Both the position numbers and the translations under genes were made by a program. 29,560 nt of DNA, taken from positions 1 to 29,560 of IMG/VR virus record IMGVR_UViG_3300035698_020123, one strand, 5' to 3'. This document shows positions 1 through 29,560 of this stretch, piece by piece (the stretch's first letter is position 1; each line of letters opens with the position of its first letter). Below the pieces are notes generated by a model. It had not been told where the DNA came from. It saw only the letters and a program-made list of their open reading frames with translations, and did no database searches. The DNA is from a virus.

Positions 1-135
1 ATAATTATAATTTGACCCCTTCTTATACCAATTAAAAGCTTTAGCAAATTCTTTTCTAAGTCTAATATCGTCCTTTCTAATATCATAAATTTTTGATGCT
101 ATATTATCATTAGCTATTTGTAATTCTAGTTTCAT
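1..135 (-). CDS. Hypothetical protein, N-terminal part, runs off the window
   Basis: Forty-five codons stay open from an ATG at 135 to the left window edge, so the C-terminus is missing. The protein begins MKLELQIANDN and continues with a basic stretch (KIYDIRKDDIRLRKEF). The ATG is preceded by AAGAGAGT, a weak Shine-Dalgarno-like sequence, and by a leader shared almost base for base with the next gene upstream (175-657), which supports this start. It would be transcribed in the same minus-strand unit. I do not recognise the family. Confidence 0.6.
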   Translation of the reverse strand, partial: MKLELQIANDNIASKIYDIRKDDIRLRKEFAKAFNWYKKGSNYNY

Positions 136-136
136 A

Positions 137-177
137 CTCTCTTATTCTTTAACTAATAATATCTTTGGGGGAGGTTA
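137..177 (-). repeat. Leader repeat R1, copy a
   Basis: In the minus direction this is the leader of the partial gene at the left edge. It contains two blocks (137-150 and 157-177) that recur identically before the gene at 175-657 (660-673 and 684-704). The blocks are a CT-rich end just before the ATG and a C-run block read as ACCTCCCCCAAAG on the minus strand. The same blocks at the same distance from two start codons point to a shared regulatory leader. Confidence 0.65.
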
Positions 178-657
178 TTCTAACAATTTAATATCAGCAT
201 TTTCTCCAGATATAATACTTGGCAACATTTTTCCTTTAAACTCTTGCCACATATTACTTACACTATTTCCTTTTCCTATAGCTATGTGAGGCATAAATTC
301 TTGTTCAAATTCTATTAAGCCACTATCAATACCAATAAATTTATTTTTTAAATAGTGCCAAAAAATTCTATAAGCCTGCTTTTTTAATTTCTCATCATTA
401 GGTATGTTGGGTATTATCATTCTCACTGGAAGTATCCCTCCAGTTCCTCCGTCTAAAGTAATAGGTTTCATAAACTCAAGCATAATGGCTGAGCTATCAT
501 CATCCATAACTAGACCAGCACTCTTAGCTGTTTTGTTTCCTATGTTTGTAAAACGAGTTTCGGTAATACCCCTCTCTTCAAGGAGTTTAATAATATCTCC
601 TTGTGTTCTTCCCCAGTCAATACTGGTATTTTTAAAATTTTTTACATCTTTTAACAT
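175..657 (-). CDS. Conserved phage hypothetical protein
   Basis: The product is 160 aa with no signal peptide or membrane segment. The middle has a glycine-rich turn (LDGGTGGILPVR), followed by FWHYLKNKFIGIDSG and a C-terminal block FMPHIAIGKGNSVSN. From memory of the family, this layout (hydrophobic strand, basic helix ending LK or IL-K, then a FLPHI/L block) resembles a widespread phage and archaeal hypothetical protein of unknown function. The assignment is by resemblance only. The start at 657 follows AAGAGAGAT and the repeated R1 leader, so the ATG is well supported. It is followed after 39 bases by the partial gene at the left edge, probably in one operon. Confidence 0.8.
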   Translation of the reverse strand: MLKDVKNFKNTSIDWGRTQGDIIKLLEERGITETRFTNIGNKTAKSAGLVMDDDSSAIMLEFMKPITLDGGTGGILPVRMIIPNIPNDEKLKKQAYRIFWHYLKNKFIGIDSGLIEFEQEFMPHIAIGKGNSVSNMWQEFKGKMLPSIISGENADIKLLE

Positions 658-659
658 AT

Positions 660-704
660 CTCTCTTATTCTTTATTTATTTATTAATATCTTTGGGGGAG
701 GTTA
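660..704 (-). repeat. Leader repeat R1, copy b
   Basis: This is the second copy of the R1 leader, directly upstream of the ATG at 657. The 14-base block 660-673 and the 21-base block 684-704 are identical to those at 137-150 and 157-177, and only the A/T spacer between them differs. On the minus strand the distal block contains ACCTCC, the same letters as the anti-Shine-Dalgarno core of 16S rRNA. Confidence 0.65.
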
Positions 705-775
705 GATTATATTCACCATCAGAATGAGAATATTCCCATTCACCACAGCTACATTCATAGGGAGACATCCTATAC

Positions 776-864
776 TATCGCCAGTATACAGCTCGTGCCA
801 GCCCACAGGGCCTTACCCCGCTTCGCATTTACATAAATGTTAATCTGCTAATATACTGGCGGTA
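776..864. ncRNA. GC-rich structured element closed by a 13-bp stem
   Basis: Arms 776-788 and 852-864 pair over 13 positions. Twelve are Watson-Crick; one is T-G on the plus strand and A-C on the minus, which slightly favours a plus-strand RNA. Inside are GCCC-ACA-GGGC and CATTT-ACAT-AAATG hairpins. The interior is markedly GC-richer than its surroundings, as is usual for structured RNA in AT-rich genomes. It lies between two minus-strand genes (875-1126 and 175-657), so it could also be a 3' or 5' UTR element. I could not match it to a known riboswitch or ribozyme. Confidence 0.5.
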
Positions 865-874
865 ATAAACAAAT

Positions 875-1126
875 TCACTGCTTATTTAATTCATTAAAAA
901 CTTTAAAATAATATTTAATAAAGGGCTTATTTAGTTCTTTGCAGGTAGTAAAGCTTCTCTGTGCCCTGTGGATATCCTGTTGACAAGTCTTAAATATAGA
1001 CCCTCTCTGATTGTAAGAAACTCCAGTAAATTCAATAATTTCCAAAGCCAGCTCTTGCCAGTACTGGACAGGTCTCTCTTTTTTCTTATTTTGTTTTAGA
1101 CTAAGTATGTCTTTTATATCTTGCAT
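875..1126 (-). CDS. Hypothetical protein
   Basis: The product is 83 aa, rich in charged residues, with a basic N-terminal stretch (KQNKKKERPVQYWQ) and a mostly helical body. It has no transmembrane segment and I recognise no domain. The ATG at 1126 lies about 20 bases downstream of a strong minus-strand sigma-70 promoter (1146-1174). It is therefore the first gene of the leftmost minus-strand unit and is likely expressed early. Size and charge would fit a small nucleic-acid-binding or host-interacting protein, but this is inference. Confidence 0.7.
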   Translation of the reverse strand: MQDIKDILSLKQNKKKERPVQYWQELALEIIEFTGVSYNQRGSIFKTCQQDIHRAQRSFTTCKELNKPFIKYYFKVFNELNKQ

Positions 1127-1145
1127 GGGGATATGTTATGTTTTT

Positions 1146-1174
1146 ACTATACACCATACTATACAAAAAGTCAA
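1146..1174 (-). promoter_or_regulatory. Sigma-70-type promoter, minus strand
   Basis: On the minus strand TTGACT (1174-1169) is followed after 17 bp by TATAGT (1151-1146). This is near-consensus spacing and sequence. It fires into the gene at 875-1126. Confidence 0.75.
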
Positions 1175-1289
1175 GCGATAAAATCGATTATTTGTCCGCA
1201 TCTTATACCTTCATTGAACTATTTTTGATTGTTAATTTGTTATTTTTAAGGCTTTCCTTTACTTTTGCTCATTTAAACTATACATATAG

Positions 1290-1309
1290 TTATCCACAAG
1301 TTATCCCCA
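1290..1309 (+). promoter_or_regulatory. DnaA-box pair upstream of a promoter
   Basis: TTATCCACA (1290-1298) matches the DnaA-box consensus. TTATCCCCA (1301-1309), one mismatch away, follows in the same orientation 11 bp later. The pair ends 8 bp before the -35 of the promoter at 1318. The same arrangement occurs at 8596-8664. Confidence 0.6.
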
Positions 1310-1317
1310 AAACTGAT

Positions 1318-1346
1318 TTGCTTTTTGTTTTTAGATATGGTATAAT
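1318..1346 (+). promoter_or_regulatory. Extended -10 sigma-70 promoter, plus strand
   Basis: TTGCTT (1318-1323), a 17-bp spacer, then TGG-TATAAT with the hexamer at 1341-1346. The perfect -10 and the TGn extension predict a strong promoter with a start near 1353. Surrounding genes run the other way, so it must serve the plus-strand island 1353-2004. Confidence 0.8.
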
Positions 1347-1477
1347 GATAGTAGTCAGTGATAGAGCTGAGTTCTTAAAAACTTCCTGTGAGTTTAGGTC
1401 AGGGCATAACCCTTTCAGCCTCTCACAGTTGCCCAGTTGAATGAAAGGTGAAATTTCATACCGTTCCCGACAAATAT

Positions 1478-1630
1478 ATGAAATCTATTTGTGTCTATTA
1501 CATTCCACTTAGTGCTTCTCCTGTAATAGAACTACCTCGGCCCTCCAAGGAGGCACCGAAGAGAAGAGAAGCTAACCAGTACCGAGATAAAAACGGAATT
1601 CTATTGGTGAAGTCCCATGTATGTTTCTAA
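1478..1630 (+). CDS. Possible small protein inside the structured region
   Basis: Fifty codons starting MKSICVYYIP, with a middle rich in P, K and R (RPSKEAPKRREANQYR). There is no recognised domain. The ATG follows a sequence (TTCCCGACAAATATATGAAA) very like that before the next gene at 1669 (TTCCCTCTAAATATATGAAA), which hints at a shared translation-initiation element. Against it, the same bases form the stems and pseudoknot of the ncRNA candidate, and the stop lies inside the terminator-like loop. It could be a chance ORF in an RNA gene. Confidence 0.3.
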   Translation: MKSICVYYIPLSASPVIELPRPSKEAPKRREANQYRDKNGILLVKSHVCF

Positions 1631-1650
1631 TAAAAACAGGGCTTTTTTCT
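1610..1650 (+). terminator. Terminator-like hairpin
   Basis: AAGTCCC (1610-1616) pairs with GGGCTT (1639-1644), with one bulged T. An inner stem TGTTT/AAACA lies in the loop, and the outer stem runs into six T residues at 1643-1648. It would end the transcript from the promoter at 1318. The loop is longer than usual. Confidence 0.5.
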
Positions 1651-1668
1651 ACCATTCCCTCTAAATAT

Positions 1669-1833
1669 ATGAAAAAGAAACAATTATTAACAAAATTTCA
1701 AATAAAACAATCACTTAAAGAAGAATCAGATTATTATGATAGAATCAAAGAACAAGAAAGACTTGATAGAAAGAATAGAAAATCCACTAAAAATGGAAAA
1801 ATTAAAACCTATAAATTAAATTGTATTCTCTAA
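1669..1833 (+). CDS. Small basic hypothetical protein
   Basis: The product is 54 aa beginning MKKKQLLTKFQIKQSLKEE, very rich in K, R, E and D and probably one long helix. There is no membrane segment or cysteine motif. The frame stays open to an upstream ATG at 1621, but that would place the start inside the terminator-like hairpin. The ATG at 1669 shares its upstream sequence with the ORF at 1478, so I prefer it. It lies in the short plus-strand island and is followed by the glycyl-radical-like gene at 1867. The family is unknown. Confidence 0.5.
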   Translation: MKKKQLLTKFQIKQSLKEESDYYDRIKEQERLDRKNRKSTKNGKIKTYKLNCIL

Positions 1834-1866
1834 AATGTATTATTATTAACTGATGCATTTTTTTTT

Positions 1867-2004
1867 ATGACCACAAAACCAAAAGAAAGAACACCTTGCG
1901 AAGTTTATTCCAGAGTCGTAGGGTACCTAAGACCAATAGCACAATGGAATGATGGCAAGAGAGCTGAGTTCTCAGATAGAAAGACTTTTGATAAACAGCT
2001 ATAA
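1867..2004 (+). CDS. Stand-alone anaerobic ribonucleotide reductase (NrdD) glycyl-radical-tail-like protein
   Basis: The product is 45 aa. Nearly its whole length resembles the end of NrdD: PCEVYSRVVGYLRP, then QWNDGKRAEFSDRKTF. In NrdD (class III ribonucleotide reductase) the R-V-x-G-Y loop carries the glycine that NrdG turns into a radical, and the W-N-x-G-K and E-F-x-D-R elements follow it. The catalytic barrel is absent, so this cannot be a reductase alone. By analogy with GrcA/YfiD, which replaces a damaged glycyl-radical domain of pyruvate formate-lyase, it may be a spare radical domain, but that is inference. It starts at an ATG after a T-run with no clear Shine-Dalgarno and ends one base before a convergent gene. 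Confidence 0.65.
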   Translation: MTTKPKERTPCEVYSRVVGYLRPIAQWNDGKRAEFSDRKTFDKQL

Positions 2005-2202
2005 TTATTGTTTAAAAACGAATTTATTTTCATCAACTATTATTTGATTATTATAGAAATATTCTTTGTGGGGTTTGGATTCTAGTCCTTTCCACACCTC
2101 ACTTTTGGCGGAATTGATAATGTGATTCTTCATTCCTTTTCTTAGAAATAGTTTTCCACAGGCAGGGCATTCAACTCTGTCTTTTTTGATTGTTTCTTCC
2201 AT
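2005..2202 (-). CDS. Small zinc-finger protein
   Basis: The product is 65 aa. Near the N-terminus is a C2H2-like finger, CPACGKLFLRKGMKNHI, with a further H/E-rich region (KPHKEYFYN). The CxxC then H pattern with basic residues between suggests a single zinc finger that binds nucleic acid, or a small protein-interaction finger. It is encoded convergently with the gene at 1867-2004 (adjacent stops) and lies 7 bases downstream of the gene at 2210, so it belongs to the minus-strand operon. The function is unknown. Confidence 0.75.
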   Translation of the reverse strand: MEETIKKDRVECPACGKLFLRKGMKNHIINSAKSEVWKGLESKPHKEYFYNNQIIVDENKFVFKQ

Positions 2203-2209
2203 AAAATTT

Positions 2210-2428
2210 TTATATTGACTTTAATAAAATTACTATTATTATTGCTACCACCCCTCCAGTTATAAAACCAGCCCAGAAATTATCACCTGGTTGTTCAAAT
2301 TTCTCATACAGAGGGCCGAACGAGGCTTCGTCTGTCGAGCTGTCATCTTTTGTTTTTGTTGTTTTTAAACAACCAGTGTTGTTCACCTTCTTATTTTTAG
2401 AAGGATTTTTTGTATATTTGTAATCCAT
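2210..2428 (-). CDS. Small tail-anchored-type membrane protein
   Basis: The product is 72 aa. The first ~45 residues are polar and lysine/serine-rich, followed by NFWAGFITGGVVAIIIVILLKS, one hydrophobic segment at the extreme C-terminus. This is the layout of a single-pass protein anchored by its tail with the N-terminus in the cytoplasm. There are no catalytic motifs. It sits 10 bases downstream of the gene at 2439 in the minus-strand operon. A host-membrane role is possible but not shown. Confidence 0.7.
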   Translation of the reverse strand: MDYKYTKNPSKNKKVNNTGCLKTTKTKDDSSTDEASFGPLYEKFEQPGDNFWAGFITGGVVAIIIVILLKSI

Positions 2429-2438
2429 ATTTTTTTTC

Positions 2439-2720
2439 TTAATTATTTAATTTATATTTAACCATTTCCCATAGAACATCTACTATTTCTTTTTTAGCAC
2501 TAGACCTATCAATATCTTCTTCACCTTTTCCCCAATTAATCATCCAATTAAAACCTGGTTTTTTATAAATACTAAACCAGTCTTCTCCTAGTAATTCTAT
2601 CATTTGTCCGATGGTAGGTAAATCTGTTTTATCAATTATAATATATGGACTATTTAAAAATATCTCTTTATGCTCTTCACTTATCTCATTCCATTGTTTT
2701 TTATTAATTCTTTGTTTCAT
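2439..2720 (-). CDS. Conserved hypothetical protein
   Basis: The product is 93 aa and soluble. It starts MKQRINKKQWNEISEEHKE and contains PTIGQMIELLGEDWFSI and a C-terminal helix (AKKEIVDVLWEMVKYKL). The PTIGQMIELL segment looks like a helix-turn element shared by small phage proteins of unknown function; I do not recognise a named family. The start ATG follows an A/T-rich leader with a 12-bp stem-loop (2746-2778), which could influence its translation. Confidence 0.7.
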   Translation of the reverse strand: MKQRINKKQWNEISEEHKEIFLNSPYIIIDKTDLPTIGQMIELLGEDWFSIYKKPGFNWMINWGKGEEDIDRSSAKKEIVDVLWEMVKYKLNN

Positions 2721-2745
2721 ACTTTTTTATTTTTAATTTTATTAT

Positions 2746-2778
2746 CCCAGTCTGTCACAAATAATGACAAACTGAGGG
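2746..2778 (-). other. RNA stem-loop between two early genes
   Basis: On the minus strand CAGTTTGTC pairs with GACAGACTG over 9 positions (one U-G), extended by CC/GG with a bulged U; the loop is 9 nt. The odd pair is U-G only in a minus-strand transcript (A-C on plus), so it fits the direction of the genes. It may be an intercistronic stabiliser or a translational control element. It is followed by A/T-rich sequence without a clean U-run, so a terminator is less likely. Confidence 0.5.
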
Positions 2779-2784
2779 AAAAAA

Positions 2785-2940
2785 CTAATTAATTATTTCT
2801 TCTTCTACTTTGAGTTTAAAAACTCTAATATTTGAACATTCTTCTCTCTTTTTAAAATATTTTAACATTTTGTCTTTATTTTCTTCATCTTTACAAGGAT
2901 GTTCTTTTATTTCATCATATTTAATTATGTATTTTTGCAT
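2785..2940 (-). CDS. Small hypothetical protein
   Basis: The product is 51 aa beginning MQKYIIKYDEIKEHP, with two cysteines (HPCKD and EECSN), highly charged, ending in an acidic tail (KVEEEIIN). It lies directly downstream (5 bases) of the 3D-domain gene at 2946 in the same direction, which with its good codon pattern supports it as real. The function is unknown. Confidence 0.6.
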   Translation of the reverse strand: MQKYIIKYDEIKEHPCKDEENKDKMLKYFKKREECSNIRVFKLKVEEEIIN

Positions 2941-2945
2941 ACATT

Positions 2946-3371
2946 TTATTTAATTATTACATTTAATCTTTGAAGACCAAACTGAATTGCTTTATCATAG
3001 GCTTCTTGGTTGTATCCCATAAAAATATCAAACCTACCATTAAATTTTAAAGCAGTCCTATCTTCACAAATATATATTGTTTTGTTAATTTCGACCTTTG
3101 TACCGAGATTAATCTCTCTCGGACAAGCCACAGCCCCAATATAAGCCCTTTTGCCACTTGCCATTATGCAATTTTCATAGTGGCAACTGTCAAATTCGCT
3201 ATAAGCTGAAACTGTTCTTATTTCTCCTTCAATTATTATTAATTTTACAAGTTTAAAATTTTTTTGAGGCACATTCACTTCTGCGACTACATAGTAAGGT
3301 ATTTGTATAAAAAGACCTGACACTATTGTCAAAATAAAGAACAAAGCAATAGAAGAGAGTAAGTATTTCAT
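2946..3371 (-). CDS. Exported or membrane-anchored 3D (RlpA-like) domain protein
   Basis: The product is 141 aa. Residues ~3-30 are a hydrophobic N-terminal segment (signal peptide or anchor). The rest is a 3D domain: VSAYSEFDSC, then MASGKRAYIGAVACP, LGTKVEI, CEDR and GRFDIFMG, ending YDKAIQFGLQRL. The 3D family is named for conserved aspartates, of which D in CEDR and FDIFM are visible. It forms a double-psi beta-barrel seen in cell-wall lytic proteins and exported enhancers. It would act in the envelope, on peptidoglycan or as a superinfection-exclusion factor (inference). The start ATG at 3371 overlaps the stop of the 31-aa gene upstream (ATGA), so the TTG two codons earlier is rejected. 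Confidence 0.8.
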   Translation of the reverse strand: MKYLLSSIALFFILTIVSGLFIQIPYYVVAEVNVPQKNFKLVKLIIIEGEIRTVSAYSEFDSCHYENCIMASGKRAYIGAVACPREINLGTKVEINKTIYICEDRTALKFNGRFDIFMGYNQEAYDKAIQFGLQRLNVIIK

Positions 3372-3463
3372 AACCAAAATTTATTTATAGTTATTCCTAT
3401 TGCTATTCCTATAAGACCAGACACAACAATTAATATAATTACTATTACTTCTTCATCACTCAT
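3368..3463 (-). CDS. 31-aa single-pass membrane protein
   Basis: Short ORF: MSDEEV followed by a strongly hydrophobic stretch (VIIILIVVSGLIGIAIGI type) and a basic end (INKFWL). Its TGA overlaps the ATG of the 3D-domain gene in an ATGA junction, a strong sign of translational coupling. It may partner the 3D-domain protein in the membrane or serve as a holin-like peptide; no function is proven. Confidence 0.6.
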   Translation of the reverse strand: MSDEEVIVIILIVVSGLIGIAIGITINKFWL

Positions 3464-3499
3464 ATTTTTTTATTAATGATAATATCTTGTCTATCCATA

Positions 3500-3943
3500 T
3501 TATTTATATATATATTTACAATTAAGGTGGTCTATTTCGTGTTGGAATATTTTAGATTTATGTCCGCTTAAATTTTCTCTAATAGTATCTGATAATGTTC
3601 CATCTTTTTTTACTGTTTTATATTCTACTTCACATTTATTCCATCTCGGCACTAAAATTTGTCTTTGCTTAGGAAAACTCAAACAGCCCTCCAAACTATC
3701 AACAGGAACAACTGTGTGTCTAATTATTTTTGGGTTTACTATAATCTCGCCAGTTTTTAAGACAAAAAACCTCAAAGGATAATTATCTTCTACTTGCTGA
3801 TGAGCAATAGCAAAACCACCATTGTATAATCCAATGGGTTTAAAACAAAGTTTTATCATTTCTGTTGCGTCTTTAATTACTCGCAACAGGTTTTCTTTTT
3901 TCACTTCTTCGCTTTTATTTTGATGCGCTTTTATTATTTCCAT
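3500..3943 (-). CDS. def: Peptide deformylase
   Basis: The product is 147 aa, slightly shorter than cellular deformylases. The three signature motifs are in order: GFAIAHQQV (motif 1, normally GxGLAAxQ, here with L-A replaced), EGCLSFP (motif 2, metal-binding Cys) and QHEIDHLN (motif 3, HExxH with two metal-binding His and the catalytic Glu). The enzyme removes the N-formyl group from new proteins at the ribosome exit. Phage deformylases are known from marine phages, where they are thought to speed maturation of phage or photosystem proteins. Motif 1 is divergent, and the C-terminal helix typical of ribosome binding is missing, as in other phage forms. It lies in the minus-strand early region. 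Confidence 0.93.
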   Translation of the reverse strand: MEIIKAHQNKSEEVKKENLLRVIKDATEMIKLCFKPIGLYNGGFAIAHQQVEDNYPLRFFVLKTGEIIVNPKIIRHTVVPVDSLEGCLSFPKQRQILVPRWNKCEVEYKTVKKDGTLSDTIRENLSGHKSKIFQHEIDHLNCKYIYK

Positions 3944-3957
3944 AATTATTTATTTAT

Positions 3958-4170
3958 TTAACTACTATATTTATCTGACCTTGAGTAATCGCCGTCGTGC
4001 CAGCAAAATTCCCACCCACATTTGCACACGACTTTATCGTGGGTAATACATTTTTTACAAAAAAGAGGATAATTTTTTTTTTTATTTCTAATAAAAACAA
4101 AACTTTTCACCTTACAACCTTTTTCTTTTGAGTGAAAATGGTGGTTTTTTACTTTTTTTTGACTGAGCAT
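3958..4170 (-). CDS. Small Cys/His-rich zinc-binding protein
   Basis: The product is 70 aa with a very basic N-terminal half (MLSQKKVKNHHFHSKEKGCK). A C-terminal cluster, FCKKCITHDKVVCKCGWEFCWH, contains CxxC, CxC and CxxH. This suggests one or two structural zinc sites. It is encoded 14 bases upstream of the deformylase gene, so the two are probably co-expressed. The family and target are unknown. Confidence 0.7.
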   Translation of the reverse strand: MLSQKKVKNHHFHSKEKGCKVKSFVFIRNKKKNYPLFCKKCITHDKVVCKCGWEFCWHDGDYSRSDKYSS

Positions 4171-4244
4171 AGGTTTTTTTGATAATTATTTATCTTTTCG
4201 CATATTTCCCATATTAAATAGTTTAGTTAAAAAAACGGAGACAC

Positions 4245-4291
4245 CACCCCTAATACCTTTCGGCTATTCTCGAAGAATATAAATAGGGGTG
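4245..4291 (-). other. Nested hairpin in a long leader
   Basis: CACCCCTA (4245-4252) pairs with TAGGGGTG (4284-4291) over 8 bp. Inside, TATTCT (4265-4270) pairs with AGAATA (4274-4279). The interior on the minus strand includes ATAGCCGAAAGG, similar to the repeated ATATAGCCCGAAAA leaders further right. It sits in the 208-base gap 4171-4378, upstream of the gene at 3958-4170. The rest of that gap holds one cassette 3' element (4320-4342) and A/T-rich sequence. Confidence 0.5.
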
Positions 4292-4319
4292 ATGAGCGTT
4301 GATAGAGTATCGACTAACA

Positions 4320-4342
4320 CTCTAACAATTAAATAGTGAAGC
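4320..4342 (-). repeat. Cassette 3, 3' complementary element
   Basis: This is the downstream member of an inverted pair with 4773-4795. In the minus-strand mRNA the two pair over 23 continuous positions, with three G-U pairs. It corresponds in position to 4803-4827 and 5623-5647 but has a different sequence (core ACAATTAAATAGTG). Confidence 0.6.
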
Positions 4343-4378
4343 AATTAAATTTATAATTAAATTTCTAATTCACAATAT

Positions 4379-4630
4379 TTATAATTTAATTTCTCTAATA
4401 AGGTCGGTAAATTTCTCCTGTTCTTCTTTCGGCAAAGCGTTATAATGAACACTGCCAGTTATAAAGCACCACTCGCTGTCGTCGCTCCCATCAGGGGCTT
4501 CTTCTTTCCACTTATTTATTATAATATCTTCACCGTTGTCAAGTTTTATGGTAAAATCTTTAGATATTATTTTATTAATTAGTTGTGTATCTATTATTTT
4601 TATATGTTTATAATTTAGTATTAATAGCAT
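4379..4630 (-). CDS. Hypothetical protein
   Basis: The product is 83 aa from the ATG at 4630. An earlier ATG at 4651 would overlap more deeply with the preceding gene and is less likely. The body is soluble and acidic: KLDNGEDIIINKWKEEAPDG, then SEWCFITGSVHYNALPKEEQ, ending in a helix. It has the look of a small beta-rich phage protein; no family is recognised. It overlaps the end of the 48-aa gene at 4608-4754, so the two are translationally linked and share one cassette bounded by complementary elements. Confidence 0.65.
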   Translation of the reverse strand: MLLILNYKHIKIIDTQLINKIISKDFTIKLDNGEDIIINKWKEEAPDGSDDSEWCFITGSVHYNALPKEEQEKFTDLIREIKL

Positions 4631-4754
4631 TAAATAACAAATCATAGGCAATTGTTCTCTCTTGTCTTTCTTCTAGAGTTCCCCCCATTTGTTCTGCTTG
4701 TTCGTCTATTAAATTTAATGTGTCTAATAGTTCTAATTTTTTATCGTGTGTCAT
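4608..4754 (-). CDS. Small hypothetical protein
   Basis: The product is 48 aa: MTHDKKLELLDTLNLIDEQA, then EQMGGTLEERQERTIAYDLL. It is helical and acidic, a short two-helix protein by appearance. The ATG at 4754 is preceded by GGAG at a 9-10 base spacing (ACGGAGATAAACATT), the same Shine-Dalgarno pattern as the genes at 4835 and 5661, which supports it. It is the first gene of cassette 3. The function is unknown. Confidence 0.7.
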   Translation of the reverse strand: MTHDKKLELLDTLNLIDEQAEQMGGTLEERQERTIAYDLLFNAINTKL

Positions 4755-4772
4755 AATGTTTATCTCCGTTTA

Positions 4773-4795
4773 GCTCCACTATTTAATTGTCAAAG
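4773..4795 (-). repeat. Cassette 3, 5' leader element
   Basis: This is the 5' leader of the gene at 4608-4754. It is complementary to 4320-4342 (23 of 23 positions including G-U). It is homologous in place to the leaders at 5072-5096 and 6261-6285, but its sequence has changed together with its own 3' partner. Confidence 0.6.
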
Positions 4796-4802
4796 AATTA
4801 AA

Positions 4803-4827
4803 CACTCTAAAAGGTAAATACTAGGCA
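4803..4827 (-). repeat. Cassette 2, 3' complementary element
   Basis: It lies just after the stop of the gene at 4835. It is complementary to that gene's leader (5072-5096) at 24 of 25 positions, including two G-U. It sits in a 39-bp block (4801-4839) repeated exactly at 5621-5659. Confidence 0.65.
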
Positions 4828-4834
4828 AAGTTAA

Positions 4835-5053
4835 TTAATTAAATAATATATTCTTAACAGGTACATCATTAAAAATATTAATATGTACACCAATTCTATC
4901 ATTTGGTAAATCAAAAAGATTTTGTAGTTGAGTTTGTAGTGTGTGTGCTTGTGATTGTTTTAAATTATAGTCTGGCTCGTGTTGTTCTTCTTTTGTTTTA
5001 AATTGTTTGAAAGCTATTTTATTTATAGTATCAAAAACAGTAAAAATAGTCAT
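4835..5053 (-). CDS. Hypothetical protein
   Basis: The product is 72 aa beginning MTIFTVFDTINKIAFKQFKT. The start at 5053 is chosen because GGAGACAAATTTT lies directly before it, exactly as before the gene at 5661-6242; an in-frame ATG at 5068 overlaps the Shine-Dalgarno itself. The protein has a short beta-like start, a glutamine-rich middle (KQSQAHTLQTQLQNLFDL) and a beta-like end (GVHINIFNDVPVKNI). It is unknown, and alone in its cassette. Confidence 0.7.
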   Translation of the reverse strand: MTIFTVFDTINKIAFKQFKTKEEQHEPDYNLKQSQAHTLQTQLQNLFDLPNDRIGVHINIFNDVPVKNILFN

Positions 5054-5071
5054 AAAATTTGTCTCCATTTG

Positions 5072-5096
5072 TGCCTAGTATTTACTTTTCAAAGTG
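5072..5096 (-). repeat. Cassette 2, 5' leader element
   Basis: This is the leader of the gene at 4835-5053, nearly identical to that at 6261-6285 and complementary to 4803-4827. It ends at the GGAG Shine-Dalgarno region. Confidence 0.65.
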
Positions 5097-5114
5097 CAAA
5101 TAATAATAATCAAG

Positions 5115-5248
5115 AAGGATGAGACAATATCTAGCAATCATTTTATGATATTATCTCTTAGCTATAGAAAGCCAAATCCTTTGCTTCTACCTTGACTGCT
5201 TAAGCTACTACACCCTTACGGGTGGGCGGGATTCGAACCCACATCCTT
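5115..5248 (-). ncRNA. tRNA-mimicking RNA, candidate Y RNA (YrlA-like)
   Basis: Read on the minus strand, AAGGATG and CATCCTT at the two ends pair. Inside, in order: a canonical T-arm (GTGGG-TTCGAAT-CCCGC); an acceptor-like stem CACCC/GGGTG sealed by a GUAA (GNRA) tetraloop; a D-arm-like segment with GCTT/AAGC and AGGTAG; a short AAAG/CTTT hairpin; and an 11-bp hairpin (GAGATAATATC with GATATTGTCTC). The last contains a U-G pair that would be A-C on the other strand, supporting minus-strand transcription. A normal tRNA would have acceptor-5', D, anticodon, T order; here the order is permuted and the acceptor end is closed. Bacterial Y RNAs of the YrlA type, reported near Ro60 genes in bacteria and phages, have such a domain. 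No Ro60 gene is in this window. A tRNA-derived attachment site is the alternative. Confidence 0.5.
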
Positions 5249-5278
5249 ATTAATTACTATTAATATTTATATGTTTAG

Positions 5279-5572
5279 TTAATAACAATAATATTCTATA
5301 TAGCTATCGTTTTCGGCTTGTTTGCTCATCTTTTGTAGAATAAATAAAATATTTTTTTTACTTTCATCTTGTTTGACTTTTATATCCCCAGACTTAATAT
5401 TTTTAATTAAATTATTTATACTATCTTCTTGTATTGTTATTAAGCCACCACCATTGTTGTCTAATTGTTCAGTATCAACTAGATTATAGTAAATAGTTTC
5501 ATTATTCCAAAGATTAAAAGTTGGACTTTCTTCAGTCTTAATCTCTTTTAGTTTATATGCTCTTACACTCAT
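5279..5572 (-). CDS. Hypothetical protein
   Basis: The product is 97 aa and acidic: MSVRAYKLKEIKTEESPTFN, then LDNNGGGLITIQEDSINNLI and a helical end with a tyrosine-rich tail (IEYYCY). There is no membrane segment and no known motif. Its 54-bp upstream region is identical in most positions to that of the gene at 6338-6544, so the two share control. The tRNA-mimic RNA follows about 30 bases after its stop. Confidence 0.7.
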   Translation of the reverse strand: MSVRAYKLKEIKTEESPTFNLWNNETIYYNLVDTEQLDNNGGGLITIQEDSINNLIKNIKSGDIKVKQDESKKNILFILQKMSKQAENDSYIEYYCY

Positions 5573-5623
5573 ATATTTTTTACTTAGTTATTAATTTTCG
5601 GGCTATATCAAGAGTATTTAAAC
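5570..5623 (-). promoter_or_regulatory. Leader II, copy 1
   Basis: This is about 50 bp upstream of the gene at 5279-5572 and is almost identical to copy 2 (6542-6595). The core on the minus strand is AAATACTCTTGATATAGCCC followed by GAAAA. Two more divergent copies occur at 6883-6906 and 7397-7422. It may be a phage-specific promoter or a 5' UTR control element. Confidence 0.6.
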
Positions 5624-5647
5624 ACTCTAAAAGGTAAATACTAGGCA
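5623..5647 (-). repeat. Cassette 1, 3' complementary element
   Basis: Identical to 4803-4827. It lies just downstream of the gene at 5661-6242 and is complementary to that gene's leader at 6261-6285 (24 of 25 positions). Confidence 0.65.
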
Positions 5648-5660
5648 AAGTTAATTAATA

Positions 5661-6242
5661 TTATACTAAATATTCTTCTAAATTCTCATCTTTAAATTCT
5701 TTTGGTAAACCATCTCTTATATTTTCAATGTTATAAAACCCACTGCAATAATCTTGCAATTCTCCGTCTTCATCATAAACATTGACGGCATAAATTTCAC
5801 CATCTGTCCATTGATTATATAATTCTAGTTCTTGCTCTATTGTAGTCTCAAAGTCTTTTGGCGCTAGTCCAAATTCTTTTTGAGTTTTGTCCGTAATAAT
5901 ATAAAAGCCATTATTACTATAATCAAAGCCGTTCTTTTCCCCTAAACTATATTTTACACCGCTATGCTCATATTTTGATATGGGAAAAATTGCGATTACC
6001 TTCTCTTCTTGTGTTTCATTTATTTCTGCTGTTATGGCCTCTATATGTTCTTTTAGATTTTTAGCAATTTCACCATTGTTTTTAATTATCTCTTGCATTA
6101 TTTCGTGTTGGTCGGGACTATTATAATTCTTATCAACTGTTATAAAATATCCTAAATTACTATCTTCTCTCGGGCTAGTAGCAAAGTCATCTATAAATAT
6201 CTCTAGTCGTGGCTTTTCTACTTCTTGTTTATATGTTTTCAT
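5661..6242 (-). CDS. Conserved phage hypothetical protein
   Basis: The product is 193 aa, acidic and soluble. The N-terminal segment RLEIFIDDFATSPREDSNLG with FITVDKNYNSPDQ resembles a conserved phage and plasmid protein with an SPRE-x-DNLG signature and an H-x-x-Y-x-LGD-like follow-up; its function is not known to me. The C-terminal half has EFGLAPKDFETTIEQELELY and a beta-rich end (GEIYAVNVYDEDGELQDYCSGFY). The ATG at 6242 follows GGAGACAAATTTT. The gene is alone in its cassette between complementary elements. Confidence 0.8.
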   Translation of the reverse strand: MKTYKQEVEKPRLEIFIDDFATSPREDSNLGYFITVDKNYNSPDQHEIMQEIIKNNGEIAKNLKEHIEAITAEINETQEEKVIAIFPISKYEHSGVKYSLGEKNGFDYSNNGFYIITDKTQKEFGLAPKDFETTIEQELELYNQWTDGEIYAVNVYDEDGELQDYCSGFYNIENIRDGLPKEFKDENLEEYLV

Positions 6243-6260
6243 AAAATTTGTCTCCGTTTG

Positions 6261-6285
6261 TGCCTAGTATTTACTTTTTAAAGTG
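6261..6285 (-). repeat. Cassette 1, 5' leader element
   Basis: This is the leader of the gene at 5661-6242. It is complementary to 5623-5647 and differs from the cassette 2 leader at one position. Confidence 0.65.
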
Positions 6286-6337
6286 CTAACTAATTTACTC
6301 ATTACTAGGCTACCAAGTAGTCCAGTGTATCAATAAG

Positions 6338-6544
6338 CTAATCACAAATATCAAATTCAATAATATCAAATTCAATATCATCCATTTTTATCTTTTCATT
6401 ACATTTGGCACAAATTACTTTTTCAAAGCCGTCTGTTTCTCCGCTTTTTACTGCTAGTTTGCCAGTCTCTAAATCTAGCGTTCCACTGTTCCAGATAGTT
6501 TCTTTTACAAAGAATTCATTTGAGCCACATTTACATCTTGTCAT
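6338..6544 (-). CDS. Small zinc-ribbon protein
   Basis: The product is 68 aa. CKCG near residue 4 and CAKC near residue 46 give a two-knuckle zinc ribbon; the segment between is beta-rich (LDLETGKLAVKSGETDGFEK). The C-terminus is acidic and repetitive (IEFDIIEFDI). Such stand-alone ribbons often bind nucleic acid or RNA polymerase, but nothing here decides that. The start at 6544 is set by the leader II copy shared with the gene at 5279. Confidence 0.75.
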   Translation of the reverse strand: MTRCKCGSNEFFVKETIWNSGTLDLETGKLAVKSGETDGFEKVICAKCNEKIKMDDIEFDIIEFDICD

Positions 6545-6595
6545 ATATTTTTTACTTAGTTATTAATTTTCGGGCTATATCAAGAGTATTTAAAC
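6542..6595 (-). promoter_or_regulatory. Leader II, copy 2
   Basis: Nearly identical to 5570-5623 and placed at the same distance from the ATG of the gene at 6338-6544. A diverged version of the cassette 3' element (about 6594-6630) follows on its right. Confidence 0.6.
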
Positions 6596-6624
6596 CTCTA
6601 TAAAAGGGAGACGAGCAAAGTTAA

Positions 6625-6717
6625 TTAATTAAGGTTTGTAAGTTTATATTCTCCACTGTCTATTTTCTTTTGTGTTTCAGGTTTTGTTTCTTCTAAAAAT
6701 CTATTTCTATTTATAGT
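6625..6717 (-). pseudogene. Possible gene remnant without a start codon
   Basis: An open minus-strand frame of 30 codons reads RNRFLEETKPETQKK, then IDSGEYKLTNLN. It looks protein-like but has no ATG, GTG or TTG. Its left part follows directly on the promoter at 6715-6743, so it may be a gene truncated at its 5' end, or chance. Confidence 0.25.
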
Positions 6718-6743
6718 TTAGCATAGCAAAATCATTTTGTCAA
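6715..6743 (-). promoter_or_regulatory. Sigma-70-type promoter, minus strand
   Basis: On the minus strand TTGACA (6743-6738) is followed after 17 bp by TAAACT (6720-6715), with a TGc extension before the -10. It would drive the minus-strand genes from 6544 leftward. Confidence 0.75.
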
Positions 6744-6882
6744 GTCGGTTTTATTTTCCAATTTGTTTCAGGAATTATTTGCTACTTTTATATTAATAAT
6801 TAGGTTCTTATTTATACTCTAGCTTTATAGCTAACTTTAGCCAAGGGTATAGCGTTAGAAAAAATGTTAATAACCTAATTTT

Positions 6883-6906
6883 TTTTCGGCTATATCAAAA
6901 GTATTT
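6883..6906 (-). promoter_or_regulatory. Leader II, copy 3
   Basis: Minus-strand AAATACTTTTGATATAGCCG followed by an A-run. No gene with a good start follows within 100 bases, so the copy suggests a promoter rather than a UTR feature. The stretch 6718-7014 otherwise holds A/T-rich DNA and no supported gene. Confidence 0.45.
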
Positions 6907-7014
6907 TTGTCCCCTAATAAGCAGATAGAGAGAACCAATTATAAGTAATATAAAATTAAATATAATTTTGTCCGTTTCTCTGGTTTTATGGAAGTTAATA
7001 ACTAAAACAAGAAT

Positions 7015-7161
7015 ATGGCAGGTTCAAAAACAAAAACAAGCCTTCGCGGCCGCGACGCAGAAACCGGTGAGTTTACGACCGTCAAAGAAGCTCGAAAAAA
7101 CTCATGTGTTCTCTCTATTTGGCTATTAAAGGGCTTTTTCTTAAAAAAGGGCTTGATATAA
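7015..7161 (+). CDS. Small protein, probably truncated
   Basis: The product is 48 aa. The first half, KTSLRGRDAETGEFTTVKEA, matches from memory a small-protein family with an R-D-A-x-T-G-x-F signature, found in phages and plasmids, in which a P-x-T-T-V-E tail usually follows. Here the tail is replaced by CVLSIWLLKGFFLKKGLI. The replacement begins where GTTCTCTCTAT (7109-7119) forms an inverted repeat with ATAGAGAGAAC (6927-6937). Codons 9-20 are unusually GC-rich (CGCGGCCGCGACGC) for this genome. It may be a recently acquired and broken gene. It runs opposite to its neighbours. Confidence 0.5.
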   Translation: MAGSKTKTSLRGRDAETGEFTTVKEARKNSCVLSIWLLKGFFLKKGLI

Positions 7162-7229
7162 AGCGTTTTAAGCGTTTTTATAAAAGGCTCGTGAGTGTTA
7201 TATCCTATTTTTTAAGGGGTTTTAGTTGA

Positions 7230-7364
7230 TTAAAAGCCTTTTTTTAATATTTCGTTTAGTCTTTTATATTTTTTAGGGTAGTTCATAAACCAAGTTGGGT
7301 CTATTTCTTTTTCAATCTCTGTTGGTTCTTTTTTTTGTTCTTTATTCTTATTTACTGTTTTCAT
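7230..7364 (-). CDS. Small hypothetical protein
   Basis: The product is 44 aa: MKTVNKNKEQKKEPTEIEKE then IDPTWFMNYPKKYKRLNEIL. It is lysine-rich with a hydrophobic centre (TWFMNYP). The ATG at 7364 follows the leader II copy at 7397-7422 in the same arrangement as the genes at 5279 and 6338, which is the main evidence that it is real. The function is unknown. Confidence 0.55.
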   Translation of the reverse strand: MKTVNKNKEQKKEPTEIEKEIDPTWFMNYPKKYKRLNEILKKGF

Positions 7365-7396
7365 AGTTGTTAGTTAATTTTTAGTAGTTGTTTGCT

Positions 7397-7422
7397 TTTT
7401 TCGGGCTATATTGAAAGTATTT
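7397..7422 (-). promoter_or_regulatory. Leader II, copy 4
   Basis: Minus-strand AAATACTTTCAATATAGCCC and then GAAAA, 33 bases upstream of the ATG at 7364. TTCTCTCTCTAT lies about 20 bases further upstream, and a similar CT-rich block precedes copy 3. Confidence 0.5.
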
Positions 7423-7543
7423 ATTCCTTTTGACATAGAGAGAGAATAACCTTTGTGTTCTTACTGATTGCGTTTATTGATTGTTAGGCTTATATTTAGT
7501 TATTTATAATCTTTTATTATAGCTTACTTGCTATTTTATATTA

Positions 7544-7639
7544 GCTTACTTGCTGTTTTGTTGTGATTGACTTATATAATCTTTTATTATGGCTTACTTG
7601 CTGTTTTGTTGTGATTGACTTATATAATCTTTTATTATG
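7544..7639. repeat. Two perfect 48-bp tandem repeats
   Basis: The unit 7544-7591 is repeated exactly at 7592-7639, and a decayed third copy lies at about 7503-7543. Each unit contains GTGATTGACTTATATAATC and GCTTACTTGCTG. Iterated sequence in a gene-poor stretch near DnaA boxes suggests iterons of an origin. The stretch 7423-7685 holds nothing else that I can support. Confidence 0.8.
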
Positions 7640-7685
7640 GGAGAATGGGTGGTGGAGAGGTCTCCCCCCTCCTAACCCCCTCCCC

Positions 7686-7787
7686 CTACTCAAACATTTC
7701 CAGTATTTCCTCTAGCGTTATCCCTACCCTCATCTTCCTTCCCAAAGCAGTTTGAGCAAAATTACCATTAAACAATATATCATTCAT
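7686..7787 (-). CDS. Possible 33-aa protein
   Basis: Short ORF: MNDILFNGNFAQTALGRK then MRVGITLEEILEMFE. The composition is protein-like and it lies 9 bases after another small ORF in the direction of the promoter at 8086-8114. No Shine-Dalgarno is visible and the family is unknown, so the call is weak. Confidence 0.35.
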   Translation of the reverse strand: MNDILFNGNFAQTALGRKMRVGITLEEILEMFE

Positions 7788-7796
7788 ATCTATTAC

Positions 7797-7877
7797 TTAA
7801 TTGATAATAAAAGCACCCTCACAAGCTACACACTGCCGTACCTGCCGATTATCTTCAAAATAGGTATAATCTTCCAC
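7797..7877 (-). CDS. Possible continuation of the gene at 7826, in the -1 frame
   Basis: A frame open from 7901 reads WQKDFVEDYTYFEDNRQVRQ, then CVACEGAFIIN. A GTG at 7877, with AAAAGG five bases before it, could start a 26-aa protein. Alternatively the frame continues the 47-aa ORF at 7826-7969 after a -1 slip at AAAA, giving about 57 aa. The CVAC pair and acidic face look genuine. Confidence 0.35.
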   Translation of the reverse strand: MEDYTYFEDNRQVRQCVACEGAFIIN

Positions 7878-7969
7878 AAAATCCTTTTGCCACGCTTAGA
7901 AAAGCGTTTAAGGACTAAGTAGCCTACAACTATCTCTTTTCTGTTGTTTAATTTAATATGTTTAATCAT
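7826..7969 (-). CDS. Small basic protein, first gene after the early promoter
   Basis: The product is 47 aa: MIKHIKLNNRKEIVVGYLVL then KRFSKRGKRILWKIIPILKI. It is strongly basic. The ATG at 7969 is about 110 bases downstream of the consensus minus-strand promoter at 8086-8114, so it would be the first early gene. Its end overlaps another frame that looks more protein-like (7797-7901), so the true product may arise by frameshift at GGCAAAAGG. Function unknown. Confidence 0.45.
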   Translation of the reverse strand: MIKHIKLNNRKEIVVGYLVLKRFSKRGKRILWKIIPILKIIGRYGSV

Positions 7970-8085
7970 ATGGTTATTATTAGTAGTTCAGGCAAAAGGC
8001 TTTTTGATATATATCTTCCGATATACTTACTATTCTATTATTAAAGCCTTTTACCCAAATAGAAGTTTTCCACCTCATCACATTC

Positions 8086-8114
8086 AGTATACATCAGTGA
8101 CTAGGATTTGTCAA
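8086..8114 (-). promoter_or_regulatory. Consensus sigma-70 promoter, minus strand
   Basis: On the minus strand TTGACA (8114-8109), 17 bp, TATACT (8091-8086). This is the rightmost minus-strand promoter seen and probably starts early leftward transcription. Confidence 0.8.
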
Positions 8115-8152
8115 TGGCTTTTATTTCCCCATTGGTTAGTCAATTACTGAAG

Positions 8153-8161
8153 TTGTCCACA
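8153..8161 (+). promoter_or_regulatory. DnaA-box-like site
   Basis: TTGTCCACA, one of four such sites in 8153-8616, all in the same orientation. Confidence 0.45.
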
Positions 8162-8355
8162 GGTACAGTCAAGAATCAGAGAATCACATTTTTGACATTG
8201 AGGTGGGTAGCACAAGGTAGGTCGCTTGAGTTGGTGTCGCTTGTTGTTTATCTATATATAGCTCACATACAAAAGGTGGGGGGTTCAGAATCGCAATCCA
8301 AAAATAGAGGGGGAGGTATATATGTATATTATTGTTAAGTCCCCCACCCCAAGAC

Positions 8356-8441
8356 ACCCCTCTCCTAATTTCCTCCACCCCTCTCCTAATTTCCTCCACC
8401 CCCTCTACCAAACCTACCCACATTCTCCCCAAACCTACCCA
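8356..8441. repeat. C-rich repeats with 21-bp period
   Basis: A 21-bp unit (8356-8376) is repeated exactly at 8377-8397. CCAAACCTACCCA then occurs at 8408-8420 and again 21 bp later. The minus strand here is a run of GGGG and GGAGG tracts that could form G-quadruplexes. GGTGGGGG at about 8275 can pair with CCCCCACC at 8341. The whole stretch 8162-8530 has no supported gene. Confidence 0.7.
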
Positions 8442-8530
8442 TATAGTACTTTCTAAAAAACACTACCAAAATATCTCTTTTATTAAGCCTGGGGGGCCTT
8501 TTCTTTACCTACCCCCTTCTTTTACACAAT

Positions 8531-8539
8531 TTATCCACA
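8531..8539 (+). promoter_or_regulatory. DnaA box
   Basis: TTATCCACA, a perfect match to the DnaA-box consensus, in A/T-rich DNA (8540-8590) that could serve as an unwinding region. Confidence 0.5.
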
Positions 8540-8595
8540 AATTAATAAAATAATATCTTATTTAAAATTTAACTAATATTAGTATATTATTGTAG

Positions 8596-8616
8596 TTGTC
8601 CACAGGGTTATCCACA
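8596..8616 (+). promoter_or_regulatory. DnaA-box pair upstream of the late promoter
   Basis: TTGTCCACA (8596-8604) and TTATCCACA (8608-8616) lie in the same orientation 12 bp apart, 20 bp before the -35 of the promoter at 8637. This is the same arrangement as at 1290-1346. Confidence 0.6.
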
Positions 8617-8636
8617 GGACTGTGTATAAGTAGCAC

Positions 8637-8664
8637 TTGACTTTATTTCCAGATATGCTATAAT
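8637..8664 (+). promoter_or_regulatory. Extended -10 sigma-70 promoter for the late region
   Basis: TTGACT (8637-8642), 16 bp, TGC-TATAAT with the hexamer at 8659-8664. The string AGATATG precedes the -10 as at the promoter at 1341. It lies about 50 bp before the terS gene. Confidence 0.8.
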
Positions 8665-8716
8665 GAAATCAAATGGGAAATGAAATCTACTTATTAGTCC
8701 CAAAAAAAATATTAAT

Positions 8717-9169
8717 ATGGCTAAAATTACAGATAGAGAACTAGCGTTTTGTGAAGAATATGTAGCTAATGGATATAAGCAAAAAGCTGCTTATTTAAAA
8801 TCGTTTGAGACTGAGAATGAAAATTCAGCTAGTGTTTCTGCTCATCGCCTTTTAAGGAAGGTTGAGGTAATTGAGAAGATCAAAGAGATTGAGGGGAACT
8901 ATAGAATAATTGGTATGGCATTGGGAGTGGATAGGAAATTCATCATGCAGAAATTAAAGGATATGATGTCTGCAACTAAGGAATTAGATATGAAACCTGA
9001 TAATACCGCAATAAACAATGCAATTAACACCTGGGCAAAGCTCACAGGTGAATTTGAGGCTGAGAAAAAAGCAATTACAATTGACGATAGTAGTGAGTTA
9101 AAGAATCCAGATAAAATGACTCCTGAAGAAGTAGCAGAAGAAAAAAAGAAAATATTGAAAGAATTATAA
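8717..9169 (+). CDS. terS: Terminase small subunit
   Basis: The product is 150 aa. The N-terminal helix-turn-helix region ITDRELAFCEEYVANGYKQK, then AAYLKSF and SAHRLLRKVEVIEKIKE, matches the Terminase_2 type small subunit (L-T-x-K-x-x-x-F-x-x-E-Y then A-A, then L-x-N-x-x-V). It recognises the packaging site and loads the large subunit. The C-terminus is acidic and lysine-rich (MTPEEVAEEKKK), as usual. It is the first late gene after the promoter at 8637, and packaging and head genes follow. The ATG is preceded by A/T-rich sequence only. Confidence 0.8.
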   Translation: MAKITDRELAFCEEYVANGYKQKAAYLKSFETENENSASVSAHRLLRKVEVIEKIKEIEGNYRIIGMALGVDRKFIMQKLKDMMSATKELDMKPDNTAINNAINTWAKLTGEFEAEKKAITIDDSSELKNPDKMTPEEVAEEKKKILKEL

Positions 9170-9171
9170 CG

Positions 9172-9328
9172 TATTCTAGGGGCAATATAACTGACTTACA
9201 CATGTTCTTTTTTAAGACAAAAGTGAGTACGGCGCAATAAAAGTCCCATCCAGTTTTTCGTTTTTGCTGATTAACTATAAAACGATATACCCGAAAGGAT
9301 GAACATTTTTATATTGCGCCTAGAGTAT
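9172..9328 (+). ncRNA. Structured intergenic RNA with two competing pairings
   Basis: The arms 9172-9189 and 9311-9328 flank a structured core; an 18-position stem forms with one G-G mismatch and one T-G. Inside are ACTTAC/GTGAGT (9194/9223), TGTTCTT/AAGACA, and CATCC/GGATG (9247/9297) enclosing CGTTTT/AAAACG (9259/9279). Two wobble pairs exist only on the plus strand, the direction of the flanking genes. GGCGCAATA at 9231-9239 is also a perfect 9-bp complement of TATTGCGCC at 9312-9320, so the right arm can pair with either partner. It fills the gap between terS and the M23 lipoprotein. It may be a switch, a packaging-related RNA or a relic of a mobile element; none is proven. Confidence 0.6.
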
Positions 9329-9416
9329 GAATCTTAAGTTCTTATGAATCCGCTGTAGAAAAAAGATGTGTTTTTAAAAAGCAATCTGCAAGATATTATA
9401 GGATCTGAGGAATTTT

Positions 9417-9968
9417 ATTAAATCTGTTATCTTTTTTTTGGTCTTAGCTTTCTTTGTTTTAGGATGCTTATTACCAGAAGAACAAATAGAACAAAATAAT
9501 GGTTTTTTAGCTGTTACTGTTCTTAAACGACAGGAAATAAAAGCAGTTCAACCTACTGGTGGATTGAAAGAAATAGAGAAGTATGTCATTCCTGATACCA
9601 ATTATCCCGCTTGGGACATAATCCTGCCTTTGGTCTCCCCAAGAATTACCCAAAATTACCACACATATCATTATGGAATTGATCTTGTTTCTGATTTTAA
9701 TACTAGCATGTTTGCTGTTTATGAGGGAGTAGTGATTGAAGCTGGTTGGCAGAGTGGATATGGGAATAGAATTGAGATAGATCATGGCAATGGATTTGTT
9801 ACTACCTACTCGCACTTATCTAAATTTAATATTATTAAAGGAGATGAAGTTCACACGGGGGATATCATCGGGACCATTGGCTCTACTGGAAACTCAACTG
9901 GCCCCCATTTACATTTTGAAATAATTTATAACAAAATAAAAATAAATCCCAAATTGTATCTAAACTAA
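9417..9968 (+). CDS. M23-family metallopeptidase lipoprotein
   Basis: The product is about 183 aa. The N-terminus KSVIFFLVLAFFVLGC is a lipoprotein signal with a V-L-G-C lipobox. The C-terminal half is an M23 (LytM) domain: HYGIDL (zinc His and Asp), TTYSHL and GPHLHFE (H-x-H), with all zinc ligands present. These enzymes cleave peptidoglycan cross-bridges. No ATG fits: the TTG at 9438 would cut the positive charge from the signal, while ATT at 9417 has AGG at a 6-base spacing. CTG at 9405 is another option. Its place between packaging genes, apart from the lysis cassette, is unusual. Confidence 0.8.
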   Translation: MKSVIFFLVLAFFVLGCLLPEEQIEQNNGFLAVTVLKRQEIKAVQPTGGLKEIEKYVIPDTNYPAWDIILPLVSPRITQNYHTYHYGIDLVSDFNTSMFAVYEGVVIEAGWQSGYGNRIEIDHGNGFVTTYSHLSKFNIIKGDEVHTGDIIGTIGSTGNSTGPHLHFEIIYNKIKINPKLYLN

Positions 9969-9982
9969 AAAAGGAGTATACT

Positions 9983-10876
9983 ATGAAATGCAAAAAGCAT
10001 CCAAAGTATCTTGGTAAAAGAAAACCCACTAGTGGTTGTGAAACTTGTATCGAAATTTGGAAAAACAAGAATCCAATCGAGAAGTATAGAGGCCAGGATA
10101 AAATAAAAAGTAAACCAATCAGGCTTAATCGTTACGAAATGAAAGTTAAACCTGGTAAAGATTATGCAGAAATGGTATTCTGGGGAGATGTTCACCTTGG
10201 ACATCCAAAGTGTCAAGAAAAAGATGCGAAAGACATGCTTGAGCATTGCTTGCAAAAAAATATCCCAGTATTACTTATGGGGGATTTGATTGAAAGTGGT
10301 ACAAGAGAAAGTGTTGGTAGCGGCGTGTATGAACAGTTAATTAATCCTCAAGTTCAAATGGAACAGATGATTGAATGGTTAACACCACTAGCAGAAAAAA
10401 ATCTAATAATTGGTCTTCATCAGGGTAATCATGAAAATAGAATTACCAACATGACTGGTATTGATGTTTCAAAAGTAATGGCTCGGATACTCAAAGTTCC
10501 TTATCTGGGTTATGCCTGTTGGAATTTAATCAAAGTTGGAAAACAAAATTACACAGTCTATTCTAATCATGGTAGTTCTGGTTCTCGTTTTAAACATACC
10601 AAGATGAAAGCTGTTATGGATTTGACTGGTTGGTTAGATGCTGACTGTATAGCCATGGGGCATGTTCACTCTGTTGCAAGTGAAGCAATGATAAAACAAC
10701 AGGTTGACATGCGTAACAAAACTGTAGTAGAAAAGAAATGTTACGTTGTATTAACTGGTAGTTATATTTCCTGGGATGGTACTTACGCCCAGATGAAAAA
10801 CTTTCCAATAACAAAATTAGGTAGTCCTAAAGCAAAACTATTTGCTGATAGGAAGGAAATTTATTTTAGTTTTTAA
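9983..10876 (+). CDS. Calcineurin-like metallophosphoesterase
   Basis: The product is 297 aa. The N-terminus MKCKKHPKYLGKRKPTSGCE with CETC forms a small zinc knuckle. The phosphoesterase motifs follow in order: GDVHLGH (~70), LMGDLIESG (~95), GNHE (~150), SNHGSSG (~195) and GHVHS (~228), all with the metal-binding D, H and N residues. The fold hydrolyses phosphodiesters or phosphomonoesters; phage relatives include DNA exonuclease-like and nucleotide phosphatase forms, and the substrate here is unknown. The start has the best Shine-Dalgarno in the late region (AAAGGAG, 7 bases before ATG). It lies between a peptidase gene and the terminase genes. Confidence 0.88.
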   Translation: MKCKKHPKYLGKRKPTSGCETCIEIWKNKNPIEKYRGQDKIKSKPIRLNRYEMKVKPGKDYAEMVFWGDVHLGHPKCQEKDAKDMLEHCLQKNIPVLLMGDLIESGTRESVGSGVYEQLINPQVQMEQMIEWLTPLAEKNLIIGLHQGNHENRITNMTGIDVSKVMARILKVPYLGYACWNLIKVGKQNYTVYSNHGSSGSRFKHTKMKAVMDLTGWLDADCIAMGHVHSVASEAMIKQQVDMRNKTVVEKKCYVVLTGSYISWDGTYAQMKNFPITKLGSPKAKLFADRKEIYFSF

Positions 10877-10886
10877 ATAATAATAT

Positions 10887-11081
10887 ATGATTAGTTATTT
10901 TAGAAATAAAATTAAAAATTTAGACATCCTTGATATAGGATATATTAAAATTGTTTGTATTCTAATAGGTGCAATTCTTGGTGCTTATATATCAGAGTTT
11001 GTTAAAGATAATTTACTTGTCTTTATAACTATAAGTGCAATTTTTTATTGTCATCTATTAATTAGAATTTTTAAAAAATAA
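10887..11081 (+). CDS. Small two-pass membrane protein
   Basis: The product is 64 aa with a basic N-terminus (MISYFRNKIKN), a hydrophobic segment IVCILIGAILGAYI, a short polar turn (SEFVKDN) and a second segment LLVFITISAIFYCHLLI, ending RIFKK. By shape it could be a holin-like or inner-membrane protein; there are no motifs to decide. It lies 10 bases after the phosphoesterase gene and 3 before the next gene. Confidence 0.65.
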   Translation: MISYFRNKIKNLDILDIGYIKIVCILIGAILGAYISEFVKDNLLVFITISAIFYCHLLIRIFKK

Positions 11082-11084
11082 AGT

Positions 11085-11291
11085 ATGTCAGATGAAAAGA
11101 TAAAATTAGCAGCAGAGCTTGCCTTGTCAGCTAAGAGGCGTTCCTCAACAGGTTCATCACAGCTTACAGGAATTGCTTTAGAATTGTTTCTACACAAGAA
11201 ACCTTTTGAGTTAGAAAGAATAATAAGAGGTGAGGAAGAAGTTGTTGCAGAATTTTCTGAACAAAAATTTTTTGACCCGAATGATATGTAA
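11085..11291 (+). CDS. Hypothetical protein
   Basis: The product is 68 aa with an Ala/Leu-rich helix at the start (EKIKLAAELALSAKRRSSTG) followed by LTGIALELFLHKKPFELERI and an acidic tail. It is soluble. It lies directly before the terminase ATPase gene (6 bases) in the same direction, and could be a packaging accessory factor by position only. Confidence 0.6.
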   Translation: MSDEKIKLAAELALSAKRRSSTGSSQLTGIALELFLHKKPFELERIIRGEEEVVAEFSEQKFFDPNDM

Positions 11292-11297
11292 AAAAAT

Positions 11298-12008
11298 ATG
11301 TATGATTTAGACTATATACAAAAATTAAAACAAAATAAAACATTACAAGATTTAGAGTGGGCACAGTGTGTAAAAGATCCTTATCATTTTTTAACACATT
11401 GGGCCAACACGCTAGATGTTCATGGTAATGATAATGGTATAGATAATTCAGTAAAACCATTTCCAGAAAAAGAACATCTTAAAATACTTGTGGATTTATG
11501 GCTGAATAACAAACTTTTACTTGTGCCAAAATCTCGTCAGATGATGATGTCATGGATATTTACAGCTCTTTATTTATGGGACAATCAATTCCATAAAGGA
11601 AGATTAACTTTTTTCCAATCAAAGAAAGCTGATGACGCTGACGATTTAATTAAGAGATCAAAATTTATTTGGGATAACGAACCAAATTTTCTTAAAAGAT
11701 ATTATGAAGATGGGAAATTCAAAGAATTAATTTGTAACCCACAACATAATGGACAGCACACATATTGTAGACTCGTGTTTCCAGACATAAATTCAGAAAT
11801 TAGAGGGATACCAGAGGGTGGTGATGTTATTAGGATGCATACAGCATCAGGAATTTTAGCGGATGAGATGGCTTTCCAGCCCGAAGCTAAATCAGCTTAT
11901 ACTGCGGCCAAGCCAACAATTTCTTCCCAAGGAAGGTTCACAGGAGTCAGCACAGCTGAAGACGGAACTTTTTTTGAAGATCTTGTTTTTGATAAATTAG
12001 ACGTTTAA
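11298..12008 (+). CDS. terL: Terminase large subunit, ATPase part
   Basis: The product is 236 aa. It contains the adenine-binding and Walker A-like region LLLVPKSRQMMMSWIFTALY (~70-90) and Walker B ILADEMAF (~187), followed by the coupling motif region (GVSTAEDGTFF). The Walker A lacks the usual G-K before S/T but matches the K-S-R-Q-M form common in TerL proteins. This domain hydrolyses ATP to drive DNA into the procapsid. The protein ends at TAA (12006-12008), just before the expected nuclease domain, which is encoded by the next gene two bases later. The ATPase and nuclease are therefore split. Confidence 0.88.
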   Translation: MYDLDYIQKLKQNKTLQDLEWAQCVKDPYHFLTHWANTLDVHGNDNGIDNSVKPFPEKEHLKILVDLWLNNKLLLVPKSRQMMMSWIFTALYLWDNQFHKGRLTFFQSKKADDADDLIKRSKFIWDNEPNFLKRYYEDGKFKELICNPQHNGQHTYCRLVFPDINSEIRGIPEGGDVIRMHTASGILADEMAFQPEAKSAYTAAKPTISSQGRFTGVSTAEDGTFFEDLVFDKLDV

Positions 12009-12010
12009 AT

Positions 12011-13000
12011 ATGTATGATGATGTAAAAAAAGAAGAACTAATAAAAGGAATGAAAGTTTGGAAAAATCCAAAAAATAAATTTCTTGTAGCCATGCTTCAT
12101 TATACAGCTGACCCAGATAAGGACCCAGAAAGAAATGGAAAAAAATGGTATGATACTGAAAAAGAAGGTGCACTTAAAGTTGTATGGAAGAAAGAATATG
12201 AAATTGACTTCACAACAAAATCTGGTAAATTAATTTTTGGACCAGACTTCTGTGATTTCAATCAATCAATTCATTTTATAAATTCTTATGAACTACCAGA
12301 ACCTTATGAGCTGTTGCTTTCATTAGATTTTGGGCAAAGACATCCTACGGCTGCACTTGTTGGAGCATGGACAATGGATAATACTCTTTACATAATAGAT
12401 GAGTATTACAAACCAGCAATTCCAAGTATTAGCTCCAAGGATATGTTCAAAGAATTTGAATATTTAATGGGAGACCTTGAAGGAAAATCAATAAGACAAA
12501 GAAGAGATGCTTCAATGATAACTTTCACAGAGAGAATTATAGATCCATCTACTATTCCAAAAAATAGAACAAAAGTAAAAGAAGGTGTTGAAATACCATA
12601 TAGTATTATAGAAGATTTTTGGGATAATGGATGGGATTTTTCACCAGCAGATAATAGTGTTGATGCGAGTATCACTAGAATTAGAGAATATTTCCAGTTA
12701 GATTCAAATCAAAAATCACATCTATATATATTCAAAGATAAGTGTCCAAATTTATGTAGAGAATTACTTGGATATAGATATAAGGAGTTAACCGAGTTAC
12801 AGCAAAGGACTAGAAGCACATCAGAGGAACCAGTAAAGAAGAACGATGATGCTGTCGATGCTCTTAGATACATGGTAATGACAAGACCAAAAACTCCAAC
12901 ATTAAAAGAAGAACCATTAACAAAGATACAAAAAGATATTCAATCATTATTGAGACCAAAAGTTTATACAAATAATTTTGATGATGATGGATTATTATAA
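12011..13000 (+). CDS. terL: Terminase large subunit, nuclease part
   Basis: The product is 329 aa. The RNase H-like nuclease core begins with LLLSLDFGQRHPTAALVG (first catalytic Asp, ~100) and ends with KKNDDAVDALRYMVM (acidic pair, ~290), as in TerL nuclease domains that cut concatemers at initiation and termination of packaging. The N-terminal ~90 residues (VAMLHYTADPDKDPERNGKK, KEYEIDF) are the link normally found between ATPase and nuclease. The ATG at 12011 is in a different frame from the ATPase gene, and that frame has a stop at 11993, so any fusion would need a -1 shift in 11996-12008. Two subunits translated separately is the simpler reading. Confidence 0.85.
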   Translation: MYDDVKKEELIKGMKVWKNPKNKFLVAMLHYTADPDKDPERNGKKWYDTEKEGALKVVWKKEYEIDFTTKSGKLIFGPDFCDFNQSIHFINSYELPEPYELLLSLDFGQRHPTAALVGAWTMDNTLYIIDEYYKPAIPSISSKDMFKEFEYLMGDLEGKSIRQRRDASMITFTERIIDPSTIPKNRTKVKEGVEIPYSIIEDFWDNGWDFSPADNSVDASITRIREYFQLDSNQKSHLYIFKDKCPNLCRELLGYRYKELTELQQRTRSTSEEPVKKNDDAVDALRYMVMTRPKTPTLKEEPLTKIQKDIQSLLRPKVYTNNFDDDGLL

Positions 13001-13021
13001 TTTATTAAATAAGAAAATAGT

Positions 13022-13216
13022 ATGGAAAATGTAAAAGAAAAACAAGAAGTTCTTTTTCAAGGAAGAGTGAAAATCTTTCTAGAAGACTTCAAGAATTTAC
13101 AAGAAAAACACAATATAGGTGTTAGACCGATTATTACAGCGATTGGACCAGATCTACAACTTACTGATTTGGTTAATCCAGAAGAAAAGAAAACAGAAGA
13201 AATTAAAAAAGTATAG
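13022..13216 (+). CDS. Hypothetical protein
   Basis: The product is 64 aa: helical first half (GRVKIFLEDFKNLQEKHNIG), then VRPIITAIGPDLQLTDLV and a lysine/glutamate tail. It is soluble. It lies one base before the GroES-like gene and after the terminase, so it is likely co-transcribed. No family recognised. Confidence 0.6.
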   Translation: MENVKEKQEVLFQGRVKIFLEDFKNLQEKHNIGVRPIITAIGPDLQLTDLVNPEEKKTEEIKKV

Positions 13217-13217
13217 C

Positions 13218-13484
13218 ATGAAAATAATTCCAAAGGAAAATATTTTGCTTATAAAGAAGCATAAAAATACTCAGCTCAAAGCTGATATCGCAATAGAAGA
13301 AACAGATAATGACAAAAGTTTATTAACAGGAGAAGTCCTATCAAATAATAATGATGATTATCCTGTTGGTATAACTGTAATTTTTGGAAAGTATTCATTA
13401 TTTGGATTAGTTTTAAAAAGTGAACAGTATTATTTCGTAGATGCCGATGATATAATTGGCACGACAACTTATAAAGAAAAATAA
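13218..13484 (+). CDS. groES: GroES-like co-chaperonin (Cpn10)
   Basis: The product is 88 aa from the ATG at 13218; the frame is open upstream to 13119, but that part overlaps the preceding gene. It matches GroES in layout: an N-terminal strand (IIPKENILLIKKHK), a mobile-loop region with hydrophobic I-A-I (ADIAIEETDND), then VGITVIFGKYSLFGLVL (GroES V-L-F-G-K-Y-S-G) and YYFVDADDIIG (GroES Y-x-I-V-x-x-x-D-I). The length is close to the usual ~95. It caps the GroEL ring and closes the folding chamber. The groEL gene follows after 2 bases, so the pair is an operon as in bacteria. Sequence identity is low, so the fold call rests on pattern and context. Confidence 0.8.
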   Translation: MKIIPKENILLIKKHKNTQLKADIAIEETDNDKSLLTGEVLSNNNDDYPVGITVIFGKYSLFGLVLKSEQYYFVDADDIIGTTTYKEK

Positions 13485-13486
13485 TT

Positions 13487-15070
13487 ATGTATAAAGAACT
13501 TTTATTTGGTGATGATGCCAGACAAAAAATCACAAAAGGTTTAAATATTGTTTCAAAAGCAGTTGGATCAACCTTGGGCCCAAGAGGTCAAAATGTAATA
13601 TTTGAAGAAAGCTCATATCCTACAATTACTAAAGATGGCGTTTCAGTTGCCCAGCAAATATTTTTAGAAGACAAATTTGAAAATATGGGAGTAATGCTTA
13701 CAAGAGAAGCAGCTGAAAATACGAACAGGGAAGCTGGTGATGGTACAACCTCAACAGTTATACTTCTTTCATCAATGGTAAATGAGGCCAATAAATATAT
13801 AGCGACTGGAATGAATCCTATTCTTATTAAAAGAGGGATGGACAAAACCTTAGTAAGTATATTGGAAGTTTTAAAAAAGAAATCAAAACCAATCAAGACA
13901 GACGAAGAGAAATTACAGATAGCAACAATTTCTGCAAACAATGACAAAGAGATTGGTGATATGATTTACAATGTTATTAAGAAAGTTGGAACAGATGGAG
14001 TGGTTACAGTTCAGACTACTGGAAATTTAAGAACAGAAGTAGAATATGTACAGGGTACAAAACTTAATTCTGGGTTTCTATCACATGTCTTTATTAATAA
14101 TCACAAGAAAGTTTCAGCAGAGATGCAGAGCCCATCTATAATTGTAAGTACAGACAATATAACTAATCAGGATCAGCTAGTACCTATTGTAGAAAAATTA
14201 GTTTTGAGTGGCAAGAGAAACATGGTTTTACTTGCAAACAACATAGAAGGAAGTGCACTTGCATTCTTGATACAAAATCATTTGCTTGGAAAATTTAGCT
14301 GCATACCAGTTAAATTACCATCCTTTGGTGATTATCAAACAGATTTAGTTTATGATCTAGCAGCCTTAACCAACTCTACAGTTTTAGGAATTGAAGATGC
14401 AAAGAAAATAGAAGATGGCGAACTAGAAGACTTTGGAACAGCTGAAACTGTTATAGTCGATAGAGATTCTATTGTTATTTCTGGCGGCGTTGGAAATATC
14501 AAGAAAAGAATACAAGAAACAAAAACATTCTTGAAAGAAGAGAAAGACATTTATAAGATTGAAAAACTTAAAGATAGATTGGGGCGTTTGACTGGTTCAA
14601 TTGCGAACATAAAAGTCGGCGGTGCCTCAGAAACAGAACAGATAGAAATAAAATATAGAATAGAAGACGCACTCAATGCAACGAAGTCAGCAATACAAGA
14701 AGGTATTGTAGAGGGTGGTGGAGTAGCTTTGCTTAAGGTAAAAAAAGAAGTTGAGAAAATTACTAATGAGCAGGAAGAGTTTAATGCTGGTGCAAAAATT
14801 GTTTTAAACTCACTTAGCAAGCCACTTAAAAAAATTGTAGATAACGCTGGAGAGAATGGAGACACTGTTGTAGATAAAGTTTTAGAAACTGGATTAGGAT
14901 ATGATGCCTTAACAGGTGAATATGGAAATCTCTTTAAAATGGGAATCATAGATCCATTTAAAGTTGTAAAAAATGAAATAATTAATGCTGTAGCGACTGC
15001 GAGTATTCTTATTACAAGCAACACAGCTATAGCTATCAAGCCAATTAAACCACAAAAAAAAGATGAATAA
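13487..15070 (+). CDS. groEL: GroEL-like chaperonin (Cpn60)
   Basis: The product is 527 aa, about 20 shorter than E. coli GroEL. The ATP-binding motifs are clear: TLGPRGQNV (~30), KDGVSVA (~50), GDGTTST (~86), GVGAP-like EGIVEGGGVAL (~400) and the C-terminal NAGENGDTVV and DPFKV. The apical and intermediate domains between are colinear. The flexible Gly-Gly-Met tail is missing; the end is basic (PIKPQKKDE). It folds proteins in an ATP-driven chamber. Phage GroELs are known (e.g. Pseudomonas phage EL), usually without a GroES. Here it is paired with one and sits between packaging and portal genes, so virion proteins are the likely clients (inference). Confidence 0.95.
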   Translation: MYKELLFGDDARQKITKGLNIVSKAVGSTLGPRGQNVIFEESSYPTITKDGVSVAQQIFLEDKFENMGVMLTREAAENTNREAGDGTTSTVILLSSMVNEANKYIATGMNPILIKRGMDKTLVSILEVLKKKSKPIKTDEEKLQIATISANNDKEIGDMIYNVIKKVGTDGVVTVQTTGNLRTEVEYVQGTKLNSGFLSHVFINNHKKVSAEMQSPSIIVSTDNITNQDQLVPIVEKLVLSGKRNMVLLANNIEGSALAFLIQNHLLGKFSCIPVKLPSFGDYQTDLVYDLAALTNSTVLGIEDAKKIEDGELEDFGTAETVIVDRDSIVISGGVGNIKKRIQETKTFLKEEKDIYKIEKLKDRLGRLTGSIANIKVGGASETEQIEIKYRIEDALNATKSAIQEGIVEGGGVALLKVKKEVEKITNEQEEFNAGAKIVLNSLSKPLKKIVDNAGENGDTVVDKVLETGLGYDALTGEYGNLFKMGIIDPFKVVKNEIINAVATASILITSNTAIAIKPIKPQKKDE

Positions 15071-15329
15071 TATATTATTTGTAACTATAATAATTACGCT
15101 ATTTATAGGAACAATGTTCTTTCTGGCCTACATGAACAATAAAAGAGACAGGTCAGAAAGAGATAGATTGAGAGAAGTAGTTAAGGCAATCAAATCTAAG
15201 GATGTAAAAGAATATGATTTAGTGTTGCCGCCAGACGAAGAGGCAGTCCTTGAAGAAGGAAAAGAAAGTGAATTTATTCCATTGGAAGAAGTAGATCCTA
15301 CAGTATTATTAAAATCACAAAAAAAATAA
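15063..15329 (+). CDS. Small single-pass membrane protein
   Basis: The product is 88 aa. Residues 1-23 (NNILFVTIIITLFIGTMFFL) are one membrane segment, followed by a highly charged cytoplasmic part (NKRDRSERDRLREVVKAIKS) and an acidic end (PPDEEAVLEEGKES). It overlaps the groEL stop by 8 bases. Possible membrane anchor or portal-region factor; the family is unknown. Confidence 0.65.
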   Translation: MNNILFVTIIITLFIGTMFFLAYMNNKRDRSERDRLREVVKAIKSKDVKEYDLVLPPDEEAVLEEGKESEFIPLEEVDPTVLLKSQKK

Positions 15330-15332
15330 CGT

Positions 15333-15623
15333 ATGGATATAACTAAAATTAAAATTAGAAAAGTATTACCAAAAGAGGGGTTAGTTGGTTTTGTCTCTTT
15401 TGTATTAGATAATTGTTTGTATTTAGGAAATGTTGCTATTTTTTCCAGATTAAATAAAGACACATATAGATTGGTCTTTCCAGAAAAAAAAATTAATGAT
15501 AAAGCTATTTCTTTGTTTCATCCAGTTACAAATGATTTTTACTTTAAGCTAGAAAAAATAGTAAATGAGGAATTCGAAAAAATTGTAGATGAACCAATAA
15601 TAGAAAAAACACATGAATCTTAA
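15333..15623 (+). CDS. SpoVG-like protein
   Basis: The product is 96 aa. It follows the SpoVG pattern: MDITKIKIRKV at the start (SpoVG M-E-V-T-D-V-R-L-R-R), a central strand FVSFVLDNCLYLGNVAIF (A-S-I-T-L-D-x-x-F-V-x-x-x-I-x-V-I), RLVFPEKK (V-A-M-P-S-K) and HPVTNDFYFKLEKIVNEEF (H-P-I-N-S-x-x-R-x-x-I-x-x-x-V-x-x-E-Y). SpoVG proteins are small DNA- and RNA-binding regulators. It overlaps the portal start by 11 bases. The match is by pattern, not by search. Confidence 0.65.
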   Translation: MDITKIKIRKVLPKEGLVGFVSFVLDNCLYLGNVAIFSRLNKDTYRLVFPEKKINDKAISLFHPVTNDFYFKLEKIVNEEFEKIVDEPIIEKTHES

Positions 15624-17520
15624 AGATTTAAAAGCACCAGGCTTAAAAGAAAAAGATAAAGGTATAGCTGATTATATAATTAATTTATATAAATCATCCT
15701 CGGAAATGTATTTAAAACAACATCGTGATTGGTATATAAATGAAAGATATGCTAGAGGCGAACACTGGATTGTTTACAATAAAAGTTTAAATAAAATTCA
15801 ATCTTTACCAGTAGTTGAAGGAGACATTCGTAGGACTGTTAATAAAATCAAGTCTCAAATTAGAGGTGTTAAAAATTTTATTAAAAGAAATCAGCCAAGA
15901 TGGGAAGTTCATCCAACCGATGTCACAGACGAAGCACTAGAAGAAGCAAAGAAGAAAAACAAAATACTTCAAAATGTATATAGAACTAGACAAATACCAG
16001 CGTTGTTAACAGATCAAATTGTTAATTCGATTAAATATTCAGTTGGTCTTCTTGAAGGTGGTATTACAAAAAAAGAAGGTAAAGATTATCTTGATTTTTG
16101 GATAGATGATACTTTTGATGTAATTTTTGACCCAAGCGCAACGTCTATACAGAATTGTCGTTTCTATATAAAGGCATCTAAGAAACCAGTTTCAACAGTT
16201 CAACAACAGTATGATTTAAAAACAGTTGCCTCTGACAATAAAGAAGCCGCATCTGAATATAAAGAATTATTAGAAAATGAAAGATATAACAAAAGTGGAA
16301 ACAAAGGAAATGATGATTTGGAAACTGTCATTGTTTATGAACTTTGGATGAAATGGTTTGTAGGAACTGAGGTGAAAGTAAGAGTTATTACATGTATAGA
16401 AAATACTGTTTTAAGAATATTTGATCCTTCCTATAGAAGATATCCAATTTTTGGATACACACCAGAAAGACTGGCCAATTCTATTTATAATGACGCATGG
16501 ATTAAAGATTTAATCTCACTTAATAAATCACTAGATAAAACAATTTCACAAGTAGAAGCATATATTCAAAGAATGCTTGCTGGTAAGTTTATGATTAAGC
16601 AAGGAGTCGAAGTTTCAAGTATTACAGATAGAGGCGCAGAAAAAATTTACTACAAAGGTTCTACCCCTCCAACTCAGATGAATTTGCAACCATTGCCAGC
16701 AGCTCCATTTACATATATGCAAACGCTAGAAAGATTTATTGAAGAACTTGGTGGCGTTCGTGAAGCTAGTCTTGGTAGAGCTCCAACATCATTGCAGTCT
16801 GGAAAAGCTATAGAAGCCTTACAGTCAGCAGATGCATTTACTGTAGCTGAACCAATTGAAAATTTAGAATTAATGTTAGCTGAAGTTGGAGAATTTATTT
16901 TAGAAGTAATATCAGACCACAACATTAGTTCAGAAGAAATTATAGAAGATGGTGAAAAAATAAAATTCATAGGTGATGTAGAAGAAGCACCAGAAGGTGC
17001 CCTTATTGTTAAACCAAGTAAAGTTAAAGTCGTTATTGTTCCAGAAATTGCCTATACAGAAGAAGCTAGAATGGAAAGAATGATGCAACTTGCTAACGCT
17101 GGTATAATTGATCCAGAGACAGTTCTTGAAAAATTATCTGTATCAAATATAGGAGATATCGTAGCTAGAATGAAAAAGAATAAAGAAGAACAATTTAAAG
17201 AAGAAATGTTAAAACAAAAAGAATCACACAGGACCAGTGGGGACGGACCAGAAGATACAGCTGATTTAGCCGATCAAGAAAATATGGCAATGGCAGCAGG
17301 TCAACCACCACCAATGACACCACAAGCTTTATGGAGCCCAGAACATACTGAACTTCACATGGCCTTTATACAGCAAAATCAGGATGCCTATAATCAGAAT
17401 AAAGAAATATTTGATGAACATATACAGGCAGAGCAAGAATTTAGTGGAGGTCAAGAACCTGAACAACCACAAGAAAATGTACCAAATGTACCAGAGGTAC
17501 CAATAGAACCGCTACAATAA
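15613..17520 (+). CDS. Portal protein
   Basis: The product is 635 aa. The N-terminal region includes DWYINERYARGEHWIVYNKS and DIRRTVNKIKSQIRGVKNFI with NQPRWEVHPTD, typical of P22-like and related large portals. The central stem and wing region has DLISLNKSLDKTISQVEAYI and a GAxR-type GVREASLGRAPTSLQSGKAI segment. The C-terminus is proline/glutamine-rich (EPEQPQENVPNVPEVPIEP). Twelve subunits form the ring through which the terminase pumps DNA. It overlaps the SpoVG-like gene, and the downstream genes are a basic protein, scaffold and capsid. Confidence 0.88.
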   Translation: MNLKDLKAPGLKEKDKGIADYIINLYKSSSEMYLKQHRDWYINERYARGEHWIVYNKSLNKIQSLPVVEGDIRRTVNKIKSQIRGVKNFIKRNQPRWEVHPTDVTDEALEEAKKKNKILQNVYRTRQIPALLTDQIVNSIKYSVGLLEGGITKKEGKDYLDFWIDDTFDVIFDPSATSIQNCRFYIKASKKPVSTVQQQYDLKTVASDNKEAASEYKELLENERYNKSGNKGNDDLETVIVYELWMKWFVGTEVKVRVITCIENTVLRIFDPSYRRYPIFGYTPERLANSIYNDAWIKDLISLNKSLDKTISQVEAYIQRMLAGKFMIKQGVEVSSITDRGAEKIYYKGSTPPTQMNLQPLPAAPFTYMQTLERFIEELGGVREASLGRAPTSLQSGKAIEALQSADAFTVAEPIENLELMLAEVGEFILEVISDHNISSEEIIEDGEKIKFIGDVEEAPEGALIVKPSKVKVVIVPEIAYTEEARMERMMQLANAGIIDPETVLEKLSVSNIGDIVARMKKNKEEQFKEEMLKQKESHRTSGDGPEDTADLADQENMAMAAGQPPPMTPQALWSPEHTELHMAFIQQNQDAYNQNKEIFDEHIQAEQEFSGGQEPEQPQENVPNVPEVPIEPLQ

Positions 17521-17535
17521 TTAAATTATATATAT

Positions 17536-17829
17536 ATGGCAATAAATAAAAGAAATTTTTTAAATCTTATTAAAAAAGGTGTTGGAGCAGCCACTCCTAC
17601 ATATGTTAGAAAAAGCTTAACTCCGACTAGGTCTGTTAAAACAGAATTAACTAAATTAAAAAGTAGTAGCAACATTACAAAATTGGCAACAAAAGCAGGT
17701 ATCGTCCCTGGACCAAATTATGGCAAAAGAATCAAGTATGCTGAAAATCTTTTTAGTAAAGGAAAGGCAAGAGAAGCTAGATTATATTTACAGGGTGAAG
17801 GGCGAAAAATAAAAAAATTAAATGAATAA
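17536..17829 (+). CDS. Small basic hypothetical protein
   Basis: The product is 97 aa, strongly basic (many K/R), with KGVGAATPTYVRKSLTPTRS, TKAGIVPGPNYGKRIKYAEN and LFSKGKAREARLYLQGEGRK. It is probably soluble and might bind DNA or acidic scaffold in the procapsid; position between portal and scaffold suggests a head gene. No family recognised. Confidence 0.65.
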   Translation: MAINKRNFLNLIKKGVGAATPTYVRKSLTPTRSVKTELTKLKSSSNITKLATKAGIVPGPNYGKRIKYAENLFSKGKAREARLYLQGEGRKIKKLNE

Positions 17830-17842
17830 ATAAAAGTTACGC

Positions 17843-17884
17843 ACTCTGTTAAAATTTTTAGTCGAAATTTTTCGGCCACAGAGT
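17843..17884 (+). other. Nested hairpin upstream of the scaffold gene
   Basis: ACTCTGT (17843-17849) pairs with ACAGAGT (17878-17884), and inside it CGAAA (17863-17867) pairs with TTTCG (17870-17874). It is followed by an A-run, not a U-run, so it is not a plus-strand terminator. It lies 36 bases before the scaffold ATG and may control its translation or mRNA processing. Confidence 0.5.
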
Positions 17885-17920
17885 TAAAAAAAGGCTAGTT
17901 AATTAATTGATACAAACAGT

Positions 17921-18661
17921 ATGTCAGAAGAAATAAAGGAAGTAAAACCAGAGGTAGAGTCTTCCACTCCGCCAGAAAATGCACCTTCTCCAGAAGTAAA
18001 ATCGGAGGAACCAGAAGCTACTAAGTCAGTAGTTGAGGAACCTGAACCAGTAGAAGCCAATAAAGACAAAGAGCAAATTTCTAATCTAAATACTGCTTTA
18101 AAGCAGGAACGGGATGCCCGTAAGGCATCAGATGAGAAAGTTGCTAATCTTGAAACAAATATGAAGGAATCATCCGATACTATCGATCGTCTTAAACAAG
18201 TGTTTACTCCCAAAGAGGAGAAAGAGATAAAAGACGAAACCCAATATATGACAGCTGAAAAAGCTGATGAGTTATTCAAACAAAAGTTTGAAGAAAGAAC
18301 AAAAGAAGATGAAAAAGAAAAACAACTGGGTTTAATTAAAGAAGAAATAAAAACACTTGAAAAAGAATTTGATGGTAAAGAAGGTAAACCTAAATATGAT
18401 GATCAAGAAATCTTAACTTGGCAGAAAGAACATAATAAACTACATCTTACTCCAAAGGAAGCCTTTGATTCTATGAAGGGCAGCGAGATATTAGATTGGA
18501 AAGTGAAAGAAAAACTTTCTAATAAGAAAGAAGTAGCAGAGGTTGAAAAACCAGGTAGTGGTCAAGAGCTTCATGCTCCTGCAGAATTTATACCAACTAA
18601 CGAAACAGAAACTCGTGAAGCTATATTAGAAGCAATGGAAGCCTCGGAGAAAGAGATCTAA
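17921..18661 (+). CDS. Scaffolding protein
   Basis: The product is 246 aa and very acidic. The N-terminal ~50 residues are proline/glutamate-rich and disordered (PEVESSTPPENAPSPEVKSE). A long coiled coil follows (ISNLNTALKQERDARKASDE, VANLETNMKESSDTIDRLKQ), then a lysine/glutamate-rich helical segment and a short C-terminal region (REAILEAMEASEKEI). Composition, coiled coil and position directly before the major capsid gene are typical of scaffold, which directs capsid assembly and then leaves the procapsid. There is no sequence motif, so the call rests on context and composition. Confidence 0.75.
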   Translation: MSEEIKEVKPEVESSTPPENAPSPEVKSEEPEATKSVVEEPEPVEANKDKEQISNLNTALKQERDARKASDEKVANLETNMKESSDTIDRLKQVFTPKEEKEIKDETQYMTAEKADELFKQKFEERTKEDEKEKQLGLIKEEIKTLEKEFDGKEGKPKYDDQEILTWQKEHNKLHLTPKEAFDSMKGSEILDWKVKEKLSNKKEVAEVEKPGSGQELHAPAEFIPTNETETREAILEAMEASEKEI

Positions 18662-18676
18662 TAAATTAATACAAAT

Positions 18677-18714
18677 ATGGGACAATCAGTTTCAAACCTA
18701 GCGGGTGCTGCGAT
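18677..18714 (+). CDS. Major capsid protein, exon 1
   Basis: An ATG at 18677 begins MGQSVSNLAGAA. Read without splicing it stops after 15 codons (TAG at 18722), yet the sequence resembles the start of HK97-type capsids of this group. The group I intron P1 helix (GCGAT paired with GTCGC) places the 5' splice site after T18714, at the U-G pair. Joined to exon 2 this gives a 403-aa capsid protein. Confidence 0.75.
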
Positions 18715-19623
18715 TAAATGCTAGTCGCCTTGTAGAGTAATCTACATGACAAATCTATTAATATGCGGGAAACTCCTTAGAGCCTTTACTACACCGAATA
18801 AAGTGTAAAAACGTAAAGGATTGGACAATCTGCAGGCAAATCTTATGAAAAAACAATGTAAAAATTGTAAAGAGTTCTTTACAACAAAAGATATAAAAAG
18901 AAAATTTTGTTCTCAAAAATGTTTTAGAATGTGGAGAAAAGATAAAACGTATGAAAGTCTTTATGGAAAAGATAAAGCTAATAAAATAAAGACAATACAA
19001 AGTAAAAAAAGTATAGAACTAGAAACTTATAAAAATGGAATACCTTTTAAAAAAGGACACACTATAAACAACAAAAGAACACCTTGGAATAAAAATAAAA
19101 TAAATGTACAAAAAGCATGGAATGAAGGATTAATAATGAAAAATTATTATGATGATGAGCAGTATAAAAAGTTTATAGAAGGTTGTATAAAAGGTGGTAT
19201 AAAGTGTTGTTTAAGTATTTCAAGTTCACAAAAGAGAACAGGAATAGAATTAAAAATAGAAAAAGTATTAAAAGAAATTAATATAAAATTTTTTACACAA
19301 TATCCTTTATTGGGAATATGTGTTGTAGATTTTTATCTTCCTGATAATCATTTAATAATAGAGGCAGATGGAGATTATTGGCATAACTATCCATATGGTA
19401 CAATAAAAGACCATAGTCGGGATAAAGAATTAATCAATAATAATTATACTGTATTAAGATTTTGGGAAAGAGATATTAATAATAATATAAAAGATGTTAA
19501 AAAAGAAATATTAAGAAAGCTTCAACGACTATAATATAGCTCCTAGTGATAGGATGAATGGATAGTCTGAACTGTATGGAAACATACAGAAGTGGGCAGT
19601 AAAAGCCTACGATAACAAAATTG
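18715..19623 (+). mobile_element. Group I intron in the major capsid gene
   Basis: The intron is 909 nt. P1: exon GCGAT with intron GTCGC, extended by TA/TA. P2: TGTAGA-GTAA-TCTACA. P4-P5 region: TGCGGGAAACTCC. P7 and its partner: GACAATCTGC (about 18824) and ATAGTCTGA (about 19562), the pattern of T4 td-type introns. P9: CTGTATG-GAAA-CATACAG. P10: exon 2 GCATTT with intron AAATGC. The intron should end in G: G19623 and G19626 both restore the frame. I prefer G19623. It carries a homing endonuclease gene (18845-19534). It self-splices from the capsid mRNA and can move by double-strand-break homing. Confidence 0.9.
18845..19534 (+). CDS. Intron-encoded homing endonuclease, Vsr/EDxHD-like
   Basis: The product is 229 aa from the ATG at 18845; a TTG at 18821 in the same frame lies in the P7 region and is rejected. 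The N-terminus has a zinc knuckle (CKNCKEFFTTKDIKRKFCSQ with CSQKC). The middle has KKGHTINNKRTPWNKNK, a DNA-binding linker type. The C-terminal domain has FYLPDNHLIIEADGDYWHN, whose D, E, D and W-H residues match Vsr/DUF559-type nucleases, ending FWERDINNNIKDVKKEI. Such enzymes cut intronless capsid alleles so that the intron is copied in. It lies inside the intron between P7-side core elements. Confidence 0.85.
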   Translation: MKKQCKNCKEFFTTKDIKRKFCSQKCFRMWRKDKTYESLYGKDKANKIKTIQSKKSIELETYKNGIPFKKGHTINNKRTPWNKNKINVQKAWNEGLIMKNYYDDEQYKKFIEGCIKGGIKCCLSISSSQKRTGIELKIEKVLKEINIKFFTQYPLLGICVVDFYLPDNHLIIEADGDYWHNYPYGTIKDHSRDKELINNNYTVLRFWERDINNNIKDVKKEILRKLQRL

Positions 19624-20797
19624 GCGCATTTATGATAAAGTTGTACACGAACAAGTATTTACAAAAAATGTACTATTCAACAATATCTTACGCAACGTAA
19701 TGCACTCAAATGGTTCAACAACCAAATATTTTTCAACTCATTATGATAGAAATATTGGTTCAGCTGCAGGTAGCGAGACATCAACTTTACCTACTGCTGG
19801 AAACCAACAGTATCTACAAATGAGTATTCCGATGAAGTATAATTTTCATACTTTATCAGTTACAGATGTTTCTTTGCAGGCATCAAACAAATCTAAAGAA
19901 TTTTTAGTAAACGTTTTAGAATCAGAATACACTGGTGCTAAAAACGATATGCAAAGACAGTTGTCAAGACAAGGTTATGGAATTGGCACTGGTGTTATCT
20001 GTCGTGTAAACGATGCTTCTCCTGACACTACTCTTACTTTCGATGCACCTTATGCTGGTAAATATCCTACGGATTATTTCAGTGTAGGTGATGCTGTAAT
20101 GTTTGATTCTACTAATGGTAGTGCCACAAGTGCTGTTTATACTCTAATTTCAGCCATTACTGGTAATTACACAATGACAGTCGCTTCTGCTTCTGGAATT
20201 GCAGATAATGATTATGTATACCTAGCTCATTACGATGGTTCAACCGCATCTGTTTCAAATATTAATGCTGAGTTGATGGGTCTTCAAGGACTTATTGATG
20301 ATGGTACTAATGTTGCTACTTTTGAAGGACAAGCCAGAGGTACTTATAACTGGTGGAAATCTTATGTAAATGATAATTCTACACAAAGATCTTTAACAGA
20401 AGAATTAATGCATGATACCTTCTTAGAAGCTAAGAAAAAAGGTAATCCAAAATATATACTAACAAGTTTCGATTTGTTAAGTGCGTATGGACAATTGCTT
20501 TCACCAGATCGTAGATATACAGACAAAATGGTATTAAAAGGAGGCTTCACTGGTCTATCATTTAATGATATCCCCGTTGTAGCTGACTACGACGCTCCTT
20601 ACGATGAAATGTATTTCGTTGATCCTTCAACATTATCAGTTGAAGATCTAGCTCCAATTTCATTCTTGAATGAAGATGGTTCAATCTTAGATAGAAGCGC
20701 TACACAGCCTCTATGGCAAGCAACTTTGCGTTATTATGCAAATCTTGCTAATAAAGCTTGTAACAAAAATGCGGTGCTAAGAGACGTAATCAAATAA
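19624..20797 (+). CDS. Major capsid protein, exon 2
   Basis: Exon 2 begins within a codon: AT from exon 1 plus G19624. It continues RIYDKVVHEQVFTKNVLFNN and ILRNVMHSNGSTTKYF, then a full HK97-type capsid body ending DVIK. The V-H-x-Q-V-F-x-K-N segment is typical of the N-arm start of phage capsids. The ATG at 19700 would give a 365-aa product lacking this N-arm. The full spliced product is 403 aa, a usual length. The scaffold gene precedes and decoration-like proteins follow. Confidence 0.85.
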
Positions 20798-20814
20798 AAT
20801 AGTTATGTGATGTA

Positions 20815-20840
20815 CAGGAGAGAGTCGAGCTTCTCTCCTG
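20815..20840 (+). other. Strong hairpin after the capsid gene
   Basis: CAGGAGAGA pairs perfectly with TCTCTCCTG across an 8-nt loop (9 bp). No U-run follows, so it is more likely an mRNA-stabilising or processing hairpin than a terminator. CTCTTTC (about 20858) and GAGAGAG (about 20876) may add a second stem. The gap 20798-20927 holds no gene. Confidence 0.6.
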
Positions 20841-20927
20841 ACATTGCCTAAGTATTCTCTTTCATATCAAGGTCGAGAGAGAGGTCAACTATGAGGTGGG
20901 CACTCAAATAATTAAAATTAAAAAAAT

Positions 20928-21515
20928 ATGATTAAAGATAGAAATATAGATTTAGAAGCTTTTAGCTTTTATTCAATCTTAAAACCAGACGTAGCAGTAG
21001 ATTCAATTGTAGCCGCAGAAGATATTTCAGGTGGTGATGTTGCTACTTGTACACTTGCAAAAACAACCTTAGATTATCCAAGAAATTTGCTTTATACCAT
21101 TACAGATGATTCAGGTTCTGCTACAGAAGGAACATTTGTTGTAGTTGGTTATGATCAATTTGGTAAAGAAGTTACTGAAACAACAGCTGTTACCTATGCA
21201 GCAGCAGTATCAGGAACACAAATTTTTGCAGAAATTGTTTCAATCGCACTTACAGCAGTAGATGGTGAAGCAGCATCTGACACAGCCGATGTTGGTGTAA
21301 GTATTGAAGCAGATGTTGCTTCATTTGGACTACCAAATAAACTTGGTGCAGTTACTGATGTAAAAGCTGTTAACTTTCTTAATGCAGGTGTTACAGAAAT
21401 GCAAAATATTGATTCAACTTCAATTGTTGTTGAAAGACATTGCTTTAGACCAGAACAAACAGTTGTAGCTGACGATGATTATATTGTCAGATATAAAAAT
21501 ACGTTTCATAAATAA
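20928..21515 (+). CDS. Virion structural protein, possible capsid decoration
   Basis: The product is 195 aa, rich in A, T, V and D and beta-structured: PDVAVDSIVAAEDISGGDVA, then YTITDDSGSATEGTFVVVGY and TAVTYAAAVSGTQIFAEIVS. Composition and the position right after the major capsid gene suggest a decoration or head-fibre protein. There is no catalytic motif or signal peptide. Function is by context. Confidence 0.65.
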   Translation: MIKDRNIDLEAFSFYSILKPDVAVDSIVAAEDISGGDVATCTLAKTTLDYPRNLLYTITDDSGSATEGTFVVVGYDQFGKEVTETTAVTYAAAVSGTQIFAEIVSIALTAVDGEAASDTADVGVSIEADVASFGLPNKLGAVTDVKAVNFLNAGVTEMQNIDSTSIVVERHCFRPEQTVVADDDYIVRYKNTFHK

Positions 21516-21529
21516 TTAAAATTGTAAAT

Positions 21530-21832
21530 ATGAAAATACAAAATAATGGTGAGCCATTTGAGTTAAAATTTGATGGACAAGACATTTCTATCCCAGAGGG
21601 ATTAAGTCAATCTTTTCCAAAAACAACGGCCTATCACATTCAATTTACCGCTAACAAATGGGGTAAAAATATTAGAATAGTAGACACAGAAGAAGGAGAA
21701 AAAGAAGCTATTGCTGAGAATGAAGCAAAAGTTGAAACTCCAGAGGAAACTCCAGAGGAAACTCCAGTTGAAACTCCAGTTGAAACTCCAGAAGAAGCAG
21801 GAACAGACAAACCAGTAGAAGAAAATAAATAA
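21530..21832 (+). CDS. Small virion-region protein with ETPEETP repeats
   Basis: The product is 100 aa. The first ~55 residues form a small beta domain (ELKFDGQDISIPEGLSQSFP, then YHIQFTANKWGKNIRIV). The end is acidic repeats of E-T-P-x-E (about residues 72-92), disordered. Such a small domain with a repetitive tail is typical of head-completion or surface proteins; the exact role is unknown. Confidence 0.65.
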   Translation: MKIQNNGEPFELKFDGQDISIPEGLSQSFPKTTAYHIQFTANKWGKNIRIVDTEEGEKEAIAENEAKVETPEETPEETPVETPVETPEEAGTDKPVEENK

Positions 21833-21838
21833 ATATTT

Positions 21839-22153
21839 ATGAAGACATTAGCACATCGACTAAAGAAATATGATAAATTCTTAAATGTTAGAAAGTTATT
21901 AGATGGAACACTTGTTGTATATAGACAAAGTCCATTTTCACATCTTCAGTTTGATGTGCTAACTATTCATAACAAATATTTAGGAAGTTGTAATTGGATT
22001 ATGAAAAGAATTAGTCAAATGGATCAACAGCGTCACGATATTCATGGTGATGTTGAAAAAAGTAATAAAGAAATAAGATCTGAAAAGAAAGATTCAAGAG
22101 TCTCAAGAGAACTTGCAGATTTTATGTTAAAAGATCAAATAGTGATAAATTAA
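21839..22153 (+). CDS. Hypothetical protein of the head region
   Basis: The product is 104 aa and basic: HRLKKYDKFLNVRKLLDGTL, then VVYRQSPFSHLQFDVLTIHN, SCNWIMKRISQMDQQRHDIH and ending ELADFMLKDQIVIN. The I-S-x-M-D-x-Q-R-H-D-I pattern looks like a conserved phage protein that I have seen near capsid genes, but I cannot name it. Confidence 0.65.
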   Translation: MKTLAHRLKKYDKFLNVRKLLDGTLVVYRQSPFSHLQFDVLTIHNKYLGSCNWIMKRISQMDQQRHDIHGDVEKSNKEIRSEKKDSRVSRELADFMLKDQIVIN

Positions 22154-22168
22154 AAATAAATTAAAAAT

Positions 22169-22666
22169 ATGTCAAACACATTTAAAAAAGTTAAAGCAAT
22201 AACACTTCTTAATGCTAAAACATTAGAAGCAGCAGAAGCTGATACACAGGCAGTTGCCGATAGAGTAATAGTTGAAACTTATGAGAGTGATCAACTTAAT
22301 TTAGTTTGTAAATATCTAACTGGAACCGCAGAAACAAGTAATAATGCATACATAAAAGTATGGGGTTATATTGGTCAGTTTTCTGCTACAACTAATTTTC
22401 CTTACGACAATCATTCTGTTGGTACAAATAATTCTGATATTGCAAATGATGAAGATAACTGGATCCAAATTGGAACACATGATATTTCATCAGGCACTGC
22501 AACCTTCACAGCCACTTTGTTTAAAGTAGCTGGAGCTGCTGCTGCAACAACATACGATGCTCAATTTGCATTAAATGTAACATTTCCTAAAATAAGAGTA
22601 TCTGCCTACGAAGATGGTGTTGCAAGTGCAAAAGGAAGATTAACAGTGGTTGCTCTAATCCAATAA
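22169..22666 (+). CDS. Virion structural protein
   Basis: The product is 165 aa, beta-rich and small-residue-rich: ITLLNAKTLEAAEADTQAVA, then NLVCKYLTGTAETSNNAYIK and VWGYIGQFSATTNFPYDNHS, ending RLTVVALIQ. The profile fits a virion surface or neck/tail-completion protein. No motif identifies the exact role; neighbours are also structural. Confidence 0.65.
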   Translation: MSNTFKKVKAITLLNAKTLEAAEADTQAVADRVIVETYESDQLNLVCKYLTGTAETSNNAYIKVWGYIGQFSATTNFPYDNHSVGTNNSDIANDEDNWIQIGTHDISSGTATFTATLFKVAGAAAATTYDAQFALNVTFPKIRVSAYEDGVASAKGRLTVVALIQ

Positions 22667-22694
22667 AAAAATAATTAAATATAAATATAAAGTT

Positions 22695-23054
22695 ATGCCC
22701 TATACAAATAGGTTAAATTCTAACCCAATTCGCTTTACAGCTGATATCGAAATAAGATCTGGAACTTCAAGTACAGCCTCTGCTATTGCTACAGAATATA
22801 GTGGAACTTTAGGATATGAACCTGGAGTTGGAACATTATATATATCCACTAGCGGAGTATTGTTTATTCATGATAGTGCTGGTGCAACACAATATAATTG
22901 GTCTGCTGTTACAGAAACAGGTCCTAGTGTAAGTCCTAGTATTAGTCAATCCTTGAGTCCTAGTATTAGTCCTTCTTTAAGCACCTCTCCTAGCCTTAGC
23001 CCTTCATTGAGTCCATCAATTAGTCCTTCAATAAGCCCAAGTCCTAGTGCTTAA
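22695..23054 (+). CDS. Virion protein with Ser-Pro repeat tail
   Basis: The product is 119 aa. The first ~75 residues are a beta-domain (SNPIRFTADIEIRSGTSSTA, GTLYISTSGVLFIHD) with the look of a phage surface domain. The last ~43 residues are a run of S-P-S-x-S/L repeats (about 76-119). The repeat is encoded by imperfect DNA repeats (22920-23050), so its length may vary between strains. Such tails are common in environmental phages and may be glycosylated on Ser; the GT genes downstream make that an appealing but unproven link. Confidence 0.65.
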   Translation: MPYTNRLNSNPIRFTADIEIRSGTSSTASAIATEYSGTLGYEPGVGTLYISTSGVLFIHDSAGATQYNWSAVTETGPSVSPSISQSLSPSISPSLSTSPSLSPSLSPSISPSISPSPSA

Positions 23055-23085
23055 ATTATAAAGACAGAATAGTAATAATAAAATT

Positions 23086-23316
23086 ATGGAAATAGAAACA
23101 ATAATTCAAGGTGGAGCAGTAGGTTTAGTTGTCTTAATGATTTTTTATTCTTTTGCTAAAGATAAAATGCTTAATAAAACACTTAATGATCATTTGAATC
23201 ATTTTACAGATGCATTAGATCGTAATTCAAAAGTAATAGGAGGAAATACAGAAGTTATTAAAAAGTCTAATAGCACACTAGAAAGGGTAGAAAGATGTTT
23301 AGATAATCATAAATAA
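23086..23316 (+). CDS. Holin-like membrane protein
   Basis: The product is 76 aa: a short acidic N-terminus (MEIETIIQG), one hydrophobic segment GAVGLVVLMIFYSFA (residues 10-24) and a charged helical tail (NDHLNHFTDALDRNSKVIGG, KSNSTLERVERCL). It lies 4 bases before the M23 endolysin. Single-pass proteins of this shape are common phage holins, but the call is by context. Confidence 0.5.
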   Translation: MEIETIIQGGAVGLVVLMIFYSFAKDKMLNKTLNDHLNHFTDALDRNSKVIGGNTEVIKKSNSTLERVERCLDNHK

Positions 23317-23320
23317 TAAT

Positions 23321-24007
23321 ATGAAACTAAGAAGACCCTTAAAATATTGTATAACAACACAACCATTCGGAGTTAATTATGTAAACTTTTACCAAGACCT
23401 TGGGATGAAAGGACATAATGGCATAGATTTTAAATGTTATGAAAATGAAGTCTATGCCTCCTTCGATGGGGTAATAAAATATGCAGGAAAATATTCTGAT
23501 GGCGGCATTGGAATAGAAATAATAAGTGACCACAAAGATAATGATGGTCATTTTAAAGTTATTTATTACCATCTAAAAAGTATTCATGATGGTATTAAAA
23601 AAGATAACAGAGTCCTAGGCGGACAACCAATTGGAATATCTGACAATACTGGTAAATACACAACTGGAAATCATCTTCATTGGGGAATTAAAAGATGCAG
23701 CGAAACAGGAGCTACTTCTAATTATTACAATGGTTTCCATGGTGCTATTAACCCTGAACCTTTTCTTAAAAAAGGATTTTACAATCTTCCAGTTGATGAA
23801 AGATATGGACAGGTTTATTCATTGTTAGAAGAAATAAGAATAAAGATTAAACATCCTTTCTTAAACAAGGAACAATTAAAGGCTATGGTCTATGGATCAT
23901 ATTCTTATTCAGAAGTAATTAATCCAGCCTTAAAACCAATATGGGCAATGTTAATGAAACAAGAATATTTAGGTGGTAAAAAACCTGATTTTAAATTATC
24001 AATTTAG
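23321..24007 (+). CDS. M23-family endolysin
   Basis: The product is 228 aa. The M23 domain spans about 1-150: GHNGIDF (zinc His/Asp), IYYHLK and GNHLHWGIK (H-x-H). The C-terminal ~75 residues (PVDERYGQVYSLLEEIRIKI, FLNKEQLKAMVYGSYSYSE) may be a cell-wall-binding or linker region. There is no signal peptide, so it needs a holin for export. Membrane proteins lie on both sides (23086 and 24016). It is likely the lysis enzyme that cleaves peptidoglycan cross-bridges. Confidence 0.85.
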   Translation: MKLRRPLKYCITTQPFGVNYVNFYQDLGMKGHNGIDFKCYENEVYASFDGVIKYAGKYSDGGIGIEIISDHKDNDGHFKVIYYHLKSIHDGIKKDNRVLGGQPIGISDNTGKYTTGNHLHWGIKRCSETGATSNYYNGFHGAINPEPFLKKGFYNLPVDERYGQVYSLLEEIRIKIKHPFLNKEQLKAMVYGSYSYSEVINPALKPIWAMLMKQEYLGGKKPDFKLSI

Positions 24008-24015
24008 AGAAAAAT

Positions 24016-24225
24016 ATGAAAGAGAAATTTGCATTCCTTGCAAGTATTAGATTCTGGAAACTTATAATAATAGGTGTCCTTGGAACTCTACAGCTAGAGG
24101 GGGTGATTGATGGCGGTTTATTAGAAAACCTAACTTACCTAGTTGAATTTGTATTAGGTGGGTCAATAGCAATAAGAACCATTGATCGTGCTAGTGAAAA
24201 AAGTGGTACCAAAAATACTAAATAA
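24016..24225 (+). CDS. Small membrane protein of the lysis cassette
   Basis: The product is 69 aa. Segment FWKLIIIGVLGTLQLEGVID (~12-32) and LLENLTYLVEFVLGGSIAI (~34-52) are hydrophobic, and the end is basic (RTIDRASEKSGTKNTK). It has the size and layout of a two-helix phage holin and lies 8 bases after the endolysin. Role by context. Confidence 0.55.
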   Translation: MKEKFAFLASIRFWKLIIIGVLGTLQLEGVIDGGLLENLTYLVEFVLGGSIAIRTIDRASEKSGTKNTK

Positions 24226-24248
24226 AAATTATTAAATAAAAAAAAAGC

Positions 24249-25031
24249 ATGTTAAGTATTATTATTCCAAGTTACAAAGATCCATTTCTTAAAAAAACAA
24301 TAGAAGATTTGTTACAAAAAGCACAAGGTGAGATAGAAATCATTGCAGTCTTAGATGGATATTGGATTGAACCAAAGTATATAGTCGAAGACGAAAGAGT
24401 AAACTATATACATCTTGGTAAAAATGTAGGCATGAGAAGATCAATAAATACAGGTGTTTTAGCCGCAAAAGGTGAATATTTAATGAGAGTAGATGAACAT
24501 CAAATTTTTTGCCAAGGCTATGATAAAATATTAACCGAAACATGTAAAGATAATTGGATAGTAACACCAAGAAGATTTTTCTTAGATGTAGAAAAATGGG
24601 AGATAATGGATCTTCCTCCAGTTGATTTTATGACATTAAGAATTGGAAGAACAGGTAGTGGAGAAAAATTCTCAGGTATTGAAAAACCTGGCAATGATAA
24701 AGAGATGATACAAGAATCAATGGCTATGCAAGGTAGTTGTTGGGTAATGAAAAAAAGTTGGTGGGAAAAAGTAATTGGAGAATTACAAAATGAAGGATAT
24801 GGCCCACTGTATCAAGATAGTCATGAGATGGTATTTAAAACTTGGAAAGCAGGCGGCAAGTTAATGGTTAATAAAAATGCCTGGCACGCCCATAAGCATA
24901 GAAGTTTTAAAAGAACTCACAACAATGGTACAAAAGAAAATCCTTCAAACAATGAACAATGTTTTAAATATTCATTAGATGTATGGAGGGATTATTTTGA
25001 GAAAGAAATTAAACCAAAGTGGAATAAATAA
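24249..25031 (+). CDS. GT2-family glycosyltransferase
   Basis: The product is 260 aa. The N-terminal Rossmann-like strand SIIIPSYKDPFLKKTI, then EIEIIAVLDG, GMRRSINTGVLAAKGEY and the metal-binding LMRVDEHQIF (D-x-x/D-E-H type D-x-D) are GT2 signatures. AMQGSCWVMKK and GPLYQDSHEMVFKTW form the acceptor side (catalytic E/D region). It would move a sugar from a nucleotide donor to an acceptor. It is a paralogue of the gene at 28365. It opens the glycan block after the lysis cassette. Confidence 0.85.
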   Translation: MLSIIIPSYKDPFLKKTIEDLLQKAQGEIEIIAVLDGYWIEPKYIVEDERVNYIHLGKNVGMRRSINTGVLAAKGEYLMRVDEHQIFCQGYDKILTETCKDNWIVTPRRFFLDVEKWEIMDLPPVDFMTLRIGRTGSGEKFSGIEKPGNDKEMIQESMAMQGSCWVMKKSWWEKVIGELQNEGYGPLYQDSHEMVFKTWKAGGKLMVNKNAWHAHKHRSFKRTHNNGTKENPSNNEQCFKYSLDVWRDYFEKEIKPKWNK

Positions 25032-25120
25032 TATGGCATAATTCTAACTGGCTAAGAGATAAACATAAAGCCTTAGACTACAGTATGTCTCCTTGTAATA
25101 AATGTAATCAAAATTGTTAA
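25031..25120 (+). CDS. Possible Cys-rich mini-protein with non-AUG start
   Basis: After ATA at 25031 the frame reads WHNSNWLRDKHKALDYSMSP then CNKCNQNC and a stop. The C-x-x-C-x-x-x-C tail and compact composition look real, but there is no ATG at the front; the internal ATG at 25085 would give only 11 residues. It fills the gap between two glycan genes. It may start at ATA, be a remnant, or be chance. Confidence 0.3.
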   Translation: MWHNSNWLRDKHKALDYSMSPCNKCNQNC

Positions 25121-25124
25121 GTAT

Positions 25125-25850
25125 ATGAAGAATTTATTAACGTATATAAGTCCTGAAAAAGATTTTAATGAAGAACATAAAAAGTTAGTTAAGATTCAAA
25201 TTGATAATAGCTTGGCTTTAGGCTGGAAAACAGAGGATATAATTCTTGTAACTAATTTTCCTTATGAATATAATGGTGTAAAAGCAAAAATGATTGGAGA
25301 TGAAAACTACTGCAATTTTTTTATACCAACAACAAAGGTTCATGCTATTAATGGATTGTTCGAAAATGATTTAATAGAAGATGATTTGTATTGGTATCAT
25401 GATTTTGATTGTTTTGAACTAAACAATATCATTCAATCGCAAGTTGAATATGAAATCAATACACATGATTTGGGAGTTAGCAATTATTGTCAAAGACCAA
25501 GGTTATGTTCTGCTAGTATGTTCTTTAATAATAAAGCAGGTGATATTTTTAAATGGATAAAAGAAGAAACAGATAAAGACAAAATAAATGAAGAAAGAGC
25601 TTTGATGAGGGCTTACTATGAAAATGCAAACAATCTAGAAGCTAGGATAAAAATGATAAATACGACTTATGCTTTTCATAAGTTTAACATTCTACCTACT
25701 TACAAAACTACAATAAAGCCAATTAGAGCAGCACATTTTCATGTAACTCCAGACAAAATAGATTTTTATATTAATGGAAATAATAAATTAAATAAAGTAT
25801 TAGTACCAGAAAGACTAATTAAGATATTCAAAATTTATGGACTTAAATGA
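25125..25850 (+). CDS. GT-A-like glycosyltransferase-related protein
   Basis: The product is 241 aa: NLLTYISPEKDFNEEHKKLV, then KTEDIILVTNFPYEYNGVKA, LYWYHDFDCFELN and RLCSASMFFNNKAGDIFKWI. The W-Y-H-D-F-D-C-F segment holds a D-x-D-like metal site after a hydrophobic strand, as in GT-A enzymes. The fold is inferred from this pattern and the neighbours; donor and acceptor are unknown. Its stop overlaps the next gene. Confidence 0.6.
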   Translation: MKNLLTYISPEKDFNEEHKKLVKIQIDNSLALGWKTEDIILVTNFPYEYNGVKAKMIGDENYCNFFIPTTKVHAINGLFENDLIEDDLYWYHDFDCFELNNIIQSQVEYEINTHDLGVSNYCQRPRLCSASMFFNNKAGDIFKWIKEETDKDKINEERALMRAYYENANNLEARIKMINTTYAFHKFNILPTYKTTIKPIRAAHFHVTPDKIDFYINGNNKLNKVLVPERLIKIFKIYGLK

Positions 25851-26484
25851 TAGAACAATAGTATATTATACTGCTTCGACAGAAGACCCTATTTTCGAAC
25901 AAAAAATAATAGAGGATCTAAAAAATAAAGCAGGTAATATCCCAATTATAAGTGTGTCAAGAAAACCATTAGATTTAGGTCAAAATATTTGTATAGGTGA
26001 AAAGCCTGTTAGTTATACTAGCGAATGGAAACAATTACTTGTAGGTTTAAAAGCTGCAAAAACAAAATATGTGATTGCGGCAGAAGCAGATTGTATGTAT
26101 CCGCCAGAATATTTTACATTCACTCCAGAAGAAGAAAACATGATGTATAATTATAAAAATATTTGGATGATCTGGAAAAGACATAACGGCTTTTATAAAA
26201 AGCATGGTTATTGTGAGGGTGCTCAAATGTGCGATAGAGAATACTGGATTAAAAGACTTGAACCATTATTGCCTGAAGAATGGATAGTCTATCCAAGAGC
26301 TATAGAAAGTTTATTAGTTAGAGAGATATTTCCTACAAGAAGAGAATGGACAGGTGATCCTGTTATTTCATTCAAAACAGGAGATGGTGTTAGTAGTAGA
26401 ACAACTTTTGATAACAAAAGTAAAACAAAAGAATTACATCCTTGGGGGACTTTAGAGGATGTTAAAAAAATATTTAATAATTAG
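25837..26484 (+). CDS. GT-A-like glycosyltransferase-related protein
   Basis: The product is 215 aa: TIVYYTASTEDPIFEQKIIE, then IPIISVSRKPLDLGQNI, WKQLLVGLKAAKTKYVIAAE ending with the D-x-D-like A-E-A-D-C-M-Y-P, and FTFTPEEENMMYNYKNIWMI. It is a paralogue of the gene at 27623 (same order of blocks: YYT, KPxDxGxNI, LxALxAxKxKYV, E-x-D, FxFTP). It overlaps the preceding gene by 14 bases. Probably a sugar transferase of unknown specificity. Confidence 0.6.
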   Translation: MDLNDRTIVYYTASTEDPIFEQKIIEDLKNKAGNIPIISVSRKPLDLGQNICIGEKPVSYTSEWKQLLVGLKAAKTKYVIAAEADCMYPPEYFTFTPEEENMMYNYKNIWMIWKRHNGFYKKHGYCEGAQMCDREYWIKRLEPLLPEEWIVYPRAIESLLVREIFPTRREWTGDPVISFKTGDGVSSRTTFDNKSKTKELHPWGTLEDVKKIFNN

Positions 26485-26494
26485 ATAAAAAAGT

Positions 26495-27031
26495 ATGGCA
26501 GATTTTAAAATAAATGTAAGACAGTTAAAAGCAAGTGAGGGTTCTCACATTCCTGTCTTAATAAAAATTTTAGAAATATCTGAAGGCCCAGTATTAGAAT
26601 TGGGCACTGGATTAAATTCAACTCCAGTTATTCACTGGATATGTAACGATCAAGAGCAAAGACATATTGAGTCTTATGAATCGAGTGAAATGTTTTATTT
26701 AGCAGCTAGAAATTATCGCTGTGGCCATCATGGTGTTCACAATGTAGAAACATTAGGTGGCTGGGATAAGATAGAGATAGAATCACAACATTGGGGAATG
26801 GTATTTATTGATCATGCTCCTGGAAAAAGAAGAAATGTAGAAATGGAAAGAGTTGCAAATAATGCTGACTATGTAGTCGTACATGATACAGAGCCAAGAA
26901 GTGATTGGCATTATCATTATTCAAATCACTTTGATAAATATAAGTATCGCTTTGATTACACTAAAGCTTATCCACATACATCAATCTTCAGTAATTTTAA
27001 GAATTTAAAAAAATTAAAAGATTTAAAATAA
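26495..27031 (+). CDS. Methyltransferase-like protein
   Basis: The product is 178 aa. GPVLELGTGLNSTPVIHWIC (about 30-50) is a SAM-binding motif I (E/D-x-G-x-G), followed by IESYESSEMFYLAA, WGMVFIDHAPGKRRNVEME and ADYVVVHDTEP, the motif order of class I methyltransferases. Substrate unknown; a sugar or a protein of the glycan block is plausible by context. Confidence 0.65.
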   Translation: MADFKINVRQLKASEGSHIPVLIKILEISEGPVLELGTGLNSTPVIHWICNDQEQRHIESYESSEMFYLAARNYRCGHHGVHNVETLGGWDKIEIESQHWGMVFIDHAPGKRRNVEMERVANNADYVVVHDTEPRSDWHYHYSNHFDKYKYRFDYTKAYPHTSIFSNFKNLKKLKDLK

Positions 27032-27032
27032 T

Positions 27033-27653
27033 ATGAAGATAATTGATGCAGTAAAGAGTTTAGAGGGATACCCCTTTGAGATACCAGATTGTTCAAGAGA
27101 TGATTTGCCAAAATTCTTTAAAGAAATGGGTTATAAAGTTGGTGCAGAAATTGGAGTTTATAAAGCAGAATACACAGAAAAATTTTGCAAAGAAGGTTTG
27201 AAAATTTTCGGAATAGATCCATGGCTTGTTTATAAGAATTATAAAAAACATCCAGATGAACTTGATTATGAAGTTATGTATAATAACTCAAAAAAAATAG
27301 TAGAGTCTTGTGGAAGTAAAATAATTAGAAAAACATCAATGGATGCTCTGGAAGATTTTGAAGATGAGAGTTTAGATTTTGTTTATATAGATGGCAATCA
27401 TTCAATGCCATACATAATCCAGGATATATATGAGTGGAGTAGAAAAGTTAAAAAAGGAGGAGCAATTTCTGGACACGATTATATTTTAAGGGGAAAAGAT
27501 CCTTATGGATTAAGAACTTGTCATGTTAAATATGCAGTAAATATGATGGCAAAAATTTTAGGAGTTAAAAATTATTTTATTCTTGGTAGCAAAAATCCTA
27601 AAGAGGGAGAAACCAGGGATAAGTGGAGATCATGGTTATGGATAAAGAAATAG
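27033..27653 (+). CDS. Class I SAM-dependent methyltransferase
   Basis: The product is 206 aa. Motif I VGAEIGVYKAEYTEKFCKEG, KIFGIDPW (acidic residue after strand 2), DEVMYN-like linker, SLDFVYIDGNHSMPYIIQDI (motif with catalytic-region D-G-N-H) and KKGGAISGHDYI match the Methyltransf_24 group. Members modify sugars or small molecules. It lies in the glycan block and overlaps the next gene by 31 bases. Confidence 0.8.
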   Translation: MKIIDAVKSLEGYPFEIPDCSRDDLPKFFKEMGYKVGAEIGVYKAEYTEKFCKEGLKIFGIDPWLVYKNYKKHPDELDYEVMYNNSKKIVESCGSKIIRKTSMDALEDFEDESLDFVYIDGNHSMPYIIQDIYEWSRKVKKGGAISGHDYILRGKDPYGLRTCHVKYAVNMMAKILGVKNYFILGSKNPKEGETRDKWRSWLWIKK

Positions 27654-28360
27654 AAAGAGGGATAATATATTATACGGATAATAATATAGGAGAACCTATA
27701 TTACCAACATGTCAAAAACAATTATTAAAAGCTAACCTTCCAATTTCTAGCGTCTCTCTAAAGCCAATGGATTTTGGAAATAATATAGTCTTAGAGAACA
27801 GATCTCGCAGTTATCCTACTCAAGCTTTGCAAATATTAATGGCATTAGAAGCAAGTAAGGCAAAATATGTATTCTTTTGTGAGCATGATGTTTTATACCA
27901 TCCTTCACATTTTGATTTTACACCACCAACAGATGATATCTATTATTATAATGTAAATAATTATAGATGGTTATTTAAAAATGATACAGCTATTACTTAT
28001 GACGAATTAACCTCTTTATCTGGATTGTGTTGTAACAGAGAATTGGCGATAGAACACTATAAATACAGACTTAAAGTTATAGAAGAAAAAGAATTAGATA
28101 AAATAAGAAGTCGTGAACCAAGATGGGCAAGAAGATTTGGTTATGAACCTGGAACCAAGAAAAAAAGAAAAGGTGGATTCACAGATGAAGAACATGTCAA
28201 GAGACGATCAGAGTTTCCAAATGTGGATATACGACACGATAAAACATTTTCTAGACCAAAAGTTACAAAAGAAAGTTTCAAACACATACCAGATACTTTT
28301 AGAGAATTACCTATAGAAGAAATTCCTGGGTGGGATTTAAAAGAAATATTTAAATTTTAA
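27623..28360 (+). CDS. GT-A-like glycosyltransferase-related protein
   Basis: The product is 245 aa, a paralogue of the gene at 25837: GIIYYTDNNIGEPILPTCQK, ISSVSLKPMDFGNNIVLE, ALEASKAKYVFFCEHDVLYH (E-x-D-like site) and FDFTPPTDDIYYYNVNNYRW. The C-terminal ~80 residues are basic (PGTKKKRKGGFTDEEHVKRR) and not shared. Its ATG at 27623 lies inside the previous gene; ATG at 27638 is an alternative. Specificity unknown. Confidence 0.6.
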   Translation: MEIMVMDKEIERGIIYYTDNNIGEPILPTCQKQLLKANLPISSVSLKPMDFGNNIVLENRSRSYPTQALQILMALEASKAKYVFFCEHDVLYHPSHFDFTPPTDDIYYYNVNNYRWLFKNDTAITYDELTSLSGLCCNRELAIEHYKYRLKVIEEKELDKIRSREPRWARRFGYEPGTKKKRKGGFTDEEHVKRRSEFPNVDIRHDKTFSRPKVTKESFKHIPDTFRELPIEEIPGWDLKEIFKF

Positions 28361-28364
28361 AAAT

Positions 28365-29312
28365 ATGTATGATTTATCAATATTAATTCCATCGAGAAAT
28401 GAAATGTTTCTTTCAAGAACAATTCAAGACATTTTGGAAAACATAGAAGCTAATACTGAAATTATAGTAGTATTAGATGGAGAGTGGGCAAAACCAACAG
28501 TTCCACAACACGAAAGAGTAAATATTGTTTATACTGGAAAATCAATTGGGCAAAGAGCAGCAACAAATCTAGCAGCAAAGTTATCTACATCAAAGTATAT
28601 AATGAAGGTTGATGCTCATTGTTCGTTTGACAAAGGGTTTGATAGAAAGATGCTTGAACATATGCAAGATGATTGGACAATGGTTCCTATTATGAGAAAC
28701 TTACATGCCTTTGACTGGAAATGTCATAGATGCGGGTGGACAAAATATCAAGGACCAACACCAAAAAAATGTGAAGAATGTGGAACATCAGATAAAGTTA
28801 GAAAAGCAATGAGATGGATTGGAAAAGAAAGGCCACAAAGTGTGTCATATTCTTTTGATTCTTCTCCTCATTTTCAATATTTTAATGATTGGAAACACAG
28901 ACAGCCTTACAAGGATCAATTAAGAGCTACAAATTTAACAGATACAATGTCTTTACAGGGTTCTTGCTTTATGTGTACTCGTGAGAAATATTGGGAATTA
29001 AAATTGAGCGATGAAGAACTTGGAAGCTGGGGTAATCAAGGAGTCGAAGTTGCTTGTAAAACCTGGTTATCTGGAGGAAGAGTAGTGGTAAATCATTATA
29101 CTTGGTATGCTCATATGTTCAGAACACAAGGTGGAGATTTTAGTTTTCCCTATAGAAACAAAGGAAATGATGTACAAAGAACAAAGTCAAATGTAAGAAA
29201 ACAAGTTTGGCTTGGTAAATTACCAAAACAGAAGTATCCATTATCATGGTTGCTTAAAAAGTTTTGGCCAATTCCAGGATGGACAGAAGAAGATTTAAAA
29301 AAAATTAAATAA
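28365..29312 (+). CDS. GT2-family glycosyltransferase with embedded zinc ribbon
   Basis: The product is 315 aa. GT2 core: LSILIPSRNEMFLSRTI, TEIIVVLDGEW, GQRAATNLAAKLSTSKYI, then the metal site MKVDAHCSFDKGFD (D-A-H). After ~115 residues a zinc ribbon is inserted (WKCHRCGW and KKCEECGTSD), which the paralogue at 24249 lacks. SLQGSCFMCTREKYWEL and WGNQGVEVACKTWLSGG follow as in the paralogue. The ribbon may bind the acceptor or a partner. Last full glycan gene in the window. Confidence 0.85.
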   Translation: MYDLSILIPSRNEMFLSRTIQDILENIEANTEIIVVLDGEWAKPTVPQHERVNIVYTGKSIGQRAATNLAAKLSTSKYIMKVDAHCSFDKGFDRKMLEHMQDDWTMVPIMRNLHAFDWKCHRCGWTKYQGPTPKKCEECGTSDKVRKAMRWIGKERPQSVSYSFDSSPHFQYFNDWKHRQPYKDQLRATNLTDTMSLQGSCFMCTREKYWELKLSDEELGSWGNQGVEVACKTWLSGGRVVVNHYTWYAHMFRTQGGDFSFPYRNKGNDVQRTKSNVRKQVWLGKLPKQKYPLSWLLKKFWPIPGWTEEDLKKIK

Positions 29313-29328
29313 AAAAGATTAAACTTTC

Positions 29329-29430
29329 ATGGGTGTAATATCTCTAACAGATGTTGAATACATTAATGATTTAAGAAAAGAAGATAGCATAGTAACCAAA
29401 GATTCTTTAACTAAAATTTTTAATAGATGA
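29329..29430 (+). CDS. Small hypothetical protein
   Basis: The product is 33 aa: MGVISLTDVEYINDLRKEDS then IVTKDSLTKIFNR. It lies 16 bases after the GT2 gene, and its stop overlaps the next ATG (ATGA), a common coupled junction, which supports it. Family unknown. Confidence 0.55.
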   Translation: MGVISLTDVEYINDLRKEDSIVTKDSLTKIFNR

Positions 29431-29560
29431 TAAAAATAAGCGAAAACCTAGATAAAATAATTACTGACAAGTATGATATTGTGGGTAATACTTTTGTATT
29501 GCCTGTTAAAGAGGATATAGAAGATAGAATTGAAGTAGAAATTGGTGACAGTAAGCAAGA
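29427..29560 (+). CDS. Hypothetical protein, N-terminal part, runs off the window
   Basis: Forty-four codons from an ATG at 29427 to the window edge: MIKISENLDKIITDKYDIVG then NTFVLPVKEDIEDRIEVEIG. It is coupled to the previous gene by an ATGA overlap. The C-terminus is outside the window and the family is not recognised. Confidence 0.6.
   Translation, partial: MIKISENLDKIITDKYDIVGNTFVLPVKEDIEDRIEVEIGDSKQ

Follow-up and report, generated by a model that had tools for sequence, protein, structure and literature searches.

Complementary leader and trailer arms around phage gene cassettes: a possible module for closing the mRNA

Introduction

Why should neighbouring gene units of a phage be enclosed by leaders and trailers that can pair with each other? 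The question is raised by a stretch of 29,560 bases with 31.5% GC (the window), which is one complete IMG/VR record, IMGVR_UViG_3300035698_020123, and whose source is a tailed phage, with PHROG matches to terminase, portal and capsid. An earlier note on this DNA had described three gene cassettes whose leader and downstream elements pair over 23–25 positions, had taken a concerted change of both elements in the third cassette as the mark of selection for pairing, and had offered three roles: RNase III-type cutting that releases monocistronic RNAs, end-to-end closing of the mRNA, and cassette exchange by recombination. Bacterial mRNAs that are closed end to end are represented by few cases in the searchable open-licence literature, mostly concerned with silencing, and no phage example of the present arrangement was found there.

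The same phage also encodes a GroEL protein (13487–15070, Pfam Cpn60) and a peptide deformylase (3500–3943, minus strand). A GroEL gene, together with an adjoining mhsp60 gene, is carried by the distantly related Manatee Spring phage MW202566 as well.

Anatomy of the Cassettes

Minus-strand genes occupy positions 175 to about 7,400 of the window. Read in the minus sense, the order is a gene fragment, an orphan trailer (6620–6590), a gene at 6544–6338, cassette 1, a gene at 5572–5279, a tRNA-like RNA, cassette 2, cassette 3 and a terminator; the features below are on the minus strand unless marked otherwise. In cassette 1, the 5' leader (L) arm at 6261–6287 pairs with the trailer (T) arm at 5621–5647 over 27 positions (24 Watson–Crick, 2 G·U, 1 A·C). 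The ribosome site AAACGGAGAC (6250–6259) lies between the L arm and the ATG, which are 18 nt apart, and the open reading frame (ORF; 5661–6242) encodes a 193-aa protein of PHROG 6186 with no assigned function, whose predicted fold (pLDDT 41) is too poor for use. The T arm stands 13 nt past the stop codon.

Cassette 2 repeats this layout around a 72-aa ORF (4835–5053) that has no relation to the cassette 1 protein: its L arm (5072–5097) pairs with the T arm (4802–4827, 7 nt past the stop) over 26 positions (22 Watson–Crick, 3 G·U, 1 A·C), and the ribosome site AAATGGAGAC (5061–5070) falls within an arm-to-ATG gap of again 18 nt. Cassettes 1 and 2 are thus nearly identical frames and arms around unrelated genes. 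The L arm of cassette 3 (4773–4801) directly abuts the T arm of cassette 2 and is unlike the cassette 1 and 2 arms in sequence; it pairs with 4314–4342 over 29 positions (23 Watson–Crick, 5 G·U, 1 U-U), and its ribosome site AAACGGAGAT (4762–4771) is likewise placed in an 18-nt gap. This cassette holds two ORFs, of 48 aa (4608–4754) and 83 aa (4379–4630), and since the start of the second overlaps the first they look translationally coupled; the T arm follows 36 nt past the stop.

The three cassettes with paired leader and downstream elements described earlier are therefore present, near the positions given in the earlier note and with helices of 26–29 nt. The pairing of 23 of 23 positions reported for cassette 3 is right for the inner 23 pairs, while the full arms pair at 28 of 29 with G·U allowed. 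The description of arms bounding single genes has to be modified for cassette 3, where the two overlapping ORFs make the transcript, and not the gene, the bounded unit.

A probable intrinsic terminator, with a predicted CACCCCUA/UAGGGGUG stem followed by a U run, comes after cassette 3 (4228–4292). The sole other copy of AAACGGAGAC in the genome lies at 4235–4244 on the plus strand, antisense in the tail of this terminator.

The orphan T arm at 6590–6620 has its own arm sequence, GCTCGTCTCCCTTTTATAGAGG, and the gene fragment before it lacks a start codon. No pairing partner was found for it within the window (best score 26). By its sequence it appears to be a relic cassette, showing that arms can stay behind after loss of the 5' part; it is not a case of one-sided drift in an intact cassette.

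Two further elements accompany the cassettes in this gene cluster. A promoter-like leader, AAATACTYTYRATATAGCC(C)GAAAA, is repeated at 7422, 6906, 6591 and 5619, with two copies identical over 55 nt; it precedes the genes at 6544 and 5572 and also stands ahead of a small ORF whose start is at 7364. The pattern occurs in 15 viral contigs, none of which shows cassettes there, and a portal relative (L010:1-2000) has its own repeated leader, GAGCTTACGGCTCAAAAAATA, ahead of several small genes. The tRNA-like RNA at 5262–5110 has a permuted order and a fold z-score of -3.9. Its 5' part consists of a T-arm GTGGGTTCGAATCCCGC and an acceptor-like CCACCC, then a GUAA loop, after which come GGGTG, a D-arm-like part and an anticodon-arm-like part (UGG), with a long outer stem enclosing all. 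ARAGORN rejects the direct form and gives only weak matches to the rotated form at a relaxed threshold, and Rfam recognises the T-arm alone.

Pairing of the Arms Against Background

On the coding strand and with G·U allowed, 26 of 27, 25 of 26 and 28 of 29 positions pair in cassettes 1, 2 and 3, and the scores of each leader against its own trailer are 47, 44 and 48. Dinucleotide shuffles of the same stretches gave mean scores of 19–20 and a maximum of 36 in 1000, from which p is extrapolated at about 7e-6 to 2e-5 for each cassette. The maximum own-leader/own-trailer score among all other genes of the window is 24. Among 4,659 ORFs from the viral loci retrieved, only the window cassettes and one in a second phage (L056, see below) score above 35, the four together ranging from 44 to 52. 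Complementarity arising by chance in AT-rich DNA would draw on the low GC content of the genome and on the commonness of weak inverted repeats, but the shuffle and background tests strongly disfavour it and the L056 case sits in a phage of 45% GC, so that it is barely credible.

Minimum-free-energy folds of the full transcripts contain the helix in all four cassettes. In the ensembles of single transcripts, arm pairing reaches 0.93–1.00 in the sense RNA versus 0.68–0.86 in the antisense RNA, and the predicted duplex energies of the four cases are -33 to -46 kcal/mol in sense and -21 to -32 kcal/mol in antisense. In a joint transcript, cassettes 1 and 2 are predicted to cross-pair through their arms, with a pairing of 0.65 for the own partner and 0.29–0.30 for the other. 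Rfam gave no match for the cassettes.

A Cassette in a Second Phage

Viral contigs were searched for the ribosome-site motif common to the cassettes, AAAYGGAGANAAANNTTATG, and each match was tested for paired arms. The pattern occurs in 102 viral and 119 bacterial stretches, and paired arms were found in L056 only, a contig of the phage IMGVR_UViG_3300020043_003990 (45% GC), whose structural gene set differs from that of the window. Its cassette carries a ParB-like protein of 243 aa (257–988). The arms, CTTGAAAACTTGCTACCTGCTGTCTCGC and GTGAGGCAGCAGGTAGTAAGTTTTTAAG, are unrelated to those of the window and pair at 28 of 28 positions, four of them G·U, and the distance from the end of the L arm to the ATG is 19 nt. 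The ribosome site shared by L056 and the window is a product of the search design; the paired arms and their spacing are not. Since the predicted promoter reaches to 201 and the L arm begins at 210, the arm would stand at the 5' end of the mRNA.

This cassette is, judged by sequence comparison, a recent insertion. A contig without it, L282, belongs to a phage that is 95% identical to that of L056 in the tail tube protein, and its empty site reads GCGGTGCTTTTTTGTGAGTAAAAGAAGAAACGG, where G001 has TTTTTTGT and AGTAAAGAAGAAACGG separated by about 846 bases. The insert is ordered as a promoter-like TTGATC-17-TACAAT, L arm, ribosome site, ORF and T arm, its right end falls within two bases of the T arm, and no conventional terminator was found inside it. 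The junction of L282 and G001 shows no clear target-site duplication. There is no transposase among the cassette ORFs, and one acting in trans is possible. The two phages differ in a structured region just past the insertion site (L282:12824-13010 versus L056:1022-1170), with seemingly compensating changes and no Rfam match.

Four intact cassettes in two phages were thus detected in total. No close relative of the window that covers the region was found, and a search with the cassette 1 protein returned none. Portal relatives of the window stop short of the region or lack it, and no cassettes were found in relatives recovered with the peptide deformylase, in twenty relatives of the L056 phage, in Patescibacteria prophage regions with related portals, or in T7, lambda and three Manatee Spring phages. 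The trailer pattern gave 26 matches, all unrelated, and the ribosome-site pattern, present in 2 of 380 genomes, is rare among Patescibacteria. One candidate, the gene at 10532–10329 of L045, whose flanks pair over 21 nt (2 G·U), was rejected for its different geometry and a trailer that overlaps the stop codon. The cargo of the cassettes is of varied size (193, 72, 48+83 and 243 aa); scans of Pfam, PHROGs and NCBIfam gave no toxin match for it, and PADLOC gave weak matches (E 6e-4 to 1e-2).

Selection on RNA or on DNA

Seven pairs are changed on both sides between cassettes 2 and 3, with pairing kept. The concerted change claimed in the earlier note is therefore real, but it amounts to one comparison, as the arms of cassettes 1 and 2 are near-identical, and the covariation as a whole draws on three paralogous frames and one unrelated case. 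Read on the coding strand, the four cases depart from perfect complementarity through G·U at 14 positions, through A·C at 2 and in another way at 1; the G·U and A·C numbers swap on the opposite strand. Counting shared ancestry once and dropping the end pairs leaves about 9:1 for G·U versus A·C (p about 0.01, worked out by hand), a count on which it bears that the arm ends were set with a score favouring coding-strand G·U.

A DNA-level repeat is expected to show no strand preference for G·U. The bias thus argues for selection on the mRNA and not on DNA repeats, a good argument from sequence, though not an overwhelming one. The inverted-repeat form of the arms, the near-identity of the cassette 1 and 2 frames around unrelated genes and the recent insertion of the L056 cassette would all suit a transposable or invertible unit with the arms as its ends, or else paired operators of a DNA-binding protein. 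Yet the G·U bias is confined to one strand, the orientation of the arms relative to the transcription unit is constant across the four cassettes, and no clear target-site duplication is seen at the junction. Moreover, terminal inverted repeats would form the extreme ends of an element, whereas the G001 insertion starts with the promoter, ahead of the L arm, and stops where the T arm stops; the arms are therefore not both ends of the inserted unit. A DNA-level origin of the repeats is accordingly held to be quite improbable. For the same reason, recombination at the arms is disfavoured as their primary role, although cassette exchange could occur there as a by-product, as the near-identical frames of cassettes 1 and 2 around unrelated genes suggest.

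Good sequence evidence for arm pairing thus exists, and the earlier claim of selection for pairing at the RNA level is supported by the compensatory changes, the coding-strand G·U bias, the stronger pairing in sense than in antisense, and an independent phage with unrelated arms.

The Ribosome Site and Translation Control

The cassette ribosome site, AAAYGGAGA, stays outside the helix. Among the 43 window genes inspected, GGAG precedes the ATG in only four, those of the three cassettes and one at 9983, and the remaining genes have A-rich leaders (3 of 3 versus 1 of 40; Fisher p about 3e-4, calculated by hand). An initiation site of its own thus comes with the cassette into a genome of A-rich leaders.

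Long-range 5'–3' pairing acts on translation in hok and icaR (PMC5502269, PMC3868564), and a trailer that folds back could switch the message off or on in the same manner. In addition, the terminator that follows cassette 3 has a tail, GUCUCCGUUU, complementary to the ribosome sites of the cassettes, with which its RNA could pair (predicted duplex -15 to -17 kcal/mol). However, the Shine–Dalgarno (SD) region lies outside the arms in all four cassettes, so that the icaR-type contact between the 3' UTR and the SD region is absent. The predicted accessibility of the ribosome site stays about the same when the T arm is left out (with/without: 0.60/0.63, 0.56/0.59, 0.73/0.67 and 0.61/0.69), which counts against a switch of the icaR kind, and translation control is given only a small probability. 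The open ribosome site in the folds speaks for a helix lying just outside the space that the footprint of an initiating ribosome takes up.

What the Helix May Do

The reading preferred here, to which we assign about an even chance, is that of a portable module that closes the mRNA, with a helix that protects both RNA ends. The 5' leader and the 3' trailer would anneal into a 26–29-bp helix that loops the mRNA around its ORF or ORFs and ends 18–19 nt ahead of the start codon, leaving the ribosome site in the loop. Such a helix would keep 5'-sensing nucleases away from the 5' end and exonucleases away from the 3' end, a protection that would reach full-length messages only, and it may return a terminating ribosome to the vicinity of the start codon. 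The letters of the arms would be free to drift if both change together, giving each module a private lock. We infer that the helix forms in cells and that its role is protective. Of the three roles offered in the earlier note, closing fits the anatomy best because the arms stand at the transcript ends and the ribosome site is left free; the mRNA loop itself is a prediction. Against this reading stand the cross-pairing predicted for cassettes 1 and 2 and the weakness or absence of promoters ahead of the L arms in cassettes 1 and 3. Transcription of cassette 3 probably comes from upstream, and its L arm abuts the T arm of cassette 2, so that in a read-through RNA the helices would be internal and not at the ends.

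Cutting by RNase III, as in rRNA leader–trailer stems and with single-gene RNAs as the product, is the main rival, though a rather unlikely one. The helices of 26–29 bp match the 25–40 bp of the pre-16S rRNA leader–trailer helices that RNase III cleaves (PMC10250234), a joint transcript would bear tandem stems where the T arm of cassette 2 abuts the L arm of cassette 3, and private arms would tolerate cutting. In L056, on the other hand, the arm is at the predicted 5' end of an mRNA with its own promoter directly past the upstream terminator, which leaves little for RNase III to release.

The arms might also form a split terminator, in which transcription ends only once the new trailer anneals to the leader of its own message, with the whole gene in the terminator loop. 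UUUUU comes directly after the strong part of the L056 stem and is matched by an A-tract on the opposite side, but the loop, at 757 nt, is the whole ORF, and the U-tracts at the window arms are weaker, of UUUU or less. A split terminator is considered improbable, and if it were true, only RNAs with an intact 5' end would gain a proper 3' end.

Should closing of the mRNA be the true role, a reusable format closes varied phage genes with private locks and an open ribosome site in unrelated phages, and provides a compact means of stabilising or insulating messages.

Comparison with Known Systems

Among protein-coding mRNAs, a close likeness is offered by icaR of Staphylococcus aureus, whose 5' and 3' UTRs pair with each other within one molecule, an arrangement that complementarity and folds predict for the cassettes as well. 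The icaR contact is made by a short motif, UCCCCUG, which masks the SD and creates an RNase III substrate (PMC3868564), whereas the cassette helix is 26–29 bp long, stops before the SD and is built from arms that vary between cassettes. The mRNAs of hok and other type I toxins (AapA) are also closed at full length by pairing of the 3' end with the 5' region; closing keeps a small toxin silent there, in a system that includes an antisense RNA, while the cassettes carry varied cargo and keep the SD open in silico.

Leader–trailer helices of rRNA share the covariation-supported long helix that joins the two sides of an RNA unit, and the cassettes fall within their range of length. They differ in that the rRNA helices, which RNase III processes, enclose structural RNA, whereas the predicted cassette helices enclose ORFs. 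Finally, phage moron cassettes resemble the inserted unit as independent promoter–gene units placed beside a terminator, as the empty site of L282 illustrates, but at the position where a terminator would be expected the present cassettes have a trailer arm that pairs with the leader.
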